The position numbers were made by a program, and so were the translations under genes. A DNA stretch of 64,000 nucleotides from Nitrospirota bacterium (lineage in GTDB: Bacteria; Nitrospirota; Thermodesulfovibrionia; UBA6902). The stretch is from NCBI GenBank assembly GCA_016214845.1, contig JACRMS010000026.1:1-64000 (forward strand). Reading direction: 5' to 3'. How positions within the stretch are numbered: position 1 is the first letter of the stretch; every line of letters begins with the position of its first letter. Under the pieces are notes generated by a model, which worked only from the letters and a program-made list of their open reading frames with translations, did no database searches and was not told where the DNA came from. Shown piece by piece: positions 1-64,000 of the stretch.

Positions 1-3000
1 ATTTCGTAGTTGCAACTCCGGCAGTCGAATGACAGTTGTAGCAGTTGCTGTCTGTTGTTCCGGCAGGTATGGTCTTGCCTGTGATATGGCATTCTGAACA
101 GGTTGTCTTTATAGCGGAATGCGCCCCGCTGAATGAGAACGAAGGATGAGAATATGCCTTTACGTTGGCCCATGTGCTTGCCGTTGAGTGACATGCTGTG
201 CAATCATGGGGATAACCAGTTGATACATGGTTAGGAGCTGACTGGTACTGTGCTGCATGACATGTATAACAGTGGTCGCTTGAGGTCCCTGCTATTGAGC
301 CGGGGTAACCATTTGTATGGCATTTGTCACAAATTAAAGTATTGTGAATACCGCTTAACTGAAATGACCTGTGCAAATACTTGGCCTGTGACCAGGTGGA
401 TTCTGTGTGACAGTTAGTGCAAACCTTGGTGAAGCTGTTTGCGGTGTGTGAAGGCGCCGCAACTTTCTCATAAGATGTAGCGGAAGCCACGCCGGAAATG
501 GAATGGCAGTTATAACAGTCGCTCTCGGTTGTGCCGAAGGGCAATACCCCGGAAGAGACATGGCATGTTGAACAATCACCAACTAACGAGGAATGAGCGC
601 CTTTGAAACTAAAGGCTTCGTGGCTGAATGATACCTGTTCCCATGTGCCAGTTATATCATGGCATTCCGTGCAATCATGAGGATATCCTCCGGCCACATG
701 ATTAGGGGCCGACTGATAATCTTTCTGGTGACAGACATAACAATCCGTAGGCGTATTTCTATAGTTCCCGTTTTTGTGACAGTCCGTGCAATCCGCTTTT
801 CTGTGGCCGCCTACAAGCCTGAACCCGACGCCTATGTGTTTGAAATCCGGCGGGATCCAGGACTGCTGCCTGTGGCAGTCTCCGCAGAAGCGTCCGAACT
901 GATTGAAATGCACATCCTTATGACAACTGGTGCAATTTGAGTCCAGGCCCTTGAAGTTCTTTGACTTCTTATGACATTCGCTGCAGCTTAATGTGTTATG
1001 AACACCTTTAAGCTCGGACGTTAACGGATCGTGAAGGAATTTTCTCGGTTCCCAGCTTTCGGGTATGTGGCACTTTTCACAGGCCTTCTCGAATTTTCCG
1101 TTGTGCTGATCTTTATGGCATGTTATGCATTTGTCATATTCAATAGGCTTGAATTTGCCAATGGTCGCCTGCTTCTGGCTGCCGAATTCTGCAAACTGGA
1201 CTTCGCTCCTCTGATGATGACATTTCTCACAGGCAACTTCTTTGTGTTTGCCCTCAAGCTTGAAACCTTTATATTCTCTGGCATCGTGCCTGAATGTGAT
1301 GTTCTTCCATTTCTCCTGAACCGTGTGGCAGGAGTCGCATCGCTTGTCTTTGAACTGTTCCTTATGGACGTCAAAATGACAGTCGTTACACTTTTCATAT
1401 TTTATGGGTTTTAATTTGCCAACGGCAGCTGTTTTGTTTTTGTTGAACTCTTTAAAAGGCGTCTCGCTTCTTGGATGGCATTTCTCACAGGCAACTTCCT
1501 TGTGTTTGCCGTCAAGCTTGAAGCCTTTATATTCATTAGAGTCATGCTTGAATGTAATATTTTTCCATTTCTCCTGGACGGTATGACAGGAGTCGCACTT
1601 CTTGTCTTTGAATTGTCCCTGATGAATGTCAAAGTGACAGTCGCTGCAAAGCGCATGAGCAACCGGCTTGATCTTTTTAATTACCTTTTCTACCTGTATG
1701 CCGTTTGTCTTGATGATGGTCTTTTCTTCAGGGTGGCAAAGCTCGCATGAAACCTTTGAGTGGCTGCCCTCGAGTTTGAAATCGCTCAGCTTGGCATTAT
1801 TATGATCGAATGTCTGTTCTTTCCAGCCCTTTGTGCTGTGACAGCTTTCACATTTGTTGTCCTTGAGCTCTTTGTGCACGTCACTGTGGCAGTCACTGCA
1901 ATTCTCCGACTTGACCGGTTTGAATTTACCGGCTGTCGCCGTTTTACTCTTATTGAACTCCTTGAACTTTGTCTCGCTTCTCTGGTGACATTTCTCGCAT
2001 GAGGCTTCTTTGTGTTTGCCGTCAAGTTTGAAGCCTTTATATTCATTGGAATCATGTTTGAATGTGGTATTCTTCCATTTCTCCTGTGCCGTGTGGCAGG
2101 AGTCGCACTTCTTGTCTTTGAACTGTCCCTTGTGGATATCAAAGTGGCAGTCGTTGCAAAGCGCGTGGGCGATCAGTTTGAATTTCTTGACCTGCTTTTC
2201 AACCTGTTTGCCGTTCGTCTTCACAGTGGTCTTTTCTTCGGGGTGGCAAAGCTCGCATGAAACCTTTGAGTGGCTGCCCTCGAGTTTGAAATCGCTCAGC
2301 TTGGCATTATTATGATCGAATGTCTGTTCTTTCCAGCCCTTTGTGCTGTGACAGCTTTCACATTTGTTGTCCCTTATGCTTTTGTGAATGTCATTGTGAC
2401 AGTCAGTGCAGCTTCCGGATTTAATAGGTTTAAATTGAAGGACCTTGTAAACTTTGCCGTCCTTTTCTTTATTGCCTTTCACCTGAACTACCGGATGGCA
2501 GCCTTCGCATTTCGCTTCCGTGTGTTTTCCGGTAAGCTGAAACTTTGAATTCTTGTCATGCTCAAACGACATGTTTTTCCAGCCGGTGAAGTTGTGGCAT
2601 TTAAGGCAGTTATCAGGCAGAGTTTTCCTGTGAACATCAGTGTGGCAATTGAGACATTCCTGGGACAAGCCAAGATATGTCTTTTCCTTTTTATGACACG
2701 AGCTACACGTGGTCTTGTGCTTGTCTTTTAACGCAAAGCCCGTTTTTTCATGGTCAAAATTATCCTTATCAAGAGGCATTATATTAAAGTCTTCGCCTTT
2801 ATGGTCGATGTGGCATTCAGTGCATCTCTTCCCGTTTAACTGGGCATGAAGACCTTTACTTTTCTTAATTCGCTCAACGAGCTTGTCATGGCATGACAAG
2901 CAGGACGAATCGGAAATCCCCTGTCCTAAGACGTGGCAGGAGATACATTTCTTAATAGTGTCCAGGTTCTTGTGAGATTTTGTCAGCTTCCCCGGAGAAA

Positions 3001-3079
3001 TCATATCGGCGAAGCTTGCTCCAGAGAAACAAGAAAGCAAAAAGACAACAAATACGATAATCTTACCTTGTGTTATCAT
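1..3079 (-). CDS. Giant multihaem c-type cytochrome (partial, 3' end outside window)
   Basis: This is an exported electron-transfer protein. One uninterrupted minus-strand frame runs from 3079 to the left edge, about 1026 codons. I counted 38 CxxCH haem-binding motifs; every one of about 15 I checked lies in the same frame. The N-terminus (MITQGKIIVFVVFLLSC...) is a signal peptide ending near SFA. The ATG at 3079 is chosen because AAGGA stands seven bases before it; an in-frame ATG at 3112 would spoil the signal peptide. A recurring pattern is CxxCH, then GWK, FDH and GSH, then CxxCH, as in class III/c7-type domains where distant His residues are the second haem ligands. One haem per about 27 residues implies an almost continuous haem chain. 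Two 170-residue units are tandem duplicates. No neighbour shows its partner directly; a role in extracellular or periplasmic electron transfer is inferred. Confidence 0.93.
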   Translation of the reverse strand, partial: MITQGKIIVFVVFLLSCFSGASFADMISPGKLTKSHKNLDTIKKCISCHVLGQGISDSSCLSCHDKLVERIKKSKGLHAQLNGKRCTECHIDHKGEDFNIMPLDKDNFDHEKTGFALKDKHKTTCSSCHKKEKTYLGLSQECLNCHTDVHRKTLPDNCLKCHNFTGWKNMSFEHDKNSKFQLTGKHTEAKCEGCHPVVQVKGNKEKDGKVYKVLQFKPIKSGSCTDCHNDIHKSIRDNKCESCHSTKGWKEQTFDHNNAKLSDFKLEGSHSKVSCELCHPEEKTTVKTNGKQVEKQVKKFKLIAHALCNDCHFDIHKGQFKDKKCDSCHTAQEKWKNTTFKHDSNEYKGFKLDGKHKEASCEKCHQRSETKFKEFNKSKTATAGKFKPVKSENCSDCHSDVHKELKDNKCESCHSTKGWKEQTFDHNNAKLSDFKLEGSHSKVSCELCHPEEKTIIKTNGIQVEKVIKKIKPVAHALCSDCHFDIHQGQFKDKKCDSCHTVQEKWKNITFKHDSNEYKGFKLDGKHKEVACEKCHPRSETPFKEFNKNKTAAVGKLKPIKYEKCNDCHFDVHKEQFKDKRCDSCHTVQEKWKNITFRHDAREYKGFKLEGKHKEVACEKCHHQRSEVQFAEFGSQKQATIGKFKPIEYDKCITCHKDQHNGKFEKACEKCHIPESWEPRKFLHDPLTSELKGVHNTLSCSECHKKSKNFKGLDSNCTSCHKDVHFNQFGRFCGDCHRQQSWIPPDFKHIGVGFRLVGGHRKADCTDCHKNGNYRNTPTDCYVCHQKDYQSAPNHVAGGYPHDCTECHDITGTWEQVSFSHEAFSFKGAHSSLVGDCSTCHVSSGVLPFGTTESDCYNCHSISGVASATSYEKVAAPSHTANSFTKVCTNCHTESTWSQAKYLHRSFQLSGIHNTLICDKCHTNGYPGSIAGTSSDHCYTCHAAQYQSAPNHVSTGYPHDCTACHSTASTWANVKAYSHPSFSFSGAHSAIKTTCSECHITGKTIPAGTTDSNCYNCHSTAGVATTK
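1409..2430 (-). repeat. Two tandem 510-bp units inside the giant cytochrome gene
   Basis: Sequence from about 1409 to 1918 recurs at 1919 to about 2430 with an exact 510-bp offset (170 codons). The stretch 1731-1862 is identical to 2241-2372 (about 132 bp); the rest is highly similar. A shorter-offset relative (about 273 bp) of part of the unit is visible around 1200-1400. Each unit encodes six CxxCH motifs. The near identity points to recent in-frame duplication or gene conversion. Confidence 0.9.
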
Positions 3080-3779
3080 ACTTTCATCCTTAATCCGTGC
3101 AACATATTCCATTGTTAGGCCAGGCTCCTTTTTTCTGTTGAACATTTTCGGAAGACAGGAAGGATCTTATATTGTAGGCAGTCTCTTGTAATTATTATTC
3201 TTACTTGATCCATGTTCTTTATTAGAGTATTTTATTATCTTATAATTGATTTGAAAAGGCGGTCTGTGATTGACCGCACAAAAATGCTTTTTCAATAAAA
3301 AATTTTCAAAGGCATCGGATAAAACAACGCCTGCTGACTCCTTAAATTGCCTGTGTAACAATAATTCCCGGTATAAATGTTTTTATGAGAAGGTAGAGAG
3401 TAATTCATATATCGGGACGTCTATAAAGCAATGTTTGTGCCATCCTGCTAACTTGTTAATATTTTGAAAAAGCAGATAGGACCGAAGAATCAGAAGTGTA
3501 TTCTATTCATACACTGTTTAAAGGAGGGGAACAGGGAATCGTTTAATATGAAGGGGTTGTTGCGGTTTCTTTGTGCATGGAAAATCATACAGCGGGCCTT
3601 TAACGTATGTAGTTGAATAAGAATAACTTTCATCTTACGTTCTTATGCTGTAATGAATCATATCCGGTTGATATTATCCCAAGTACATCATTTTTTACAA
3701 AATATAAAAGGGGCGCCTTCTTATAGTAAAGGCGCCCCTTTTCAAAACTCCTCAAGTACAACTGATAACCTAATTGTCC
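3080..3779. other. 700-bp AT-rich intergenic region
   Basis: This is the leader side of the giant cytochrome gene. Short open frames (for example 3167-3361 minus and 3270-3467 plus) have unlike-protein compositions and no convincing ribosome site, so I call no gene. The only clear element is the hairpin at 3706-3742. Confidence 0.6.
3706..3742 (-). terminator. Rho-independent terminator of the DUF4382-type lipoprotein gene
   Basis: A perfect 14-bp stem (3706-3719 paired with 3729-3742) contains GGGGCGCC/GGCGCCCC with a 9-nt loop. Read on the minus strand it lies 38 bp beyond the stop at 3780; the arm ends in TTTT and is followed by ATATTTTG. The symmetric A/T flanks may let it work in both directions. 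Confidence 0.85.
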
Positions 3780-5234
3780 TTAATACACGATAATTGTGTT
3801 TGCCTCAAAACATCCGCTGCTGTCCGCGGTCCCGTAAACATCGACCTTGACGCCGGCGGTAAGGTCTGCAAAATTGGTCATTTCACTTGTGACCGCATCA
3901 TCCGTATCTTCTATTTGAAAGATATCCACATTGTCTGAGATGCCGACACATGTTGTCCCGACATCAAAGGTCTTCAGTATGAAGTCTATATTGCTTATGG
4001 TCCCGGAAACTTTATCTGAGGTCGTATCAAGCAAAATGAAGGCGGCATTGAGAAGGACCGGATTGTTATTTAATAATAGTATGCCGTCAACAATCGCGTG
4101 GACGCCTTCATGAATTGAGGACTCCGGGAGGGGGTCACCGTTCGATGAATAAATTTTTGTTTCCGCGTGAATACCGGCCTTTATCGGAGATGCCGCCTGG
4201 ATGCCCTGGTCCTGGTCCAGTTCAAAATCAAATTGTCCGCCTGCACCGTTTTGTGAAATGACCCCTGAACGGACCATGCCTGAGAATTGCGCAAACTCCC
4301 CTATTTCCACTGTAACTGCCGACATTGTCATTTCACACGGCGTGTTGTCATCGTCTTCAGGAGAATCCATCATATAAAATCCGATGACTGTTACCGGACT
4401 GTTTTCAGCAAGGTCATCAAATGTTGCAGGACCTCCATCCCGGATCGCGCTGAAAAAAGACGTGTCGTCAGGAAGGCGGACAGTCAAACAGCGGTCTCCT
4501 GCGTCATCATTATTACCCTCTACAGGCTGGCCCATGTGCATGCCTGATGCGGTCATCATATTATCGCCGGGTATCTCTTTCAGCAAGAGATTGAATGTAT
4601 GATTGACCGGGTCCGGATTGCTGACAGTGCCTTTTATGCGCATTAGCTTGCTTTGGTCCACATGATGAAGGACATCAATGAAAACCACCGGCCTGAAAAT
4701 ATATTTTTCCTGGTTCCCGGTCCTTACAATATGAATGGATTTCTCCGCGTCCATATCCAGTTGAACAGCAACTGTTTTGCCGGAAACAACGGTGAACATC
4801 TCACGCAGATTAAGGTCTATCTTGCCGTTTGCGGGCAAGTCAGGGTATATCTTTTCTCCGGTGTCTTTCTTGACCAATTCTATTTTCTCAACATATAGCC
4901 TTATCTTGTTGTATTGCGCGGCGGACACATTGTTCCCAACAGAAAACAGCATGGTCTCATCTTTCAGATCGAGCAGATTTAAGGTCTTGATGCCCGAAAA
5001 CACCGTGACGTTCCGGTCATTGGATATCAGGCCGATCCGGGAAATCGTGATGTTAATCTGTGAAAAATCATCTGCGGGAGAGTCTTTAAGAAAGACCGCT
5101 ACGCTGCCGCTGCCGCTTTGAGTTCCCTGTGATGTATTGGAAGACCCTCCCCCGCTGCCGCCGCAGGACGAAATGATCAATGCTGACAGATATAAGACAA
5201 TAAAAGCTAAAAAAATATTTCGGTTGTGTTTCAT
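3780..5234 (-). CDS. DUF4382/DUF5666-type surface lipoprotein
   Basis: A 484-residue lipoprotein. The N-terminus has a short basic stretch, a hydrophobic core and lipobox ISSC, followed at once by a Gly/Ser-rich linker (CGGSGGGSS). Residues about 40-190 (SVAVFLKDSPADDFSQINITISRI) match the DUF4382 pattern. The C-terminal half contains DUF5666-like beta segments, ending in VDVYGTADSSG and a Val/Ile strand. It is probably anchored in the outer membrane; the function of both families is unknown. AGGAGGAG stands before the ATG and a strong hairpin follows the stop, so this looks like a single-gene unit. It shares the Cys-poly-Gly architecture with several proteins at 20-34 kb. Confidence 0.85.
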   Translation of the reverse strand: MKHNRNIFLAFIVLYLSALIISSCGGSGGGSSNTSQGTQSGSGSVAVFLKDSPADDFSQINITISRIGLISNDRNVTVFSGIKTLNLLDLKDETMLFSVGNNVSAAQYNKIRLYVEKIELVKKDTGEKIYPDLPANGKIDLNLREMFTVVSGKTVAVQLDMDAEKSIHIVRTGNQEKYIFRPVVFIDVLHHVDQSKLMRIKGTVSNPDPVNHTFNLLLKEIPGDNMMTASGMHMGQPVEGNNDDAGDRCLTVRLPDDTSFFSAIRDGGPATFDDLAENSPVTVIGFYMMDSPEDDDNTPCEMTMSAVTVEIGEFAQFSGMVRSGVISQNGAGGQFDFELDQDQGIQAASPIKAGIHAETKIYSSNGDPLPESSIHEGVHAIVDGILLLNNNPVLLNAAFILLDTTSDKVSGTISNIDFILKTFDVGTTCVGISDNVDIFQIEDTDDAVTSEMTNFADLTAGVKVDVYGTADSSGCFEANTIIVY

Positions 5235-5331
5235 TATAATCTCCTCCTTTTAAAATATTTGCGGTCAAAGACCGAATTGATTGTCCGCCTATTAAGCAAT
5301 CCTTATACCACATTTATAACTAACTGAATTT

Positions 5332-5487
5332 ATGAAAGTTGAAATATCCGGATTGAAGCGGGCGTGCATGGTTTTTCAATCAATGGCCGGAGAAAGAAAT
5401 GTAAAATCTATTAATCAATTGGACTGTTACGGCTTTCTGTCCGTTGAAGGCAAAAGCATACACGATGTAAGGATGCTTGAGTATTAA
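5332..5487 (+). CDS. Possible 51-residue small protein
   Basis: An ATG-initiated frame between two minus-strand genes encodes MKVEISGLKRACMVF... and ends ...DVRMLEY. Composition is protein-like, but no Shine-Dalgarno sequence is visible and I recognise no family. It could be a real small gene, a remnant, or chance. The remainder of this gap (5235-5534) holds only the lipoprotein gene's leader. Confidence 0.25.
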   Translation: MKVEISGLKRACMVFQSMAGERNVKSINQLDCYGFLSVEGKSIHDVRMLEY

Positions 5488-5534
5488 AACTTGCCGGGTA
5501 AAATTATTATTGGATGGTTATATTTCTTTGAAAT

Positions 5535-6374
5535 TTACGTGAAGACTTCGTCATCAAAAGGGACGCCGCCGATTGATTCTTCCATATCTTTGAGATCGTT
5601 TTCTGCTATTCCGAGGATATCAAGGGCTGAAAAATCAAGCGGGTAATTCGGGTCTTTTTCTGTGGGGCTCAGGATATTTCTTGTGGTTATATAATCGGCA
5701 ATATGTATCACGGCTACCTGCTTCAGATTTTTTTCTGCTCGTGACGGTGTGTGATGGTACAGGTTTGAATCTATAATGATGTCGGGCAGGTCCCATCCTT
5801 CCGCAAGCCATGATCCGATCTCCGTGTGGTTGAAATCCAGTACTTTTTTCTCTGCGGCAAGCAGCGAATCCTCTTTCTCAAATGCCTGTAGCACTTCCTG
5901 ATATTTGTCCGTGAAATACCTGTTCATGACCAGATACCCCAGGTCATGCAATGTCCCGCTCACCAAAACATCTTCCGCAATGTCCATTTTTAGGTTCCTG
6001 GAGATCAGCCTCGCGGTAAACCCGACTGAAACGGAATGGTTGAATATCCGCTGGTAATCGAAGGACTTTCCCCTCCTTCCGTCATCAAGCATGGTCATTA
6101 AAGAAATTCCGAGCGCGACATTTTTAACATTGTTGAATCCCACGCGCATTATTGCCGTCTGAAGCGCGTCGGTATGCACCTTGAACCCGAAAAAAGCAGA
6201 GTTGGCAACGCTCAAAACCTTCGCGGAGATAGCAGGGTCTTTTTCTACAATGCTCTCAAGTTTGTCAACTGACAACAAGTCATCGCCGATAAGCGCCAGA
6301 ACTTCTTGAGCAATTACAGGAATGGTGGGGAGCTTCCTGATCTTCTGAACGTAAGACTTTAACGAATCATTCAT
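5535..6374 (-). CDS. HDOD-domain signalling protein
   Basis: A 279-residue cytoplasmic protein made almost entirely of an HDOD domain, a relative of HD phosphohydrolases lacking the full metal site. The start (KLPTIPVIAQEVLALIGDD) and VEKDPAISAKVLSVANSAFFG are the family's signature, and GTLHDLGYLVMNRYF marks the degenerate HD motif. HDOD proteins are regulators in c-di-GMP, motility and stress circuits; the partner here cannot be told. It lies just downstream of dtd (start 6374, dtd stop 6424), so it may be co-transcribed with the deacylase and peptidase genes. Confidence 0.9.
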   Translation of the reverse strand: MNDSLKSYVQKIRKLPTIPVIAQEVLALIGDDLLSVDKLESIVEKDPAISAKVLSVANSAFFGFKVHTDALQTAIMRVGFNNVKNVALGISLMTMLDDGRRGKSFDYQRIFNHSVSVGFTARLISRNLKMDIAEDVLVSGTLHDLGYLVMNRYFTDKYQEVLQAFEKEDSLLAAEKKVLDFNHTEIGSWLAEGWDLPDIIIDSNLYHHTPSRAEKNLKQVAVIHIADYITTRNILSPTEKDPNYPLDFSALDILGIAENDLKDMEESIGGVPFDDEVFT

Positions 6375-6423
6375 AGCTGTATTATTATCGTCTTTTCAGT
6401 GCAATTTCTTAAGTGGAATATTA

Positions 6424-6870
6424 TCATCTGCTCTTTGAATCAAGCCATATTGTCACAGGCCCGTCGTTAATTAATGATACTTCCATATGCGCGGCGAATA
6501 TGCCTTCTTTAGCAGTTAATCCTTCTTCTCTCAACATGTTATTGAACAGCTTCCAGTATTCTTCGGCTATATCCGGACTTGCTGATTGATCAAAACCGGG
6601 ACGGTTGCCTTTTCGCGTATCAGCATAAAGGGTAAATTGCGACACGCTCAAAACCTCGCCCCGGACTTGGTTAACATTTAGATTCATCTTCCCCATCTCG
6701 TCTTCAAAGATGCGGAGGTTCGCTGCCTTCCTGGCAAGGTACTCAATGTCATCTTTATTGTCATCCTTGCCTATTCCGGCAAGAAGCAGGAGCCCCTTCC
6801 CTATTTCCGTAACAGCCTGTCCATCCACAATTACTTTTGCGGTCTTGACCCTTTGGATCAGTATTCTCAT
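6424..6870 (-). CDS. dtd: D-aminoacyl-tRNA deacylase
   Basis: A 148-residue protein matching the normal Dtd length. It hydrolyses D-aminoacyl-tRNA (and mischarged glycyl-tRNA-Ala) to protect translation. Landmarks are the N-terminus MRILIQRVKTAKVIVDG, the SQFTLYADTRKGNRPGF segment carrying the catalytic region, and C-terminal NDGPVTIWLD with the Gly-cis-Pro motif that gives chiral selectivity. Its ATG overlaps the stop of the upstream peptidase gene by four bases, indicating translational coupling. Confidence 0.96.
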   Translation of the reverse strand: MRILIQRVKTAKVIVDGQAVTEIGKGLLLLAGIGKDDNKDDIEYLARKAANLRIFEDEMGKMNLNVNQVRGEVLSVSQFTLYADTRKGNRPGFDQSASPDIAEEYWKLFNNMLREEGLTAKEGIFAAHMEVSLINDGPVTIWLDSKSR

Positions 6871-7481
6871 GTACCGGCCTTTCTTAAATAAACACTGTCA
6901 ATAAGTTGCAGCGGATCCAGCAGCCTCAGGATTTTCCGTGCGCTTATTATTTCCCAGTCAAGCTGAGCATATTGCACGACTTCAGATGACCATCCTGTTG
7001 AAATATGTAAATGAGGGATAATTCCGGCCCTTGCCTTACCAGATACTGTTGCGATAACATCGCCTTCCCTTACAACCATGCCGGCATGTAAACCATCAAC
7101 CGGATTTGTATGCCCGTAGATCGTACACCACCGGATTTGATCATTGTCAGGGAGTTTGTGCTCTATGATAACAGACTTGCCGAGAAAGTCATTTATAATT
7201 CCGGCAAAAACTCCGTCATACATTACAGGAATTTTCATGTCCTCATTAAGACGATGGACCCCGCCCTGCCCGTCCTTATAAAAACAAAAATCCACACCCT
7301 CATGAGGGGTGTCCCGCCTTCCCTGATCACCCCACCATTTATTCAAATCATCAAACAGCATTCCTTTATAAAAGACCCATTCTTTAAAACTGTTTTCAAG
7401 GGCGTTCTCCCTGAAAAAAATTTCAGTGAATCGTGATTTTCTCAGTGGTGGAATATTCATGGCGTTAAATTTTAAATCCAT
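6867..7481 (-). CDS. M23-family (LytM-like) peptidase-like protein
   Basis: A 204-residue protein with an M23 metallopeptidase fold. HEGVDF carries the first zinc-ligand His-Asp pair and PHLHIS the HxH motif; YGHTNPV lies between them as expected. There is no obvious signal peptide or transmembrane helix at the N-terminus (MDLKFNAMNIPPLRKSRF), unusual for a cell-wall hydrolase, so the substrate is uncertain. It is translationally coupled to dtd. Confidence 0.78.
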   Translation of the reverse strand: MDLKFNAMNIPPLRKSRFTEIFFRENALENSFKEWVFYKGMLFDDLNKWWGDQGRRDTPHEGVDFCFYKDGQGGVHRLNEDMKIPVMYDGVFAGIINDFLGKSVIIEHKLPDNDQIRWCTIYGHTNPVDGLHAGMVVREGDVIATVSGKARAGIIPHLHISTGWSSEVVQYAQLDWEIISARKILRLLDPLQLIDSVYLRKAGT

Positions 7482-7614
7482 TCTCGCTTAATCACAATAT
7501 TTTCTTCTTACGCTGATTTAGATTATACGATATTATTTTTATCACAAGGTATTCAAGGTTATTAAAAAAGCGGGTTGGCAAGAATGCTTTGTGTTAAAAT
7601 ACTAAATCTCAATT

Positions 7615-10600
7615 ATGCCTAACGAGCTGATCGAAACCATAACCAGCCAGGATGATCCCATCCGCAACCGTTCCATTACCTCACTTCTGCGAAACAAAAA
7701 TAGTAAAGAACTCATCCAGCTTGCTGATGAAGTTGAAGCCTTCCGGAAATCCTCCGGCAACCTCTACCACAAAGTAAGGGCTTCCCTGTTTCTCTTTGTG
7801 ATCTACAGGTATTACCTCCAGGTCAATAAAGATATACTTCAATACGGCAACATCCCCTTTGAAGGCGTCAAAGCTGCCTTTGAAAGAGACTTTGAACTTG
7901 CCATAACTACTTATCTGACTGAAACAAAAAGCCCCGGCGGCCAAAACAGCGCCGTCTTCAGCGCATTGGCGGAATCATACTACAACCTTGCTTTTAAGTA
8001 TTTACTCGATCAGGTAAAGTTATCCATTAGCCAATGTACGGAAAACTATCTGCTTTTCAACATAAAAGGAATTGATGGTTACCCGTATTCTGCACCCGTA
8101 GAATTGACAACGCCGGACCCTGAAACAGGGCTATATCCGGTCGGGATGGATGCCTCGCCTGTCAGGCTGGACCCGTCTCACAGCGGATGGTCCGACATAT
8201 TTTTCCTCGGAATGGATTTTCCCGAAGGCGCAAAGGTCGTAAACCTGTCGGTGAACATGAGGGTCCACAGTAGCGATGAGCGGATACTTCCTCCATGTGA
8301 GTGCTACACCCGCTTTATTGAAGAACCTGTTATTCACCTGATCTCAATCGACCTGAAGTCCTCAAAAAAAATATCCACTTTGCAGGAGCTTTTTAATTTC
8401 GGCAATGATTACCTCTCCCTTCTTAAAGCCGGAGTAGTAGCGTCCGGTATTGTGCCTCCCTGTTTTGAAGGCAGGAATATTCCGCTTAAAGATTTATTAC
8501 ATAAACTGCTTGGCAAACCCGGGGGCATAGAGGTAGTGACAAAGGTCAACGGCATCCCAAAGGGTTCGCGACTTGCCGTCAGTACAACACTTATTTCGAC
8601 GATCATAACCCGCCTCATGAGATTCAGCGGCCAGATCAAAAACCAGACAGGGACATTGACCGAACTTGAAAGGCGCACAGTGGCGTCGAGGGCAATCCTT
8701 GGAGAATGGCTTGGCGGCTCAGGCGGCGGCTGGCAGGATTCAGGCGGCCTGTGGCCGGGGATAAAAGTGATAATGGGAAAGCTGTCAGGACACGGCGACA
8801 CTGAATACGGTGTGAGCAGGGGCTGCCTCCTGCCTGAGCACAATGTGTTCTCCTGGGAGGAGATCTCAAAAGAGGTGGAGCAAAAGATCATTGATTCGAT
8901 GGTGCTTGTTCATGGCGGGATATCGCAGGACGTGGGTCCCATTCTTGAGATGGTCACTGAAAAATATCTCCTTAAATATGAAAAGGAATGGAAAGCCCGG
9001 CTAAAGGGGATCGAACTGTTCACCAGTATCGTTGACGCATTAAAGATTGGCGATATGAAAGCACTCGGCAGGCTGACCACCGAGGATTGGGAAGGCCCGA
9101 TACAGGACATTGTTCCATGGGTGAACAATGCCTTCACGGAGGCTTTAATCAATAATGTAAAAAATGAGTTCAGTGACGATTACTGGGGATTTCTGATGCT
9201 TGGCGGGATGTCAGGCGGAGGCATGGCGTTTATTGTGAATCCTGCGATCAAAACCGCTTTCAAAAATAGAATTGCTGAGATCATGCATGAGCTGAAGCAA
9301 ATGTACAACTCCTCCCTGCCCTTTATCATTGATCCCGTGGTATATGATTTCGAGATCAACCATGAAGGTATAGCAGCGAAGTTATTGAAGGGGAAAGAAG
9401 CGGTGATGCCTGAGATTGAAGGCGTTCCTGTTTGTCACCCTGAACTTGTTTCAGGGTCTAATGGAGAGATGCTGAAACGAGTTCAGCATGACAGTCCGAT
9501 AACCGAAGATCAGATTAAAAACCAATTCGGCTTCGATGTCCGCTCTCATGAGCATATGAAGGCCCTGTTAAAAAAAGGCGAGATCGGTCTTTCAAAAAAC
9601 CGCCTTCCTTTGACAACTAAAATTGAAGACGTTTCGCCTGAGGAAATATTTCATTTTGAAGAGTTTAATTATTCCCCTCTATCAAGAGGGGTTAGGGGTG
9701 TGTCCTCCCCTCCTTTAGAAAAGAAAGGTGAGGGGGGATATTCCGAAACAGGCCTCGCCGCCCTCAAAAATAACGAAGTCGCCGTAGTCACTTTTGCCGG
9801 GGGCATGGGCAGCCGCTGGACGCACGGTGCAGCCGTCGTGAAATCCATTAACCCTTTTATTAAAATGGACGGCGCGTACAGGACATTTATTGAAATCCAT
9901 CTTGCCAAGAGCCGGAAGACAGGAAAGTTATCAGGCCGCAATGTCCCTCATGTCTTCACGACAAGTTACTTAACACATGATGCTGTGTTCAGATACCTCG
10001 ACAGATTTAACTACTTCAGCTACGAGGGGAAAATATATCTTTCTCCGGCAAAGTCCATAGCCCACAGGGTCTATCCGATGGAGCGGGACCTGCGCTTTCA
10101 CTGGGAGGAACAGCTTCAGCAGAAGCTTGATGAGAATGTACAGAGGGTGCAGGATGATGTCCGCCGCGCATTAATAGAGTGGGCAAAATCAAAAGGCGAA
10201 GGGGAAGATTACAGCGAGAACAAGCCGATGCTGAGATTCAACCCGCCCGGACACTGGTATGAAATTCCGAATCTCATAAAGAACGGTGTGCTCGCGCAGA
10301 TGCTGAGGGACAACCCAAACCTCAGGTATCTTTTCTGTCACAACGTCGATACATTGGGGGCGGATGTTGATCCGCACATGCTCGGAATGCACATTGAAAA
10401 TAAAAAGTGCATGACGTTTGAAGTGACTCCCCGAAGAATAGAGGACGCGGGTGGAGGCCTGGCAAAGATCAACGGGCACGTCAGGCTCGTTGAGGGAATG
10501 GCGCTCCCAAGGGAAGAGGACGAATACGGTCTGAGTTTTTATAATACAAACACCAACTGGATAACCATTGATCCCATGCTCGAATATTTCGGGCTGGACA

Positions 10601-10920
10601 GGAATGTGATCTTGGATGCTGAGAACAGTCCGGAGAAGCAGGACAAAATACTTGACGCCATACACGCGGTTGAAAAAAAGATCCCGGCATACGTAACGTT
10701 AAAGGATGTAAAATACGTCTGGGGCAGCGGACAGGAGGATGTTTATCCCGTTGCCCAGTTTGAAAAGATCTGGGGCGACATGACAGGCCTCACGGACCTT
10801 AAGACAGGTTTTGTGTCTGTTGCAAGATACAGAGGCCAGCAATTGAAAGAGCCCGCGTTATTGGACACGTGGGCGAATGACGGGTCGTTTGAGTATGTGA
10901 AAGGGAAAGCGATCTTTTAG
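7615..10920 (+). CDS. Large UDPGP-like nucleotidyltransferase with two repeat-derived insertions
   Basis: An 1101-residue cytoplasmic protein. The C-terminal ~400 residues resemble the UDPGP (UTP-sugar-1-phosphate uridylyltransferase) family: VTFAGGMGSRW is the glycine-rich nucleotide loop, followed by a possible sugar-phosphate segment and the LFCHNVDTLGADVDP sheet region. The N-terminal ~590 residues I do not recognise. Two stretches interrupt the protein, residues about 607-627 and 686-709; both are encoded by dispersed DNA repeats that read through in frame. No Shine-Dalgarno sequence precedes the ATG. A DUF362 gene follows on the same strand. A role in activating a sugar phosphate is likely; the sugar is unknown. 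Confidence 0.75.
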   Translation: MPNELIETITSQDDPIRNRSITSLLRNKNSKELIQLADEVEAFRKSSGNLYHKVRASLFLFVIYRYYLQVNKDILQYGNIPFEGVKAAFERDFELAITTYLTETKSPGGQNSAVFSALAESYYNLAFKYLLDQVKLSISQCTENYLLFNIKGIDGYPYSAPVELTTPDPETGLYPVGMDASPVRLDPSHSGWSDIFFLGMDFPEGAKVVNLSVNMRVHSSDERILPPCECYTRFIEEPVIHLISIDLKSSKKISTLQELFNFGNDYLSLLKAGVVASGIVPPCFEGRNIPLKDLLHKLLGKPGGIEVVTKVNGIPKGSRLAVSTTLISTIITRLMRFSGQIKNQTGTLTELERRTVASRAILGEWLGGSGGGWQDSGGLWPGIKVIMGKLSGHGDTEYGVSRGCLLPEHNVFSWEEISKEVEQKIIDSMVLVHGGISQDVGPILEMVTEKYLLKYEKEWKARLKGIELFTSIVDALKIGDMKALGRLTTEDWEGPIQDIVPWVNNAFTEALINNVKNEFSDDYWGFLMLGGMSGGGMAFIVNPAIKTAFKNRIAEIMHELKQMYNSSLPFIIDPVVYDFEINHEGIAAKLLKGKEAVMPEIEGVPVCHPELVSGSNGEMLKRVQHDSPITEDQIKNQFGFDVRSHEHMKALLKKGEIGLSKNRLPLTTKIEDVSPEEIFHFEEFNYSPLSRGVRGVSSPPLEKKGEGGYSETGLAALKNNEVAVVTFAGGMGSRWTHGAAVVKSINPFIKMDGAYRTFIEIHLAKSRKTGKLSGRNVPHVFTTSYLTHDAVFRYLDRFNYFSYEGKIYLSPAKSIAHRVYPMERDLRFHWEEQLQQKLDENVQRVQDDVRRALIEWAKSKGEGEDYSENKPMLRFNPPGHWYEIPNLIKNGVLAQMLRDNPNLRYLFCHNVDTLGADVDPHMLGMHIENKKCMTFEVTPRRIEDAGGGLAKINGHVRLVEGMALPREEDEYGLSFYNTNTNWITIDPMLEYFGLDRNVILDAENSPEKQDKILDAIHAVEKKIPAYVTLKDVKYVWGSGQEDVYPVAQFEKIWGDMTGLTDLKTGFVSVARYRGQQLKEPALLDTWANDGSFEYVKGKAIF
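9433..9493 (+). repeat. Dispersed palindromic repeat inserted in frame (CACCCTGAACTTG family)
   Basis: 61 bp running from TGTCACCCTGAACTTG to GTTCAGCATGACA, with near-complementary ends (GAACTTGTTTCAG / CTGAAACGAGTTC). It encodes CHPELVSGS...LKRVQHD within the nucleotidyltransferase. A second, longer member lies at 43704-43799 between genes. Confidence 0.85.
9672..9739 (+). repeat. Second in-frame repeat insertion (CCCCTCTATCAAGAGGGG family)
   Basis: About 68 bp beginning TTCCCCTCTATCAAGAGGGG and ending in a GAGGGGGG tract. It encodes SPLSRGVRG...PPLEKKGEGG, a low-complexity insert just ahead of the nucleotide-binding loop. Short hairpins are apparent in both halves. Confidence 0.75.
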
Positions 10921-10986
10921 CTGCGGATTATGCAGATGGACGCATATATAGAAAAAATATTATTGACCGAAAATACCTTTAAAGTT

Positions 10987-11067
10987 GTCATTCCGGCAGG
11001 TCGTAAGCCGGAATCCAGTTTTTTGTTAAAAGGCTCTGGATTCCCGTTTACTGACTACGGGAATGAC
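10987..11067. repeat. GTCATTCC...GGAATGAC inverted repeat
   Basis: An 81-bp element with terminal GTCATTCC / GGAATGAC and internal complementary segments (GGAATCC / GGATTCC). Related copies lie at 20338-20374 and 29030-29119. It fills most of the gap between the nucleotidyltransferase and DUF362 genes. Confidence 0.8.
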
Positions 11068-11098
11068 AATTCATAAATTGGTTAACACGGAGGAACTC

Positions 11099-12127
11099 AT
11101 GTCCAATAAAAAGGTGGCGCTGATCCACGGCGACAACAGGAAAGAGAACATCAAGAAATGTCTCACGTTGATTAGAGAAGATTTGGAGCCTATAAAGAAG
11201 GCAAAGAACATTCTGATCAAGCCGAATCTCGTGGCGCTGAAACCGGACTTCGCAAACACCAATGTGGAGGCCATAGAAGCCGTCATCGAGTTCACCCGCA
11301 CTCTTGCCCCTGATACACCGATCACTGTCGGTGAAAGTTCCGCCACCGCGTTCTACAGGAAGCTTCCTACAACGAAGGTGTTTGAGGATTATGATTATTA
11401 CAGGCTTGAAAAGAAATACCGCAATGTGAAGCTGACTGATTTCGACAACGATAATGATGTGATGGAAAGTCCCATTCACTCGGTTGTCGGCGACACGCAC
11501 CTGAGAATTTCAAAACGTGTCCTTGAATTCGACTACAGGATATCGCTCGCAATTCCCAAGACGCATAACTTCGCGCAAGCGACATTCGGAATTAAAAATA
11601 TGGCCGGGCTTGTTTTAAGACAGGACATGGCAATGATCCACGGGATGAAAGGCGGAGTTGAAGTTGACGCGCCAAAGACACTCCTTGACAGACTGCCGCC
11701 CGGCACTGTTTCAAAGGCGAGAAGAAAACTTCCGCCCTGGCTGATAAACTTTTTGTTCAGGCAATACCCTGCCTACCGCAAGAGCGTAAAGATGATCCAT
11801 CACAACATTGTCGAATTCGCAAAGAGGACCTGGCCTGATCTGGTGGTGCTTGATGGATTTACTTGTATGGAAAACAACGGCCCTGTTGACGGCACCCCTG
11901 TTGACATGAGAATAGCGATAGCCTCCGCTGATCCGGTTAAAGCCGACGGTGTCGCGGCAAGGGCGATTGGTTTTGAGCCCGAAGAGATCGGTTATCTTTA
12001 TTACCTTCAGAACGAAGAGAAGATGGGGGACTATTCTCTCGAAGGTCTTGTGGGGGACGATCTAAATAAGATCAGGAAAGTCTTCAAACGTCACGGGACG
12101 TATGATATCCAGAGCCAGTGGAAATGA
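11099..12127 (+). CDS. DUF362-domain protein
   Basis: A 342-residue protein of the DUF362 family, seen in NILIKPNLVALKPDFANTN near the start, IPKTHNFAQATFGIKNMAG in the middle and DPVKADGVAARAIGF near the end. Many relatives carry a C-terminal 4Fe-4S ferredoxin module; this one has no Cys cluster. I use the ATG at 11099 because GGAGG (11089-11093) is five bases upstream; the in-frame ATG at 11063 sits inside a dispersed repeat. It follows the UDPGP-like gene on the same strand. The biochemical function of the family is not established. Confidence 0.87.
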   Translation: MSNKKVALIHGDNRKENIKKCLTLIREDLEPIKKAKNILIKPNLVALKPDFANTNVEAIEAVIEFTRTLAPDTPITVGESSATAFYRKLPTTKVFEDYDYYRLEKKYRNVKLTDFDNDNDVMESPIHSVVGDTHLRISKRVLEFDYRISLAIPKTHNFAQATFGIKNMAGLVLRQDMAMIHGMKGGVEVDAPKTLLDRLPPGTVSKARRKLPPWLINFLFRQYPAYRKSVKMIHHNIVEFAKRTWPDLVVLDGFTCMENNGPVDGTPVDMRIAIASADPVKADGVAARAIGFEPEEIGYLYYLQNEEKMGDYSLEGLVGDDLNKIRKVFKRHGTYDIQSQWK

Positions 12128-12273
12128 GCCTACTTTTGAACTTCCCAACTTTAAGAACCTAAAAAGTTACAATGTCCCGGTTCGTTCACCTTTTGTACTT
12201 CTGCACTTCCGCTCTTTTGCACTTTTGTTTCAGCAGTGTGTTCCTCGTTCAACTCCACTGACTGGTTATAACC

Positions 12274-12618
12274 TCATTTCTTTTTAGGTTTCTTATTTTG
12301 TTCCTTAAAATATGTTATTTGTCTCTCAATCATCTCCAGAATTTCATCTGGAACTTCTTCTCTTGCCAATAGTCCAATGACAACCGCACGAGCTATGCTT
12401 ACGTCATAATCAATGTCGTTATAAAAACCCATCATCCATTTTGAAGGACCTTTATCATACTCATGAATATGAACACTTAGTTCGCCGCTGCTCATCTTGC
12501 CTATTTTCCAATCCTCAAACTTTGCCGACAGCTCAATTAAATGTTTTTTTATTTCTCTTTCATGTGCTTCCCTTTTCAATTCAAGAAGCTTCTTTTTCAG
12601 ACTTTTTGAATTTGTCAT
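12274..12618 (-). CDS. Hypothetical 114-residue protein
   Basis: A highly charged, Lys/Glu-rich cytoplasmic protein: a helical N-terminus (LKKKLLELKREAHEREIKKHL), a central region with SGELSVHIHEYDKGPSKW, and a Lys-rich tail (KKPKKK). I recognise no family. The AT-rich composition matches the neighbouring accessory genes. Its start lies 12 bp beyond the end of the fragment at 12631-12849, so both may derive from one operon. Confidence 0.6.
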   Translation of the reverse strand: MTNSKSLKKKLLELKREAHEREIKKHLIELSAKFEDWKIGKMSSGELSVHIHEYDKGPSKWMMGFYNDIDYDVSIARAVVIGLLAREEVPDEILEMIERQITYFKEQNKKPKKK

Positions 12619-12630
12619 TTCTTGTTTAAC

Positions 12631-12849
12631 TCAAGCATCTATAATCTTTTTAATTTTCTCTGCTGCAAGCTTAACTTCAGCTTCAATGAGCTTGATATTA
12701 AATGCTTGCCCAACTATGTCTGATACAGCTTTTTCTACATTGTTTTGATAAAAAAAGCCAAGAGTCGCAAGTATGTCGATAGCTTCTACTCTATAACCGT
12801 TCAGATCTTCTACGACCTTTGCTTTTTCTCCAAGAGGATGTCTATTCCA
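12631..12849 (-). pseudogene. Startless open-frame fragment between mazF-like gene and hypothetical gene
   Basis: The minus-strand frame between an in-frame TAA (12850-12852) and a TGA (12631-12633) reads like genuine protein: ...GEKAKVVEDLNGYRVEAIDI... and ...IEAEVKLAAEKIKKIIDA. It has no ATG, GTG or TTG start. I read it as the C-terminal remnant of a truncated gene, possibly the former partner of the 12274-12618 gene. An unusual start codon cannot be excluded. No family recognised. Confidence 0.45.
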
Positions 12850-12856
12850 TTATTTG

Positions 12857-13195
12857 TTATGTCCCGATTATTTCATTCAGCCCTTCGACTACTTGAGCAA
12901 GTTCTTCTGGAGATACTCTTCCAAGTTTCTTCCCGATTCTCTCAACAGAAAGAGTTCGTATCTGGCTGATCTTTACCCATGATCGTTTTGGTAGTTTTTC
13001 AGTTTTCAGCTCCAGCGTCAAAGGGAAACCTGCTTTCTGCGGCTGGCTGGTTAATGTCATCGCTATGACTGTCCCGGAATGTTCGTTAAATATATCTTGA
13101 CTCAAGATTAAAACAGGTCGCATGCCTGCTTGCTCATGACCACGCACGGGATTTAAGTCTGCCCATCGAATCTCACCCCTTAGTATTTTGGCCAT
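12857..13195 (-). CDS. MazF/PemK-type endoribonuclease toxin
   Basis: A 112-residue protein of the MazF/PemK family, a sequence-specific mRNA interferase. The N-terminal ILRGEIRWADLNPVRGHEQAGMRPVLI contains the typical GEIxWxxLxPxxGxExxxxRPxLI pattern with the catalytic Arg, and TLTSQPQKAGFPLTL and KRSWVKISQIRTLS follow as in the family. It is a complete, normal-length gene overlapping the antitoxin gene by 16 bases. Confidence 0.93.
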   Translation of the reverse strand: MAKILRGEIRWADLNPVRGHEQAGMRPVLILSQDIFNEHSGTVIAMTLTSQPQKAGFPLTLELKTEKLPKRSWVKISQIRTLSVERIGKKLGRVSPEELAQVVEGLNEIIGT

Positions 13196-13422
13196 TCGCT
13201 TAAATCCTCGGTTAATCCTTCTTCAGCCATAGCTTTCTCGAAAGCCGGATCCAATTTGGCACATTCTTTCGCCAACCGATTACGCTCTAATCTTTCTATC
13301 TTTTCGTTCACAGCTTCTTGAATTGCCTGACTACGGTTTATAAAAATGTTTTCATGAACGAGATGGTCTAAGCGACTAATTGAATTTTGATCAAGGGTAA
13401 TTGCAATTTTTGCTTTACTCAT
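13180..13422 (-). CDS. Ribbon-helix-helix antitoxin of the MazF-type toxin
   Basis: An 80-residue protein with an N-terminal ribbon-helix-helix domain (KIAITLDQNSISRLDHLVHENIFINRSQAIQEAV) and an acidic C-terminus (LTEDLSEWPKY) suited to binding and blocking the toxin. The RHH dimer probably represses its own promoter; a palindrome overlaps the -10 box just upstream. GGGAGGTGA precedes the ATG. Confidence 0.9.
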   Translation of the reverse strand: MSKAKIAITLDQNSISRLDHLVHENIFINRSQAIQEAVNEKIERLERNRLAKECAKLDPAFEKAMAEEGLTEDLSEWPKY

Positions 13423-13433
13423 ATATTCACCTC

Positions 13434-13477
13434 CCGGTATTACTACTTATCATACCGGATACCAGAATTACGGTCAA
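13434..13477 (-). promoter_or_regulatory. mazEF-type promoter with overlapping palindromic operator
   Basis: On the minus strand TTGACC (13472-13477) and TATGAT (13449-13454) are separated by 17 bp, a good sigma-70 promoter. Inverted 7-mers CCGGTAT/ATACCGG (13452-13458 and 13434-13440) bracket the -10 box and start region, as expected for autoregulation by the ribbon-helix-helix antitoxin. Confidence 0.75.
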
Positions 13478-13492
13478 GATGTTTTCATTGGT

Positions 13493-13642
13493 ATGGACAT
13501 AACAGTTGACTGTTTCAGACCACCGAATGACTTAAAAGAGCAAGAAACCGTTTTGAACTTCATGAATCTATGCTTAGAATATGATCTGGATGCCGCTGAT
13601 TTGAAATTAAGTCAGAGTATGTTTTTTATATCGCTCGCATGA
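13493..13642 (+). CDS. Possible 49-residue small protein (doubtful)
   Basis: An ATG-initiated frame reads MDITVDCFRPPNDLKEQETVLNF... with a plausible amphipathic composition. No Shine-Dalgarno sequence is present and it lies in the 314-bp gap upstream of the toxin-antitoxin operon, in divergent orientation. It may be a fragment or chance. The rest of the gap 13423-13736 holds only the promoter and operator. Confidence 0.2.
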   Translation: MDITVDCFRPPNDLKEQETVLNFMNLCLEYDLDAADLKLSQSMFFISLA

Positions 13643-13736
13643 CGGATTTTTTCAAAATCCGTGACGGGTGATCTTTGCCCCTTGACAACCGGAGGCCTTA
13701 TAAGTGTTATCTATTCCTTTTACTTTAGATATTTCT

Positions 13737-14686
13737 CTATTGTCTTAAGTATTCTATATAAATCAATTTCTTGATAATTGTTTGATAAAGGTAATAAACG
13801 TTTTCCCAATCTATTCCTGCCCAATCGTTTGCTTTCAATGTTCCATTTAAAATATCCTCGAAGTTTGTCGTATATGTTGACTTACCATTAAAACGACCAG
13901 CCTTAATATCGTCTATGAATGTTTGAAATGTGTTCAGTTGTTGAGAATAGTGGGTATATTTAACTCTGGCTGACCAATTTAATGTGTTCTTAATTTTTAT
14001 GATTAAACTTATCTCATTTTCATTTTCTATTTCCTTTTCTTTCAATTTTCTTGTTAAGAATGGTCCCCAATCTTCTTTATTATGTTTCTTCCCACAGGCT
14101 TTTACTTCTTGGTCAGGTGCTCCCATGATTGTCTCAAAAATGGTTTGAAGTTGCGACACCTTTTGAAATATGTTGTCGTAATACTTAGGCTTCGATCCAA
14201 TTGTATACAAAAAAGGTCAATTATATTTCGGAAATTATCATCTTCATTATATTTCTTAATGAAGCAATTGTGAAATTCTGTAAAATTTATTTTATTCGGT
14301 AGTTGGCTATGAAAAGTATCTATTTCATCGAAAGATATTTTGAGCCCTCCACCCGTTTCATATTTTTTGCATAATTTTTCAGTTACTTCATTTATATTTG
14401 CTCCGGTTTCTTTAAATATTGATAAGCCTTGCTGAATTGATGAGAAGAAATATATATCACTTCTAAGAAATAAAAACTGGTAACAAAAAATAAAAAGATT
14501 AAGTCTTGGGCGAATTTCTTTATTATTCATCTCAGAAGCAATAATTAATTTGCATTGCGATAACTTCAATGCTCCAACTTTTTTGGTAGCAGGAATAATC
14601 CAGAAGTTCTTTAACTCGATTGCTTTATCCGGTTGATATAAGGCACCTGTCACTTCAATGCAGTTAAGCTCCATAATCGTAGCCAC
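13737..14686 (-). pseudogene. Hypothetical gene broken by a frameshift at an A6/T6 run
   Basis: Two overlapping minus-strand frames (14102-14686, 194 residues; 13737-14210, 157 residues) join smoothly if one base is added in the homopolymer 14209-14214: ...NIIDLF then LYTIGSKPKYYDN.... The repaired product would be about 316 residues, soluble, with mixed helix and many aromatic residues. I recognise no domain. Its AT-rich composition is unlike the flanking chromosome and suggests transfer. Real mutation, programmed slippage and an assembly error cannot be separated from this sequence alone. Confidence 0.65.
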
Positions 14687-15004
14687 TTTCTAATAGATAA
14701 CAGACATTAGATAGAATGTCTCATATTTAATAAACTACAATTTGTCATTAAGTAATAAGTGACATTGTTAGTTATCACTTAATACCAACTTATTAACTTT
14801 TTCCTGCTGACACTGTGTGTAGTGACAGGGTCTTTATTTATTCCAGCGCATCGTCCCACTTGATATGGAAATATTCTAAAGCAAGGTCTTCGAAATATCA
14901 ATTAAAAAAATCGAAGAATAATTTCCCTTTCAAAGGCGCACATGTTTTTTATATAATTAAAAAGTCTTTTAATTTTCTTGCCGCACCTTTAACTTTAATT
15001 TTCC
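14687..15004. other. AT-rich intergenic region with an imperfect inverted repeat
   Basis: The 318 bp between the frameshifted gene and the methyltransferase gene is strongly AT-rich. It contains an 11-bp inverted repeat with one mismatch (14752-14762 with 14775-14785; AATAAGTGA / TCACTTAATA), possibly a hairpin or regulator site. No gene is evident. Confidence 0.5.
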
Positions 15005-15673
15005 ATGAAACGAATTCCTGAACCGGATTTAATGGATGATGCCGAGCAGGCAAAGGCTTACGCGGACACTGATTTCTCAGAACCGCACGAGGCCTTTGTT
15101 AAACATTTCACAACCCGTTTTCCTGAATTCTCTTACGGTGAGGCGCTTGACCTCGGATGCGGAACGGCGGACGTCATTATCAGAATGGCAAGGGCCTTGC
15201 CCGGAGTGAAGATCACTGGCATTGACGGCGCGCAGGCGATGCTTGACATCGGTATCCATGATGTTAAACAGAAGGGGTTTGAGCAGCAGATCAAACTGAG
15301 GAAATGCGCCCTGCCCGCCCCTGAACTGTCCGGGAAAAAGTTCGACGCGGTCATATCCAACAGCCTGCTCCATCACCTTGCCGGACCGCTAATATTATGG
15401 GAAGCAGTCAGGCAGTGCGCAAAACCCGGAGCGCCGATTTTTGTTATGGACTTACTGCGCCCTCATGATGTAGAATCAGCAAAGGCCCTTTTACAGCTTT
15501 ATGCTGCTGATGCCTCGCCTGTTTTACAAAAAGATTTTTATAATTCCCTGCTGGCATCTTACAGCGTTGAGGAAATTCAACAGCAGCTTGAGGCGATGGA
15601 CCTTGACCATCTCACAATCGATATTGTCAGCGACCGTCATGTATTAGTATGGGGAAAAAATCGTGAACACTGA
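15005..15673 (+). CDS. Class I SAM-dependent methyltransferase
   Basis: A 222-residue soluble enzyme. ALDLGCGTADVIIRMA is motif I, which holds S-adenosylmethionine; GIDGAQAMLDIG is the acidic ribose-binding strand; FDAVISNSLLHHL is motif IV. The substrate is not evident; the fold resembles small-molecule methyltransferases. The next gene begins within its last codons (GTG at 15663, 11-base overlap), so the two are coupled. No clear Shine-Dalgarno sequence precedes the ATG. Confidence 0.88.
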   Translation: MKRIPEPDLMDDAEQAKAYADTDFSEPHEAFVKHFTTRFPEFSYGEALDLGCGTADVIIRMARALPGVKITGIDGAQAMLDIGIHDVKQKGFEQQIKLRKCALPAPELSGKKFDAVISNSLLHHLAGPLILWEAVRQCAKPGAPIFVMDLLRPHDVESAKALLQLYAADASPVLQKDFYNSLLASYSVEEIQQQLEAMDLDHLTIDIVSDRHVLVWGKNREH

Positions 15674-16475
15674 GAAAAGCGAATTTCTCGGGACAGCATT
15701 CAGGGCTTCAATGCTTGCAGGGGAAGTTGTTCTAAATAATCTTGGCAAGATCTCTCCGGATGACATTGATATCAAGCAGGCCTCGGATTTTGTAACTACC
15801 ATTGACAAAGAATCAGAGAAGATCATCATTGATACGATCAGGAGGAAGTTTCCAAGTCATCATTTCCTTGCCGAGGAATCCCTAAAAGAAGCGCAGACCA
15901 CGGAGTACCGCTGGATAATTGACCCAATTGACGGCACGACAAACTTTATTCACGGATACCCTGTATTCTCCATTTCAATAGCGCTTGAATTCAACAGAGA
16001 AATAATTATGGGAGTTATTTTTGATCCGCTGCGGGAAGAAATTTTTACCGCGGAAAAAGGGAAAGGCGCATTCCTTAACGGGAGGCAGTTAAAGGTCTCC
16101 GGGGTAACTAATCTCGCAAACGGCCTTGTTACAACCGGGTTCCCCTTCCGCAAAAGAGACCTAATCGACAACTATTTAATGCTCTTTAAAAATATCTTCA
16201 ACAGGGTGAGTGACATCAGGAGGGCCGGCTCCGCTGCGCTGGACCTTGCATATGTCGCAGCCGGCAGATGTGACGCGTTCTTTGAAATAGGACTGGGTCC
16301 ATGGGACATTGCGGCTGGAAGTTTTCTGATCAAAGAAGCAGGCGGCGTTGTCACTGATTTCGGAGGTAAAAGAGATTATCTCTCAACAGGAAACATCGTG
16401 GCCGCCAATCCCGCAATACATGGAGAAATACTGAAAGAGGTCAGGAATGTGTTCGGGGGAATGATAGCCGGATGA
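15663..16475 (+). CDS. Inositol-monophosphatase family phosphatase
   Basis: A 270-residue enzyme of the IMPase/SuhB family, Mg2+-dependent phosphatases of sugar or inositol phosphates. FLAEES gives the first metal ligand, WIIDPIDGTTNFIHG is the signature DPIDGT motif and GPWDIAAGSFLIKEAGG the second family motif. Length and all key acidic residues are intact. Translation begins at a GTG inside the methyltransferase gene. The true substrate (inositol phosphate, fructose bisphosphate or other) cannot be read from the motifs. Confidence 0.93.
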   Translation: MNTEKSEFLGTAFRASMLAGEVVLNNLGKISPDDIDIKQASDFVTTIDKESEKIIIDTIRRKFPSHHFLAEESLKEAQTTEYRWIIDPIDGTTNFIHGYPVFSISIALEFNREIIMGVIFDPLREEIFTAEKGKGAFLNGRQLKVSGVTNLANGLVTTGFPFRKRDLIDNYLMLFKNIFNRVSDIRRAGSAALDLAYVAAGRCDAFFEIGLGPWDIAAGSFLIKEAGGVVTDFGGKRDYLSTGNIVAANPAIHGEILKEVRNVFGGMIAG

Positions 16476-16524
16476 CACTCTTTCGTGAATAATTTTTCAA
16501 GGCGAATTTTTTTCTTTCCTCCAC

Positions 16525-16552
16525 TTGACAACTAAAAAACTTATGATATAGT
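16525..16552 (+). promoter_or_regulatory. Sigma-70 promoter placed for a leaderless transcript
   Basis: TTGACA (16525-16530), a 16-bp spacer and TATAGT (16547-16552) stand just six bases before the ATG at 16559. Initiation six or seven bases after the -10 box would fall on or beside the A of the start codon. There is no Shine-Dalgarno sequence and no alternative in-frame start nearby. Confidence 0.7.
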
Positions 16553-16558
16553 TTTTTC

Positions 16559-17827
16559 ATGCAAACATCCGAAAGTAAAAAAATAAGGGCCGCGTGGGCC
16601 TTATTCATTATCTTTCTGTTCGTATTTACCCTGCCGCAGGCATTTGCTCTCACGTTGGACGGCGAATCAAAAACTTACTTTCAGTCCAGGGAGACCCTCG
16701 ATTCAGACAGCATCTCTCCAATCTTTGAATATCTCGATTTCACTGTCGGTGACCTTGGCAGGGAAGAGGTCTCTTTTCACTTCGGCGGCTGGGCAAGATA
16801 CAAAGATAACGGGGACATTGGTTTTTCAAAAACGTCCAACAGCGATCTTCAGTACGCGTATCTCAGCTTTAAAAAGAAGACCGACAACGCTGTCATAAAT
16901 CTCGGCAGGCTCTTTGTCTCCGAAGGCGTTGCCCTTGAGCAGATAGACGGCTTTTATAAACGCGCTGATCTCAAGGGAGGATTCGGGGTCGCGGTCTTCG
17001 GCGGTGTGCCGGTTGAGACTGATTTCGACAGCCGCGAGGGCGACCTGGTATACGGGGCAAGGGTCACTCACGGCAAGGCCGGGCTTTACACTGCCGGTAT
17101 TTCCTATCTAAAGGAGAGGAACGAGCACGACAAATTCAGGGAAGAGAGCGGCTTTGATATCTGGCTGCTTCCGGTTGACAAGGTAACAGTCCTCGGCAGG
17201 TCTTCTTATAATGTGACCGATTCGGGCGCGATGGAGCACTCATATTTTATAACGCTGGGCCCGTTTGAAAAATTCAGGATCTCACCCGAGATCTACTGGG
17301 CTGATTACAAGCGATACTTCACTTCGCAAACAACGAGCGCCTTCACATTTCAAAGCAGCATTATTGATCCCAAAGAGGAACTGCTCATGCTTGGCGGAGA
17401 AGCCTCGTATGCTTTTACGGAAGACATTCTCGTTGCCGCTAAGTACAAAAATTATAACTATGATATCGCCGGAAGCGCGGACTTTTACGGCGGCAGCATC
17501 ACGTACTCTGTTTTCGGGACGGGAAGCGCGGGGCTTTCCGTCTACCGCATGAGCGGCGATGGTGAGAGTTTGAAGTATACTGAATACAGGGTGTACGGGA
17601 GCAAGAAGTTCGGGAAGGCCGACATAACAGCGGATTTCTTCAATGTGGCATACGCCGCGGAGATCAATGATGTGAAAAATGCCTATGCCGCTTCGGTTGC
17701 CGCGGGATATGATTTCAACCGGAAGATGAGGGCGGCAGCCGACCTTGAGTACGGGCAGAATCCTTATTTTGACGAGGAAGTAAAGCTCTTCCTCAAATTC
17801 CTTTACCGGTTCGGCACGGGGGCCTGA
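16559..17827 (+). CDS. Outer-membrane beta-barrel (porin-like) protein of a cytochrome operon
   Basis: A 422-residue exported protein. The signal peptide has a basic start (MQTSESKKIRAAW), a hydrophobic core and cleavage after QAFA. The mature part alternates short amphipathic strands with Gly/Asp/Asn turns throughout (for example AVINLGRLFVSEG, FRISPEIYWADYKRY, LFLKFLYRFG), typical of a 14-18 strand barrel. I do not recognise a named family. One base separates it from a multihaem cytochrome gene, with a second one overlapping that, so it may be the barrel of a porin-cytochrome electron conduit. The start is decided by the leaderless promoter. Confidence 0.75.
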   Translation: MQTSESKKIRAAWALFIIFLFVFTLPQAFALTLDGESKTYFQSRETLDSDSISPIFEYLDFTVGDLGREEVSFHFGGWARYKDNGDIGFSKTSNSDLQYAYLSFKKKTDNAVINLGRLFVSEGVALEQIDGFYKRADLKGGFGVAVFGGVPVETDFDSREGDLVYGARVTHGKAGLYTAGISYLKERNEHDKFREESGFDIWLLPVDKVTVLGRSSYNVTDSGAMEHSYFITLGPFEKFRISPEIYWADYKRYFTSQTTSAFTFQSSIIDPKEELLMLGGEASYAFTEDILVAAKYKNYNYDIAGSADFYGGSITYSVFGTGSAGLSVYRMSGDGESLKYTEYRVYGSKKFGKADITADFFNVAYAAEINDVKNAYAASVAAGYDFNRKMRAAADLEYGQNPYFDEEVKLFLKFLYRFGTGA

Positions 17828-17828
17828 A

Positions 17829-18272
17829 ATGAAAAGCGGACACATAAAAGCATTAATAATGATTTTTCTACTAACGGTCTCCGCTGTTATCTTTAACTGC
17901 GCGGGGCACAACAGCATTGCAAGACTTCATCCTGTCGAATTAGAGACAAAACCCCTCTGCAGCGAGTGCCACGCCGAAGAGTTTGCCGCGATTGACCACA
18001 CAAGCGATTACGGCACAAGGCACAAGTTCCACGCGACACAGAACCAGAATACATGCAAAGTCTGCCACAGGGAATCATTCTGCAGCGACTGCCACGCGAA
18101 CAAGGAAGAGCTAAAGCCAAGCGACAAATTCAAGGACGCCCCGGGAAGGTCCCTGCCGCACAGGGGAGACTATCTCACCCAGCACACGATCGACGGCAAG
18201 ATAAATCCTGCCGTGTGCTTCAAATGCCACGGGCGCAAGAACAACGAAAGGTGCGGCTCATGCCACAGATGA
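17829..18272 (+). CDS. Small pentahaem c-type cytochrome
   Basis: A 147-residue exported protein with five CxxCH motifs (CSECH, CKVCH, CSDCH, CFKCH, CGSCH) and several extra His residues that can be axial ligands (HKFHATQ, LPHRGDYLTQH). The N-terminus is a signal peptide with IFNC at its end. This is a weak lipobox, since Asn precedes the Cys, so lipid anchoring is uncertain. It lies one base after the barrel gene, and its stop overlaps the start of the next cytochrome gene (ATGA). Periplasmic or outer-membrane electron carrier in the proposed conduit. Confidence 0.9.
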   Translation: MKSGHIKALIMIFLLTVSAVIFNCAGHNSIARLHPVELETKPLCSECHAEEFAAIDHTSDYGTRHKFHATQNQNTCKVCHRESFCSDCHANKEELKPSDKFKDAPGRSLPHRGDYLTQHTIDGKINPAVCFKCHGRKNNERCGSCHR

Positions 18273-20092
18273 GAATAAAAGAAAGACTTATACTCGCCGC
18301 GCTGCTTGCCGCGTTCGCATTACTCTTTGCATGTGGTGATGCGAATGAACAGGCGGTTTTCAATTCTGACACAAACAGTCATCCCGAGGGCTGGGCTGAT
18401 CCCTTATCAATAGGCCATGACAATTACCACGCTACCCTGATGAAGGAAGTATCTTCATCTTCAAGAGGACGTACACTCTTTGCCAGGCGCTGCGCCCTCT
18501 GCCACGGCAAGGACGCAAATGGGAAGATCGGCCCCAGGATATTCAATATCAGCGCGTCATCAATTGCCGGCGTCATCGGGGTGGTCCCTTTAATGAAAGG
18601 ACAATCAGACCTGAGCTCAAGCGACATTCAGGCGATAGCAGATTATATAGCTGAGTTGAGGGACGGGGCAACTCCGGTAACGACCACGCTCAATACGGAA
18701 CTATGTGTAAACTGTCACGGCAGTGATCTTGACGGAGGCATATCGGGGATAAGCTGCTTTTCGTGTCACAACGGACCTGACGGCAGTATCGGCCATCCCG
18801 GGCTCGCGACCCATGTATGGCATGAGGCAAAAGATGATCCTTTGCATTACCACGGCACTTATGGAAGGAGATTCAGTGCTGCCTGCACTAATTGCCACGG
18901 ATATAATTTACAGGGACACGCAGGACCGGCGTGCGATAGCTGCCATGACGGCGTTACTGCCGCGGTACTGGATTTTGTGCCGCCTCCTATCGTGCCGAAC
19001 CCGACCGGACAGAGCATTACATTAACTATTTCCCTGACCGGAAGCAGCGAAGTCCCGCCTGTTGTTACCACTGGCAGCGGGACAGCGACCCTGATTGTCG
19101 ATCTCGATACAAGGGAGATAAGCGGCACTTTAGCCTTTTCCGGGCTGAGCAGCGCCGCGACTGCTGCGCATATCCATCAGGCCGCTGCCGGAGCGAACGG
19201 GCCGATTGCTGTAGCACTGACTGGCGGAGCGGGAGGGACATCTGGAGTAGGGACTGTACCGGCGACCATCCTTACCGAAGAGCAGTTCAATGTACTCAAG
19301 GCAGACGGGCTTTATATTAATGTTCATACTTCAAACAATCCGGCCGGCGAGATACGGGGCCAGATCATATTCACGGGAGTTACGCTATCTGCTACACTGT
19401 CAGGGGCGCAAATGGTGCCTCCTGTGGTTACAACAGGAAGCGGTTCCGCAACTTTGACAGCCAACACAAGCACGCGCGGGATAAGCGGGACTGTGACTTT
19501 TTCAGGACTCACGGGCAATGCCACCGCCGCCCATATACACCAGGCCCCTGCCGGTTCAAACGGAGGTGTGATTGCAGCTCTCACAGGCGGCGCTGGAGGG
19601 ACATCCGGTACATGGACCATTCCTTCCGGGACCATCCTGACAGTTGAACAGTTCAACGCGTTTATGGCAAACGGGCTTTATTTCAATATCCATACCACGA
19701 CTAACCTTGACGGCGAGATACGGGGACAGATCGTCTTTGCCGAGCTGAGCGGCGCACAGGAGGTCCCGGCGGTAACAACTTCGGGAAGCGGCACTTATGA
19801 CATCACAGTCAATACCGGCACGGGTGAGATAAGCGGAACAGTCACATTTTCCGGGCTCAGCAGCAACGCCTCTGTGGCGCATATACATCAGGCTGCTGCC
19901 GGAGCAGTAGGCCCTGTTATCGTCTCGCTTGAAGGCGGAGCAGGGGCGACATCAGGCGTGTGGACCATACCAACAGGCACAATCCTGACCGCTGAACAGA
20001 TCACCGCCTATCAGGCAAACGGGCTTTATTTCAATGTCCATAGCACGATCAACCCTTCCGGCGAGATCAGGGGACAGATCATCGCGCAGTAA
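18269..20092 (+). CDS. Multihaem lipoprotein with three CHRD domains
   Basis: A 607-residue lipoprotein: signal peptide and lipobox LFAC at residue about 22. Residues about 65-130 form a cytochrome c domain (RRCALCHGKDANGK, distal Met in PLMKGQ). Four more CxxCH motifs (CVNCH, CFSCH, CTNCH, CDSCH) follow up to residue about 227. Residues 247-607 are three tandem CHRD domains, each with LSG...EVPP, FSGL...AAHIHQA and GEIRGQI. The ATG at 18269 overlaps the previous stop; an in-frame upstream ATG at 18053 lies inside the previous gene and would bury the signal peptide. CHRD domains are extracellular modules of unknown ligand, so this fusion probably displays haems at the cell surface. Confidence 0.9.
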   Translation: MRIKERLILAALLAAFALLFACGDANEQAVFNSDTNSHPEGWADPLSIGHDNYHATLMKEVSSSSRGRTLFARRCALCHGKDANGKIGPRIFNISASSIAGVIGVVPLMKGQSDLSSSDIQAIADYIAELRDGATPVTTTLNTELCVNCHGSDLDGGISGISCFSCHNGPDGSIGHPGLATHVWHEAKDDPLHYHGTYGRRFSAACTNCHGYNLQGHAGPACDSCHDGVTAAVLDFVPPPIVPNPTGQSITLTISLTGSSEVPPVVTTGSGTATLIVDLDTREISGTLAFSGLSSAATAAHIHQAAAGANGPIAVALTGGAGGTSGVGTVPATILTEEQFNVLKADGLYINVHTSNNPAGEIRGQIIFTGVTLSATLSGAQMVPPVVTTGSGSATLTANTSTRGISGTVTFSGLTGNATAAHIHQAPAGSNGGVIAALTGGAGGTSGTWTIPSGTILTVEQFNAFMANGLYFNIHTTTNLDGEIRGQIVFAELSGAQEVPAVTTSGSGTYDITVNTGTGEISGTVTFSGLSSNASVAHIHQAAAGAVGPVIVSLEGGAGATSGVWTIPTGTILTAEQITAYQANGLYFNVHSTINPSGEIRGQIIAQ

Positions 20093-20171
20093 GCGGTACG
20101 CTGATTTTTGTTTTTCATTCTGTGCTGCGGAAATAATTTACCCGTCGTTCCTTCTTCACGTGAAACTGAAC

Positions 20172-20223
20172 ACCACTGAGACACATCCATCACATTTCTC
20201 TGTGTCTCTGTGCCTCCGTGGTT
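20172..20223. repeat. ACCACTGAG...CCGTGGTT inverted repeat, copy 1
   Basis: The ends ACCACTGAGACACA and TGTGCCTCCGTGGTT are largely complementary. Related copies occur at 32096-32176 and 63536-63609, always between genes. Confidence 0.75.
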
Positions 20224-20337
20224 GACTGCTTAATTATAGAATGAAATCTTCTGCCACTGTGTTCTCCAGAGTTCTTTATTAAGGACCCTGCGGCCTCTGC
20301 AGCAGGGCGTCTATCATTTGAAAGTTTATTTTTTGGT

Positions 20338-20374
20338 GTCATTCCCGCAAGCGAAGCGCGTCGGGAATCCCTCC
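20338..20374. repeat. Short GTCATTCC-type repeat
   Basis: GTCATTCCCGCAAGCG is followed by an inverted CGGGAATCC; the inner GCAAGCGAAGCGCG also appears, inverted, in the 29030-29119 copy. A shortened member of that family. Confidence 0.65.
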
Positions 20375-20393
20375 GGATTTATGAACATAAAAA

Positions 20394-20425
20394 AAACGGG
20401 GAGGTCATGCAAGACCTCCCCGTTT
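20394..20425 (-). terminator. Rho-independent terminator of the 33643-20443 operon
   Basis: A perfect 13-bp stem (AAACGGGGAGGTC with GACCTCCCCGTTT) closes a 6-nt loop. On the minus strand it starts 18 bp beyond the stop at 20443 and ends in a run of eight T residues, a textbook terminator. Confidence 0.92.
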
Positions 20426-20442
20426 GCGTTTCAACAACTGCT

Positions 20443-22680
20443 TTACTGGGTTGTGAAGGTAGAGGACTCTGTTTCTACTGACCCTCCTTTGCTGTCGTCA
20501 GCTTCAACTTTCCAGTAGTAGGTTACTCCAGACGACAGATTGCTTACCTGAGTGGTCACATCGGTTGACGCGATAGTCTGGCCTCCACCTCCGCCTCCTC
20601 CGCCTCCGCCACCTCCGCAGGCATAGAGGGACATTCCCGTGATAAGCACAAGCGACAGGAGCGCTATTGTCCTGTTCCGTCTGTTCATGCCGCCTGCAAA
20701 GGCAAGTCCGACTATCCCTATCATGCTCAGACCGCCAAGGCCTGCGTAATAGACATTCATTTTACCTGCTGACGCAGTAACAACAAGGTCCTTCTGGCAA
20801 TCGTTCCCGCTGCCGATGAAGAACGGGTTATTGCAGACGCTTACCTTATAACTGACTGTGTCCGAATCCTGATCATTTGACTTTGTCCACTTGAGCGTAA
20901 CCGGCATCGATACTCCGGTTTCTCCATTTGCAGGGGACACAATCTCAGGAGCAGTCGGCGTGAAGTTAGTTACAAATGTGGCTGTGTAGTTGGCCGCAAG
21001 AGCGTTTTGCGCGAGGTCGTCAACGCCGGTTGTGACGGTAAGCGTATAAGGCGTGCCGGACGCCAGCGGGCTGTCAGGAGTGAAAGTGGCTGTCTTTGTC
21101 GAGGAATCGTACGTTACGGTCCCGGTCACCGCGCCGCTTGCGGAGCTGAGCGTTACAGTGCTGGTAGTTATGGAAGCCCCGTGCATCTGCTCGCTGAATA
21201 CCACGGTAAGCGCTGAGGATTTTGGGAATCCGCTGCTGCTGTCTGCCGGATTAGTCGAGCTGATTGTCGGCGGTGTATCATCAGGGGCAGCTCCGGTGAA
21301 AGTCCAGGATTTTGCAACCAATGGATTGCCCACAGCATCCGTAGCACCGGTTGTAATTGCAGCTGTATAAACAACCCCTACGGTCAGATTCGCAGATGGG
21401 ATGAACGTTGCGGTGTTGTTAACAGTATCATATGTAACAGTTCCGGCAATAGCCGGTCCCGCAGGGCTCGTAGGTGTCACTGTAAAATTAGTTGCATTAA
21501 TTGTAGCCTGCGCCATTGCTTCACTGAAAACAGCAGTCATGGTAACATTGCCTGGTGCAGAACTGCCATCTTCCGGGAACACGGCAGTTACTGTAGGCGC
21601 TATGGAATCGATAGTCCCGCTCACCAGAACATGCCCTGCTGGAATTGCAGTGTCTGTCGGAGGAACATGGATTGTCGCGCTTCTGGCAGCCGCGCCAGCC
21701 GTGCCTGAGAAGCGTACTGTGAATGAACACGATCCGGATGCGGCAATCGTCGCATTGGAGCATGTATCAGGAGCAACGACTGTGAAATCGGCAGTATTGG
21801 ACGATGTAATCGCTCCGAGGGTAACTGCGGCCCCTGTTACATTTGTAACTGTAACCACACTGTCCGTAAATATAGGAGCAACACCTTGCTTGGAAAAGAC
21901 AATCGACGCAGGCGAAACCTGCATACCTAATTTTTTCCCGGCGAGGAAAAACAGACTGGTATTTTCAAGGGTCTCAAGAACATTGCCTGAGGCGTCTATT
22001 CTGTCAACTTTCAGGAAATTGGTCCCGAAAGGGCTGCCGGTCACGGTAACCGGCGCTGCCGGACTTGCAAGATAAATATTCCCGGTTGCCGGATCGGTCA
22101 CATCTTTATTGCCAACTGTCGTGCTCTGAAGGAACGGCCCTATTTTCCCGCCCAATGCGCCGGTAAAAACGCCCGGAGCAATTCCGACGTCTGCCGTGGA
22201 ATTGATCGCTTTTATTCCTGCGGGAACGTTAGTAAAAGTATCCACACCATAAGGATGAGTAACGCGATAGGTGCCCGCTGTAGTAGTGTCAACCCTGATC
22301 CTTATTCTTGCAAAAACTGTCTGGTCCCCTTGAACAGGAACACCGTTGCCGAATGAGCCCTCAAGGGCGGCGCGATATATTATCTTTTTAGACACTGTAG
22401 AGGCATCGGCAATAAAATAAAAGAATTCCGCGGGGAAATTTAGCGGCGGCCCCGGAAACACGAGAGGCAGCGTTCCGTTAAAGGTCGCATCCGCCAGCAG
22501 AACACAATACACCGTTGAGTCAACGCAAGATCCAAGCGCAAGCCCGGTTGAGTCCTGATACCAGAATGGGTACCCATTTGGATCATTGGTCGGACTGACC
22601 GCAGTTAATCCAGCGTGTGTTGACTGCGCGGTTACCAACGATAACAAAATCACTATAACTACTAATAACTTTTTCAACAT
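20443..22680 (-). CDS. Ig-repeat surface protein with an internal membrane/lipobox-like module
   Basis: A 745-residue exported protein: signal peptide (ending THA), an N-terminal domain of unknown type, a choice-of-anchor-D-like Ig segment (about 265-355), two SbsA/Big_5 Ig-like domains (about 360-560; AVFSEAM and VVFSEQM repeats), then a fibronectin-like domain (about 575-745). That last domain is interrupted at about 640-700 by a segment with two hydrophobic stretches (LSMIGIVGLAFAGG; ALLSLVLITGMSLYAC), a lipobox-like LYAC and twelve Gly. The FN3 pattern resumes with SGVTYYWKVEADD. It is the last gene of the redox operon and is followed by a strong terminator. Probably a surface scaffold or adhesin. 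Confidence 0.8.
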   Translation of the reverse strand: MLKKLLVVIVILLSLVTAQSTHAGLTAVSPTNDPNGYPFWYQDSTGLALGSCVDSTVYCVLLADATFNGTLPLVFPGPPLNFPAEFFYFIADASTVSKKIIYRAALEGSFGNGVPVQGDQTVFARIRIRVDTTTAGTYRVTHPYGVDTFTNVPAGIKAINSTADVGIAPGVFTGALGGKIGPFLQSTTVGNKDVTDPATGNIYLASPAAPVTVTGSPFGTNFLKVDRIDASGNVLETLENTSLFFLAGKKLGMQVSPASIVFSKQGVAPIFTDSVVTVTNVTGAAVTLGAITSSNTADFTVVAPDTCSNATIAASGSCSFTVRFSGTAGAAARSATIHVPPTDTAIPAGHVLVSGTIDSIAPTVTAVFPEDGSSAPGNVTMTAVFSEAMAQATINATNFTVTPTSPAGPAIAGTVTYDTVNNTATFIPSANLTVGVVYTAAITTGATDAVGNPLVAKSWTFTGAAPDDTPPTISSTNPADSSSGFPKSSALTVVFSEQMHGASITTSTVTLSSASGAVTGTVTYDSSTKTATFTPDSPLASGTPYTLTVTTGVDDLAQNALAANYTATFVTNFTPTAPEIVSPANGETGVSMPVTLKWTKSNDQDSDTVSYKVSVCNNPFFIGSGNDCQKDLVVTASAGKMNVYYAGLGGLSMIGIVGLAFAGGMNRRNRTIALLSLVLITGMSLYACGGGGGGGGGGGGQTIASTDVTTQVSNLSSGVTYYWKVEADDSKGGSVETESSTFTTQ

Positions 22681-22713
22681 ATTTTTTCTCCTTTCGTTTA
22701 CATTATTTTTGTT

Positions 22714-23673
22714 TTACTTGTCCTTCACAGGTACTGTAGCTGCTGGCGGCGCATGATCTGACCGCGGGTTGACCATGATCAGTATTGTTGCCGCGAGACT
22801 GTCCATGCTGCCGTCATTGACACGGTACGTGAAGGCGTCTACAATTGGCGATTCAATCTTCGCTTTATACATGTATGTAAAAGAGCCGTCAGGGCTCAGC
22901 TTGACTGACGCGTTCGGATCTGACGGACCGTTCACCAGCACCGCGGTTAAAGTATTTCCATCCGGGTCAGTATCATTGGCCAGGACACCGGGGGACGCAA
23001 CTGTCAGAGGGACAGACGCTTCAACCGTATACAGATCACCTGTTGGCGAAGGCACACGGTTCGGCCCGGCATTGTCCGTTATATTTTCTGTGTTACTATC
23101 GCCCGCTTGATCTGCACTTGGACCATCGCTGGGGGGGGCTGAGGACTTCATTCCATTGGCATAAGCAAATGAGCGTGCAGCGCCACCGGAAACTGTATTG
23201 ACCTGTGGCTCCGCGGCTGAGGCTCCTATATCTGTTGTATTTGTGCCAGCCGTATTCTCCACCTGTACCTGAGCGGAAATCGGACCGCCATCAAGTGTGG
23301 ACAGGCTGGCGTTGAGCGCAGTTATCTTCACTGCTTTATCAAACGTGAGCGCCGCAATAATTCCGCTTCCTTCTATGGGTGCTATGCGGATGATGCCCAT
23401 GCGCAGGGTCCCCGGGGTGTTGGTATTGACTGCTGTCAACGCGCCGGATATCAACCCTCCATAAGCTACACTTGGAGCGGCAGCGCCGTCATAGGTTATA
23501 ATGAGGTCCATAGCCGCGGCCTTCTCCACCTTTGTCCCTTGCAGCACAAAAACTCTGTCAGTAAACTGCGAGACAACGATAGTGGAAGCGGCACATGAAT
23601 TTCGCGCAAGCCCGGGGGCAAAAGCGGACAATAAAATAATGATGCAGAAAATAAACTTTATATTAAATTTCAA
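22714..23673 (-). CDS. Secreted protein with cohesin-like and cadherin/tandem-95-like domains
   Basis: A 319-residue protein that starts at TTG, decided by AAGGAGG six bases upstream. Signal peptide (IIILLSAFAPGLA). Residues about 30-155 have the strand pattern of cohesin-like domains (MDLIITYDGAAAPSVAYGG; IIAALTFDKAVKITAL). The C-terminal part (about 205-300) has SPGVLANDTDPDGNTL and DAFTYRVNDGSMDS, the signature of tandem-95/cadherin-like repeats in large surface proteins. The cohesin call is from pattern only. It sits next to another cohesin-like protein and a dockerin-like protein, suggesting docking between them. Confidence 0.65.
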   Translation of the reverse strand: MKFNIKFIFCIIILLSAFAPGLARNSCAASTIVVSQFTDRVFVLQGTKVEKAAAMDLIITYDGAAAPSVAYGGLISGALTAVNTNTPGTLRMGIIRIAPIEGSGIIAALTFDKAVKITALNASLSTLDGGPISAQVQVENTAGTNTTDIGASAAEPQVNTVSGGAARSFAYANGMKSSAPPSDGPSADQAGDSNTENITDNAGPNRVPSPTGDLYTVEASVPLTVASPGVLANDTDPDGNTLTAVLVNGPSDPNASVKLSPDGSFTYMYKAKIESPIVDAFTYRVNDGSMDSLAATILIMVNPRSDHAPPAATVPVKDK

Positions 23674-23726
23674 AATAACCTCCTTAAAAACACACCCCTC
23701 GATCCTTCATTATTAGAGGGGAGGTT

Positions 23727-24248
23727 CTACGGCCCGCTGAAGACTGCAGTAACAACTGCATTTGCTGCCGTCACCGCCGGGATGGTTGCGGCATCGCCCG
23801 CATCTACGGCGATAAAGCTTCCCGGTGTCTGATTAATGCTGAATGTCGGCAGCGCTGCTCCATCAGCAATTGCAAAGGTCACCTTTATGATCGCGGTGGT
23901 CCCGGTGTTGAAGCCGTTAACTCCCGCGTTAACTAAGGCAATCCTTGTGCTGTTGGCGGCTGCGTCAAAATTGGCGGTGACGAGTGTTTGCGCCCCGGCA
24001 GCAGCATTGTTGATCGCGAATACCTGCTGAGCATTGTTGTCAAACGTCGCGCCTGCCGTGTTATTCAAAGTGAACTGAAGCCCTGCCAGGTTCGTGACCG
24101 CCTGATCAAATGCAATGGTGACTTCAGCGCGGGTAACCACAGTCGGGGTGTTGTCACCGCCTCCAGTGCCTCCACCTCCGCCGCCGCCACCGCAGCTAAT
24201 TAAAGCCAGTGCAAAAAAAATATAAGTCAAATAAGACTTATAAGACAT
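23727..24248 (-). CDS. Poly-Gly lipoprotein with a cohesin-like domain
   Basis: A 173-residue lipoprotein. The ATG at 24248 is preferred: AGGAGG stands nine bases upstream, whereas the TTG at 24266 would place this site inside the gene. Lipobox LISC is followed by GGGGGGGGTGGG. The rest is a single beta-rich domain (VTIAFDQAVTNLAGLQFTLNNT; AIIKVTFAIADGA) with the layout of cohesin-like modules. It overlaps no gene but starts 14 bp after the DUF1566/dockerin-like gene, within the same operon. The likely role is to hold dockerin-like partners at the outer membrane. Confidence 0.68.
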   Translation of the reverse strand: MSYKSYLTYIFFALALISCGGGGGGGGTGGGDNTPTVVTRAEVTIAFDQAVTNLAGLQFTLNNTAGATFDNNAQQVFAINNAAAGAQTLVTANFDAAANSTRIALVNAGVNGFNTGTTAIIKVTFAIADGAALPTFSINQTPGSFIAVDAGDAATIPAVTAANAVVTAVFSGP

Positions 24249-24262
24249 ATCTTTTATCCTCC

Positions 24263-25909
24263 TCAAAAGCTGATCAACCCCACAGCCTTCTTCAAAATCA
24301 GCAGGGCATCGGATATATCAATCCTGTTGTCCGGGGCAGTTAACGGAGCGACGTCTCCGTGATACATATCTTCATTTGTTGCTGTAGCAAGGCCGACCGC
24401 AATACGCAATGCCTTGAGCGCATCGCAGACGCTTACCGCAGCGCCGCCGCATAATTTACCATCAGAGAGGATGACTGTTATAACTGCCGTTTGCGTGGCG
24501 ATGTTCCCGGTAAGGTCGGCAGCGGTAACAGTAATGCTGTTTGCTCCCGGGGACAATCCGCTGACAGGGACGCTCCATGCCGTGCCGCTGACAGTGACTG
24601 AGCCTGCGACAGCCGGAGCGCTGACCGTGACCTCCGGGACCACGCCGGCTTCCACTGTCCCGGAGATCAGCTTAGTTGTGGAAGTGGAAGTGGCGATGGC
24701 ATCAATAGTAAGGGCAGGAGCTGAAATATCTGGACCGCTCACCGGCCAGGCCATAAGGAGGCCGCTTCCCTTTGAGGCGGCATTAACACTTCCGTCAAAC
24801 ACGCTGACCACCCATGCTGTCTTTGTGTCGGCTGCGCTTGTCGTTGAGGACCAGAAGACGTACTCCTTTACCATAAGAGGCACAAAAGGACTCAGGTCGG
24901 GGAGAGCAGGATTTCCAGTTGCATAATCTATATGGCTTCGCACCTCCTTCCGGTTAGGTAGCCGCCAGTTGCTAAGGCCGAGATATGAATTTTGATTAAG
25001 ACACTTTATATGGTCGAGTGCCTCCTGCCAGTTCATTACATGTCCGGTATCGGGACAGGCAGCAGGTCCGGGGCTGTTTGCGTCAAGGGGCCAGATGAGG
25101 CCGGTCAGTTTGTCAACAGCAAGGGTCGCGGCAGAGCTCGGGCCTACATTCGTTTTGAATCTGGGAGAAGGCCACGCCGCGCCTGCAAGCATCTCTCCGT
25201 CCTGGCCCGCCAGACTGGTGCCGCAGGGATTGATTCTACTGCCTGCAACATCGAAACACTTTGTCTGTCCGGTCTTCCATAACTGAGTTGATAAGCCGCG
25301 CACAGGCCAGACAGCCCTTGTAAGGTCTTTATCAGAGGTCAATGCCAAGTCGCCTGAAACGAGGGACACGTCCCATGCGTCAGGTGCTGGAGGCACGGCC
25401 TTGAGATTGCTGTTATCGTTTGTGGAAGTCCAGTACAGGTCCGCCTGGACCAGGGTAAAGCCGTTCGCGATTAAATAGACTGATGAATTCGCTGCTCCTG
25501 CATGGACCAGGCTCTCCATCTCGTTAAGGTTTGGAAGACGCCAGTCGGCGAAGCCGGAAAAATTATTAGCGTTGAGGCATGTCACAAAAGCAAGGGCCTG
25601 CTGCCATGTCATTTTGCTCCCGGCGTTTACGCATACACCCGGAGAAGGGTCCGGGGCATTCGCGTTCTTGCTCCAGATAAGCCCGGTAAGATTGTCGGTT
25701 ATAGTTGCATTGCCGTTATCGCTGAACCGCACAGGCCACGCTGCTCCGGCCTGCTTCTCGCCGTCTTCTCCGGTGCCAAGACACGCGCGGGGATTCCCGT
25801 TTATATCAAAGCATGCTGTCTGACCGGTTGCAGGTAGTTGAACGGCATTTGAAAGCTCCGGCACGATCAGCAGGAAAGTTATAACAAGTGTCACTATTTT
25901 ATTGATCAT
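24263..25909 (-). CDS. DUF1566 (Lcl-type) protein with dockerin-like C-terminus
   Basis: A 548-residue exported protein. I use the ATG at 25909 (MINKIVTLVITFLLIV) because AAGGAGAT precedes it; the ATG at 25933 lies ahead of this site. Two DUF1566/Lcl_C repeats follow, each with GLIWSKNAN or GLIWPLDAN, a WRLPN motif and a C-terminal VWPVRG or AWPVSG. Then comes an Ig-like segment (about 405-490). The last 65 residues contain DALKALRIAVGL and GDVAPL...NRIDISDALLILKKAVGL, the paired Asp-rich loop/helix pattern of type I dockerin; the first loop is degenerate. The adjacent cohesin-like genes make docking plausible. Confidence 0.82.
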   Translation of the reverse strand: MINKIVTLVITFLLIVPELSNAVQLPATGQTACFDINGNPRACLGTGEDGEKQAGAAWPVRFSDNGNATITDNLTGLIWSKNANAPDPSPGVCVNAGSKMTWQQALAFVTCLNANNFSGFADWRLPNLNEMESLVHAGAANSSVYLIANGFTLVQADLYWTSTNDNSNLKAVPPAPDAWDVSLVSGDLALTSDKDLTRAVWPVRGLSTQLWKTGQTKCFDVAGSRINPCGTSLAGQDGEMLAGAAWPSPRFKTNVGPSSAATLAVDKLTGLIWPLDANSPGPAACPDTGHVMNWQEALDHIKCLNQNSYLGLSNWRLPNRKEVRSHIDYATGNPALPDLSPFVPLMVKEYVFWSSTTSAADTKTAWVVSVFDGSVNAASKGSGLLMAWPVSGPDISAPALTIDAIATSTSTTKLISGTVEAGVVPEVTVSAPAVAGSVTVSGTAWSVPVSGLSPGANSITVTAADLTGNIATQTAVITVILSDGKLCGGAAVSVCDALKALRIAVGLATATNEDMYHGDVAPLTAPDNRIDISDALLILKKAVGLISF

Positions 25910-25939
25910 GAATATCTCCTTTTCACTTTTCATTGCCGC

Positions 25940-28900
25940 CTACCTCACCGCCGCAGGGTATGCCGGGCGGGACGTTCCCAGCGGTGACGATTGAACGCTG
26001 ATAGTGCGGGTTGCGTCAGGGAGAACAGAAGAACCGCTCTGGCGGAAACTCCACAACCCTTCAATGGGAGATGCTGTGCCGATGACCGTGCCGGTCAGGC
26101 TGTTGCCGCTGTAAATAGTTATCGTGGTCGCAAGCAGGTTCGTCGTAGTCCCTTCAACAACCCAGTCGCCGGTAGTGGCAGTAGCTGTCCTGAACTGTGC
26201 CCTGAGAACTGTAACTGTCTCGGAAACCGGCGATGTAACGCTCACTGTGACTGTCGCGGAATTGGAGACATTGCCGATGATATCTTTCACTGTGTATGTG
26301 AAGACATCTGTGCCGGTAAAACCGGTAACCGGCGTATAGGTAATCGTGCCGTCAAGGTTAGCTGCTGCCGTGCCGTGAAGCGGAGCAGAAGCCGCGAGCG
26401 TGTTCGGCGCAAGGGCATTGCTGACGCCGGTATCATTGGCTGTCACGTTTATTGTCTTTGATACATTCATCGCAGTCATGGCAGCGTCGTTTGCCGCGAC
26501 CGGCGGGGTGTTCATATTCCTGAAGATCGTTGCAACCGGCAGAGTAGTAGTATTGCCAATGGCATCATTAGCGCTGACTTCAATAGTATTATCTCCTGCG
26601 TTCGTAAGCCCGGCGGTATAACTCCATGAGGTTCCGGTCACGGTCGCAGCAGACGCTGCGCCTCCGTTGACTGAAACATGCACCGCGGCCCCTGCCTCCA
26701 CTGTGCCGGAGATAATCTGTGTAGACAAGCCGGTCGGGGTTGATACAGCATTAAGTGTAAGAGAAGGCGGAGTTGTGTCAAGAGTTATCGTAGCTGTTAT
26801 CGATGTCTGTATACTGCTGGCGATCTCGACAGCGCTGACCTCAATGGCGTTTGCTCCTTCCTGAAATCCGCCGATATCAGCGCTCCAGGTTATGCCGGTC
26901 ACAATTGCATTGACCGGCGCGCCGCCGTTGACTGTAACAGCCGGGGTCGTCATACCGGCTTGCACTGTTCCTGAAATTGTTTGAGCAGTTGAATTAGTAG
27001 GGCTGAGCACTGCATTGAGCGTGAGGGCAAGCTGCGGCGCTGGCACTCCGTTTGAGTCACGGGCGGGAATATGGGTCAACACTTCGGGGTCGCCTTCCGG
27101 AATAAACAGCTCAGGATGGTCGAAGGGCGCTGACTCGTTCCTGACCCTCGGATCTGTAAGAGCTGTGAGGAAATCGGTTATAGCTACATGGAGGGTCTGG
27201 TTATTTGATATCAGCGTGAGTCCGGCGCCGATTACAGGGTCAAGGTTATGGATGTTTTCTGCCGGGAAGTTTCCGCCCCGGGAATAAAAGTTCACAACAC
27301 TATCAAGAGTCATTTCACTGCCGTTATGAAAGTAAGGGCCGGTCAGCTCCACGTTTCGCAGCCCCGGAACTTTGAATGCGCCGTCTGCGACAACAGGCAT
27401 ATTGACCGGAATGAAGGACTGGAGTATCGGGGTTTCGAAAGGTAAAAGGGCCTGCTCCTGGAGCTCTGCAAGACGCGAGAATGAAAGCGGAAACGGCTGT
27501 CCTGTCAGCAGGTTGGTAAAAGGCGCTGTCCCGCCCCTGCTGAGGTCCTCGGCGGTCGGTCTTATTGCGTTATTTACAAAGCCCTCGTCGTAGATATTCT
27601 GCACGCCGTCTGCCGCGAACATCAACTCTATTGTGTTATTAATGGTATTGTTCAAAAACCCAATGTTGGCAATAGAGTGGGCGGTCAATTCGGTGCCGAT
27701 GTGGCAGACAGTGCAATTGCCGACACCTGCGAAGAGAGAGAACCCGAACTGCTGTTGTTCAGTGAGTGCGGTTGTATCCCCCGCCAGCCAGCGATCGAAC
27801 GGGGAGTCGCCGGAGACCAGAGTTGCCTCATAGAGCTGAATAGCAAGCCCCCAGAAGAGAGAGAAGTTCGCCTCCATCTGGGTAAACCCGTCAGGCGTAA
27901 GCTTCGACGAATTCCAGAGGTTGTCGTTAAAAGCCTCCCTTATCAACTGAGCATAGCCAGTATGGAGCCCTTTGGCGCCGGGAGTGACGGCAGAGTTGGC
28001 AAGGCCGCCAAGCACACTGTCATCATGACTGACGAGCTGCTTGCCGAGTGGTGTCAAACCGAGCAGCTTTCTGCCAAGCATGGGAAAGGTGCGGCCCCTG
28101 CCTGACATCTCGACGGAGTCAAGAGGGGGGCCCACCGCCTGGGAGGCGAGGCTCGCGAATTCTATGACAACAGGCCGCTTCACAAGCTGCGGCTGAGCAG
28201 GATCGTCAAACCAGACGCCCGCATTCGCATCTGCGGGGCCGAAAGGATTTTCTCCATTAAAGCGGAAGTTGGCCCGGCCGTCCCAGAAGTTGGTGAAATT
28301 AAATACGGCATTTATCATGGTCGGTGCATTGCGGCCGGTAACCCGCCGGAGATTGCCGTACACAGGATCGTGGAAAACAGTGTCAGCTTCGGCAGCAAGC
28401 GCACTGTCCACAGACGGGTCCGGGAAGACGCCGACCCCGACGAAATCGGAGAGGCGGACCCCCTGTGACCCGATCACATCATTGGTATCGCGAATGATCG
28501 GATCAGTCTGTAAGTGACCGGAGCCATCCCGTTGATGCAGGGGAAAGTCATTGACCGGGTCCAGAGTATAGTTCGGTCCGAACTGAGAAAACCCGTTGAC
28601 CCCCAATGTATTGTTTCCGAAGATCGTATCGCCGGCTTTTGTTCCGGGGTTAAGAGTATTCTTGAGCCGTTTGTCCACGCCGGCGCTGTGATGGCATGTC
28701 GCACAGGCCACAATGCCGTCGCTCCCCGCCTGCATCTCCCAGAAGAATGCCTTTCCGATCTGGATTGCAATGCTTTTGTTTTTCACATAGGTGAAGAGCT
28801 GCGGCGGCTCTGTGACCGCGCTCTGGTTGAGCGGGTTCAGTGCGGGCGGGGGCACAACAATTATTCCCCACGCTGTCCTGACGATCATAACAGCGCAGAC

Positions 28901-28963
28901 TATCGCTATTGCCAGCAAACATATGGCAGCTTGTGATGTTAAATAATGTTGCCGTTTTTTCAT
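25940..28963 (-). CDS. MauG/dihaem cytochrome c peroxidase-like protein with Ig-type C-terminal domains
   Basis: A 1007-residue exported protein. The start MKKRQHYL (28963) has AAGAGAT upstream; the alternative TTG at 28990 does not give a better signal. After a transmembrane/signal segment, two haem motifs (CATCH at about 87; CTVCH at about 417) and the LRNVELTGPYFHNGS segment identify the di-haem peroxidase/MauG family. Residues about 640-1007 hold Ig-like domains (VNGGAPVNAIVTG; VNGGAASAATVTG) and a tandem-95 unit (FTGTDVFTYTVKD). Family members are H2O2 peroxidases or haem oxidases acting on proteins or other substrates. The added surface modules are unusual and suggest attachment outside the cell. 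Confidence 0.88.
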   Translation of the reverse strand: MKKRQHYLTSQAAICLLAIAIVCAVMIVRTAWGIIVVPPPALNPLNQSAVTEPPQLFTYVKNKSIAIQIGKAFFWEMQAGSDGIVACATCHHSAGVDKRLKNTLNPGTKAGDTIFGNNTLGVNGFSQFGPNYTLDPVNDFPLHQRDGSGHLQTDPIIRDTNDVIGSQGVRLSDFVGVGVFPDPSVDSALAAEADTVFHDPVYGNLRRVTGRNAPTMINAVFNFTNFWDGRANFRFNGENPFGPADANAGVWFDDPAQPQLVKRPVVIEFASLASQAVGPPLDSVEMSGRGRTFPMLGRKLLGLTPLGKQLVSHDDSVLGGLANSAVTPGAKGLHTGYAQLIREAFNDNLWNSSKLTPDGFTQMEANFSLFWGLAIQLYEATLVSGDSPFDRWLAGDTTALTEQQQFGFSLFAGVGNCTVCHIGTELTAHSIANIGFLNNTINNTIELMFAADGVQNIYDEGFVNNAIRPTAEDLSRGGTAPFTNLLTGQPFPLSFSRLAELQEQALLPFETPILQSFIPVNMPVVADGAFKVPGLRNVELTGPYFHNGSEMTLDSVVNFYSRGGNFPAENIHNLDPVIGAGLTLISNNQTLHVAITDFLTALTDPRVRNESAPFDHPELFIPEGDPEVLTHIPARDSNGVPAPQLALTLNAVLSPTNSTAQTISGTVQAGMTTPAVTVNGGAPVNAIVTGITWSADIGGFQEGANAIEVSAVEIASSIQTSITATITLDTTPPSLTLNAVSTPTGLSTQIISGTVEAGAAVHVSVNGGAASAATVTGTSWSYTAGLTNAGDNTIEVSANDAIGNTTTLPVATIFRNMNTPPVAANDAAMTAMNVSKTINVTANDTGVSNALAPNTLAASAPLHGTAAANLDGTITYTPVTGFTGTDVFTYTVKDIIGNVSNSATVTVSVTSPVSETVTVLRAQFRTATATTGDWVVEGTTTNLLATTITIYSGNSLTGTVIGTASPIEGLWSFRQSGSSVLPDATRTISVQSSPLGTSRPAYPAAVR

Positions 28964-29029
28964 CGCGATCTCTTGTGCTCTAACTTCCAAATTAGAATCA
29001 GTCCTAATTTTGAACAGTAATCTTTTTCT

Positions 29030-29119
29030 GTCATTCCGGCGGCTCCAACTCTGTCATTCCGGCTTGTCCGGAATCTTCTCCAAAAAGAATTCCCGGCGCG
29101 CTTCGCTTGCGGGAATGAC
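29030..29119. repeat. Composite GTCATTCC...GGGAATGAC repeat
   Basis: About 90 bp with two GTCATTCCGGC starts (29030 and 29052) and terminal GCGGGAATGAC. It lies between the second copper oxidase-like gene and the MauG-like gene. Confidence 0.8.
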
Positions 29120-29141
29120 GACCCAAAACACCCTTCTCACT

Positions 29142-30503
29142 TTACGCGCTAATAACAATCGGTATCCTTCCGTTCAACAAAGAAGCCCCTGTCCTGTTGT
29201 GAATGAACTCCACATTAGCAAAGCTACTAAAGGGCGTCGCCGATCTCATCAGCACATCAAACCGCCGCGCAGTTGAAAGCTCATAGGGCGTATTTGCCGG
29301 CAGCAGAAAAGGTTTGGTGTACTGGTTCAGCGGCGGCACTCCCAGCGCCCTGCCGTCAAAGGCGATGATCACGACATCTATAGGGAATGTGATCTTGATG
29401 CCGACATAGGCAGCGCAGAGAGCGCGTATAAGTATCGTCTGATTTACCTTTGCATTGACCGAGACCTGCATCCCTGTTACCCCGCTGTTCAGGTACGGTG
29501 GAACGGTGATTCCGGGGGCAATGCTTATCGTGTTTCCGACATGGGCCGGAAACGGAACGCCTGTGCAAAAAAAGTAATCGGGATTGAAGTCGTGAAAATC
29601 CCCTAACATAAACTGGTCATTGCTTCCGGGCTGGCTTCCATGCTTTGGAAAGGTATCAAAGGCGCCGCTCATATTATCACTCCATACGGAATCACGGTCA
29701 TCAAGCACCCAGAGCGCTTCCACATCATAGGGTATTGTCATAGCGTGAGGGTCGCCGCTTCTAAGGTCTCCTCCGGTAAAACCCGGGAACATAGCCTGGA
29801 ACTCCGGGAAATTAGTGAAGTTGGCCGCGGTCCTGCGAGGATAGCCTCCGGCATAATCAGGCAGCGCCGGGTTCTGCTGGTTGAACGCGTCGGGCGGCTC
29901 TATAAGGAGCATTCCGTACAACCCGAACTCAAAGTGCTGCATTGTGTTTCTGTGGCAGTGGTAAAAATAGGTGCCGATGAAATTGGGCTGCCACTGATAA
30001 GTATATTTTCCAAGCTCCATAGAGCAGTGCCCTACCCCGTCATTCATCGGGGTCGGCTCTATGCCGTGCCAGTGAATGGTATGGGGCGGCGGGCCGCCTG
30101 CGCTGGTCTGGCCATGGAAAACAACCCCGCGCGGCACGCGGATAGTCGGCCCCGGCCATACACCGCCTACTCCATTTGTAGCAACAGGATCAAAAGTCTG
30201 GAAAATATCCGGGTCCATAAAGGTGAAGAACCTGAGCGCTTTTAAGCCGTCCCACGAGGTGATAGTCCCTCCATGCATCAGGCTCCGGCCCACCGTATGA
30301 GGCGGCGACGGAACGTACCCCACTGTTGTAGGCGTAAATTCGGGATGCGCCGCCCTGATAAATTCCGGCACAGGGTTTGTCGGGCTCAAAAGCTCCGGCG
30401 TGTCCGGGCTTGCCGTAGGGGGGTCAAACATCTTGACCCACTCCCCTTCCATCCCTTGCACCGACTGTCTTTGAATATGAAATGCTGGATTATTGAATGA
30501 CAT
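29142..30503 (-). CDS. Multicopper-oxidase-like cupredoxin protein without signal peptide
   Basis: A 453-residue protein with cupredoxin-type domains. HTIHWHG (141-147) is multicopper oxidase ligand motif 1, and YFYHCHRNTMQHFEFGLYG (about 179-197) has a Cys flanked by His residues, as in type 1/type 3 copper sites. The C-terminal half (about 290-450) is beta-rich without recognisable copper motifs. AAGGAGATA precedes the ATG and fixes the start; the N-terminus (MSFNNPAFHIQRQ) is not a signal peptide. The gene begins 31 bp after the Tat-type copper lipoprotein gene, whose motifs complement these. The two may form one exported enzyme. Confidence 0.8.
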   Translation of the reverse strand: MSFNNPAFHIQRQSVQGMEGEWVKMFDPPTASPDTPELLSPTNPVPEFIRAAHPEFTPTTVGYVPSPPHTVGRSLMHGGTITSWDGLKALRFFTFMDPDIFQTFDPVATNGVGGVWPGPTIRVPRGVVFHGQTSAGGPPPHTIHWHGIEPTPMNDGVGHCSMELGKYTYQWQPNFIGTYFYHCHRNTMQHFEFGLYGMLLIEPPDAFNQQNPALPDYAGGYPRRTAANFTNFPEFQAMFPGFTGGDLRSGDPHAMTIPYDVEALWVLDDRDSVWSDNMSGAFDTFPKHGSQPGSNDQFMLGDFHDFNPDYFFCTGVPFPAHVGNTISIAPGITVPPYLNSGVTGMQVSVNAKVNQTILIRALCAAYVGIKITFPIDVVIIAFDGRALGVPPLNQYTKPFLLPANTPYELSTARRFDVLMRSATPFSSFANVEFIHNRTGASLLNGRIPIVISA

Positions 30504-30534
30504 GTTGTATCTCCTTCTTGATGAAAATTCTCAT

Positions 30535-32064
30535 TTAATGACCATGCCCTGCAAACTCCACTGTTGCCGGGCCTGTAGATTCAGGGCCGTGCATGTCAGG
30601 CGCGTTAGGGAACGTCATCACCCCGCCTGCGGCATTGCGGTCTCCGGTGAAATTTATACCTGAGATCAACCCGCAATTGTAATTGCCTCCCTGCGCCGAC
30701 TGCGATGCCTCTGAATGGTCGTGCATTGGGTAACAGAGGGGTGACAACTGCACCGAGAGATCAACACCATTGCCGGCTATTGTTCCTTTCGGCGGGATAA
30801 AGGTGTTCAGTTCCTGGTCCGGCGGCCAGACCGGCTTGCCGGTGACTGGCGAGGTGAGCGGAGTGTCCGCGCGCCCGATGCCCCCGACATTTGGAATGTC
30901 CGGCGGCCTGATATAGGGCACCAGCCATTCATAGGTGTCCAGCGCATGCAGCGTATAGCTGTCCACCCATAGTGGATTTTCTCTGACCACATTATTTTCT
31001 GCCAGCACAAATACGTGGTTTGCGTGTATGTGCAGGGAATGCATGTGCAGCCCCGCGTTGAGACAGCGGATAATTACCGGCTCGCCCACGCGGTTGTTCG
31101 GGCAGATGTAAGGATTGTTGTGGGAGAAATGTCCGGACTGCCCGTTGATGGTAAAGAAGTGCGCCTTCTTGTTGAAGCTTCCATTCTTAAATGAATTTAC
31201 ATAAGGATCGTTCAGGAATGCATCCACGAAGGTTGCGGCAGGGTAATCCTGCCCTGCGGGATACTGCCCCACCTCCTGAAACAGCAGTGGACTGGCCTGA
31301 TGACACAGCCAGATGTACTGCCTGAAGGCCGGGGTCTTGCCTGTAGAAGAATTGTCAGCCTCCTCCCATGCGAGACCGGGCCAGTGCTCGGCTGTTCCAA
31401 GGTCATCAAACAACTGCTGCACCGCGGTTGTGGGATTGCTGAACGGGGTAAATTTATGACCGGCAACTGCCTGCCTCGGCATAACTACAAGCGCGCCGTG
31501 AAGTCCCATCACGCGGTTTACAGGCTCGTTAAGATTATCATAGTAGAGAAATGTGCCTGTCTTTGAAAGTGTGAATTCAAAGGTCTGTGTAGCTCCCGGC
31601 GCAACCGGACCGCTGCTGAACATGCCGGGCACATGAAGAGCGTGGGGTTCGTCAAGATCATTGGTCAGAGTCAGTCTGATAACGTCTCCCTGAAACGCAA
31701 TGATATTGGGTCCCGGACAATCAGCATCTAAGTGAGGAGATTCACTCTTGTATATCCAGAAGTAGCAGCGCGCGTTTCTTAACGAATTGTGGGTGACCAT
31801 ATCTTTCATCGCATCAGTAATGCGGAATGTAATAGCCTGGATCACCGGCGTTACTGGAATTGGGTCCTGGGTGCTCGGAAAATTACCACCTCCATTACCA
31901 TCACCACTTCCATTGCCACTGCTATTACCGCCGGAGCTGCTGCCGCCTCCACCGCCGCCTCCACCGCCGCAGGCGCCGAGAACGATAGTCGCTATCCCGC
32001 CTCCCGCGTAAATAAGGAATTGACGCCTGTCAATCAATGCTTTCTTAATGCTGTTGTTTTTCAA
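30535..32064 (-). CDS. Tat-exported multicopper-oxidase-like lipoprotein
   Basis: A 509-residue protein starting at TTG after GGAGGG. The N-terminus has the twin-arginine motif DRRQFLIY, a hydrophobic core and lipobox LGAC (Cys32), followed by a long Gly/Ser/Asn linker. Cupredoxin domains follow. The region at 139-147 (EPHALHVPG) and TFLYYDNLNEPVNRVMGLHG (171-190) lie where motifs 1 and 2 normally sit but lack several His ligands. HMHSLHIHANH (340-350) and CYPMHDHSE (444-452) match motifs 3 and 4. Tat export fits a copper protein folded in the cytoplasm. Its partner may be the next gene. The substrate is unknown; metal oxidation is one possibility. Confidence 0.83.
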   Translation of the reverse strand: MKNNSIKKALIDRRQFLIYAGGGIATIVLGACGGGGGGGGGSSSGGNSSGNGSGDGNGGGNFPSTQDPIPVTPVIQAITFRITDAMKDMVTHNSLRNARCYFWIYKSESPHLDADCPGPNIIAFQGDVIRLTLTNDLDEPHALHVPGMFSSGPVAPGATQTFEFTLSKTGTFLYYDNLNEPVNRVMGLHGALVVMPRQAVAGHKFTPFSNPTTAVQQLFDDLGTAEHWPGLAWEEADNSSTGKTPAFRQYIWLCHQASPLLFQEVGQYPAGQDYPAATFVDAFLNDPYVNSFKNGSFNKKAHFFTINGQSGHFSHNNPYICPNNRVGEPVIIRCLNAGLHMHSLHIHANHVFVLAENNVVRENPLWVDSYTLHALDTYEWLVPYIRPPDIPNVGGIGRADTPLTSPVTGKPVWPPDQELNTFIPPKGTIAGNGVDLSVQLSPLCYPMHDHSEASQSAQGGNYNCGLISGINFTGDRNAAGGVMTFPNAPDMHGPESTGPATVEFAGHGH

Positions 32065-32095
32065 GGTGCGACCCTCCTTTATTCTTTTTTTTTAT

Positions 32096-32176
32096 AACCA
32101 CTGAGTCACTGAGACACAGAGAAAATATATAATCCTTCTTATTTATCTTCCTCCGTGCCTCTGTGCCTCTGTGGTT
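32096..32176. repeat. ACCACTGAG...CTGTGGTT inverted repeat, copy 2
   Basis: Ends AACCACTGAGTCACTGAGACACAGAG and CTCCGTGCCTCTGTGCCTCTGTGGTT are largely complementary (only parts are quoted elsewhere). It fills most of the gap between the DUF5666 lipoprotein gene and the Tat-exported oxidase gene. Confidence 0.8.
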
Positions 32177-32191
32177 TACGAATTGACCTTT

Positions 32192-33643
32192 CTAATTTTC
32201 AAGTTCAGCTTCTTCCACCAAAATACCGGCAGGCGGAGTGCTGAACGCTCCCTTCACCTTAACGAGCGTGCCTCCAGTAGTCCCGCTCTTCGCAGTGATT
32301 GCCGCAAAGAATGATTGCGCTGTGGTAATGCTGCTGTCTTCGTCCAGACTGAACTGAACAGCGGCGCCGCTCAGATCAGCGGTGATGCCGAGCATCGTAA
32401 GGGTTAAGTTCGTAGCGTCTTTTGCTTCCACCTCTGCCTGAAGTGTATCTTTGCATGAGTTGCCATCATCTTTTATTTCACTGGCGATTATGTTGCCTGA
32501 GGAATCTACAAAGCCGCGCATCTGGACACACGCTTCAGTGCCGGTAAAGCTGGTATCTTTGGTCATGTCGTTGATCGTAACGGTCTTTCCCATCATGATG
32601 ATCTGGCCGGGCAAACCTGTAAGGTCCAGATTATCGGTAGTTATGCGGACCACCTTCTTCTTAAACTTAATTTCCCGCGCCTGAAATGACCCGCCGTTCA
32701 TTGTGCCGTCGACTTCTACAGAAACACCGTTTGCAAGGTCTATTGACGAACCGCTGCTGAACTCCGTTGCTGATGTTGTTGTCACGGAGACGGTGCCGAC
32801 ATTGAATGTCCCCGGATGCGCGGTGAATCCGGCAATAAACCCTTCTATCTCGAAGTCCTCATTTTCCGCAGGCACAAATTCCGCGTCTTCCTCATCTTCA
32901 AACTGTACTTTGGCAGCCGTGATCACGCCGCCTGCCAGAGAACCTTCAACTTCAACAAGTTCGCCGTTGACCAGCGTCATGCCCGCAGGCTCGATCGTTG
33001 CAGTAGCAAAGTTCACTACCTGTGTGCCGATAGTAAACGTCGTTGCAGTGAGATTGCCAATCATACCCCTGAGATTCACTCCATCGTCAGCAAACTCGTT
33101 TTTCAGCTCTACGCGGGTGGCAATGATATTGCCCATATCGTCTCTTTGGCCGTGCACTTCCACCTCTGTAGTACCGGCAACAATATCAGCAAGCAGGCCA
33201 TTTGCAAAAACAGTCGAGTCATCAACAATAACCTTCTGTCCGGCTACCGTTAAAGTGTCAGGGTTCGCTGTCGTATCCTTCGCGGTTACGTTCCCCTGGA
33301 CTTCATTTTCAGCTTCAATTGTGTCTGCCGTTCCGGTAACGCCGTCGTCATTAACAGTCCCTTTGACATGCACCTGCATCCCGTCCTTAAGCTCTGTCTC
33401 CGGTCTGCCGGGGTTGTCATCAATCCTAATAGAGGCGCCTGAAGCTACAGTGAACTCAACACCGTTTACAATTACGCTGCCCTTTGTCATTGTGCCGGAC
33501 ATTACCGCAGCCTTCGCAGTCCCGCCACCACCGCCGCTTCCTCCGCTGCTTCCGCTGCTTCCGCCGCCTCCGCCTCCACAGGCGATTAATGCTAAAGCGG
33601 CAAATACCGCAAACAGGATTGTAAATATATTTTGTTTTCTCAC
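32192..33643 (-). CDS. Poly-Gly DUF5666-type lipoprotein
   Basis: A 483-residue lipoprotein starting at GTG after GGGAGGACAAA. Lipobox LIAC is followed by GGGGGGSSGSSGG and more Gly. The rest is at least four DUF5666-like beta repeats, each with the pattern GxV(E/H)VxGxxxxxG and xxAxxIEx (for example DGMQVHVKGTVNDDG; NGELVEVEGSLAGG; NGVSVEVDGTMNGG). The domains have no known function; they look like surface or periplasmic binding modules. First gene of the eight-gene redox operon that ends at 20443. Confidence 0.85.
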   Translation of the reverse strand: MRKQNIFTILFAVFAALALIACGGGGGGSSGSSGGSGGGGGTAKAAVMSGTMTKGSVIVNGVEFTVASGASIRIDDNPGRPETELKDGMQVHVKGTVNDDGVTGTADTIEAENEVQGNVTAKDTTANPDTLTVAGQKVIVDDSTVFANGLLADIVAGTTEVEVHGQRDDMGNIIATRVELKNEFADDGVNLRGMIGNLTATTFTIGTQVVNFATATIEPAGMTLVNGELVEVEGSLAGGVITAAKVQFEDEEDAEFVPAENEDFEIEGFIAGFTAHPGTFNVGTVSVTTTSATEFSSGSSIDLANGVSVEVDGTMNGGSFQAREIKFKKKVVRITTDNLDLTGLPGQIIMMGKTVTINDMTKDTSFTGTEACVQMRGFVDSSGNIIASEIKDDGNSCKDTLQAEVEAKDATNLTLTMLGITADLSGAAVQFSLDEDSSITTAQSFFAAITAKSGTTGGTLVKVKGAFSTPPAGILVEEAELEN

Positions 33644-34112
33644 TTTGTCCTCCCTTTTAAGTGTTTTAATTTAATTTCAACAATTCATTTGTCAATTTAA
33701 ATATTTCCAGATATGCCTCCTGCCGTCACCTCCTTATACAATTTTGCCTTACCCGTTAATCCAAACTTAACTATTGGCATAATATTTTTTTTACTTCTGC
33801 GGTTGGCTTTTGCAAAGATAATGCCATTTGAAAAGTTTGTGTAAAATTAAAGGGTTTTTGATTATTACGTGTTGATGGAGCTCATTATGAATGGCCTATT
33901 TTGAACTAACAGGTCCATTTTAGGCCATATGCTCCGGCCTTAAGTTTCTCCTGAAATATCGTCAATTCAGCGAGCGTCTGCCCTGTCATAAGCAGAGTAT
34001 CTCATGAAAAAAATGACCCGCAATCTTCACCCGGACTGTTCCCTCTTGCCGCAAAGAAATCGATGTGGTATATAAACCAAGATAAGGTGAAAAACTTTCA
34101 AAGGAGAAAACC
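33644..34112. other. 469-bp intergenic region between divergent genes
   Basis: It must contain the promoter of the minus-strand redox operon and of the gene at 34113. AAAGGAG precedes the plus-strand ATG. I see no further gene, RNA or clear operator. Confidence 0.5.
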
Positions 34113-34478
34113 ATGAAAAGAAAAAGTGTTCTGTTTGCTGTAGCTGTTCTCATTGTTTTGGCTGCAAGCGGCGCGGCATTCGCGCATCATGCATCCATCG
34201 GATCAGGCATCGGGCAGGCAGGCCCGGTAACAACCGTTTCCGCTTCAACGCTCAGCAAAGGCAGCTTCAATTTTGAGGTCCTTTTCGAGTACCAGAAGTT
34301 CGATACATTTTCCGACAGTGAACTGTTAGGGTTTGCCAGGAGCGGAGATGAGGGCATCCACAACGTCGAATCATTATTCAGTCCTTCAATCGGCCTTGCG
34401 TACGGAGCAGCGGACAATCTGACCGTTCATTTACGGATACCCTACGTGTCGATGAAGGGAGTGTCCATGAACATTTGA
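34113..34478 (+). pseudogene. Truncated outer-membrane beta-barrel protein
   Basis: A 121-residue frame with a clear signal peptide (ending AAFA, then HHAS) and two or three beta-strand hairpins (FNFEVLFEYQKFD; LAYGAADNLTVHLRIPYV) resembling the first third of a barrel of about 300 residues. It stops abruptly after VSMKGVSMNI and the remaining 41 bp before the next gene encode no continuation. I infer a gene truncated by deletion; the fragment may still be expressed since AAAGGAG precedes its ATG. Confidence 0.6.
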
Positions 34479-34519
34479 TTTGACCGGCCCGATCTGTCGT
34501 CTCAGCCCGATCTTCCCTC

Positions 34520-35026
34520 CTAATGGAACGGGACAATGGCATACCCTTTATTCTGATATCCGACAAGCGAGACCCAGCCGTTGCCGACAAGCTTGATGCC
34601 GGAGAGTATGTCATTGTAGTCTACCTTAAGCAAACGGGCTGCAAGGGCGCATACCTCAAAGTCCACGCCGATGCCCCTGAGTTCCGTTATCATCTTTGCG
34701 ATGTCATCAAGTTTCTTCTGGCGTTCAGGCGGCATCCCTTCCCTTTTTTTGGATACGAGGGGGACCGCGCCGCCGTGTATCTGGACAATCATGACAGGCT
34801 TGACTCCCTGTTTGAGCATACTGTCATGCGTGTCTTTTATTACAGACAGATACAGGAACAAATTCTCAGGGTCTCCGATCCCGGCTTCAAAAATGACCTT
34901 TCCCTCTTTTAGCCCCTTCAATGAATCCGCGTCATCCGGTTCAGCCGCCTGCGCGAAAGATAAGACCCAAAGCAGTGTGAAAGCCAGTGTTAAGGCCATC
35001 ACCGAAGAAATTTTACTCGTCTTCAT
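34520..35026 (-). CDS. Exported DsrE-family protein
   Basis: A 168-residue protein with signal peptide (ending AQAAE) and a DsrE/DsrF-like fold: KVIFEAGIGDPENLFLYLSVIKDT is the first strand-helix, MIVQIHGGAVPLV the second, and GVDFEVCALAARLLKV holds a Cys at the position often used in sulfur-relay members. The export signal suggests a periplasmic role in sulfur or thiol chemistry, or simply binding. It is convergent with the truncated barrel gene, 41 bp between stops. Confidence 0.8.
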   Translation of the reverse strand: MKTSKISSVMALTLAFTLLWVLSFAQAAEPDDADSLKGLKEGKVIFEAGIGDPENLFLYLSVIKDTHDSMLKQGVKPVMIVQIHGGAVPLVSKKREGMPPERQKKLDDIAKMITELRGIGVDFEVCALAARLLKVDYNDILSGIKLVGNGWVSLVGYQNKGYAIVPFH

Positions 35027-35123
35027 ATTGACCGTCCTTTCTTTTGTTTGTTTGTTTTATTAATAAATATTAGCATGGTTACACGTGAAGTCAAGACGAC
35101 AAATCAATAAGTTCAAAAACCGT

Positions 35124-35152
35124 TTGACAATTTTATAAGGCAGTGCAATATT
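35124..35152 (+). promoter_or_regulatory. Probable promoter of the PAS-GGDEF gene
   Basis: TTGACA (35124-35129), a 17-bp spacer and AATATT (35147-35152). It lies in the divergent 285-bp gap upstream of the cyclase gene (start 35312), so a leader of about 150 nt would result. The -10 match is moderate. Confidence 0.4.
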
Positions 35153-35311
35153 ACAAATATAGACGGCATAACCGGGGGGGGTAATTTATTTTATTCAATC
35201 GACAAACGGCTTATTATATTTTTGCTTCAGAGCATGTAGTTATGTCTTTAACTCTCTGCCCTATGCTCTATGCTCGCAGGCTTTCATTTCAGATGAAAGA
35301 TATTAAAGGCC

Positions 35312-36289
35312 ATGAAAGATAAAGGCAAGACAAAAGAACAGCTTATTAATGAACTGGCGCAGCTGCGGAGGCGTGTTGTCAAGCTGGAGACTTTTAAGGC
35401 CAGACATGGTCGTGTTGAGAAGGAACTGCAGAAGACCAATGAACGGCTGCATGCTGTCCTGAAAGCTTCGCCGGAAGCTATTGTGACACTCGACAATGAC
35501 GGAATAGTCACAATGTGGAACGACGCTGCGGAGCGTATATTCGGCTGGAGCAAAAATGAAGTGATCGGAAAATTCAATCCGATAGTGCCTGAAAATAAAT
35601 TTGAGGAATTCCTTTCATTGCGTGAAAGGGTGATGAAAGGTGAATCCCTGCACAATGTCGAGCTCAGGCGGCAGAGAAAGGACAGCTCCCCCATAGACAT
35701 CAGCATATCAACGACGCCACTGATGGACCCGAAAAATAAGATAACCGGCATCCTTGCGGCAATCACGGACATCACCGGACGCAGGAAGATGGAGAAGAAG
35801 CTTCGCGCCCTGTCTCTCAAAGATGACCTCACCGGGCTATACAACCGGCGGGGTTTCCTGACCTTTGCCAGACAGCAGTTGAAGATCGCGAACCGCAGGA
35901 AAGAAGGGGTCATGCTTCTTTTTGCGGACCTCGACGGCCTGAAGATGATCAACGACGGCTTCGGGCACAAGGCGGGCGATCTCATTTTGACAAAGACAGC
36001 CGCGCTCCTCAAAAAAGTTTTTCGCGAGAGCGACATCATCGCCCGTATCGGCGGCGATGAATTTGTGGTGTTCTCAATTGAAACTCCAGAGATCGATATT
36101 GAAATAATCAAGGACCGTTTTGAAAGACACGTTGAGAATTACAATGTCAGAAGGACCCATGTATTCAGGCTCTCTATTAGCACCGGCATAGTATATTACA
36201 AACCCGGATGCCCTTATTCCATTGAAGACCTCCTGACACAAGCAGACACGCTCATGTACGAGCAGAAGAGGCAGAAGCAAAAGCCTTAG
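35312..36289 (+). CDS. PAS-GGDEF diguanylate cyclase
   Basis: A 325-residue cytoplasmic signalling enzyme. Residues about 5-45 form a coiled coil (LINELAQLRRRVVKLE), 46-160 a PAS domain (AVLKASPEAIVTLDNDG; AAITDITGRRKMEKKL), 168-325 a GGDEF domain (DDLTGLYNRRGFL; ARIGGDEFVVFS) with the intact GGDEF active-site loop. It should make c-di-GMP from GTP. I see no RxxD inhibitory site five residues ahead of GGDEF. It lies upstream of a PilZ-domain gene on the same strand, which could be its effector. Confidence 0.94.
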   Translation: MKDKGKTKEQLINELAQLRRRVVKLETFKARHGRVEKELQKTNERLHAVLKASPEAIVTLDNDGIVTMWNDAAERIFGWSKNEVIGKFNPIVPENKFEEFLSLRERVMKGESLHNVELRRQRKDSSPIDISISTTPLMDPKNKITGILAAITDITGRRKMEKKLRALSLKDDLTGLYNRRGFLTFARQQLKIANRRKEGVMLLFADLDGLKMINDGFGHKAGDLILTKTAALLKKVFRESDIIARIGGDEFVVFSIETPEIDIEIIKDRFERHVENYNVRRTHVFRLSISTGIVYYKPGCPYSIEDLLTQADTLMYEQKRQKQKP

Positions 36290-36332
36290 TTATCCTTAAA
36301 ATGGAATTGCCAGGGGGAAGATAAAATTCCGA

Positions 36333-36360
36333 TTGACAGATGCTGTTAAAAGCGTAGAAT
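36333..36360 (+). promoter_or_regulatory. Sigma-70 promoter of the PilZ-CBM gene
   Basis: TTGACA (36333-36338), 16-bp spacer and TAGAAT (36355-36360), 41 bp upstream of the ATG at 36401. The gene is thus probably independently expressed from the cyclase gene. Confidence 0.65.
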
Positions 36361-36400
36361 ATAAGACGCGTCAAACCTCTTTAATAAAAGGAGTGAAACT

Positions 36401-37198
36401 ATGCTTGAAAGCAAAAGGCAATTCAGAAGATTCGACCTTCCCCTTATTGTTAAATTCAGACCTACTTACGGGCCCACACAATATTCGCTGGGTTTGACAA
36501 AGAACATATCCTGCGACGGCCTCTGTCTCGAAGCGCGTGACTTCAATTTCATTAAATTTGAAAATCTCGAACTGGAGCTGAAATTTCCCCAGGGCAATTC
36601 CTCGGTTTCCATTTTCGGCGAAGTTATCTGGAAAAAGCAGGACGGCAACATAAGCCGCGCCGGGATCAAGCTCCGCCTGCAGGATGAGAATATAAAAAAT
36701 GACATAATGGAAAAAATATCCGGCAACGCGAATATTCCCATAGACGCCCTGATGTTCGGCAAAGACATTTATCATGAGGCTGAGAAGAAAAAGGCTGTAT
36801 TAAAACCGGCAAAAAAAGAAGTCCAGTCTCCCAGGGCCTTTAAGCAGGAAATTCACTTGCCGGTCCCGGTCAGTCAGGAAGGGCCGGTCATGACATCAGG
36901 CTTTACCAAAGAGTACATTGATGATTTCAAATGCAGGGTGACATTCAGACTGCCAAAAGCGGCCGCGCCCGAATGCTCAAATGTGACGATTGCCGGCGAT
37001 TTTAATAACTGGGACGCTGCAGTCACCCCGATGAGTAAACTTGAGAACGGAGACTTTTGTGTATCACTGGAATTGGATGTAAGGAGAGAGTATAGATTCA
37101 AGTATCTAATTGACGGCAGCCGCTGGGAGAACGACTGGCATGCGGACAAATACCTTCCAAATTCCTTCGGCTCTGAAGACTCGGTAGTGGTCGTGTGA
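36401..37198 (+). CDS. PilZ domain fused to a glycogen-binding (AMPK-beta/CBM48) module
   Basis: A 265-residue soluble protein. Residues 1-115 form a PilZ domain: KRQFRRFDLPLIVKF carries the RxxxR-type c-di-GMP motif and the later DGLCLEA segment fits the (D/N)xSxxG strand, though with CDG in place of the usual SxxG. A linker of about 70 residues leads to an AMPK-beta-like glycogen-binding domain (about 180-265): VTIAGDFNNWD, YRFKYLIDG, WENDWHADKYLPN. The fusion could link c-di-GMP to storage polysaccharide. The C-terminal module closely resembles the protein at 63618. AAAGGAG precedes the ATG. Confidence 0.85.
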   Translation: MLESKRQFRRFDLPLIVKFRPTYGPTQYSLGLTKNISCDGLCLEARDFNFIKFENLELELKFPQGNSSVSIFGEVIWKKQDGNISRAGIKLRLQDENIKNDIMEKISGNANIPIDALMFGKDIYHEAEKKKAVLKPAKKEVQSPRAFKQEIHLPVPVSQEGPVMTSGFTKEYIDDFKCRVTFRLPKAAAPECSNVTIAGDFNNWDAAVTPMSKLENGDFCVSLELDVRREYRFKYLIDGSRWENDWHADKYLPNSFGSEDSVVVV

Positions 37199-37206
37199 AA
37201 GCGGCG

Positions 37207-38073
37207 TTATTTTTTAATTAAGGCGTTCCAGTCCGCTGAAAATTTTTCCATGCCTTTAACAGTTAGTTCATGAGTGATGTCGTATTCCTGCCACTTTTTC
37301 GACAGGCTGATCTCTTTGTAGGGAATACTTTTCAGATTTTTCAAGGTGTAAATATAATTCTTCCCCGGCAGCGGAAGTCCTTTCTCACCCCATTCTTTTA
37401 ATATGCCGTAAGGCGCCGTGATAATATCAGAGCCGAGATGCAGCGCGTACATAAAGTGGTCAAAGCTCCTGACGCTCGCGGTCAGCACCTGCACATGGCG
37501 GTCGCTATTCTGGAACATCTTCATGATATTGGCTATTAAAGTCATGCCGTTTTCTCCTTTGTCATCAAGACGCCCGATAAAAGGCGAGACAAACACGTCA
37601 CCTTTTTTTGCCCCCGGGGTAGCGGCGTATACGGCTGCGGCCTGTTCCTGGGTGAAACAGAGAGTCAGGTTTACCCGCATGCCTTCAAGGACAGCCTGTC
37701 CGGCTGCCTTCAAGCCTTCCCTGTTTGTCGGGAATTTGATATGCGCATTAGGGATCCATGAGTTCATTTCCCTTCCTTGTGTGATCATCTGCCCGGCGGT
37801 CGTTAAAAGGTCCGCATATACCTCGATCGATATTGAGCCCTGCGGAATCAGCGCTGAGATCTCTCTGACAACGTTTTTATAGAATGAATAAATTTCGGCT
37901 TCGCTGAATTTCTCTCCGCTCTCAAGGCGTTTGCGCGCCTCAGGGTTTTTGGAGATGAGGGTCGGGTTTGTCGTCTGCCCGTCTAAAAAACCGATAAGCT
38001 TAATGATCTCTCTTGACTCTCCCTGATCTCCGCCGTCTAAAAAAATTCTTGTCTTCAGGTCTTGCGGTCTCAT
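37207..38073 (-). CDS. Transaldolase
   Basis: A 288-residue enzyme of the transaldolase/fructose-6-phosphate aldolase family: FLDGQTTNPTLI is the N-terminal signature, HIKFPTNREG carries the Schiff-base Lys, and VNLTLCFTQEQAAA and FVSPFIGRLDD are the following family strands. It acts in the non-oxidative pentose phosphate pathway or a related aldol exchange. Length is between the short FSA and long Tal types. The stop lies 8 bp from the stop of the convergent PilZ-CBM gene. Confidence 0.92.
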   Translation of the reverse strand: MRPQDLKTRIFLDGGDQGESREIIKLIGFLDGQTTNPTLISKNPEARKRLESGEKFSEAEIYSFYKNVVREISALIPQGSISIEVYADLLTTAGQMITQGREMNSWIPNAHIKFPTNREGLKAAGQAVLEGMRVNLTLCFTQEQAAAVYAATPGAKKGDVFVSPFIGRLDDKGENGMTLIANIMKMFQNSDRHVQVLTASVRSFDHFMYALHLGSDIITAPYGILKEWGEKGLPLPGKNYIYTLKNLKSIPYKEISLSKKWQEYDITHELTVKGMEKFSADWNALIKK

Positions 38074-38116
38074 GAAATCTCCTTTACGAAAATTCCCGGC
38101 TGACAGGAATGATAAA

Positions 38117-38144
38117 AAAAGGGAGGGAAAATCCCCTCCCTTTT
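38117..38144 (-). terminator. Rho-independent terminator of the monohaem cytochrome gene
   Basis: An 11-bp stem AAAAGGGAGGG / CCCTCCCTTTT around a 6-nt loop. On the minus strand it lies 11 bp beyond the cytochrome stop at 38156 and ends in a run of seven T residues. It also separates this gene from the transaldolase gene. Confidence 0.88.
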
Positions 38145-38155
38145 AAAAAGATGTT

Positions 38156-38602
38156 CTAATAACCGGGGGCCTTTTCCTTCTTGGGCATTTCCTTCATCTC
38201 TTTCATTTCTTCTTTTTTTGTCTCGCCCATCTCGTGCTTCATTCCTTTTGTCATCGGCTTACCCAGAGATTTAATGTATGCGACGAGGTCCTTCATGTCT
38301 TCAGACTTCGGATCAATTGCCTTGCCTTTATTTGCCATGATAATGCATACATTAATTGCATCTTCAAGGTTAAGCCACATCCCCGCAGGGTTCTTCCACT
38401 CTTTTTTGGCTGCGGATTTTTCCAGGCCCTTTCCGTCCGGATGGCATGAGCTGCATGAAGCTGAGCCCTCAGCGAATTTAGGGTCGTCGAAGTACTTCTT
38501 TCCATCTTCTGCCTTACCTGCCATCTTGCTGCCTGCAAAGCCGAAACTTGCGACAAGTCCCACAACAATCATTGCAAACAGTACGATCCTTAATATCTTC
38601 AT
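38156..38602 (-). CDS. Small monohaem c-type cytochrome
   Basis: A 148-residue exported protein. I use the ATG at 38602 (MKILRIVLFAMIVVG), with GGAGG upstream; the ATG at 38641 precedes this site. After the signal peptide (ending GFAG) comes a single CSSCHPDG haem motif at about 50 and a helix ending DLVAYIKSLGKPM, as in class I cytochromes. The distal ligand is probably one of the Met residues. The tail is Lys/Glu/Met-rich (MKEMKEMPKKEKAPGY). A soluble periplasmic electron carrier; single-gene unit with its own terminator. Confidence 0.9.
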   Translation of the reverse strand: MKILRIVLFAMIVVGLVASFGFAGSKMAGKAEDGKKYFDDPKFAEGSASCSSCHPDGKGLEKSAAKKEWKNPAGMWLNLEDAINVCIIMANKGKAIDPKSEDMKDLVAYIKSLGKPMTKGMKHEMGETKKEEMKEMKEMPKKEKAPGY

Positions 38603-38795
38603 CTTTCTTTCACCTCCTTTCAATTTAGTTAGAAACAGCATTTTAATACATGCTGATTTTTTTATAGTTCAAAGCATAGCACTTTTGAAAGCAATGTCAA
38701 GAATATTTTGCATCCCGGCAGTTCAAATTTTCTTGTAACCAAAACTGTGATATATTCTTTATGAAAGGCATGACCATTTTCATCACGAGTATAGA

Positions 38796-41438
38796 ATGAA
38801 GAAACGCCCGGCTGAAGAAAAAAGGATTGCGGACAATAACGAACACAAGGTCTTCTGGAAAAAGTGGGGGCCCTATTTAAGCGAACGCCAATGGGGAACT
38901 GTGCGTGAGGACTATAGCGAAAACAGTGACGCGTGGAATTATTTCCCCCATGAGCACGCGCGCTCCCGCGCATACCGCTGGGGGGAAGACGGCCTTGCGG
39001 GGATATCCGATATAAAACAGGACCTATGTTTCGCGCTGGCGTTGTGGAACGGCAGGGAGCCGGTTTTGAAAGAGAGGCTGTTCGGATTAAATTCCTATGA
39101 AGGCAATCACGGAGAGGACGTCAAAGAGCTTTATTATTATCTGGACAATACACCGACCCACTCTTACATGAAGTATCTGTATAAATATCCTCACGCGGAA
39201 TTTCCCTACAAACAATTGCTTGAGATCAACAGAAGCAGACAGAGACAGGGGCCTGAATATGAACTGCTTGACACAGGCGTCTTTGACGACAATAAATATT
39301 TTGATGTTTTTGTTGAATATGCAAAGGCAGGACCTGACGATATTTTGATAAAGCTTGAGATATTCAACCGTGCAGAAAGCGGCGCCGAGATTACCGTGCT
39401 TCCCACGCTCTGGTTCCGAAACACATGGGCTTTCGGCAAGACAAAGACAAAACCGGACATTCATTTGATGCAAAGCCCTCCTGAATGGCACTTATTGGAA
39501 GCCGTGCATGAAGATACCGGTGCATATTATTTACACTGTGAGAAAGCGCAGTCTGTTTTATTCACGGAAAACGAAACCAATACTGAAAGACTATTTAATT
39601 TCCCAAATCTCTCGCTTTACGTGAAAGACTCTTTTCATGATGCCGTTATCAATAATAATTTTGAACTGTTCAAAGATAAATTCAACGGGACCAAATGCGC
39701 GATAGTTTACAGATATGAAATTCCCGGCGGCAGGTCAAAGACAATTAAATTGCGCCTGGCGAACAGGAAGTTTAATAAAAATCCGTTTGGACCGGAGTTT
39801 GACAAAGTGTTTCGTCAGAGAATTTCAGAGGCGGATGAATTTTACAAACAGTTCATCCCCGAAGAGCCTGTAAGCGATGTCATACAGGTGCAGAGACTGG
39901 CGTTTGCCACCCTGCTCTGGAACAAACAGTATTACAATTACGAGATGGAGACATGGTTGAACGGGGACAAAGGCCAGCCTCCTCCGCCTGAAAACAGGAA
40001 GCGCGGGCGCAATCACGACTGGAAATACCTCTTTAACAGGGACATTATTTCCATGCCCGACAAGTGGGAGTACCCGTGGTATGCGTCATGGGACCTGGCG
40101 TTTCACTGCGTCCCCCTCTCCATGATTGACCCGGATTTCGCGAAAAAGCAGATCATGCTTTTTTTAAGGGAATGGTACATGCATCCTAACGGACAGATGC
40201 CTGCCTATGAGTGGGACCTCGGAGAAGTAAATCCCCCGGTCCACGCATGGGCCGCAATGAAGATCTACGAGATCGAAAAGAAATATAAAGGAAAGGGCGA
40301 CATTGTATTTCTGAAGAGGGTATTTCAGAAGCTCTTGCTAAATTTTACATGGTGGGTCAACAGAAAGGACTCCGAAGGCCATAATATTTTCCAGGGAGGA
40401 TTTTTGGGCCTGGACAATATCGGGGCCTTTGACCGGAGCAAGGTGTTGCCGGCAGGCGGACATGTTGAGCAGGCGGACGGCACAAGCTGGATGGCGATGT
40501 ATTGCCTGGACCTCATGGACATGGCGCTTGAGATATCACAGACTGACCCGGCTTATGAAGATATGGCTTCAAAGTTTTTTGAGCATTTCATTCATATCGC
40601 TGAATCGCTGAATGCATTCGGCAAGCACGGTCTCTGGCATGAAGAAGACGGATTTTATTATGACGCCATGCATTTACCCGACGGCAGTATCAAGCCTCTG
40701 AGGGTAAGGTCGCTGGTGGGATTGACTTCGCTGTTTGCTGTTTCAGTGATAGATAAAGATCGTCTTAACAGATTAGCGGGATTCAAGAAAAGGCTGATGT
40801 GGTTTATGAATAACAGGAAAGACCTTAATAAATATCTGGCAATCGAGGAGCTTAGCGAGGACAGGGATATTTTGCTTTCCCTCACGCCAAAAGAGAGACT
40901 TGTAAGGATTCTGCAAACCATGCTTGATGAAAATAATTTTCTGGCCCCGGGCGGAATAAGGTCCATCTCAAAATGCCACAAAGACATTCCGTTCATTATG
41001 AGGATCAATGGAGAAGAATATCGCGTGGATTATGAGCCGGGAGAATCGATAACCGGCCTCTTCGGCGGTAATTCCAACTGGAGAGGCCCCGTATGGGTGC
41101 CTATCAATTACCTGTTCATAGAGTCTCTGAAAAAATATAACCATTATTACGGTGATACCCTGACAGTTGAATTCCCCACAGGTTCAGGAAACTTCATGAA
41201 CCTCTGGGATGTGGCGAAGAAACTCTCGCAAAGAATAACCGACATGTTCATCAGAGATGAGAACGGTAACAGGCCGGTACACTGCGATGAGAAACGGTAC
41301 AGGGATGACCCTCACTTTAAAGACCTTGTGCTTTTCTATGAATTCTTTCACGGCGACACCTGCAAGGGCCTGGGAGCGAGTCATCAAAGCTGGACCGGGC
41401 TTGTGGCTGAGATGATCCAATGGTGCTGGTGTAAGTGA
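38796..41438 (+). CDS. GH63/MGH1-like glycoside hydrolase
   Basis: An 880-residue cytoplasmic enzyme resembling the GH63 (glucosidase / mannosylglycerate hydrolase) family. The N-terminal ~330 residues form a beta-domain; the (alpha/alpha)6 catalytic barrel follows, with KWEYPWYASWDLAF (general-acid Asp region), LGEVNPPVHAWA, and NSNWRGPVWVPINYL near the C-terminus. No signal peptide, so it acts on an internal saccharide such as a trehalose-like or glucosylglycerate-like solute or oligosaccharide. It lies alone on the plus strand, between minus-strand genes. No clear Shine-Dalgarno sequence precedes the ATG. Confidence 0.85.
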   Translation: MKKRPAEEKRIADNNEHKVFWKKWGPYLSERQWGTVREDYSENSDAWNYFPHEHARSRAYRWGEDGLAGISDIKQDLCFALALWNGREPVLKERLFGLNSYEGNHGEDVKELYYYLDNTPTHSYMKYLYKYPHAEFPYKQLLEINRSRQRQGPEYELLDTGVFDDNKYFDVFVEYAKAGPDDILIKLEIFNRAESGAEITVLPTLWFRNTWAFGKTKTKPDIHLMQSPPEWHLLEAVHEDTGAYYLHCEKAQSVLFTENETNTERLFNFPNLSLYVKDSFHDAVINNNFELFKDKFNGTKCAIVYRYEIPGGRSKTIKLRLANRKFNKNPFGPEFDKVFRQRISEADEFYKQFIPEEPVSDVIQVQRLAFATLLWNKQYYNYEMETWLNGDKGQPPPPENRKRGRNHDWKYLFNRDIISMPDKWEYPWYASWDLAFHCVPLSMIDPDFAKKQIMLFLREWYMHPNGQMPAYEWDLGEVNPPVHAWAAMKIYEIEKKYKGKGDIVFLKRVFQKLLLNFTWWVNRKDSEGHNIFQGGFLGLDNIGAFDRSKVLPAGGHVEQADGTSWMAMYCLDLMDMALEISQTDPAYEDMASKFFEHFIHIAESLNAFGKHGLWHEEDGFYYDAMHLPDGSIKPLRVRSLVGLTSLFAVSVIDKDRLNRLAGFKKRLMWFMNNRKDLNKYLAIEELSEDRDILLSLTPKERLVRILQTMLDENNFLAPGGIRSISKCHKDIPFIMRINGEEYRVDYEPGESITGLFGGNSNWRGPVWVPINYLFIESLKKYNHYYGDTLTVEFPTGSGNFMNLWDVAKKLSQRITDMFIRDENGNRPVHCDEKRYRDDPHFKDLVLFYEFFHGDTCKGLGASHQSWTGLVAEMIQWCWCK

Positions 41439-41447
41439 ACCGATAAG

Positions 41448-41633
41448 TCAGGAGTTCTCTTTTGAAAGAAGCTTTATAATATGTTTAGCAAGAGTATCGT
41501 TTATTTCGTTGTGCCGTGGAACTGGCTGTGAAAACCTGGTCACAGGATTCTGATACCAATCGTGATTCCCACCATGTCTGATGAATATACAACCCATCCC
41601 CTCTATCTTTTTGATTAAATCTTTTCTCTTCAC
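41448..41633 (-). CDS. HicA-type toxin
   Basis: A 61-residue HicA/YcfA-type mRNA interferase: MKRKDLIKKIEGMGCIFIRHGGNHDWY has the catalytic His in the HGGNHD motif, and PRHNEINDTLAKHIIKLL the family C-terminus. It starts at GTG overlapping the antitoxin stop by four bases, as expected for a coupled hicBA pair with the antitoxin gene first. Confidence 0.92.
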   Translation of the reverse strand: MKRKDLIKKIEGMGCIFIRHGGNHDWYQNPVTRFSQPVPRHNEINDTLAKHIIKLLSKENS

Positions 41634-41821
41634 GAAACTTGCAGTTCGGCCACTTTACGCACACAGGGAATAGCGCCACTGGTTAAATCATTATAAATAT
41701 CCTTGAGATTCTCTTTTAATTCTTCCAATGATTCTCCCTGCGTCATATAATCCGGATATTCTTCCAGGTAGCCAATCCACATTCCACCGTCTTGCCAGTA
41801 AACATATTTTTTTGTTTCCAT
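41630..41821 (-). CDS. HicB-type antitoxin (short form)
   Basis: A 63-residue protein with a HicB fold (YVYWQDGGMWIGYLEEYPDYMTQGESLEELKENLKDIY). I start at the ATG at 41821, with GAGGT eight bases upstream; the TTG at 41827 is less likely. The short length means the C-terminal DNA-binding domain of long HicBs is absent, so self-regulation is uncertain. Confidence 0.87.
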   Translation of the reverse strand: METKKYVYWQDGGMWIGYLEEYPDYMTQGESLEELKENLKDIYNDLTSGAIPCVRKVAELQVS

Positions 41822-41943
41822 TTTCAATACCTCAAACAGATTATTTATATAATATAATGGTGGCTTTTCCGGTAAAAATCAAGTTTATTTTATACATACC
41901 TAACCGCCTATACAATTTCTTGCAAGTTGTGTTCTGGCATAAA

Positions 41944-42621
41944 TTACTTCAAACATTTTGTCAACTTAGATATTATTGCGCCTCTCTTAATTAGATCCTC
42001 ACAATAAACTCCCTTATCTACTTTTTCTTCATTCGTCATAGATGCTACAGACCTACGACGAGTTGGCCAAAGTGCAGCTCTTGATAAATCTGCCTTACTG
42101 AAATCAGCACCAGTTAGACTTAACGCATCATATAAGTAAGTTCCTTCTAAGTTTGCTCCTATAAATTTGGAATCTGTAAGGTCTGCTCCAGTAAAAAAAG
42201 CATATTTTAAAATCGAAAACGAAAGATTGGCTCCCCTGAGATCTGCTCCATCAAAATGAATTTTCGAAAGGTCGGCTTTAACTAACCGGGCATTTCTTAA
42301 TTTAGCATTTCTGAAGGAGCCATGATCTATATATGCTTCTTCGAGATTCGCCCCCACCATGATAGCATTATTAAATGATCCTCCATCTATATGACACTTA
42401 AGCATTATTGCACCTTCCATAATTGTATTATCAAACACCGAATAATCTATAAATGCTCCATTAAAATCGAAATCTTTAAAATTTGCGCCTGTAAAATTAC
42501 AATGATCACACTGCCTATACTCCTTTATATAACTTAACGATTCTTCTAATTCATTTTGCTCTGCCCAAACCTCAGATGCAAAAATTAATAATAATGAACT
42601 TATCAATATCAATGATTTCAT
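41944..42621 (-). CDS. Exported pentapeptide-repeat protein
   Basis: A 225-residue protein with signal peptide (LILISSLLLIFASEVWA) and about 20 pentapeptide repeats of the A(D/N)Lxx type from about residue 40 to 190 (FTGANFKDFDFNGA; ADLSKIHFDGADLRGANLS; TGADFSKADLSRA). They form a right-handed beta-helix. A C-terminal tail with two Cys follows (GVYCEDLIKRG; LTKCLK). AT-rich and without an obvious operon partner. Function unknown; resemblance to gyrase-protecting proteins is structural only, since this one is exported. Confidence 0.88.
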   Translation of the reverse strand: MKSLILISSLLLIFASEVWAEQNELEESLSYIKEYRQCDHCNFTGANFKDFDFNGAFIDYSVFDNTIMEGAIMLKCHIDGGSFNNAIMVGANLEEAYIDHGSFRNAKLRNARLVKADLSKIHFDGADLRGANLSFSILKYAFFTGADLTDSKFIGANLEGTYLYDALSLTGADFSKADLSRAALWPTRRRSVASMTNEEKVDKGVYCEDLIKRGAIISKLTKCLK

Positions 42622-42859
42622 TCCGTTTTCCCTCCTGTTATTTCTTTCTATATGATTGCAGGTATAATTACGTTTAACTCTCTATGTCAAGGCATCTGTT
42701 CTTACATGCATGTAATCTTTCTTCAGTGGTGGCAAGAACATTTGACTATACGTATGAGCCGTGAGGTTAATATAGTTAATTGATATGGCTATTGTAAATA
42801 AGATTCTTAAGATCATGCTGAAGAATAAAGTAACGAGCCGATTATTCGTCAGCCTTAAG

Positions 42860-43246
42860 TTACAAGCTCTCAACCACCCTTTTGAGTTTTGCCTGGATCT
42901 GAAAAGCTATCTCGCTTAGTACCGGGTTCTGAATGGCCTGCATTGACGCAATAGGATCGATCGCAGCCACTTCAACCTGTCCCGCTGAAATCTCCTGCAC
43001 GATCACATTGCAAGGGAGCATGGTGCCGATCTTGTCTTCAGCAAGCAGCGCCTTGTATGCAGAAGACGGGCTGCAGGCGCCGAGGATTCTATATTTTCTG
43101 AAATCAACATCCAGCTTTTTCTTCAGCGTGGCCTGCACGTCGATCTCGGTGAGAATTCCGAAGCCTTCCTTTTTCAGCCTCTCGGTTACCCTTGCAACCG
43201 CTTCATCAAAAGATGTGCTCAATATTTTATTGAAGTAATAGCTCAT
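42860..43246 (-). CDS. DUF302-domain protein
   Basis: A 128-residue soluble protein. The start at 43246 (MSYYFNKILSTSFDEAV) follows GGGAGGAACGC; the longer frame from 43348 overlaps the upstream gene. GFGILTEIDVQATLKKKL and DKIGTMLPCNVIVQEI are DUF302 signatures; the conserved Cys is in LPCNVIV. DUF302 proteins are small, often linked to membrane or redox proteins, with no defined role. Here the neighbour is a DUF4079-like membrane protein 14 bp upstream. Confidence 0.9.
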   Translation of the reverse strand: MSYYFNKILSTSFDEAVARVTERLKKEGFGILTEIDVQATLKKKLDVDFRKYRILGACSPSSAYKALLAEDKIGTMLPCNVIVQEISAGQVEVAAIDPIASMQAIQNPVLSEIAFQIQAKLKRVVESL

Positions 43247-43260
43247 GCGTTCCTCCCTTT

Positions 43261-43692
43261 TTAAAAAAGTATCCCGGTCCCTAAAAACAACTGGACCGGA
43301 TAAAGGGTTAAAATTAATATGCCGAGGCTGAAATGCAAATTCCTCCATTTGGGGTCAGGCCCCTTTATTTTCCTCGATATAAAAAATGTGGCGCTGATCA
43401 AAAGCGCGATGTCCAATCCGACGATGAAATGCAGAGGATATTTCATTAAATGTCCGTAGTCCAGATAGGCCAGGGTCACTCCGGCGAAGAACCCGGCTAT
43501 GCCCATTACCGCAAGTATCGGCCCGATTTTCCTATGGCGTTTTATTATATTGAATTGCGGCTTGCCGCCTGCCTTTCTTTGTCTCCTGATCTTTAATCCG
43601 AGCGTGCCCTGGTAAATGAAAAGAAGCATCATGATCGTGTTGAAAGAGCCGTGCACAAGTCTCAGATATGCTATTGTCTGTTTGTCTATCAT
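43261..43692 (-). CDS. Four-helix membrane protein (DUF4079-like)
   Basis: A 143-residue integral membrane protein with four hydrophobic helices (around 8-28, 55-78, 86-103, 120-140) carrying paired His residues (RLVHGSFNTIMM; HLMKYPLHFIVGL; NLHFSLGIL), as in cytochrome b561/DUF4079-type proteins that may bind haem. It is coupled to the DUF302 gene. The haem ligation is inference. Confidence 0.7.
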   Translation of the reverse strand: MIDKQTIAYLRLVHGSFNTIMMLLFIYQGTLGLKIRRQRKAGGKPQFNIIKRHRKIGPILAVMGIAGFFAGVTLAYLDYGHLMKYPLHFIVGLDIALLISATFFISRKIKGPDPKWRNLHFSLGILILTLYPVQLFLGTGILF

Positions 43693-43703
43693 AGGATGTT
43701 GTA

Positions 43704-43799
43704 TGTCACCCTGAACTTGATTCAGGGTCTCTCTATAGTTTTAATATTTAGATGCTGAAACAATACTGAATCAAGTTCAGCACAAGGTTCAGCATGACA
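43704..43799. repeat. Dispersed palindromic repeat, long copy (CACCCTGAACTTG family)
   Basis: 96 bp from TGTCACCCTGAACTTG to GTTCAGCATGACA with paired GAACTTGATTCAG / CTGAATCAAGTTC. Same family as the in-frame insert at 9433-9493. Located between the DUF4079-like gene and the oxidoreductase beta gene. Confidence 0.85.
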
Positions 43800-43805
43800 G
43801 TTTGT

Positions 43806-44657
43806 TTAATAAAATTCTTTTAAAGTACTCTCTATTTTAGACATTTCAAATGATTGTCTCACGAGAGGATTATCTTTGATAGCCGGGACCCTTTCTTCTA
43901 AAACCTGCCGGTTGTTTCTGTAAATTATTCCAACCGGGATGCGGTCTCCCCATTCGAGCGCTTTTTGAAATGCCGCAATCCTGTCTTCCGGATTGTATTC
44001 GGGCTCTATGTTATAAACTCTCTGCTTGTACCAGTCAAATGTATTGATCTTGTTGAATGTGACGCAAGGCTGGAGAATGTCTACAAGGCTGAAGCCTTTG
44101 TGATTGACCGCCTCTTTTATCAGTGAGGTCAGATGTTTCATATCACCTGCAAACCCTCTTGCCGCGAAGCTGCAATCGAGAGCGACAGCGAGCGCCATTG
44201 GATTTAGCTGTTCGGAAAAAACCCCGAAGGGCTGGTTCTTCGTCTTCATCCCTTCCATGCTTGTCGGAGACGCCTGTCCTTTTGTCAGCCCGTAGATCTG
44301 GTTGTCATGGACAAAGAGTTTTACGTTTATGTTTCTCCTGATAGCGTGCATAAGATGGTTGCCGCCTTCACCGTAGCAGTCGCCGTCTCCCGCGACCGCC
44401 ATCACAAGCATTTCGTGATTTGCGAGCTTTATCCCCGTTGCGACCGGGAGCGTCCTGCCGTGGAGGCCGTTGAACGTATTGCATCTCACGTAATGCGGAA
44501 ATTTCCCGGCCTGCCCTATTCCCGATACGATGGTAAACTGATGGGGTTCGATGTTCAGTTCGATCATCGCGTCCTTGAATGATTTGAGGATACTGAAATT
44601 ACCGCACCCCGGACACCACGCCGGATGCCTCCCCCTGTAATCCTGTAATGTCGGCAT
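43806..44657 (-). CDS. 2-oxoacid:ferredoxin oxidoreductase, beta subunit
   Basis: A 283-residue TPP-binding subunit. HPAWCPGCGNFSILKSF is the signature with the iron-sulfur Cys pair, GIGQAGKFPHYVRCNTFNGLHGR and GDGDCYGEGGNHLMHAIRRN the TPP-Mg motif (GDGD). Family members interconvert 2-oxoglutarate or related acids and acyl-CoA with ferredoxin. AGGAGA precedes the ATG. Its alpha subunit is found at 48385, not next door: two signalling genes lie between them. The exact substrate (2-oxoglutarate versus another 2-oxoacid) is not determined. Confidence 0.9.
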   Translation of the reverse strand: MPTLQDYRGRHPAWCPGCGNFSILKSFKDAMIELNIEPHQFTIVSGIGQAGKFPHYVRCNTFNGLHGRTLPVATGIKLANHEMLVMAVAGDGDCYGEGGNHLMHAIRRNINVKLFVHDNQIYGLTKGQASPTSMEGMKTKNQPFGVFSEQLNPMALAVALDCSFAARGFAGDMKHLTSLIKEAVNHKGFSLVDILQPCVTFNKINTFDWYKQRVYNIEPEYNPEDRIAAFQKALEWGDRIPVGIIYRNNRQVLEERVPAIKDNPLVRQSFEMSKIESTLKEFY

Positions 44658-44687
44658 ATGGGTCTCCTGTTTTGAATTCCCTCTTTT

Positions 44688-44716
44688 GTAGGGGCGGGTT
44701 TCAAACCCGCCCCTAC
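44688..44716. repeat. Perfect GTAGGGGCGGGTTT inverted repeat
   Basis: Two 14-bp perfectly complementary arms with a single-base loop (44688-44701 and 44703-44716) upstream of the oxidoreductase beta gene. This resembles a common dispersed palindrome; it could also fold as a terminator for the HD-GYP gene, though no T-run follows on the minus strand. Confidence 0.85.
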
Positions 44717-44795
44717 GGAGGAGAAGGGATCGTCATAATGAATCTATTATATCTGTAGAAAAATTATAGAGGCTAAGAGGTGAGAATGCAAATAA

Positions 44796-47327
44796 TTATG
44801 GTCCGTCTTTTTCGGCGGGCCTTTCGAGCACCTTCAGGAACACCTCAACTATTTTCGGATTATATTGAGTTCCTGAACACCGCTTGAGCTCGGAGATCGC
44901 ATAGTCCCTGCCCGGTGATTTTCTGTAAGGCCTGTCAGCGGTCATTGAATCAAACGAGTCAGCGACTGAAAGTATGCTCGCGCAAAGAGGTATGTCTTCA
45001 CCCTTCAGGCCGAAGGGGTAGCCTTTCCCGTCATATCTTTCATGATGATGGAGAACGCCGGGGATAACATTGTTTAACTGTTTTATGGGGGCTATTATAT
45101 CAGCGCCCTGCCCCGGGTGTTTCTTTATAAGTTCATATTCTTCATCAGTGAGTTTGCCGGGTTTGTCAAGAAGGCCGTCGAATGTTCCGACCTTGCCGAT
45201 GTCATGCAATATGCCGCACAGCCTGACGTGATTAACTTCTTTCTCATGCAGTCCCATCTCCCTTGCGATCTCCACCGCGTATTTTGTGACCCTTTCAGAA
45301 TGACCTTTGGTCCATGGAGATTTTGCGTCAATGATCGAAATAAGTGATGTTGTTGTATTAATAAGCAGCTCCTGGAGGTCGTCATAAAGCTTTGCATGTT
45401 CAAGCGCTACGGTTATCTGTGAGGCGATCTTTTCGGCTGTGGATATATGGTCGGAAGTAAGTTTATCGGAATACATAGAGCCGATATCCAGAATACCTAA
45501 CATTTCGCCTTTACTGATAAGAGGGACTATAATGGATGATTTTATCCCAATCTCAATCTGCTCTCTATGATAAACACAATTAACGCTGTCTTTGGAAATG
45601 TCAGGAATAAAAAGGGGCCCCCTTCCCTGCTCAATAATACTGAAATGAGAGGTCTCCGTATCATAAGTCCTGTCTTTGAATTTACCCAGCCCCCATTCGG
45701 CAACCGGGCCGTATTTATCACTCTCTTTAAGGAGAACAGCGACTCTGTCACACGTTATTAATCCGCTCGTCAGCGTAGTGGCTGTTTTTAAAATTGCATT
45801 TTTATCAATAGAAGACAGTATCTCCTTGTCAAGCTGTGCCATTGCGTTTATTGTTTCTATCTTGTTTGTTAATTCCACAAGCCTTTCATTAGATTCCTGG
45901 TAGAGTTTGCTGTTCTGAAGCGCAATGCCCAGCCCGCTTGCAAGGCCCTTGAGAAGCGCGATGTCCTTCTGATCTACCGGCTGATCGGAAGTATAAATAC
46001 CGCATATCATGCCGCTTATCTTCCCTCTGAAAGAAATCGGGACCAGCAGCGCGCTGTTCATGTTGAAGGTATCAATCATGTCTCCGCTGACAAGAATGCT
46101 TTCTACTGCCTTGTCTATGATCACACCTTCCCCTTTCATGATAGTATCGATCGCGGGAAAGTCGCCCGGCCTTATCGTTTTTGCCGCTACCATTTCCTTC
46201 TCGGCAGGACTTAAGCCATACGCGCCCGCGAATGCAAAGCATCCGGCCTCATCATCATAAAAGTATAAGCTCATCCTGTTAAACTTCAGATATCTCGGGG
46301 CCAGGTCCAGCACATTTCTGACAAGTTCCTTTTCTTCAAGGCTGGTATTTAATGCCTCGACCAGCTCAAAAAGCGACCTGGATACCTCCGCCTCGCTCTT
46401 TACTTCATCATACAACTGCGCCAGCTTGTCCTCCGCCTTCTTGCGCTCGGTAATGTCATGGATCAAGCCCACAGCGTGCCATTCATCTTTGACCATAATT
46501 CCCGAGGTGGAAACTTCAATTGGAAATTCCGTCCCGTCTTTCCTTAAGGCGCTCAATTCAATTGTCTTGCCGATTGCAAAACCTTGTCCTGTTGTCCTGA
46601 ACTTATCGAAACCATTCCTGTATTCTTCATGGTATCTCCGGGGCGCAATATACCGGTGCAATTCTTTTCCAAGCGCCTCCTGAGGTGTGTATCCGAATAA
46701 TCTTTCAGCGGCAGAATTCCAGTAGGTAACAAGCCCCTTATTGTCCATAGTAATAATGCCGTCAACCGCAGTCGCTGTTATCGCGCGGAATTTCTCCTCG
46801 CTTTCATAAAGTGACTTCAGCGCCTGAGATAAGGCGTTCAGGGGGAATATCTTAATAATGAAATATCCCGACAGTCCAAGGACAACTCCAAGCAGTCCGA
46901 ACAATGACGTATTCCTCAAGACCGGGCGCAAAGACCGGCTGACCTCGATCTTTGCAACGACATTCCCTGAATCAAAAAGCGGATGTGAGCGTGTTACGAC
47001 TGGCCCCTTAACATCAACATCGTTGGACGCAAGGACTTCGTTATTAACGTCAATGATACTTCGGGCCTCGTTATCTCCCTTGGCAGTAAAGCGGTTGAGC
47101 GCTTCATTGAGCCTGTGCTGCGAGTACCGCCAGTAGGAGGGATTTGCGTTTATCAACTGCGTGATAAAAAACGCGTTGGCTTCCGCCTCAGTCTCAAGCA
47201 CTGCGGCATGTTCCTGATAGCTTAAAACAAAATAAGCGGAAGGCAGCAGGACCGCCACCATCACTGACAAAATCAGGGCCAGGAGGCTTGTTGTCCTGAT
47301 GACCTTGCTGGCGCTCGCTTTGTTCAT
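44796..47327 (-). CDS. Membrane PAS-GAF-GAF-HD-GYP protein
   Basis: An 843-residue signalling protein. A transmembrane segment near the N-terminus (LLALILSVMVAVLLPSAYFVL), a periplasmic domain (about 40-140), a second helix (LFGLLGVVLGLSGYFII), a PAS domain (about 175-290), two GAF domains (about 315-475 and 500-650), then an HD-GYP phosphodiesterase domain (about 655-830; LHDIGKVG, HHERYDGKGYP). HD-GYP domains break down c-di-GMP; the metal-binding motifs are intact. It overlaps the upstream phosphate-binding-like gene by one base (TAATG), so the two are coupled; the binding protein may act as the sensor's ligand receptor. Confidence 0.92.
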   Translation of the reverse strand: MNKASASKVIRTTSLLALILSVMVAVLLPSAYFVLSYQEHAAVLETEAEANAFFITQLINANPSYWRYSQHRLNEALNRFTAKGDNEARSIIDVNNEVLASNDVDVKGPVVTRSHPLFDSGNVVAKIEVSRSLRPVLRNTSLFGLLGVVLGLSGYFIIKIFPLNALSQALKSLYESEEKFRAITATAVDGIITMDNKGLVTYWNSAAERLFGYTPQEALGKELHRYIAPRRYHEEYRNGFDKFRTTGQGFAIGKTIELSALRKDGTEFPIEVSTSGIMVKDEWHAVGLIHDITERKKAEDKLAQLYDEVKSEAEVSRSLFELVEALNTSLEEKELVRNVLDLAPRYLKFNRMSLYFYDDEAGCFAFAGAYGLSPAEKEMVAAKTIRPGDFPAIDTIMKGEGVIIDKAVESILVSGDMIDTFNMNSALLVPISFRGKISGMICGIYTSDQPVDQKDIALLKGLASGLGIALQNSKLYQESNERLVELTNKIETINAMAQLDKEILSSIDKNAILKTATTLTSGLITCDRVAVLLKESDKYGPVAEWGLGKFKDRTYDTETSHFSIIEQGRGPLFIPDISKDSVNCVYHREQIEIGIKSSIIVPLISKGEMLGILDIGSMYSDKLTSDHISTAEKIASQITVALEHAKLYDDLQELLINTTTSLISIIDAKSPWTKGHSERVTKYAVEIAREMGLHEKEVNHVRLCGILHDIGKVGTFDGLLDKPGKLTDEEYELIKKHPGQGADIIAPIKQLNNVIPGVLHHHERYDGKGYPFGLKGEDIPLCASILSVADSFDSMTADRPYRKSPGRDYAISELKRCSGTQYNPKIVEVFLKVLERPAEKDGP

Positions 47328-48205
47328 TACTTCCCTGACAAAGCAAGGAACCCTGTTTTATTGAGGATCGCCTTGCCTTCTTTTGAATTTACGAACTCGA
47401 TGAAATTGTTTGTGACCGGGATGCTCTTCGGGCCCTTAACAATAAAGAGAGATTTGTAATAAGGATACTTTCCCTCAGTAAAAGTTTTCATACCCGGTGC
47501 TACACCGTTCAGCGTCACAATGTTGAACGCCCTCTTTTCTGCTATGATCTGCCCGATCGTTAATGCTCCAAAAGAACCGGGTACCTTTTCCAATGCGTCA
47601 GCACAGTCCTGGTCCGAGGGGGCTATTGTCATCCCCTCCCGCGACATTGCTTTCCCTAACGCCTCTTTCATTTCCGGAGACATACTTTTCATCAAGTCGG
47701 TATCTGCATCTGTTTCAGGACGCAATATTATTCTAATGGGCGTGCCGTCAGGCCAGTTTTTCGTCTCGCCTGTATACATCTTTGCAATGTCCTTAAGCGT
47801 AAGATTTACAACCCCTGCTTTACCGTAAAACACAAATACAAACGGGGTCCGAGCTACTTCTTCATCTGCGGCCCCGTATATACGTTCAGCATCTTTTAGC
47901 TGCCTGGAGCTGAGTCCGAGATCCAGCGCTCCCGCATTGACCGCCTTTATGCCTCCGGTGCTTCCAAGGCTTGGAAGAATGACAATATTCACACCAGGAT
48001 GTAATTTTTGAAAAGCATCTCCCAGTTCCTTAAAACTTCCTAACGCATTCCCTGTCCCGCCCACTCTGATTGTCCCATTGATATCTTCCGCGTAGAGGCA
48101 TATGCTCATAAGCAATAGACAAAGAATAACTGTTGATGCAAGAACAATTAACTGACTGAAAATTATCTTTCCCGGATTAGCCGCAACTTTTTTACAACAG
48201 CGCAT
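47327..48205 (-). CDS. PstS-like phosphate-type substrate-binding protein
   Basis: A 292-residue exported protein of the PBP-like/PstS family. I use the ATG at 48205 (MRCCKKVAANPGKI) with GGAGG upstream; the longer frame from 48253 precedes it. After a long membrane-type signal come RVGGTGNALGSFKELGDAF, LGSTGGIKAVNAGALDLGLSSRQLK (ligand-binding loop) and IRIILRPETDADTDLMK. It contains no ABC permease neighbours; instead it is coupled by TAATG to the HD-GYP sensor. Probably a solute receptor feeding that sensor. Confidence 0.85.
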   Translation of the reverse strand: MRCCKKVAANPGKIIFSQLIVLASTVILCLLLMSICLYAEDINGTIRVGGTGNALGSFKELGDAFQKLHPGVNIVILPSLGSTGGIKAVNAGALDLGLSSRQLKDAERIYGAADEEVARTPFVFVFYGKAGVVNLTLKDIAKMYTGETKNWPDGTPIRIILRPETDADTDLMKSMSPEMKEALGKAMSREGMTIAPSDQDCADALEKVPGSFGALTIGQIIAEKRAFNIVTLNGVAPGMKTFTEGKYPYYKSLFIVKGPKSIPVTNNFIEFVNSKEGKAILNKTGFLALSGK

Positions 48206-48384
48206 ACATTCCTCCTTTGTTTTTAATTTTTCATTCTTTGTTGCAAACTGCATAACCCTATATAAATACTTTGCAAATATTTTATCGGAATACGTTTAAA
48301 ATTTCTTAAGGATTTTCCTTAATAAGGCAATTAGATGTTTTAATTGATTGCAATTAAAGATTGGAGGCTTAAAGCAATTCGGAG

Positions 48385-50121
48385 TTACGTCTGTGATAGG
48401 CTGGAATTGATTTCTCTTAGTAATTCATCTGCTGTAAAGGGCCTTCCGTCATATTTATTAATCCTCTGCTTGAAGTCATATCCTGTTTCTGCCCTCATTA
48501 ATCTTGCGAACTGTCCCGTCGCATTGTTTTCAATACAGATGGTAATCTTTGCGTTGTTGAGAATGCGCAGATAATCAAGTTTGTCTGTTGAAGGGAATGG
48601 ATAAATTTCACTGAAGTGAAGCATGGCAATATTTTTTTCATTCGAAAACATATTAACCGCCTCTTTCATCACGCCGTATGTGGAACCCCATCCGGCGATC
48701 ACAATTTCCGGTCCTTCATTACCGTAAAAAAAAGGCGGCTCAATCTCCTGCCTGATGAGAGGAAGTTTTTTGAACAGCCGCTTGTCCAGCATTTTCATCC
48801 TCGTCTCCGCGTCTTCCACGATATGCCCTTCTTCATCATGCTCGTCACTGTCTGTCACAACCAGATGTTTTGCATCGCCGGGGATTCCCAAAGGCGTCAC
48901 GCCTGTCTGTGTAAACGCATGGCGTTTGTATTCAGGAAGGTCCTTGAATATATCTCCTCTCAATCTGTAATCAGCATATTTCATTTTGGGTAGATCAAAT
49001 CCTTCAAATGTCCATTGCGAATCAGATAGGTACTGGTCAAAAATAATGATAACGGGTATCTGATATTTTTCGGCAATATCAAAAGCTTTATTAGTCAGAT
49101 AAAAAGCCTGCTCAGGTGTTCCCGGCGCAAAGATCACCCTGGGAAATTCTCCGTGGGCGGTGTAAAGGGCAAACTGCAAATCCCCCTGCTCCGTCCTCGT
49201 CGGAAAACCTGTGGCCGGTCCGGGCCTCTGTCCAAGCGCGATGACAACCGGCGTCTCTGTCATCCCCGCGAGTGAAAGCCCTTCCACCATGAGCGCGAAC
49301 CCGCCGCCGGATGTTCCGGTCATGGCCCTCACTCCGGCGAATGACGCGCCAAGGGCCATATTGATCGCGGCAATTTCATCTTCCGCCTGCTCGACAATAA
49401 TGCTGTATTCCGCTTCATTGTCGGCGATGTAATTCATGATTCCGGTGGAAGGCGTCATTGGATATGCTGAATAAAACTTTAAGCCTGATGCAATTGCTCC
49501 GAGCGCTATCGCCTCAACTCCGGTTATCAGCAGCAGGGGCGAGCTGCCGTTCGCCCGCACATTGAACGAACACCTCTGACAATTCTTTATGGCAAACGCA
49601 TGTCCTGCCGCTGCGGCATTGATATTGCCTTTTATAACGTCTTCTCCTTTTTTCCTGAAAGTATCTTTGATGATATCGAATAATATATTCAGCTCCATCC
49701 CAAGCATTCCAAGCACGGCTCCGGTTGCTACGGTGTTTGCCATGATCTTATTTCCGCCGTGTTCTGCTGCAAGGTTAGTGAATGGGACGTCGAAATAGCT
49801 GGGGGTTGGGGATTGGGGGTTGGGAGTTGGAATCGTTGCTGAATCGTAAATGATGAGGCCGTTTTCCGTAAGCTCCTTTTCATGCAGCAATATGCTTTCT
49901 TTGTCAAACGCAACCACAATATCGATACCGTCCCTCGATGCGGTAACAGGATTGTCGGCAAATCTGATCTGGTAAAAATTATGTCCGCCCCTTATGCGTG
50001 ATTCATAATCCTGGTGTGTGAAGACGTGAAGACCTGATCTTGAAAACACCTTTGCGAGAGTATCACCAACAGTCTGAATACCCTGCCCGGCCTCACCGCC
50101 TATTTTAATTGAGTAGTCCAT
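48385..50121 (-). CDS. 2-oxoacid:ferredoxin oxidoreductase, fused gamma-alpha subunit
   Basis: A 578-residue protein. Residues 1-190 are the gamma domain (KIGGEAGQGIQTVGDTLAK), the rest the alpha pyrimidine-binding domain (FYSAYPMTPSTGIMNYI; AINMALGASFAGVRAMTGTSGGGFALM). It pairs with the beta subunit at 43806. A short Pro-rich segment (IPTPNPQSPTP, about 98-108) is encoded by the G-rich repeat 49801-49830, inserted in frame in the gamma domain. The start lies two bases from the stop of the HD-GYP regulator gene, so the operon continues from signalling into metabolism. Confidence 0.92.
   Translation of the reverse strand: MDYSIKIGGEAGQGIQTVGDTLAKVFSRSGLHVFTHQDYESRIRGGHNFYQIRFADNPVTASRDGIDIVVAFDKESILLHEKELTENGLIIYDSATIPTPNPQSPTPSYFDVPFTNLAAEHGGNKIMANTVATGAVLGMLGMELNILFDIIKDTFRKKGEDVIKGNINAAAAGHAFAIKNCQRCSFNVRANGSSPLLLITGVEAIALGAIASGLKFYSAYPMTPSTGIMNYIADNEAEYSIIVEQAEDEIAAINMALGASFAGVRAMTGTSGGGFALMVEGLSLAGMTETPVVIALGQRPGPATGFPTRTEQGDLQFALYTAHGEFPRVIFAPGTPEQAFYLTNKAFDIAEKYQIPVIIIFDQYLSDSQWTFEGFDLPKMKYADYRLRGDIFKDLPEYKRHAFTQTGVTPLGIPGDAKHLVVTDSDEHDEEGHIVEDAETRMKMLDKRLFKKLPLIRQEIEPPFFYGNEGPEIVIAGWGSTYGVMKEAVNMFSNEKNIAMLHFSEIYPFPSTDKLDYLRILNNAKITICIENNATGQFARLMRAETGYDFKQRINKYDGRPFTADELLREINSSLSQT
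49801..49830. repeat. G-rich dispersed repeat inserted in frame
   Basis: 30 bp with G-runs (GGGGGTTGGGGATTGGGGG...) on the plus strand; reads as Pro-Thr-Pro-Asn-Pro on the coding strand. A closely related element is at 53838-53868 in the opposite orientation. The pattern fits a G-quadruplex motif. Confidence 0.75.
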
Positions 50122-50123
50122 AG

Positions 50124-51197
50124 TTACCCTCTGTGCGCTTCATAAATCTCCTCGAACTGTTTATGTATCCTCCTGAACGCCTCAAGCATATCAGGGGCAA
50201 AATGTTCAGGCATGGTCCTTCCATCGCCTTCAGTTATTCTCCTGTAAACCTCCTCATGGCTCAAGGGCATCCTGTACGGCCTCCTCATCCTCAAGGCATC
50301 ATACTGGTCGCAGAGCATCACGATCCTTCCTTCAATCGGGATGTCTTCCCCTTTTAATCCCCTTGGATATCCGGTGCCGTCCCACCTCTCATGATGGTTT
50401 AAAGCCACTGATGCGGTCAATTGAATATTGTCATAAGAAGACCCTGAAAGCATCTTCTCTCCTATGATGGAGTGTGTCCTCATCACATCAAACTCAAGGG
50501 GAGCGAGCGCGTCAGGTTTTAAGAGTATATTGTCCGGTATCCCTATTTTCCCTATATCGTGCAGAGGGGCGGCAAATGAAATTGTCTCAACGAAATCCTT
50601 CGGCATGTCAAGCGCCCCGGCAAGCTTGCTTGCGTAAAAACCGATCCTCGATATATGAACGCCCGTGCCTGCGTCCCTGTATTCGGCAATTACCGTTATC
50701 CTTTTTATCATTTCATTGCTCATATTTTTGACCATTTCAAGTGCGTTTGCCAGCTCCAGCGTCCTCTTTTGAACAGTGGCCTCGAGCATCTGCTTGTTGT
50801 TCTTTTCAGCCTGGATCAACTTTGTATAACGGACAGCTTTATCGACCGAGCAGATAAGGTGCGGCGGCTTGTACGGTTTGATTATAAAGTCAAACGCGCC
50901 CTCCTGTATTGCTGCGACCGCTATATCAACTTCAGCATATGCGGTCATCAGTATGACCGGGACTTCGGAATTGATCGCGTGGACCTTTTTTAAAAGTTCG
51001 AGCCCTGAAATCACAGGCATCTTTAAGTCGGTCAGGACAACATCGATTGTATCTTTCTGAAATTTGTCGAGAGCACTCATTGCGCTGCTGCGCGAGGTAA
51101 CGGAATATCCGTGTGATTCCAATACCAGTGAAACCGACTCAAGAATATAAGGGTCGTCATCAACTACAAGAATGTGTGCTTTAATGTCAGCGTTCAT
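50124..51197 (-). CDS. Receiver-HD-GYP response regulator (RpfG-like)
   Basis: A 357-residue protein with an N-terminal receiver ([27 protein letters not shown], phospho-acceptor Asp near 58; Lys in [10 protein letters not shown]), a helical linker, and an HD-GYP domain (about 165-350; [36 protein letters not shown]). All metal ligands are present, so c-di-GMP phosphodiesterase activity under phosphorylation control is expected. Its ATG overlaps the hybrid-kinase stop by four bases. Confidence 0.95.
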
Positions 51198-53212
51198 TTA
51201 TCGAGAACTTCTCTAAGCTTGCGTAAAAGGGCCGCGGGAGGCGCCGGTTTCGCAATGAAGTCAAGCCCCTCCGCAAGTATGTCCTGCTTATAAATGTGCT
51301 CTTCAGGATACCCGCTTGTAAAAAGAACTTTAACGAGCCTTATATTTCTTATCTTCTCATAGGCCTCTCTGCCGTTTATCCTCGGCATTATGAGATCAAA
51401 CAAAAGGAGGTGGATTTTATCCCTGTACGTCATGAATCTCTCCACCGCGTCCTCTCCATTGACCGCCTCAATGACTTTATAACCCGATTCCTCAAGCAAA
51501 TGGGTCGTGAGTTTTCTGACCGCGTCATCATCTTCAGCCACCAGTATTGTCTCTGTCCCCCCGGCAGGCGCCGCAGGCTCGGCTATTATTGCTTCTTTGA
51601 CATCTTCCGCTTTTATAATTGGCAGGTAGATCCTGAAGGTCGTGCCCTTCCCCGGTTCGCTGTAACAATTTATGTATCCGCTGTGCTGCTTTACGATCCC
51701 ATATACAATGGAAAGTCCGAGTCCCGTGCCCTTTCCGACCTCTTTGGTTGTAAAAAAAGGATCGAATATCCTGTCCATTGTCTTTTTATCCATGCCGGTC
51801 CCGGTGTCAGTAAAGGCTATAAGGACATATGCCCCGGGTTCTCCATAACCATGCATCCTTATAAATCCCCTGTCCAGGTGCACGATCTCCGTGCTTATGC
51901 TTAATGTGCCTCCGTTCGGCATTGCGTCACGGGCATTTGTCGCAAGGTTCATGAATACCTGCTCCAACTGGGAGGTATCAGCCAACACAGTTAAATCCCC
52001 GCCAATGAGTGTTGTCGTAAGCTCAATATCTTCTCCTATTACCCTGACGAGAAACTTTTCCACCCTCCCGATAACAGAGTTAAGGTTTACTCTTGAAGGA
52101 TTGCTTATCTGTTTCCTGCTGAAGGCGAGCAGGCTTTGTGTGAGGGACGCGGCCCTGTCCGCTGAGGCGAGTATCTGGTCGAGATGTATTTTTAACGGGT
52201 CATCAGGCCTCATCTTTATCTGCAATATGCTGGCATATCCGATTATTGCTGTCAGGATGTTATTAAAGTCGTGGGAGATCCCTGCCGCGATCTGCCCGAT
52301 CGCCTCCATCTTCTGTGCCTGGCGGAGCTGGTCTTCAAGTTTGCATTTTTCAGTTATATCATTGATGATCTCAATTACAGATACTATCTCCCCTGCGGCA
52401 TTTTTCATGGGAAAGGATTTTGTCTCCACGTAAAAAGGATTGCCTCCCTTCTTGTGAACATGCAGGGCTGTGTGAGGCTCTCCGGTATCGAAGGTTTGTT
52501 TTACAACACAGTCCACTCCCGATTCGTAGCACGGACTTTCCAGGTAATGTGAAACTTCATAGCAGTGCCTGCCTGTGACTTTTTCAGACGGGAGACCTGT
52601 CATTTCAAGATACGCCCTGTTTGCGGATATGATCCTGTATTCACGATCAACGACAATAAAACCTTCATCCACGCTCTCAAGGATACTTCTTATGAATGCC
52701 TCAGACTCCTCTATCAGCGCATTCGCATCCTGAAGCTCCTGAATTTTTTTCTCCAGCTTGGTGGCAACAATGTTACTGTATTTCTTAAGATACTCTATGT
52801 CATCTTTGAGCAGTTCTTCTGAGACGGACGGTCCCTCTTTAAGGCTGCATCCCTCAATAATGTCTTTTACTTCACTCCAGAATTCATCAGGCTCTTTGGG
52901 TTTGGCAATAAACGCCTCCGCCCCGAGGGACATGGCAAGCTCGGCTTCCTTATTGCCGACATATGTAGCTGAATAAAAAATAAACGGGATCGATTTCAGG
53001 GCCTCATCTGTCTTGACCGCCCTGAGAAACTGAAAGCCGTCCATCCTCGGCATAAGCGCGTCCGCGATTATGAGGTCGGGTTTATGAACAACCGCAAGCT
53101 CAAGTCCCTCCACTCCGTCACTTGCCTCAATGACGGCGCAATTGCGGCGCTCCAGATTGTATTTTAAAAGTCTTCTGTCATCGTTGTTGTCGTCAACTAT
53201 CAATATCTTCAT
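51194..53212 (-). CDS. Hybrid histidine kinase (REC-PAS-HK-REC)
   Basis: A 672-residue soluble kinase: N-terminal receiver (1-125; [13 protein letters not shown], Asp in [13 protein letters not shown]), coiled coil, PAS domain (about 165-285), HisKA-type dimerisation helix with [18 protein letters not shown] (His near 315), ATPase with [22 protein letters not shown] and [13 protein letters not shown], and a C-terminal receiver (about 555-672; [16 protein letters not shown]). It both receives and hands on phosphate. It overlaps its neighbours: 20 bases with the upstream receiver gene and four with the downstream regulator. Confidence 0.95.
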
Positions 53213-53585
53213 TTTGCACCTTCAGCCCAATAGATTTGTGGATACGGTCTACAATAGTGAGGGGATCAATCGGTTTTTCAAAGTATGCGTTGCACCCTGC
53301 GGCTAAAATCCTCTCCATGTCGCCCTGCATGGCGAAAGAAGTTATTGCCACAACGGGAATGCCGCGCCCTGCCTCCATGTTCCTTATCCGCCTTGTGGTC
53401 TCAAGCCCGTCAATGCCGGGCAGGTTTATATCCACAATAATGAAAAAGGGACGCAGGCTCGACGCGAGCTCAATACCCTCTTCGCCTGTGGCTGCCGGAA
53501 CAACCTCATATCCGCTCCGCTCAAGCGCGTAGGTTATAAGCCGCAGATTGTCCGCGTTATCTTCTATTACCAGGACCTTTTTCAT
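53193..53585 (-). CDS. Stand-alone receiver (CheY-like) protein
   Basis: A 130-residue receiver domain: VLVIEDNADNLRLI, phospho-acceptor Asp in FFIIVDINLPGIDG, Thr/Ser switch in VVAITSFAM, Lys in AYFEKPIDP. No output domain, so it is a phosphorelay shuttle or the kinase's regulator. I use the ATG at 53585; a TTG one codon upstream is possible. GAGG precedes it. The gene overlaps both neighbours. Confidence 0.93.
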   Translation of the reverse strand: MKKVLVIEDNADNLRLITYALERSGYEVVPAATGEEGIELASSLRPFFIIVDINLPGIDGLETTRRIRNMEAGRGIPVVAITSFAMQGDMERILAAGCNAYFEKPIDPLTIVDRIHKSIGLKVQNEDIDS

Positions 53586-56500
53586 CAATCCTCACTGGTA
53601 TAATTATCGAGAACGTACTCCCCTCACCATGCCTGCTTGAAAAAAGTATATCACCTTTTAAAACCTCTGCAACAAGCTTTTTAGTGAGATAGAGGCCGAG
53701 ACCTGTGCCGGGGATCGATGCCCTCAGGGAAGAATCAAGACGGACAAATGCATTAAACAGTTTCGGGTAGTCTTCTTCGGAAATGCCGATGCCGGTGTCC
53801 TTGACAGAAATCTCAACGAGATTTCTGTCTTCTTTTTCCCCAACCCCCAACCCCCAATCCCCAATCCCTATGCATGCAAGCACGCTTAAGCTTCCTCTCT
53901 CCGTAAACTTCACCGCGTTGCTCAAAAGGTTCAGCACGCATTGAAGCAGCCTTCGCCTGTCCGTGTGCATTTCCTGATGCACGGCTTCAACAGTCAGGGA
54001 AAGTCTTTTTTCATATATCTCTTTTGAAAAGGAGTTAACCGCCTCTTCAATAACATCGTGCAAATCAAAATTCTCCATAAGGGAATCGATTTTTCCCGCC
54101 TCTATCTTTGAGACATCGATAATGTCATTTATCAGATTGAGAAGATGCCTGCCGGATTTCAGTATCGTGGAAAGGTTCCCTTTTTGTTCTGCATTCACCG
54201 GGCCTGTCCACTCATTAAGGAGGATGCTCGAAAAACCTATTATTGAATTCAGAGGCGTCCTCAGCTCATGGCTCATAGAGGCGATGAACATGGATTTCAT
54301 GCGGTCCATTTCCTTCAGCCTGATATTCGCCTTCTTCAGTTCTTCCGTCTTCAGATTCAGGTCCTCTACGATATTGACCAGCGCCCGCTGACTGTCATAC
54401 AGCTCAGCAGTACGTTCGATTATGCGCTGTTCAAGCACTTCATTGAGTTTGCGTATTTCTTCTTCATCCCGCTTGCGATCGGTGATATCGCGGGCAGTGG
54501 CATACGTGATCCCTTCTTCTTTAGAATAAATTGCACGCCACGATAACCACTTGATAGAACCGTCCTTGCATATGTAGCGATTTTCGAAGTTAAGCGAATA
54601 GCCTCTCTGCAGTTGTCTTGCCATTTCATCAATGGTTGACTGTTTGTCCTCAGGGTGAATGAATTCTATGAACGGCTTTGCAACAAGCTCTGTCCCGGAA
54701 TATCCCAGGGTCTCAGTGCAGGCAGGGTTTGTCTTCATAAAGGACCCGTTTGGATCCGCAATTGCCATCATATCAGCAGAGGTTTGGAAGAATCTATAAA
54801 ACTGTTCCTTTTCGGTTTCAGCACGCTTGCGCTCGGTGATGTCCTGGAACGATCCGAAGAGGCGTGTGGCCTTACCGCCGGGCCCCATCTCCGCATAACC
54901 TTGGGCCCGGCACACCCGCGTCTCTCCGTCTGTCCGGATGGCGCGCAGTTCCATCTCATAAGGCACGCCTTCTTTTACAGCGGCCTCTACCGCAAGTTTA
55001 AGCTTCTCCATGTCATCGGGATGATAGAGCCTGGGATGTTCCGCAAAGGACGGCGCCCCATCGGCAGGATCAAGCTGAAAGATGTGGAACAACTCGTCCG
55101 ACCATGTCACGGTGTCAGTAGCCACCTCCCATTCCCAACTGCCGACATGCGCGATGCCCTCCGTCCGTGCCAGCATGTCCTGGTTGCGCTGCAGCGCCAC
55201 TTCTGCCTTCTTACGCTCCGTGATGTTCTGTGCTGTGCCGCGAAGTCCCCATATCGTGCCGCCCGCGTCACGTTTGGCTTCACCGCGGGCAACTATCCAT
55301 CTTGTCGTAACAGTCGGATTTGCCAGTTCAAGATCAAGCTCGTACGGCTCGCCGGTTTCCATGGCCATCTTCACTGCGGCATCAAGCCGCCCGGCGCTTT
55401 CAGAGGTATAGACCTTCAGGTGCTCGATATAGTTGGGCGTAGGCAGTTTCGGGTCTATGTTATAGATACGATAATATTCATCAGACCACCAGATAGTGTC
55501 GGTCGTTGCATCCCAATCCCAACTGCCGATATGCGCTACGCGCTGTGATTCATTCAGTTCCGCCTCTATTTGACGCAGAACGCTTTCCGACCGCTTGCGT
55601 TCGGCAAGTTCGTGTTGCAACTGCTCATTGACATTTTGTAATTCGGCAGTGCGTTCCAATACCCGCAACTCCAACTCTTCCTTGGATCTGCGAAGGGCCT
55701 CTTCCGCCAGCCCGCGCTGATGCACATTGAGTCCGAGAATAATAATGCCGGAGGTCAGTATAATAATCACCAGCATGATGCTTGCAACAAGGTACTTGTG
55801 TGATGAAATAAAAGAGACCGGCCTGTTGACGATAACACCGCCTTCCGGCAACGCCTTAGAGGGGATCCAAAACCGGACAAGCTGGTTATAATCAAACATC
55901 ATCCGCGTCGGAGGATTCATGTCAACCGGAATATTAGATGCCTGGGTCCCTGAAAGTATCTTGAGAGCGACCCGGCCCGCGTGCGCTCCATGAAGTTTTC
56001 CGCTGAGAAGGCTTCCGCCCACAATCCCGTACCCCAGCCGCTCCTGATGGACCCCGTAAACAGGCACAGGGGAGTTCGCGCTGAACAGCCTCGCCACATC
56101 CTCAGTACCTATTATTTCACCATCTTTGAACACGCTATAACCAAGCACAAAGACAAGACTGTCTTCAGATAAGCCCCTCAGTAACTGCGTCATTTCTTTT
56201 TTAGTCATATCTTCCACATACCGGAATGATACCCTGTCGAACATGCCCTTCATCTGCTTCTCCGCCTCTCTGCGTGTTGCCAGACCGGTGGAAGTATAAT
56301 CGTGTACAATGAAGACCTCTTTTGTTTTTGGATGAAGCGTCAGGGCCACGCGCATCGTATCAACCGCATCGAGAACTTCCGCAAGGCCGGTGATATTTTT
56401 CTGCCCTTCAAGCATTTCCTTTTTAAAGTTGTTGATCCCGCAAAAGACAATGGATGAGCGTGGGAATAGCAGGGCACGGTACTTCAGGGCGAACTCAAGG

Positions 56501-56961
56501 GCCGGATTGTCCGTAACGATGACTACCGGGATTTCCCTATTACCGTATTTTAGTTTAAAAAGGTCCTTGACCAGTTCGAAGTGCTCATATTTAGGGTAAT
56601 GTTTACAGTCCAAATATTCTACATGATATCGAATGTCTGGCGATGCCTCTTGTAAAACTTCAATGATTCCCGCCATCTCGTTGTCTGACCAGGTGTGTCC
56701 CACATGGTAGGAGTTGAGAACGAGGACTTCCCGGGAAGCCGTTACTAATGCTGTTGAGACTTTGGAAGTCTTTCTTTCTGCCTGACCGGTCGGCAGTTCT
56801 ATATAAGCGGTTTCTTTCACTTGTCGGTATGAGCTATAAAGCAGTGCCAATAAGGCAATGCCGAAGAGCAGGCTTATAAACGCGACCTTCCGCGAGCAGA
56901 AAAAGACTGACGAAAGTCGTTCCGGAAAAGAATTCTTTTTTTGCATCACATCCTTATTCAC
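53557..56961 (-). CDS. Histidine kinase with periplasmic ABC-type sensor and three PAS domains
   Basis: A 1134-residue membrane kinase. N-terminal helix (FISLLFGIALLALLYSSY), a periplasmic domain of the ABC_sub_bind type (about 75-375; VLVLNSYHVGHTWSDNEM is typical), second helix (YLVASIMLVIIILTSGIII), coiled coil, three PAS/PAC units (about 465-590, 600-720, 725-845), coiled coil, kinase core with SMSHELRTPLNSIIGF (His near 905) and DTGIGISEEDYPKLF, GTGLGLYLTKK. A repeat-derived loop (IGIGDWGLGVG) interrupts the ATPase domain near residue 1036. It overlaps the next receiver gene by about 29 bases. Confidence 0.95.
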   Translation of the reverse strand: MNKDVMQKKNSFPERLSSVFFCSRKVAFISLLFGIALLALLYSSYRQVKETAYIELPTGQAERKTSKVSTALVTASREVLVLNSYHVGHTWSDNEMAGIIEVLQEASPDIRYHVEYLDCKHYPKYEHFELVKDLFKLKYGNREIPVVIVTDNPALEFALKYRALLFPRSSIVFCGINNFKKEMLEGQKNITGLAEVLDAVDTMRVALTLHPKTKEVFIVHDYTSTGLATRREAEKQMKGMFDRVSFRYVEDMTKKEMTQLLRGLSEDSLVFVLGYSVFKDGEIIGTEDVARLFSANSPVPVYGVHQERLGYGIVGGSLLSGKLHGAHAGRVALKILSGTQASNIPVDMNPPTRMMFDYNQLVRFWIPSKALPEGGVIVNRPVSFISSHKYLVASIMLVIIILTSGIIILGLNVHQRGLAEEALRRSKEELELRVLERTAELQNVNEQLQHELAERKRSESVLRQIEAELNESQRVAHIGSWDWDATTDTIWWSDEYYRIYNIDPKLPTPNYIEHLKVYTSESAGRLDAAVKMAMETGEPYELDLELANPTVTTRWIVARGEAKRDAGGTIWGLRGTAQNITERKKAEVALQRNQDMLARTEGIAHVGSWEWEVATDTVTWSDELFHIFQLDPADGAPSFAEHPRLYHPDDMEKLKLAVEAAVKEGVPYEMELRAIRTDGETRVCRAQGYAEMGPGGKATRLFGSFQDITERKRAETEKEQFYRFFQTSADMMAIADPNGSFMKTNPACTETLGYSGTELVAKPFIEFIHPEDKQSTIDEMARQLQRGYSLNFENRYICKDGSIKWLSWRAIYSKEEGITYATARDITDRKRDEEEIRKLNEVLEQRIIERTAELYDSQRALVNIVEDLNLKTEELKKANIRLKEMDRMKSMFIASMSHELRTPLNSIIGFSSILLNEWTGPVNAEQKGNLSTILKSGRHLLNLINDIIDVSKIEAGKIDSLMENFDLHDVIEEAVNSFSKEIYEKRLSLTVEAVHQEMHTDRRRLLQCVLNLLSNAVKFTERGSLSVLACIGIGDWGLGVGEKEDRNLVEISVKDTGIGISEEDYPKLFNAFVRLDSSLRASIPGTGLGLYLTKKLVAEVLKGDILFSSRHGEGSTFSIIIPVRIDEKGPGNRR
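53838..53868. repeat. Second G-rich dispersed repeat, in the kinase ATPase domain
   Basis: 31 bp that on the coding (minus) strand read as four or more G-runs separated by ATT/TTG, encoding IGDWGLGVG. The coding strand and mRNA carry the G-rich side, unlike the copy at 49801-49830. Confidence 0.75.
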
Positions 56962-59222
56962 TTCTTTTGTCCCTCTATCTGGTTCTCCAGTTCCTTTATC
57001 ATCTCCTTCAACTCCGCCATCCTCAGCTCCCTGCCCACAAAGATTTTATTCATTTGCTCCAGCTCCGCGTTTTTCTTTTTAAGCTCGGCAGTCCTTTCTT
57101 TTACTCGCTGCTCCAGTTCTTCATTAAGCTTGCGTATCTCCTCCTCGGCTTTTTTGCGCACGGTTATATCGTGGAAAGTCGTGACGACAGCATAAGGTTT
57201 GGATTCTCCGGGCGCTATCAGGGGTTGAGAATTTATGGAAATCCATACAAAAATCCCGTCCGGACGGTGAATACCCATCACTACGCCGTATTGCGGCTCT
57301 CCTGTGCGCAAGGTGACCATTGCCGGATGGAGTTCCCCGGGGAACGGTAAGCCGTCTTCATAAAAAGCCTCCCACTGCCGGTCCCCGGATGTCAGTCCAA
57401 TCATTTGTTCGGCTGACCGACCCAGAATTTTCTCGGCCACAGTATTGACGGCGATTATTTTTCCACTTGCTGCCTGGAACACAACACCTTCAGCCATTGC
57501 AGAGACAACTGAACGGTACATCTCTTCGCTCTCCCTTAATCTTTGCTCGGCTATTCTCTGGCCGGTGACATCATAAATGGCTCCCTGTACATAAACTGGT
57601 CCACTTGAACTGTCACAGATATTTTTTATAAGTTCGTGGACCCATTTTGTGCTTCCATCCTTCAGGATGATGCGATATTCCCTTTCATCAGAGTAACCGG
57701 GAACAGAACGGATATTTTGAAAACTTTCCTGCAATTTTTTAAAATCATCCGGGTAGATAATCTGGTCCCAGCGTACTTTGCCTGAGATGAATTCTTCTTT
57801 TTCATATCCGGTGATCGCATTGACAGATCCTTCAAAAAAAACAGGTATAAAATCCATTTTACCGAAGAACGCGATCCCCTGAAAATTTTCCAGGAACTCT
57901 CGTAAACGTGTTTCACTTTCCTGCAATGCCTTCTTAGCCTGCTTGCTCTCGGTGATATCCGCGCCAAAGGAGATGGTAATAATTTTCTCGTCAGGGGTAG
58001 AGATCGCGCTGTTCTGCCAGGAAATAAAACGCTCCTCACCTGTTTTTGTCAGGATCGGATTTTCAAGAGTTGTCGGCATACTACCGATTTTTTCCTGATA
58101 ACTCCGGAAGGTTTCCCACACATCGGGATAGCGGTCTTTGGGGACAATCTTCTCGAACCAGTCAATACCGGTCAGTTCCTCGATGGTATAACCGGTAATT
58201 TTCTTCGCGGTATTGTTGAACATTTTTAGATGGCCTGAGGCGTCAAGCCCTATGATCATCACATTTGCCGATGAGATGAGTTGTTGAATGTATTCATAAG
58301 AATTACGCAGCTCCTCTTCCGATTGCCTGCGGACTTCCGCCTCCCGTTTTAACTTCCGCATCATATAGGCCATTGCGAACAGGAATGCCAGGCAGATAAA
58401 CTCCAATATCCGCAGGCTCCGCTCAAGCGCCCCCGGGCCGTACCCGTTAAATTGCAGCATAATCCCGCTGCCCGGCGGATCCAGAGAAACCCGGTGGACC
58501 AGACTTTCATCCACTGTGCCCGTCGGCTGCATCTCCAAAAGTACCTTCCCCGAGGCATCCACCAGTCTGACATTATTTGTCTTGAGCGCTTGAGGGCTGA
58601 CAAGAGAATGCAGCATCTTCTCGAAGGAATATATACCGCCGAACAAACCAAGAAAGACGTTATCATGAAAGATCGGCACCCATAACTCGAAGGCAAGCCC
58701 GCCCTGAATGACCTCGAACGGACGTGTGTAAACGGGCTGCCGCTTTTCCATGGCCAGACGGGAGGCGCGCTTCGGTTCCGGCAGGTTGAGTCTTAGTCCC
58801 ACTACCTGCTTATTGGGAGCGATAGGCGCTACATCAGTAATAAGATAATCTGCATCCACCCAGTTAATACAAATCATTTCCGGGTGGTCCGTCACATAAC
58901 GCGAGGCCCGCTCCTGAAATGACCGGGCAGTCATGGCCCCATCGCCGCCCTCTTTTGCCAGCATAAGCAAATAGTCCTCGTTCCCTTTCAGCCGCAGGCG
59001 TATACTCTCGGCGGTTGATTCTGCATTGCCGACAAGCTGGTTCTGTTTTGTCGTATAGGTGTTTTTCTGGATGAGCCAGAAGAGCGTTACGAAAAGGAAT
59101 ATTAGTGAACAGAGAAAAACCGCGGGACCGAACCATGAGGTGCGGCCTTTCGCCTGTTTATAGTCAGAAGTGACATCTGTTTTGGTGTTATCGGAAACTC
59201 CCATGGCAATATGTATCCCCAA
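56958..59222 (-). CDS. Membrane CHASE-type sensor with three PAS domains, no kinase
   Basis: A 754-residue membrane protein. First helix about 30-50 (GPAVFLCSLIFLFVTLFWL), a periplasmic sensing domain (about 60-250; MICINWVDADYLITDVAP, VLPI...GLRLNLPE type, resembling CHASE), second helix (ILEFICLAFLFAMAYMM), three PAS/PAC units (about 315-430, 437-560, 565-690), and a C-terminal coiled coil with KIFVGRELRMAELKEM. No HisKA, ATPase, GGDEF, EAL or HD domain follows, so it has no enzyme output of its own. Its start overlaps nothing, and its stop overlaps the kinase start by four bases. It probably signals through the coiled coil to the neighbouring kinase. Confidence 0.9.
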   Translation of the reverse strand: MGIHIAMGVSDNTKTDVTSDYKQAKGRTSWFGPAVFLCSLIFLFVTLFWLIQKNTYTTKQNQLVGNAESTAESIRLRLKGNEDYLLMLAKEGGDGAMTARSFQERASRYVTDHPEMICINWVDADYLITDVAPIAPNKQVVGLRLNLPEPKRASRLAMEKRQPVYTRPFEVIQGGLAFELWVPIFHDNVFLGLFGGIYSFEKMLHSLVSPQALKTNNVRLVDASGKVLLEMQPTGTVDESLVHRVSLDPPGSGIMLQFNGYGPGALERSLRILEFICLAFLFAMAYMMRKLKREAEVRRQSEEELRNSYEYIQQLISSANVMIIGLDASGHLKMFNNTAKKITGYTIEELTGIDWFEKIVPKDRYPDVWETFRSYQEKIGSMPTTLENPILTKTGEERFISWQNSAISTPDEKIITISFGADITESKQAKKALQESETRLREFLENFQGIAFFGKMDFIPVFFEGSVNAITGYEKEEFISGKVRWDQIIYPDDFKKLQESFQNIRSVPGYSDEREYRIILKDGSTKWVHELIKNICDSSSGPVYVQGAIYDVTGQRIAEQRLRESEEMYRSVVSAMAEGVVFQAASGKIIAVNTVAEKILGRSAEQMIGLTSGDRQWEAFYEDGLPFPGELHPAMVTLRTGEPQYGVVMGIHRPDGIFVWISINSQPLIAPGESKPYAVVTTFHDITVRKKAEEEIRKLNEELEQRVKERTAELKKKNAELEQMNKIFVGRELRMAELKEMIKELENQIEGQKK

Positions 59223-59296
59223 TTATAAAGATCAGCGGCATTAAGTCAAGAATCTGCGATAGAGTTGGCAGCAACTAAGATTCTAAAATAACAATC

Positions 59297-61405
59297 TCAT
59301 TGTAAATTTATGACCCTCCCTTTATTCAATGCGTTGTCTAACTCTGCGATCTTTTCCTTCAGCTCTATCATCCGCAGTTCTCTGCCCACGAACAATTTAT
59401 TTAAACGTTCCAGCTCCGCATTCTTCATTTCGAGCTCTGCTGTCCTTTCTTTCACCCGCTGCTCCAGTTCTTCATTGAGCTTGCGGATCTCTTCTTCCGC
59501 CTTTTTGCGTTCAGTGATATCACGGGTGATCGTCGAGGCGCCGACGATCCTGCCTTCCGTATCTTTAATAGGCGAAATGGTCAGCGATACGCTGATCATC
59601 TGGCCGTCCTTTCTTTTCCGCTCGGTCTCGTAATGTTCAATATACTCACCACGGCTGAGTTTATCGATAATTTGCAGCTCTTCTGCTTTGCGCTCATCGG
59701 GGAAGAGGATCGTTATGAGTTTACCGATAATTTCATTCTCACGGTAGCCGTATATTTTTTCCGCGCCGCGGTTCCAGCTTGTTATTTTCCCGTCAAGGGT
59801 CTTCCCTATGATCGCGTCACTGGAATATTGCACAATGGAGCTGAGAAGATGCGATACTTTCTCTGCCTGCATGCGCTCCGTGATATCGCGCGCGGCCGCA
59901 AATACTCCCACAATTTCTCCGGCCGCGTCCCGGTATACAGAGGCATTGTATAATACTGACGTTATATGCCCGTCCCTGTGCTGGATCTCCAGCGGATAGT
60001 CACGCACCTTGCCTTCCTGAAAGACCTTCCGGTATCCTGCACGGGCCTTCTCAGGCTCTGTGAAATATTCTGAGAAGTCAGCGCCGATCAACTTCTCCCT
60101 GACGTAACCTGTTACTGCCTCTGTCGCGGCATTCACATCGGTGATCTTGCCGTCCGGTCCGATAGTAACCAGCGGATCAAGGCTGGCCTCGATCAAGCTC
60201 CTGTTATAAGCTCCGGCCTCATGCATTAACTTTTCAGCCCGTCTGCGCTCTGTAATATCCAGATTGTATTCAATGACCTGGATGATATTCCCCCCGCTGT
60301 CAAAGACGGGATACCCGTGAATCTCTATAATTCTGGGAGTCCCATCCTTATCATAGTGTATGTGTTCGACGGTTTCTGATTTTCCCGTTTCTTTTATTTT
60401 CTTGATCACGCAAGGATGGTCTTTGTCATCGCACGGTTCTTTTTTCTGATGGCTTAATGCATAACACGTTGTCTTACCGGGAACTCTGATTGCCCGTGCC
60501 GCTGAATTTGCAAGCCTGACTGTATAATCATTAGCATCAATGACATAGAAGGGATGAGTCACTGCTTCAAGTATATTATTCAGGAGTTCATTTTGCTGCA
60601 TGATCTGCTGCTCCGCCTTTTTGCGCTCAGTGACATCTTCAAGAGAAAAGACCAAAAATTCCACTTCATTTTGATTGTCTAAAAGGGGGGTCAGGTTCCA
60701 ATTCCAGTAAGTCACGCCCCATTCGGGATGATCTGGATAGACAAAAGGTCTTGCGATTGTTTGATAAGGGGTTTTTGTCTCAACTACCTGTTCAAATATC
60801 GCCTTGGCATCTGAAGGGTAAAATTCGAAATGGTTGTGCCCGGGGAATTCCGAGACATCCCGTTGACCTGCTTTAGCATAAGCCTCGTTAACCCTGATGA
60901 AATTAAATTTTCTGTCGAGAATTACTAACGGAGTAATCGTGTGACTGAAAAAAGCTTCTAAAATCCTCGATTGTTCGATCAGTGTCTTCTCCGCTTTCTT
61001 GCGTTCCGTGATGTCCTGATTGACGATGATCGTTCCCATTATCTCATCCTGTTCATTCCTGATAGGCAGGGCGGAATTGAGAATGATCTTGCGGCTCCCG
61101 TCAAAACATTCGATCTCCACTTCCTCCTCGATAGATGTTTCTCCTTTTTCAATTGCCCGCGCAGCAGCCCATTCATCAGGCTCAATTTTCTTCCCGGTAT
61201 CCAGCCACCAGCCTTTATACTCGCCGTATTTTTCAATTCCGATGTACCGGGCGCCCTCCCATATCCTTTTGCTTGCTGAATTGCCTTGCACGATATTGCC
61301 GTCCTTGTCCGTTATCCAGACACCAACGGGCAATATCTCAAGGACTTTCCGCAGCAGCTCTTCGCTCTGTCCGGGTTCGCCCTCTGCGTTTTTGTCTTGT
61401 GACAT
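59297..61405 (-). CDS. Soluble multi-PAS protein with the same C-terminal coil, no kinase
   Basis: A 702-residue cytoplasmic protein with five PAS/PAC units (about 15-135, 140-265, 270-390, 395-515, 520-640), each closing with DITERKKAE or the like. No transmembrane helix. The C-terminus is a coiled coil LNEELEQRVKERTAELEMKNAELERL followed by LFVGRELRMIELKEKI, almost the same as in the previous gene. No catalytic domain is seen. It is 74 bp upstream of that gene, and is likely co-expressed. Confidence 0.9.
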   Translation of the reverse strand: MSQDKNAEGEPGQSEELLRKVLEILPVGVWITDKDGNIVQGNSASKRIWEGARYIGIEKYGEYKGWWLDTGKKIEPDEWAAARAIEKGETSIEEEVEIECFDGSRKIILNSALPIRNEQDEIMGTIIVNQDITERKKAEKTLIEQSRILEAFFSHTITPLVILDRKFNFIRVNEAYAKAGQRDVSEFPGHNHFEFYPSDAKAIFEQVVETKTPYQTIARPFVYPDHPEWGVTYWNWNLTPLLDNQNEVEFLVFSLEDVTERKKAEQQIMQQNELLNNILEAVTHPFYVIDANDYTVRLANSAARAIRVPGKTTCYALSHQKKEPCDDKDHPCVIKKIKETGKSETVEHIHYDKDGTPRIIEIHGYPVFDSGGNIIQVIEYNLDITERRRAEKLMHEAGAYNRSLIEASLDPLVTIGPDGKITDVNAATEAVTGYVREKLIGADFSEYFTEPEKARAGYRKVFQEGKVRDYPLEIQHRDGHITSVLYNASVYRDAAGEIVGVFAAARDITERMQAEKVSHLLSSIVQYSSDAIIGKTLDGKITSWNRGAEKIYGYRENEIIGKLITILFPDERKAEELQIIDKLSRGEYIEHYETERKRKDGQMISVSLTISPIKDTEGRIVGASTITRDITERKKAEEEIRKLNEELEQRVKERTAELEMKNAELERLNKLFVGRELRMIELKEKIAELDNALNKGRVINLQ

Positions 61406-61544
61406 ATTCAGCCCTCCGATTAAATGTTATCTTATTTAATCCCGTTGTCAATCTTCATTTATTTATATTGAAATTACAGGGGTGCGAAGGTGGATACGTC
61501 CCGGGAAGTCTCCGAAAATGTGCAAGGGAGACGATAAGTATGCC

Positions 61545-63503
61545 TCAGATATTTCTTTTGATTAGTAAAGACTTGAGAGCAGCCGAATCAGAAACAGGCT
61601 CGTAGCAAACATTTTTCTTGCAGGGGACAACATAACCTTTATCATCTCCGTAAACAATAATTTTATGCGGGTTGGGTGATGATAAAGCGGCGGATGACAG
61701 GTCGGATGACGCCGGCGTATTGAGCGTGAGTTTGACTGAATTAAAGAAGGCGTCAAGAGCGCAGAAATAATATCCTGAATGAATGCCGATATTCTTTGCC
61801 TTTGACGAAAATAATTTTAAAGCCTTTTCCGCATAGCGAAGATACCCGTCATTATTAATCATGAAGGACAGCTTGAGCATCTGTATTATAAGAATTGAAT
61901 TCGCCGATGGGTGCGGTATGTCCTCAATGCCTTTTATCTTCATTCCGAGAAGGTGCTCATCCGTATCAAAAAAACCGCCATCTTCACTGTCCCATAAATT
62001 TTCCATGCACAATTTCATGAGTCCATCCGCCTGCTTAAGGTATGAGGCTTTGCCTGTAACTTCATATGCTGAGATCAGGGCGTCTATAATATATGCGTAG
62101 TCATCCAGCAGGGCTTTTACCCCTTCAGTGTGGAAGAGCCTGTTTTCAATAAAGCGCAGCTTCATTATTTTCTCAAGGCTCTTAAGTGCGAATTCCTTCA
62201 GACTATCGTCTTTGAACACCTTATAACCAAGTAAAAAAGCAGATATCAGCATCCCGTTTACTGACGTGTAGAATGTCTTATCGATAAAAGGTGTCTGCCT
62301 CTGATTTCTTTCTTTAAGCAATTTTGATTTCCCGCTTTTGATTATCGCTGAAACTTCCTTTACGTCCTTTCCGGTTTTTCCGGCAATTTCTTCTGCGCCC
62401 ATTGCGACAAACAAAACTTTCTTGGATTCGTCATGATGCATCGCCCCGGCGTCGTTCATCCAATAAAGGGAGAGCACCTTGTACTCTTCGTCATTGAGCG
62501 TTTTCCTGAACTCATCGTCCGTCCATGTAAAATATCCGCCTTCATCAGCAGGAGTGACATCGGCATCCTGGCTGACATAAAATCCGCCGTCGGGATTTGA
62601 CAGAACGTCACGGATGAAATTAAGCGTCCCCTTTGCAACCTCGCTGAAAAGCCCATCACCAAAAACAGAATACGCGTTTATGTAATTCCTGAGAAGCCAT
62701 GCGTTGTCGTCCGACATTTTTTCAAAGTGCGGGATTATCCAGGCCTTGTCGGTTGAATACCTGTGAAACCCTCCGCCGGTCTGATCGTAAAATCCGCCAA
62801 GCGCCATTGCTTCGAGAGTTTTCCTGACAGTGTATCCTGCGGATTCATTATTAGACAGGACATATCTGCCGAGAAGAAACTCCAATGCGCCGGGCATCGG
62901 GAATTTCGGCGCAGTGCCAAAGCCCCCATTCTGCGGGTCGAATTCAGAGAGCATGTCCGTCACTTCGCCGTCAAGGAGGGACTCGTTTATGTCGCCTGCC
63001 AATACCGGCGCGGTTTTTAAAGCGTTCATCAGCTTCTCAGTGTATTCGGAGATATCGTCTTTCTGCCTCCGGTAAAGCTCATCGACCGCCCTCAATACTT
63101 TTTTGAAGCTTGGCCTGCCGAGTTTTTCTTCAGCCGGGAAATACGTCCCGCCGAAAAAAGGGACTTTGTCCGGAGTGAGAAAGACGCTGAGAGGCCATCC
63201 GCCGCCTGAGCCCATTGCCGCGACCGCGATCTGGTATCTCCTGTCTATGTCCGGGCGTTCGTCCCTGTCGAGTTTTATGCTTATGAAATTATCATTAAGG
63301 AGTCCGGCGATCTCGTCATCATAAAAACATTCCTCCGCCATCACATGACACCAGTGGCACCATACTGCGCCGGAGCTTAAAAATATTGGTTTGTCTTCAA
63401 GCCTTGCCTTCTCAAAAGGCTCCTCAGACCATGGATACCACTCGATCTTTTGGCTGGCGGAATGTTTCAGGTAAGCGGACTTTTCTTTGGAGAGCCTGTT
63501 CAT
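61545..63503 (-). CDS. DUF255 thioredoxin-fold protein (YyaL/SPATA20-like)
   Basis: A 652-residue cytoplasmic protein of the DUF255 family. The N-terminal thioredoxin-like domain (1-165) has FLSSGAVWCHWCHVMAEECF with the CxxC-type CHWCH motif; the remainder is a large alpha/alpha-barrel-like domain (GGFYDQTGGGFHRYSTDKAW; HFEKMSDDNAWLL) resembling N-acylglucosamine epimerase/cellobiose epimerase folds. The family's reaction is not settled. No signal peptide. Length is normal for the family. Confidence 0.9.
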   Translation of the reverse strand: MNRLSKEKSAYLKHSASQKIEWYPWSEEPFEKARLEDKPIFLSSGAVWCHWCHVMAEECFYDDEIAGLLNDNFISIKLDRDERPDIDRRYQIAVAAMGSGGGWPLSVFLTPDKVPFFGGTYFPAEEKLGRPSFKKVLRAVDELYRRQKDDISEYTEKLMNALKTAPVLAGDINESLLDGEVTDMLSEFDPQNGGFGTAPKFPMPGALEFLLGRYVLSNNESAGYTVRKTLEAMALGGFYDQTGGGFHRYSTDKAWIIPHFEKMSDDNAWLLRNYINAYSVFGDGLFSEVAKGTLNFIRDVLSNPDGGFYVSQDADVTPADEGGYFTWTDDEFRKTLNDEEYKVLSLYWMNDAGAMHHDESKKVLFVAMGAEEIAGKTGKDVKEVSAIIKSGKSKLLKERNQRQTPFIDKTFYTSVNGMLISAFLLGYKVFKDDSLKEFALKSLEKIMKLRFIENRLFHTEGVKALLDDYAYIIDALISAYEVTGKASYLKQADGLMKLCMENLWDSEDGGFFDTDEHLLGMKIKGIEDIPHPSANSILIIQMLKLSFMINNDGYLRYAEKALKLFSSKAKNIGIHSGYYFCALDAFFNSVKLTLNTPASSDLSSAALSSPNPHKIIVYGDDKGYVVPCKKNVCYEPVSDSAALKSLLIKRNI

Positions 63504-63535
63504 CGCAGATTTTCTTCAACAAGTAAAACCACTGA

Positions 63536-63609
63536 GGCACGGTGGCACAGAGGAATTTGCAATAAAAAAGTCCTGTTCTTTTCTCAGTGTCTCAGTGACT
63601 CCGTGGTTT
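63536..63609. repeat. ACCACTGAG...CCGTGGTTT inverted repeat, copy 3
   Basis: AAACCACTGAGGCACGGTGGCACAGAGG at one end and TCTCAGTGACTCCGTGGTTT at the other (first part quoted up to its core). It lies between the DUF255 gene and the glycogen-binding module gene. Confidence 0.75.
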
Positions 63610-63617
63610 TAAAAACG

Positions 63618-64000
63618 TCAGATTACCACTACCGAATCTTCAGTTCCGAAATCATTGGGAATATATTTATCTGCAAACCAGTCGTTTTCCCAGTGGTTGG
63701 AGTCAATGAGATACCTGAACCTGTATTCCCTGTTGCAGGGGAGGTCAAGGGTCAGCGTAAAGTCGCCATTCTTGAGTTTCTTCATCTGGTTCTCGGTAAG
63801 GTTCCAGTTGTTGAAATCTCCTACAACTGTGACCATCTGGGCCCCGTGCGCCGCTTCTTTAGGCAGGCGGAATGAGACCTTGCAGATGCTTTCTGATTTT
63901 GAATACTGCTTTTTCAGGCTCTTTGGTTCTGCTGCCTTCCTGGGTTTTGCAGATGATGTCTTTTTGGCAGGCGCGGACAATGTGGCGCTGTATGCTTTCT
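63618..64000 (-). CDS. AMPK-beta/CBM48-type glycogen-binding protein (5' end outside window)
   Basis: A module almost the same as the C-terminus of the PilZ fusion at 36401: VTVVGDFNNWN, YRFRYLIDS, WENDWFADKYIPNDFG. The N-terminal part is Lys/Ala/Ser-rich (SAPAKKTSSAKPRKAAEPK). A TTG at 63980 could be the start, but the frame remains open to the window edge (...KAYSATLSAPAKK), so I treat it as partial. It is likely a stand-alone polysaccharide-binding protein linked to storage carbohydrate metabolism. Confidence 0.82.
   Translation of the reverse strand, partial: KAYSATLSAPAKKTSSAKPRKAAEPKSLKKQYSKSESICKVSFRLPKEAAHGAQMVTVVGDFNNWNLTENQMKKLKNGDFTLTLDLPCNREYRFRYLIDSNHWENDWFADKYIPNDFGTEDSVVVI

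Follow-up and report, generated by a model that had tools for sequence, protein, structure and literature searches.

Multicopper oxidases are reduced by their substrate at a type 1 copper, from which electrons travel about 13 Å to a trinuclear copper cluster (TNC), where O2 is reduced to water. To our knowledge, in all described multicopper oxidases a single gene encodes every copper ligand, and its product functions alone or as a homotrimer. The fungal heterodimeric laccases combine two different subunits in one oxidase, and all copper ligands are found in the large subunit. A literature search in which few subscription papers were covered returned these laccases as the sole heteromeric matches, and no multicopper oxidase with a TNC divided between two genes. 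Two-domain oxidases are trimers in which each cluster is built from two protomers, and in those of type C the type 1 site is located in the N-terminal domain (PMC13151041).

Here, we describe a gene pair encoding two proteins, termed chain A and chain B, across which the copper ligands are divided, unlike in the fungal heterodimeric laccases. The pair was found in a stretch of 64,000 nucleotides from a Nitrospirota bacterium (UBA6902), which we call the window (assembly GCA_016214845.1, contig JACRMS010000026.1, positions 1-64,000, forward strand). From the sequences, we consider it very probable that A and B depend on each other as the subunits of a single multicopper oxidase, share one TNC and are exported together by the Tat pathway.

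Gene layout and copper ligands

The pair is encoded on the minus strand, as are all the genes, domains and motifs for which window coordinates are given below. The gene order is a DUF5666 lipoprotein (32192..33643, Pfam DUF5666), chain B (30535..32064, 509 aa), chain A (29142..30503, 453 aa), a di-haem CCP/MauG-like protein with Ig-like domains (25940..28990, Pfam CCP_MauG) and an Lcl_C-domain protein (24263-25933), and the reading frames of A and B sit at the positions given in the first-pass annotation. Chain B starts with TTG at 32064, preceded by AAAGGAGGG, and its N terminus reads MKNNSIKKALIDRRQFLIYAGGGIATIVLGAC, in which DRRQFL...LGAC represents a Tat signal with a lipobox. The Tat signal peptide DRRQFLIYAGGGIATIVLGAC extends up to the lipobox Cys32 (31969..32064) and is followed by a Gly-rich linker and two cupredoxin domains. 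Chain A likewise consists of two cupredoxin domains. Its start codon, ATG at 30503, is preceded by AAGGAG, and the 31-bp gap between the stop of B and the start of A (30504..30534) contains the Shine-Dalgarno sequence of A, which agrees with the firm start previously assigned to the 453-residue protein. The N terminus of A reads MSFNNPAFHIQRQSV without any hydrophobic stretch, and no signal sequence was seen in the chain, as the same annotation had stated. An intergenic repeat of the inverted GTCATTCCGGC...GGAATGAC type occupies window positions 29030-29125, between A and the CCP-like gene. Promoter and terminator scans gave results no better than chance level.

Both chains match the Pfam Cu-oxidase_3 family (50.1 bits for A and 49.7 bits for B, with a cut-off of 21). 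In profile alignments, domain 1 of A was aligned to domain 1 of B (probability 95.5, E 1.5e-8) and domain 2 of A to domain 2 of B (probability 94.6, E 7e-8); the crossed domain pairs (A-D1/B-D2 and A-D2/B-D1) did not align (probability 1 to 2%). In these alignments, HALHVP and YYDNLNEPVN of B occupy the places of the A motifs HTIHWH and YHCHRNTMQH, and YVGIKITFPID of A occupies that of the B motif HMHSLHIHANH. Because like domains align in order with complementary losses, A and B are shown by their profiles to be paralogues with an identical two-domain order and complementary ligand loss.

Domain 1 of chain A (29859..30191) contains the type 1 site together with half of the TNC. The motif HTIHWH (30066..30083) provides His141 for the type 1 site and His144 and His146 for the TNC, and the motif HCHRNTMQHFEFGL (29919..29960), aligned with 3g5w and 2zwn, provides His182 and His184 for the TNC, Cys183 and His190 for the type 1 site, and Leu195 at the axial position. 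The assignment of HTIHWHG and of a YHCH...GLYG site to this chain was thus correct, as both HTIHWHG and YHCHRNTMQHFEFGLYG were found there. Among 84 aligned A sequences, His141, Cys183, His144, His146, His182 and His184 are invariant (83/83 where aligned), and His190 is retained in 83/84. The axial position is Leu in 74 and Met in 10 of the same sequences. An axial Leu in A instead of the Met of the type C relatives suggests a raised potential of the type 1 copper. The cluster His residues are lost from domain 2 of A (29154..29756), where AAYVGIKITFPID lies opposite AGLHMHSLHIHANH of B in the profile alignment.

Chain B presents the reverse picture. Its domain 1 (31450..31839) has lost the copper ligands, with HALHVPG and YYDNLNEPVN facing the ligand motifs HTIHWHG and YHCHRNTMQH of A, as had been noticed earlier for the motif 1/2 region of the Tat lipoprotein. 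Domain 2 of B (30631..31332) contains half of the TNC, and HMHSLHIHANH and CYPMHDHSE, previously recognised as motifs 3 and 4, are indeed present in this chain. In motif 3, HSLHIH (31024..31041), His345 and His347 are assigned to the TNC and are conserved in 80/80 sequences, and His342, at the type 1-like position, is variable and retained in 63/80 aligned B sequences. Motif 4, His448-Asp449-His450 (30715..30723), has its TNC His residues conserved in 72/72 sequences and an Asp at the position of the type 1 Cys. This position is Asp in 49, Cys in 11, Gly in 10 and Ser in 2 of the B sequences, and because of this variability B is considered to have no conserved type 1 site. We also considered whether the HDH sequence of motif 4 could be a recently broken type 1 site; this was rejected because the type C enzyme 2zwn shares HDH, which is an old type C feature.

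Taken together, the eight His residues of the TNC are split four and four between domain 1 of A and domain 2 of B and are invariant in about 80 relatives, and the sole conserved type 1 site of the pair is located in A (His141, Cys183 and His190). The full set of eight TNC His residues, one type 1 Cys and two type 1 His residues is reached by A and B jointly only. Since the matching ligand sites are lost in domain 2 of A and domain 1 of B, neither chain alone could form a TNC, and the invariance of every proposed cluster ligand in about 80 relatives argues against the motifs being there by chance. The expectation that the two chains together supply a complete copper set stands for the eight cluster His residues and the type 1 site, and it needs correction in that a Cys is missing from motif 4 of B and the type 1 site lies wholly in A. 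Neither chain has a complete ligand set of its own; independently complete sites would have spoken against a split oxidase.

Co-occurrence and proposed export of the pair

Relatives were collected from the host's class and from 84,980 prokaryote genomes, which gave 79 loci. In 76 of these 79 loci, which were retrieved with patterns from A and thus do not form a random sample, the gene immediately upstream of A, in the same orientation, encodes B, intact or partly broken. In two further loci (L056 and L086) the contig begins at that point, and in the last (L122) A is found without B on a contig that is apparently damaged or chimeric. The survey of the host's class is the fairer count: among its 230 genomes, A is encoded in 8 and intact B in those same 8, with B in 9 overall. 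The ninth B (G077:C16:70172-70882) is truncated to about 270 of the 449 profile positions, has no domain 2 ligands, is found without A and is a probable remnant. Going by the record titles, about ten phyla harbour the pair, including Nitrospirota, Desulfobacterota, Myxococcota, Chloroflexota, Planctomycetota, Pseudomonadota, Bacillota, Actinomycetota and Poribacteria, and one of the hosts is an archaeon, Methanoperedens. The genome of the window itself encodes a second, shorter A/B pair (at C28). In the cultured species Skermanella aerolata, the pair is present in at least five diverged copies (contigs L107, L115, L116, L118 and L119), and B is broken in one of them. The distances in the A tree and in the B tree correlate at 0.92 (74 pairs), as linkage alone would also produce.

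The search for fused homologues suggested in the first-pass annotation yielded one case. In L100, a natural fusion joins B and A, in this order, into one chain of 782 residues, of which about 20 form the linker; it is a single case from one metagenome-assembled genome. The long A frames in G003 were also considered as fusions and were rejected, because their extra length consists of C-terminal CarboxypepD_reg repeats and not of B.

Export by the Tat pathway with a signal on one partner alone has precedents. In HybO/HybC and PaoABC, which resemble the A/B pair in having the Tat signal on one subunit only, the partner without a signal is known to hitch-hike (PMC4273604). These are Ni-Fe, Fe-S and Mo enzymes whose cofactors are inserted before export, whereas A and B would build a multicopper oxidase around one common cluster. 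Among oxidases, CueO and CutO are Tat substrates that are metallated after export, and cytoplasmic CueO is without copper (PMC8456105). CueO, CutO and SufI, which are three-domain multicopper oxidases or relatives, share Tat export with the pair but are single chains.

The juxtaposition of a signal-less A and a Tat substrate B, noted earlier for the window, turned out to be uniform among the relatives. The twin-arginine motif is present in 77/77 complete N termini of B, and no signal peptide was found in the 71 N termini of A that were checked. The peak mean hydropathy over 13 residues within the first ~55 residues has a median of 0.57 (maximum 1.51) for A and of 1.66 for B. A few A sequences carry RRSV near the N terminus without a hydrophobic stretch behind it. 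The same pattern of a twin-arginine B and a signal-less A spans Gram-negative, Gram-positive and archaeal hosts, and TatC is encoded in the genome of the window (at C27).

Some A chains carry additional domains. C-terminal CarboxypepD_reg repeats occur on many signal-less A chains (among them those of L035, L049, L054, L060, L061, L068, L077, L079 and L081), and DUF5666 domains are fused to the C terminus of A in L055 (6001-8565); in L099 (6868-9078), DUF5666 is a neighbour. Together with the DUF5666 protein upstream of B in the window, these two loci hint at a functional link between this uncharacterised domain and the pair. We take CarboxypepD_reg and DUF5666 to be domains of exported proteins, and if so, the A chains carrying them would be located outside the cytoplasm. 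As the two halves co-occur and only B has an export tag, the most likely course is assembly inside the cell followed by joint export. Tat hitch-hiking of A on B is thus supported by the N-terminal sequences, and co-export of an apo A/B complex would be the simplest reading.

Because the absence of a recognisable signal in A is itself deduced from its sequence, A could instead be exported by another route and meet B in the periplasm, where the two would still build a single enzyme around a common cluster. We regard this as unlikely, since a signal peptide was found in 0/71 N termini of A, since B is twin-arginine in 77/77 cases, though many cupredoxins use Sec, and since the pattern is kept across Gram-negative, Gram-positive and archaeal hosts.

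Joint models and family placement

We modelled the natural L100 fusion and the window pair with AlphaFold2. The window pair was joined into one chain by reading the stop codon of B as Gly and by a four-base step (CAAC) in the gap, which created the artificial linker GMRIFIKKEIQ. In the alignment for each model, about 20 rows were B and A of the same locus read through the stop in one frame, and the others were single chains. The fusion was modelled with a pLDDT of 89.4 and a pTM of 0.90, and the window pair with a pLDDT of 85.5 and a pTM of 0.89, the linker region being of low confidence. Co-folding of the two chains with copper had been proposed as a check; its structural part came out favourably, as the relative placement of the two chains is predicted with confidence in both joint models, which are single-chain folds of the protein without copper. 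Over the full model length, the best matches in the PDB were MnxG and ceruloplasmin (9bxa and 5n0k) with a TMq of 0.38 to 0.52 and a high r.m.s.d., and one half of each model could be superimposed on type C oxidases with a TMt of 0.68 to 0.73 and an r.m.s.d. of 3 to 5. Ceruloplasmin and MnxG, which are six-domain-like, resemble the A/B pair in assembling non-equivalent two-domain units, but their TNC ligands reside in one polypeptide, whereas those of A/B are distributed over two chains with four domains in total.

These models also bear on the possibility that A and B are independent homo-oligomers with partial copper sets, for example a type 1 electron carrier (A) and a copper-binding lipoprotein (B). 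The full type 1 site held by A alone would suit such a carrier, and the type C relatives are indeed homotrimers (PMC13151041). However, this explanation is improbable, as it leaves the four invariant half-cluster His residues of each chain unexplained and is at odds with the obligate co-occurrence, the fixed gene order, the natural B-A fusion and the confident joint model.

The solved enzymes nearest to A are 3g5w (5.5e-22) and 2zwn (4.2e-21). Both 3g5w, from Nitrosomonas europaea, and 2zwn, a metagenome laccase, are type C enzymes, as their domain 1 motifs also indicate. Domain 2 of B aligns to domain 2 of 2zwn, including the HDH sequence, and the top PDB scores of B domain 1 are those of copper nitrite reductases. 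The NCBIfam models gave scores far below their cut-offs, with 28.5 bits for A against 525 for CueO and 34.8 bits for A against 478.95 for CopA, B scoring lower with both, and with 18.6 bits for A and 28.6 bits for B against 296.3 for the copper nitrite reductase model TIGR02376. The type 2 site of nitrite reductases is formed by three His residues. A nitrite reductase-like centre, in which A would carry the type 1 copper and the subunits would enclose one type 2 copper in place of a TNC, would accommodate the nitrite reductase scores of B domain 1, yet it is highly improbable because the eight invariant His residues, four from each chain, fit a trinuclear cluster and domain 1 of A is closest to the oxidases 3g5w and 2zwn.

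The shared features point instead to the type C oxidases, which resemble the A/B pair in having two cupredoxin domains per chain, with a type 1 site in domain 1 and none in the C-terminal domain, and in the HDH of motif 4 in domain 2 (2zwn). In type C enzymes, domain 1 of one protomer and domain 2 of a second one provide the TNC His residues, as those of A and B would in the pair. Known two-domain enzymes are homo-oligomers with both faces of the cluster encoded in one gene (PMC13151041), whereas A and B have one face per gene and have lost the other; a homotrimer with all ligands in one gene product is thus not what this locus encodes. The best reading of the sequences is that the pair derives from the type C two-domain multicopper oxidases, has become heteromeric and is exported jointly by Tat. 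We infer that it arose by duplication of such an oxidase, each copy retaining one face. The ancestor would have been a type C homotrimer in which domain 1 of each protomer and domain 2 of its neighbour enclosed a TNC. With one face retained per duplicate, domain 1 of A and domain 2 of B would enclose a single TNC, in an AB pair or in a higher ring.

Genomic neighbours and meaning of a proposed divided cluster

For the proposed oxidase, we envisage that A assembles with B in the cytoplasm in the copper-free state and is carried across the membrane by the Tat signal of B. Copper would be loaded outside, where the B of the window would then be anchored as a lipoprotein. The type 1 copper of A would accept electrons from the substrate and pass them along a Cys-His path to the cluster, where O2 would be reduced to water. 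O2 as the acceptor is an assumption, because some of the hosts come from lineages whose known members are mostly anaerobic.

The genes near the pair suggest a role in copper handling or redox chemistry. A di-haem CCP/MauG-like homologue flanks 18 other non-redundant loci with the pair, of both the long and the short subfamilies, and MauG-type oxidation of a partner protein by this neighbour is a possibility. Sco-like proteins are encoded near the pair in 6 loci and CusA/CusB-like efflux parts in about 8, as counted over flanks of unequal length. The CCP/MauG-like and DUF5666 genes are possible functional neighbours of the pair. In L036 (9443-12102) and five similar loci, a Sco1/SenC-like protein is followed, near the pair, by a fusion of a haem motif with a periplasmic-binding-protein-like part, and the two genes form a possible copper delivery module. 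In L037 (1-2762), L046 (7856-12301), L057 and L061, a gene a few kb from the pair encodes another multicopper oxidase, which is very large at about 920 to 1481 aa.

The novelty lies in a variation on the two-domain multicopper oxidases and not in new chemistry. It is likely that the pair represents a widespread heteromeric class of multicopper oxidases, which would have originated by duplication and complementary degeneration, would share one TNC between two gene products, and would have its assembly checked before export, as only the complex would leave by Tat. The cultured hosts (Geomonas, Citrifermentans, Pelotalea, Skermanella, Minicystis and Paenibacillus) make the pair directly testable. 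If the proposal is true, the two-domain multicopper oxidases would gain a fourth kind alongside types A, B and C, one that crosses the membrane as a complex by Tat hitch-hiking. Two genes that divide the ligands between them and are passed on jointly in about ten phyla would represent an intermediate step in multicopper oxidase evolution, a subunit specialisation of which we found no earlier description. The pair would then provide a natural experiment in the conversion of a homotrimer into an obligate heteromer, a step that could be en route to ceruloplasmin-like enzymes.
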